A DNA stretch of 5,327 bases from a bacterium (GTDB taxonomy: Bacteria > UBP15 > UBA6099 > DSWB01). The stretch is taken from the NCBI GenBank assembly GCA_020061125.1, contig JAGUYV010000173.1, positions 1 through 5,327 of the forward strand. The letters are read 5' to 3'. The first letter of the stretch is position 1. The number at the start of each line of letters is the position of its first letter. The position numbers and the translations under genes were made by a program. This document shows, piece by piece, positions 1 through 5,327 of this stretch. The notes under the pieces were generated by a model. It did not search any database and had not been told where the DNA came from. It saw nothing but the letters and a program-made list of their open reading frames with translations.

Positions 1-1356
1 AATGAGCCACACGGCCGCGCCCAGCGCAACCGGCGCCAGCAGCGTGGCGTGCCCCGTGGCGTATCCCCGCGCCGCAAGCCAGTATCCCAGCAGATTCTGG
101 CGGCCCGGAGCGGCAAGGCTCTTGACCTCGGGCATGAACGCATCCGCGCCCAGCATGTTCACGGCAAAGGAAATGCCCAGCACGAAAAAGAACGCGTTGC
201 GCGCACCCGGGCTGTGCGCGGGAAGCGCCGCCAGCGGCAGGAACAGCAGAGGCAGCGCGGGCATGAAGAACCGTGCGCTGTAAGCGTCAAACCAGCCCAG
301 GCTCATGTGCAGGAACAGGTATCCGGCGAACACCGCGGCCACGGCCAGGGCCTCGCGCCGGAACTTCATGAACCGCCCGAAATACACCATGGAGAACGCC
401 ACGGGCAGACAGGTGATAAACAGGCCCCATTTTTCGGATAACGGTTGCTCAAAGGCCAGCGCCGCTCCGAGCCGCGCGGCGATGCTGCTGAACGGAAACC
501 CGAACAATAGCTCTCCCAGCCGCACCAACCCGCGCCCGCCCGGCCATGCAACGCCATAAAACCCTCTGGAGTGAAGGGTTTCGGAATAGTAGCTGTATTT
601 GTATGTGGTCTCGAACGGATTGCCGAGCAGCACGAAATGATATGACATGAGCAATCCAATGATTACCGCGAACCCGAGAAGAACGCGGATGAAATTTTTA
701 CGGTTCACGGCCGCGTAGCCGAGCAGGACCATGGAGGCGATACCCGCTGTGTACTCGCTGGCCACAGCCAGGGCCAGGCATGCGCCCGCGAGCGGCGCCG
801 CGTAACGGCCTCCAAGCTCGAGCCTGTCCTTGAGCAGCAGCATGAAGCCAGCGGTGATGAAAAACGCGGTGATTCCGCCCGAGAAAAATATCTGGCCGTA
901 GAAAAGCGCCATGGAACACAGCCCGTATCCCAAACCCATGAGCAGGGGTAGTCGCTCGCCCGCCAGAAAGTGCCGTCCGAGCCGGGACACCAGCACCCCT
1001 GTTAGCGAAGTAAACAGCCCGGCCGTGAACAGGGTCACGAACCAGATGATCACCGCATGCGCGTTCGAGAACCGGGTGATGAGAAAATACCACGGAACCG
1101 CGAGGAACGACCCGAGCGGCGCCTTGTCGCTGTAGTATTTGCCGCGAACCAGCGCGAAATCGCGTACGGCCCACCCCTCGCCACCCGGCTTCTGCGGGAA
1201 AAACTCGGGCATGGTGTCCGATATTTCCAGCGTGCCGCGGTCCACAATGGCCGCTGCCATGCAGAACCTCGGCGCGTCATTGGTCGTCAGATACGGGTTC
1301 GCGAAGAACGCACAGAAAAGGAACAGGGTGATAAAGAGCTTCCAGGAGTTCGTCAT
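1..1356 (-). CDS. GT-C / family-39-like membrane glycosyltransferase, C-terminus cut by window edge
   Basis: The frame is open from an ATG at 1356 to the left edge, giving 452 visible residues with no stop, so the C-terminus lies outside. The protein is strongly hydrophobic with many predicted membrane spans (about residues 5-20, 100-122, 137-175, 186-215, 224-244, 311-326, 336-352, 363-379, 387-403). After the first span is a loop with NDAPR (Asp27), the place where GT-C enzymes carry a catalytic acid. It is followed by YYSDKAPLGSFLAVPWY (residues 74-90) and a late SARFFMPALPLL segment (360-371). This arrangement is typical of family-39-like enzymes, which move a sugar from a polyprenyl-phosphate donor to an acceptor on the outer face of the inner membrane. 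Donor and acceptor cannot be told from sequence. The gene is divergent from the flagellin. No Shine-Dalgarno precedes the ATG. I am sure of the gene, fairly sure of the superfamily and unsure of the substrate. Confidence 0.9.
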   Translation of the reverse strand, partial: MTNSWKLFITLFLFCAFFANPYLTTNDAPRFCMAAAIVDRGTLEISDTMPEFFPQKPGGEGWAVRDFALVRGKYYSDKAPLGSFLAVPWYFLITRFSNAHAVIIWFVTLFTAGLFTSLTGVLVSRLGRHFLAGERLPLLMGLGYGLCSMALFYGQIFFSGGITAFFITAGFMLLLKDRLELGGRYAAPLAGACLALAVASEYTAGIASMVLLGYAAVNRKNFIRVLLGFAVIIGLLMSYHFVLLGNPFETTYKYSYYSETLHSRGFYGVAWPGGRGLVRLGELLFGFPFSSIAARLGAALAFEQPLSEKWGLFITCLPVAFSMVYFGRFMKFRREALAVAAVFAGYLFLHMSLGWFDAYSARFFMPALPLLFLPLAALPAHSPGARNAFFFVLGISFAVNMLGADAFMPEVKSLAAPGRQNLLGYWLAARGYATGHATLLAPVALGAAVWLI

Positions 1357-1365
1357 GGCAGGAAC

Positions 1366-1371
1366 ATTATA
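1366..1371 (-). promoter_or_regulatory. Candidate -10 box (TATAAT) for the membrane glycosyltransferase
   Basis: Read on the minus strand this is a perfect TATAAT. Its downstream end is 9 bases before the ATG at 1356, so a usual start of transcription would fall only a few bases before the start codon. With no Shine-Dalgarno visible, this suggests a leaderless or nearly leaderless transcript. I see no convincing -35 box at 16-18 bases, so a chance match in A+T-rich DNA remains possible. Confidence 0.4.
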
Positions 1372-1612
1372 GCAGAAAAGCCATTTGCAGAGGCATTTTT
1401 GCGGACAGCGCGTGCTTGCGAAATATTTCTTCCAACCAGTAAAAATAATTTGTGTTTCATATCAAGTTTTCTCTCAAAAAAGACGATAAATCCCATGAAA
1501 CACAGGTAACGGATTTTCTTTCGAACAGCTTGGAATCGGGTTTCATCATTTGGCTCTGCGCAATACTGCATGACGACATGCGATTAAAGCTGTTTGTTTG
1601 AACAGTATATAT

Positions 1613-1621
1613 GGGGGGGGG
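1613..1621. repeat. G9 homopolymer tract
   Basis: Nine consecutive G residues directly follow TATATAT. Runs of this length are prone to slipped-strand mispairing and are the usual substrate of phase variation in surface genes. The tract is about 260 bases upstream of the sigma-54 promoter of the flagellin. It also falls at codons 1-4 of a possible 44-codon frame (ATG at 1611, stop TAG at 1743-1745) that has no visible ribosome binding site. The tract itself is certain; a regulatory role is inference. Confidence 0.85.
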
Positions 1622-1665
1622 ATGCAAAGCCGCGCTGCGGCATTTACTTAATCATCGCCAAATTA

Positions 1666-1695
1666 TTGACATTGCATTTACACATACTGTTTATG
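1666..1695 (+). promoter_or_regulatory. Candidate sigma-70-type promoter
   Basis: A perfect TTGACA (1666-1671) is followed 17-18 bases later by a weak -10 (GTTTAT at 1689-1694 or TTTATG at 1690-1695), next to an upstream TG. If used, it would make a long leader of more than 200 bases for the flagellin gene, or a separate small RNA. The poor -10 box makes this a low-confidence call. Confidence 0.3.
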
Positions 1696-1877
1696 AAAAG
1701 CAGCGCCTTGCAAAAGCCTGTGTGCATGTCGTTTGCGGCAATTAGCATGCGCCGAGCTTGAGCGAAGTGCGTTTACATACATAAAAGCCGTAAAGATGTG
1801 AATGCTGCGCATCTGTGGTATCTGGCAGTAATGCAACCGCTTCACGGATTGTTGTGCGTATTCTTGATTTTCCTGCA

Positions 1878-1892
1878 TGGAACCGGCATTGC
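1878..1892 (+). promoter_or_regulatory. Sigma-54 (RpoN) promoter of the flagellin gene
   Basis: The sequence TGGAACCGGCATTGC matches the RpoN consensus TGGCACG-N4-TTGC at nine of eleven defined positions. It has the invariant GG and GC elements and exactly 10 bases between them. The predicted transcription start is near 1904, giving a leader of about 44 bases before the flagellin ATG. Sigma-54 control of late flagellar genes is established in several bacterial groups and needs an NtrC-family activator, which is not in this window. I searched the same leader for a sigma-28 (FliA) promoter and saw none. Confidence 0.7.
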
Positions 1893-1897
1893 CACAC

Positions 1898-1918
1898 AGC
1901 GGCGGGAAAACCCGCGCT
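1898..1918 (+). repeat. Inverted repeat / hairpin at the predicted 5' end of the flagellin mRNA
   Basis: AGC (1898-1900), a bulged G, and GCGGG (1902-1906) pair with CCCGC (1911-1915) and GCT (1916-1918) around an AAAA loop, a stem of eight pairs. It overlaps the predicted transcription start near 1904, so only its inner part may be in the RNA unless transcription starts a few bases earlier. It could stabilise the 5' end of the mRNA or act as a DNA site. The structure is visible; its role is not. Confidence 0.5.
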
Positions 1919-1932
1919 GATTCAACGGCCCA

Positions 1933-1940
1933 GGGGGAAG
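1933..1940 (+). promoter_or_regulatory. Ribosome binding site of the flagellin gene
   Basis: The purine-rich GGGGGAAG lies seven bases before the ATG at 1948. This spacing decides for that start over the in-frame ATG at 1957, which would be 16 bases away. Confidence 0.7.
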
Positions 1941-1947
1941 AACTGTT

Positions 1948-3453
1948 ATGTTCAGCATGCACACCAATGTTTCGGCAATGCAGAACAAGGAAGATTTGAG
2001 GGGCATTTATTTCAATATCGGGCAGGCCAGTGAGCGCATCAGTTCCGGGAAGCGGATCAACTCGGGCGCGGACGACCCTTCGGGTCTGGGCATCACCAAA
2101 GGCATGACAGCCGTTGCCCGCGGTTTTCAGGTGAACATTCAAAACGCGCAGGATGTGCTGCATTTCGTGCGTCTGGGCGATGAGGGCATGAATGAAATTT
2201 CCGACATGCTGAACAGGATGAAAGAACTGGCCGTTCGCGCCGCCAATGAAGCCGTGCTGACTTCCTCGGACCGGACAAAACTGGATAATGAATTTCAAAG
2301 TTTATATTCAGAGATCACCCGAACAGCCAAAACCACGAAACTGCGGGGCGAAGGCGAAACATCCTTGACGCCGATAAGCTGGCAGGGTCCGGGCATCGCC
2401 GACATCATGTATGTATTCGACTACAGCGGCAGCATGGGTCCTGCCGCTGCGGCTGTTCGCGCCCAGCTTTCCGGGTTCATCAGCTCACTGGAATCCAATG
2501 GCGTGGACTGGAACATCGGCCTTGTGGAGTATTCCGATGTCAACACGGGCCAGGCAGTAATTCATCACGACCTGACGGGCAATCAGGCCACGGCGCAGGC
2601 TTATCTTGACGGTATCGTGGTTGCGGGCGGCGGAGACCTGCCTGAATCCGGACTCGAAGGCCTGATGTCCGCGCTCAACAACACTTCGTTCAGATACGCG
2701 GCCGGAACAACAAATTATTTCAGACACATCATTATGATCACCGATGTGCCGCGCATATTGGGACCATGGACTTTTGATGTTTTCCATGACGACGCTGGCG
2801 GCGGGTATGCCGGCACCGGGCTTTCGGCATTCGACACGGTGACCGTGGCCAACTCCCTTGCCGCCGCGGGGATTCAGACACACATCGCTGGTGATGTGAA
2901 TCAACCCCAGAGCCAGCTTGTCACCACAACCACAGGCGGCCTGCTCGGCGCCATCGGCACTCTGAACACCACGCTTGACAACATCATGAACGCCATCACC
3001 TCAACCGACGCCGTGGCCTCCGAGGAATTCCGCACATTCAATATCCAGGTCAACCCTTTCAGCTACGGCAATTTCGAATTCACATTCGAGGACTGCCGCA
3101 CCATCGGCTTGAACATGACCGCCCAGAGCCTGACCTCGACCGCGGGCGCGCATGCGGCCATTGACGAAATTTCCGAAGTCATTGACCAGCTCGGCATGTA
3201 CCAGGCCAAATACGGTGAACTGGACCAAAAACTCGAACACATCATAGACGAACTGGAAATGCAATATATGAATCTGCAATCCGCGCGCTCGAAAATCGAG
3301 GACGCCGACATCGCCGCAGAAGCCACGGCGCTCACCAAGAACCAGATAATCGAACGGTCCACCCTGGCGGCGGGAATGTACGCCAACAATTCCCAGTCCA
3401 TTGTGCTGAATCTGTTGTCGGAAAACGGCATCGGCACACAGGGCGCTTTATAA
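1948..3453 (+). CDS. Flagellin with an inserted von Willebrand factor A (VWA) domain
   Basis: This 501-residue protein is a filament subunit, exported through the flagellar type III system and polymerised outside the cell. Residues 1-135 are a flagellin N-terminal D0/D1 region, with the hallmark ISSGKRINSGADDPSGLGI (31-49) and NRMKELAVRAAN (89-100). Residues about 358-501 are the C-terminal D1/D0 region, with SARSKIEDADIAAEAT (445-460) and a final helix up to VLNLL (486-490). Between them, about 148-352, is a VWA fold in place of the usual variable D2/D3 domains. It has DYSGS (Asp158, Ser160, Ser162), GGGDLPE (227-233, Glu233) and ITD (Asp266), the residues of a MIDAS metal site. The frame is uninterrupted, so both functions should be present in one chain. 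No signal peptide is expected or seen. The C-terminus runs 11 residues beyond the usual LL end. The gene stands alone between a sigma-54 promoter and a terminator. The adhesive role of the VWA domain is inference; the flagellin and VWA calls are firm. I give no fliC symbol because the domain layout is atypical. Confidence 0.95.
   Translation: MFSMHTNVSAMQNKEDLRGIYFNIGQASERISSGKRINSGADDPSGLGITKGMTAVARGFQVNIQNAQDVLHFVRLGDEGMNEISDMLNRMKELAVRAANEAVLTSSDRTKLDNEFQSLYSEITRTAKTTKLRGEGETSLTPISWQGPGIADIMYVFDYSGSMGPAAAAVRAQLSGFISSLESNGVDWNIGLVEYSDVNTGQAVIHHDLTGNQATAQAYLDGIVVAGGGDLPESGLEGLMSALNNTSFRYAAGTTNYFRHIIMITDVPRILGPWTFDVFHDDAGGGYAGTGLSAFDTVTVANSLAAAGIQTHIAGDVNQPQSQLVTTTTGGLLGAIGTLNTTLDNIMNAITSTDAVASEEFRTFNIQVNPFSYGNFEFTFEDCRTIGLNMTAQSLTSTAGAHAAIDEISEVIDQLGMYQAKYGELDQKLEHIIDELEMQYMNLQSARSKIEDADIAAEATALTKNQIIERSTLAAGMYANNSQSIVLNLLSENGIGTQGAL
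2389..3003 (+). other. VWA domain region within the flagellin (MIDAS metal site)
   Basis: This segment codes for about residues 148-352. The order fits a Rossmann-like VWA fold: a first strand IADIMYVFDYSGSMG with the DxSxS loop, a helix PAAAAVRAQLSGFISSL, the strand WNIGLVEYSD, the loop GGGDLPES leading into helix GLEGLMSALNN, the strand HIIMITDVPR, then helix FDTVTVANSLAAAG and the strand IQTHIAGDV. The GGGDLPE loop looks like the D-x-P-E loop of integrin beta I-like domains, where the Glu helps bind the MIDAS metal. Edges are approximate (within about 10 residues). Confidence 0.85.
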
Positions 3454-3466
3454 ATTCAGCTACATG

Positions 3467-3497
3467 TGCGCCGCGCCCCCAGCATCCGCACGGCGCA
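3467..3497 (+). repeat. Inverted repeat in the flagellin 3' region
   Basis: TGCGCCG (3467-3473) pairs perfectly with CGGCGCA (3491-3497) across a 17-base loop, starting 13 bases after the flagellin stop. No T-run follows, so it is not itself a classic terminator. It may protect the 3' end of an abundant mRNA, which is inference. Confidence 0.45.
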
Positions 3498-3535
3498 TCA
3501 AGCATCCCCCGCACTTCCCATTTCCCGTGAACCCG

Positions 3536-3565
3536 CACCGGCGCAAAGCCGGTGTTTGTTTTTTT
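3536..3565 (+). terminator. Rho-independent terminator of the flagellin gene
   Basis: CACCGGC (3536-3542) and GCCGGTG (3548-3554) form a perfect seven-pair G+C-rich stem around a GCAAA loop, followed at once by TTTGTTTTTTT (3555-3565). Lying 83 bases after the flagellin stop, it ends that transcript and separates it from the HEAT-STAS gene. Confidence 0.9.
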
Positions 3566-3595
3566 GAATGCTGATTTTCCGGCTGATTTCTTCAC

Positions 3596-3601
3596 TATAA
3601 T
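3596..3601 (+). promoter_or_regulatory. Candidate -10 box (TATAAT) for the HEAT-STAS gene
   Basis: A perfect TATAAT lies 30 bases after the terminator and puts the transcription start near 3608, upstream of both possible start codons of the next gene. The -35 position holds only weak matches such as TGATTT (3572-3577, 18-base spacing). Independent transcription of the next gene is likely, given the terminator in front. Confidence 0.5.
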
Positions 3602-3656
3602 GTAGAAACGAAGTTATCGGACATGGGATAATATATGAAACCCGGACAGGACACGC

Positions 3657-3661
3657 AGGAG
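3657..3661 (+). promoter_or_regulatory. Ribosome binding site that decides the HEAT-STAS start
   Basis: AGGAG lies six bases before the ATG at 3668. The in-frame ATG at 3635, eleven codons earlier, has no comparable site. I therefore prefer 3668. Confidence 0.7.
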
Positions 3662-3667
3662 CGCGGC

Positions 3668-4654
3668 ATGGCGGATCGACTTGAAGAACTGGTGGAAAAA
3701 CTTCGGGATTCAAGCAAGGAAGTTGTCAAGGCCAGCATTGTGGAAGCCATCGGCCAGATCGGGGATCCGCGCGCGGTCAAGCCGCTGATCGAGGCGCTGA
3801 ACGACGCCGAGATGCTGGTGCGCTGGAACGCCATCAAGGGCCTGGCGCGGTTCGGCGAGGACGCGGTGGCTCCCCTGTTGCGCGCCCTGGACACGGCCGA
3901 CCGGTTCAAGCGCCGCAATGTGGTCCAGGCCCTGGGCGAACTGGGCGGCGACGAATCCGTGGACCGGCTCATCCGCATGCTCATGTTCGACGAATCCGAT
4001 CAGATGGTGCTCGTGGAAGTGATCCGCGCTCTGGACCGCATCCGGGATGCCCGCAGCCTGGACCCGCTCATCACGGTGCTGAAAATGGACAACTGGGAGA
4101 TGCGCTGGCGCGCGATCCACGCCCTCGAACATCTCGGCGACCCGGCCGCCATCGAGCCTCTTCTCGAAGTCATGAACGACGGGGACAAGGATATCCAGTG
4201 GGCCGCGTACATGGCCATCGAGGCCATCAAATCCGCCCAGGACCGTGCGGCCGCGCCCCCGGCGGCCCTGTCCGAAACCCCGGATCCGGTCCCCGCGCCG
4301 CGCCCGTCACGCTCCGATTTCAAGCAACAGGCCAGAAACCTCAAAGCCGAACTCAATCTGTCCGCGGAACCAAAGGCCGACCGCGTGATCATCCGCGTGG
4401 CCGGTGACCTGTTCTCCTCCAACATAGACATGTTCACCGGTTTCGTGGACGGCATCATTGCCGTGAACAGGCTGGGCATCGAGCTGGACATGAGCCAGTG
4501 CGCGTTTCTGGACTCCTTTGCCTTGAGCCGCCTCAACATCCTGCGCAAGAAACTGGCGTCCAGAAACAGAAAATTCTCGCTCTCGGGGCTGAAACCCAAT
4601 GTCAAGGCCGTGTTCACGGCTACGAAGCTGGATCAGCTATTCGAGATCCGCTGA
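3668..4654 (+). CDS. HEAT-repeat protein with C-terminal STAS domain
   Basis: The protein has 328 residues from the preferred ATG at 3668; an in-frame ATG at 3635 would add 11. Residues about 1-190 are five to six PBS-lyase-type HEAT repeats, seen as recurring units such as IGDPRAVKPLIEAL (31-44), LGGDESVDRLIRML (92-105) and LGDPAAIEPLLEVM (156-169), each with a following A-I/L-x-A-L helix. An Ala/Pro-rich linker (about 193-213) leads to a STAS domain (about 236-328), with the strand RVIIRVAGDL, the motif LDMSQCAFLDSFAL and the ending KLDQLFEI. In SpoIIAA/RsbV-type STAS proteins the Ser of the DS motif is phosphorylated by a partner kinase; here it is Ser283 after Asp282. HEAT repeats bind proteins, so the likely role is a cytoplasmic scaffold or switch in a partner-switching pathway. 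No signal peptide or membrane span is seen. No kinase or phosphatase partner is in the window. The next gene converges, with 21 bases between stop codons. The domain call is firm; the pathway is unknown. Confidence 0.93.
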   Translation: MADRLEELVEKLRDSSKEVVKASIVEAIGQIGDPRAVKPLIEALNDAEMLVRWNAIKGLARFGEDAVAPLLRALDTADRFKRRNVVQALGELGGDESVDRLIRMLMFDESDQMVLVEVIRALDRIRDARSLDPLITVLKMDNWEMRWRAIHALEHLGDPAAIEPLLEVMNDGDKDIQWAAYMAIEAIKSAQDRAAAPPAALSETPDPVPAPRPSRSDFKQQARNLKAELNLSAEPKADRVIIRVAGDLFSSNIDMFTGFVDGIIAVNRLGIELDMSQCAFLDSFALSRLNILRKKLASRNRKFSLSGLKPNVKAVFTATKLDQLFEIR

Positions 4655-4675
4655 ACGCAGCCGCCTGGCCCGAAT

Positions 4676-5327
4676 TCATTTTTCATAGGAAATTTCAATC
4701 ACATGATCGCCCTGCGGCACGGGCACGGCGTTGCCTTTGATCTTGTCCGCGGCCAGGGTCTGTCCGTCTATGGCGATGGTTTTTCGCGCTTTGCCTCGGA
4801 ACGCCGCAGGTGCATCCAGAGCCATGCCGCCGCATGCGGCGCGGATCCGCAGGGTGAGCGCGCCGTCTTCCATGGAAGCGGTAATCGTGGATTGGGCGCG
4901 CGCGTTCCAGAACCGGATCCATGCGGGCATGTCCGGCGTGGCGAAGCCGCTGTCGCGCGCCGCGCGGATCATGAGCGCCGCAGCCTCGCGCATGCGGCCA
5001 TTCTGCAACAGGTTGAAGGGTTGAAGCGCCAGTGCGACAGGGCTGTGCGGCGGCGCGGCCATGCGTTCGATAAGCGCGTCCCGCCACTCTCGCGCGGGCG
5101 CTCCGGAGCGGTCATGAACCTGATACGGCGCTTCCAGTACCGTGAATGCGCCGCCTCGGCTGCTTTGCGGGTAGAACGGAAATCCGGTGGCGAACATATA
5201 GCCCTGCTGACCGGGGCCGGGACCGAAGGTGGCGTCCGCGTCCGCGCCAGCGGACTGCAACGCGCCGAACACATGGTCCAGCCCGCCGTCCAGGCGCTGC
5301 CGGTGGATGCGCGCCACGGCGGGCGGC
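4676..5327 (-). CDS. C-terminal part of a polysaccharide-deacetylase-like protein (partial)
   Basis: The frame enters from the right edge and ends at TGA (4676-4678), so 216 C-terminal residues are visible and the true start lies outside. A GTG at 5317 is in frame, but there is no reason to take it as the start because the frame continues upstream. The first visible part (ARIHRQRLDGGLDH, then AGADADATFGPG and GYMFATGFPFYP, then VLEAPYQVHD) resembles the late segment of NodB-like carbohydrate deacetylase relatives, where a His loop, a D-S/A-T strand, a G-x-x-x-G-x-x-F-P-F segment and a final L-E-x-P strand follow in that order. Next come a helical stretch (ALQPFNLLQNGRMREAAALM) and a C-terminal beta-sandwich-like segment ending GDHVIEISYEK. 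The catalytic N-terminal Asp and His motifs are not in the window, so activity cannot be judged. The CDS is secure; the family is a tentative resemblance from memory. Confidence 0.85.
   Translation of the reverse strand, partial: PPAVARIHRQRLDGGLDHVFGALQSAGADADATFGPGPGQQGYMFATGFPFYPQSSRGGAFTVLEAPYQVHDRSGAPAREWRDALIERMAAPPHSPVALALQPFNLLQNGRMREAAALMIRAARDSGFATPDMPAWIRFWNARAQSTITASMEDGALTLRIRAACGGMALDAPAAFRGKARKTIAIDGQTLAADKIKGNAVPVPQGDHVIEISYEK

Follow-up and report, generated by a model that had tools for sequence, protein, structure and literature searches.

The stretch of bacterial DNA analysed here (5,327 nucleotides; hereafter the window) encodes a flagellin with a VWA domain at the D2/D3 position and both filament-core ends intact. 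We propose, with a probability of roughly 0.55, that this protein is a minor filament subunit that displays a metal-dependent binding VWA domain. The window is an entire 5.3 kb contig (C69) of a 4.1 Mb draft genome that is 79% complete and consists of 513 contigs. The gene is an ATG frame of 501 codons that runs without interruption, and its recognizable features, all on the forward strand, are as follows:

1878-1893, forward: weak sigma-54-like site TGGAACCGGCATTGCC, 54 nt upstream of the ATG (9/11 matches; P 0.02 by shuffling, in a test of 24 regions)
1932-1938, forward: Shine-Dalgarno-like AGGGGGA, 9 nt upstream of the ATG (sequence)
1948-3453, forward: VWA flagellin gene, 501 aa (open reading frame; Pfam)
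1957-2349, forward: Flagellin_N, the D0/D1 N-terminal helices, residues 4-134 (Pfam E 7e-26; phmmer against solved flagellins, E down to 5e-27)
2389-3003, forward: VWA domain, residues about 148-352 (Pfam VWA_4, VWA and VWA_2; AlphaFold2 model; fold search)
2419-2433, forward: DYSGS, putative MIDAS motif DxSxS, residues 158-162 (sequence; D158 and S162 invariant in 8/8 aligned VWA flagellins)
2626-2649, forward: GGGDLPES, residues 227-234, the usual loop of the MIDAS Thr, of the GGGDxPE subtype (sequence)
2740-2745, forward: TD, residues 265-266, putative final MIDAS Asp, following strand 4 (no variation among the aligned VWA flagellins)
3028-3099, forward: D1-like beta-hairpin leading back to the filament core, residues about 361-384 (low-confidence model; alignment)
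3160-3417, forward: Flagellin_C, the D1/D0 C-terminal helices, residues 405-490 (Pfam E 4e-12)
3535-3565, forward: hairpin plus T run resembling an intrinsic terminator, shortly after the gene (sequence)

Judged throughout against the curated Pfam cut-offs, the protein matches Flagellin_N (PF00669) with 91.4 bits versus a cut-off of 26.6 and Flagellin_C (PF00700) with 46.7 bits versus 23, and between them it contains matches above cut-off to VWA_4 (PF25106; residues 154-248, 35.1 bits, E 1e-8), VWA (PF00092; residues 152-323, 31.2 bits, E 3e-7) and VWA_2 (PF13519; residues 153-266, 27.8 bits). The E-values of the Flagellin_N, VWA and Flagellin_C matches rule out chance. Solved flagellins match both ends of the protein in phmmer searches, in keeping with the intact N- and C-terminal D0/D1 regions that the preliminary description had read from the single frame. 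The segment following the VWA domain forms a beta-hairpin (strands 362-367 and 375-380) in a low-confidence full-length model, and lines up with FQVGPD...TLGL in other flagellins.

The sequence surrounding the gene suggests that it constitutes a single transcription unit. Upstream, the sigma-54-like site is a weak lead only, and a search for a sigma-28-type promoter found none. The contig neighbors include no flagellar genes recognizable with Pfam; they comprise a membrane protein and another protein, both devoid of Pfam matches, and a protein combining HEAT repeats with a STAS domain, which lies downstream of the flagellin past the terminator-like hairpin (3635-4654, forward strand).

Fold and putative metal site of the inserted domain

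The preliminary description had placed a VWA domain at residues 148-352, and these boundaries hold approximately; Pfam, structure prediction and fold searches all identify the domain. An AlphaFold2 model of residues 146-356, computed from a 7-row alignment (mean pLDDT 74, pTM 0.77), contains the alternation of strands and helices in the order typical of VWA domains, and superimposes on the solved VWA domains of TFIIH, integrin I and beta-I-like domains and collagen VI with Z-scores of 17-21 over 168-191 residues. Foldseek searches with this model yielded matches with E of about 1e-8, the pilus adhesin SpaC being among the top ones. The full-length model, computed from an alignment of only 5 sequences, is poor (pLDDT 45). 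The phmmer matches of the VWA segment in the PDB were to propeller repeats only and were discarded as spurious, and scans of viral contigs for additional alignment rows recovered two VWA loci and no flagellins.

Alignment of eight VWA flagellins reveals invariance of D158, S162, T265 and D266 in all eight sequences, with position 160 being either serine or threonine. Leaving aside a homologue from genome G061 that has lost DxSxS, VWA flagellins have about 12 invariant columns out of about 290, and those of the metal site are among them. In the window protein, the loop that follows helix 2, where the MIDAS threonine usually lies, reads GGGDLPES, and metal binding is not assured because the canonical threonine position is thus taken by GGGD. 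Non-flagellin proteins of other phyla have VWA domains that share the GGGDxPE form. The integrin-like VWA domain of the window flagellin probably binds metal, through a putative MIDAS-like site.

VWA flagellins across genomes and the provenance of the insert

The source genome codes for four VWA flagellins, on the window contig and on contigs C189, C433 and C287. The C189 protein (a 540-aa frame) aligns with the window protein over its full length with 35% identity, that of C287 shows 29% identity over most of the length, and that of C433 has the same layout. Relatives within the order also possess such genes, namely two in G001, one in G006 and a fragment in G005, and a further one is present in G035, a genome from another small phylum, whose neighbor G061 has an insert of the same kind that has lost the DxSxS motif. 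Beyond these, a sample of 386 genomes contained no further true VWA flagellin, a count that represents a lower bound since three candidates were scored per genome; the first scan of contigs, with the window protein as the single query, gave no match. Two candidates were rejected: the G262 protein, which exceeded the profile threshold, belongs to the ordinary flagellins and bears outer domains of other kinds, and L114 is a non-flagellin VWA protein. Two of the VWA-flagellin lineages are common to different families of the order, and therefore appear to have been kept for a long time. In G035 a VWA domain was also observed inside a giant surface protein whose open frame is given as 22,286 aa (L136; G035:C2:82887-83219).

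A draft in 513 contigs, of which the window is one whole 5.3 kb piece, might raise the suspicion that assembly had joined a flagellin gene to a VWA gene, and the junctions near 2390 and 3010 had been singled out beforehand as places where such an artefact might lie. Both junctions are spanned by full-length homologues that lie on other contigs and in genomes from separate assemblies, and the window gene is a single open frame with an unbroken coding signal; the probability of an assembly chimera is negligible, and it is in practice ruled out.

Two derivatives of VWA flagellins, in G002 (L103:3685-5109, reverse strand, 475 aa) and G006 (L104:632-2125, forward strand, 498 aa), are matched by neither Flagellin_N nor Flagellin_C of Pfam. 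They are under purifying selection (dN 0.05, dS 0.25), and are perhaps secreted or cap-like. The existence of forms that have lost recognizable flagellin ends and are nevertheless constrained would be consistent with the window gene itself encoding a secreted, flagellin-derived VWA protein rather than a filament subunit. We regard this as very unlikely, given that the window gene retains both D0/D1 ends, with scores well over the flagellin-model cut-offs.

The VWA domain of the window protein is closer to certain non-flagellin VWA domains (38% identity over 118 aa, E 4e-19, to one from G341; 33% over 119 aa to L114) than to those of other flagellins, with which it shares 24-32% identity and weaker E-values. 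In a VWA tree, whose comparison set was picked by similarity to the window VWA and is accordingly biased, the VWAs of the seven other flagellins, that of the other phylum among them, group in a single clade (support 100/99) with the window VWA outside it, and all flagellin VWAs are united in 1% of the bootstrap trees. A single origin of all eight is not rejected (AU p 0.35). For the flagellin ends of the window protein, the nearest sequence by tree path is that of C189, with weak support. These relationships suggest that the window VWA is likely, though not proven, to represent a second capture or a domain replacement.

Flagellin repertoire and proposed role on the filament

The source genome contains about 21 flagellin-type genes, a count that includes hook-associated relatives such as a FlgL-like frame on C51. 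Several of these are ordinary short flagellins of about 284-316 aa. Other members of the repertoire bear unrelated outer domains. Three flagellins have matches to WD40-like/PD40 beta-propellers in the variable region: L054:8774-10525 (forward strand, C487), L053:2138-3841 (reverse strand, C422) and L057:2823-5849 (reverse strand, C423), the last being a 1009-aa protein with an additional long Asp-rich repeat region of the DxDxDG type. A flagellinolysin-like flagellin on C328 (L051:152-1810, reverse strand) has an HEMTH motif and matches NF033876 with E 9e-23 (81 bits versus a cut-off of 205), and a 926-aa flagellin on C299 (L056:3717-6494, forward strand) has an insert of roughly 690 residues devoid of a clear Pfam match. 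The genome has a gene for the filament cap protein, FliD; a search for FlhA, which 5/6 relatives have, found none in this draft of 79% completeness. A comparable abundance of flagellins was observed in G014, from another phylum, where a 2.5 Mb genome has 19 Flagellin_N matches, many in frames of 600-665 aa, pointing to a flagellin-rich lineage.

In the mechanism that we favor, the gene encodes a genuine flagellin whose D2/D3 is replaced by the VWA domain, and, since the D0/D1 ends are intact, the protein probably passes through the flagellar secretion channel and is assembled into the filament. The preliminary description pictured the filament as a long array of such domains, with the flagellum acting as an adhesin or surface sensor; given the roughly 21 flagellin-type genes of the genome, which include several ordinary short flagellins, the window protein is more likely to be a minor or patchy component next to these. 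With its VWA domain pointing outwards, it could hold a ligand at a divalent-metal (MIDAS-like) site, and the flagellum would thereby be able to adhere, in a metal-dependent manner, to another cell, a particle, a polymer or a surface. Evidence in favor of such a binding subunit comes from the presence of Flagellin_N, VWA and Flagellin_C in one frame and the recurrence of this architecture in other genes and in relatives; against it stand the G061 homologue without DxSxS, the lack of a sigma-28-type promoter, and the missing FlhA in the incomplete draft.

VWA domains commonly mediate protein-protein contacts, and the insert might accordingly be a structural outer domain, with VWA-VWA contacts between adjacent subunits making the filament stiffer or bundled and adjusting motility where the surroundings are viscous or porous, no external ligand being involved. 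The retention of the insert in G061 after loss of the DxSxS motif would be in line with this. Outer flagellin domains have indeed been linked to filament mechanics, in that their dimerization in other flagellins modulates motility (PMC8931119). A plain spacer, however, would not need the metal-site residues that are among the 12 invariant columns, and the unrelated protease-like and beta-propeller outer domains in the same genome better fit the display of varied functions; hence, we consider the structural explanation unlikely.

The same assortment of unrelated outer domains in one genome, along with the separate position of the window VWA that domain replacement would give, could instead reflect diversification of the filament surface as an escape from flagellum-binding phages or predators, with any binding being incidental. 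We view this as quite unlikely: the metal motif is conserved, and the genes lie on separate contigs or amidst unrelated neighbors, with no switching cassette seen in these short contigs. A broader interpretation, which we consider possible but doubtful, is that the flagella of this little-known candidate phylum serve as organelles of modular display, with several flagellins each presenting a different functional outer domain (four VWA adhesion modules, beta-propellers, a protease), and that VWA domains were captured more than once, the window gene having acquired its own separately.

Comparison with known systems

The preliminary description knew of no described class of VWA flagellins; this has to be revised, as Eckhard et al. 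2017 rank vWFA eighth by frequency among the domains in the hypervariable regions of flagellins, with 21 sequences (their Table 1; PMC5595980). As in the window protein, the vWFA domain of these lies between the flagellin N and C domains. They are represented there by a bare table count, and no sequences, organisms, phylogeny or function were found for them in the main text (PMC5595980); our literature search for a study of the tabulated proteins found none. The window gene is thus of a kind tabulated in 2017 for which no study was found. Additions to that record are the occurrence of four such genes in a single genome, the VWA subtype, which is distinct, and the G002 and G006 derivatives, which are conserved.

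The closest functional precedent is flagellinolysin (FlaMP, NCBIfam NF033876), in which a folded, functional domain at the same insertion place works on the assembled filament (PMC5595980). Its insert is a gluzincin protease with an HExxH motif, whereas the window protein lacks HExxH and has no His-Glu pair in its entire 501-aa translation. Filament assembly and metal-dependent adhesion would follow from the architecture of the window protein together with this precedent. VWA is also a second domain class, after the protease, with which one could probe what a filament can carry, and the presence of several differently decorated flagellins in one genome makes mixed, zoned or switched filaments a testable proposition.

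A secreted vWFA protein required for surface motility, CmoA of Paenibacillus sp. NAIST15-1 (PMC5072692), offers a more distant parallel, and its authors suggest a tie to the flagellar regulon. CmoA is a 1,064-aa protein with IPT/TIG domains that is secreted separately and, unlike what we propose for the window protein, does not serve as a filament subunit. The display of a VWA domain on a surface filament, as proposed here, is seen in SpaC of Lactobacillus rhamnosus (PDB: 6m3y), which is a pilus adhesin of very different overall build and not a flagellin. The usual view of flagellar filaments is that of propellers whose coat varies; should VWA flagellins bind ligands from the filament surface in a metal-dependent manner, they would be the flagellar counterparts of the VWA pilus adhesins, and could account for attachment in organisms without pili of that type.
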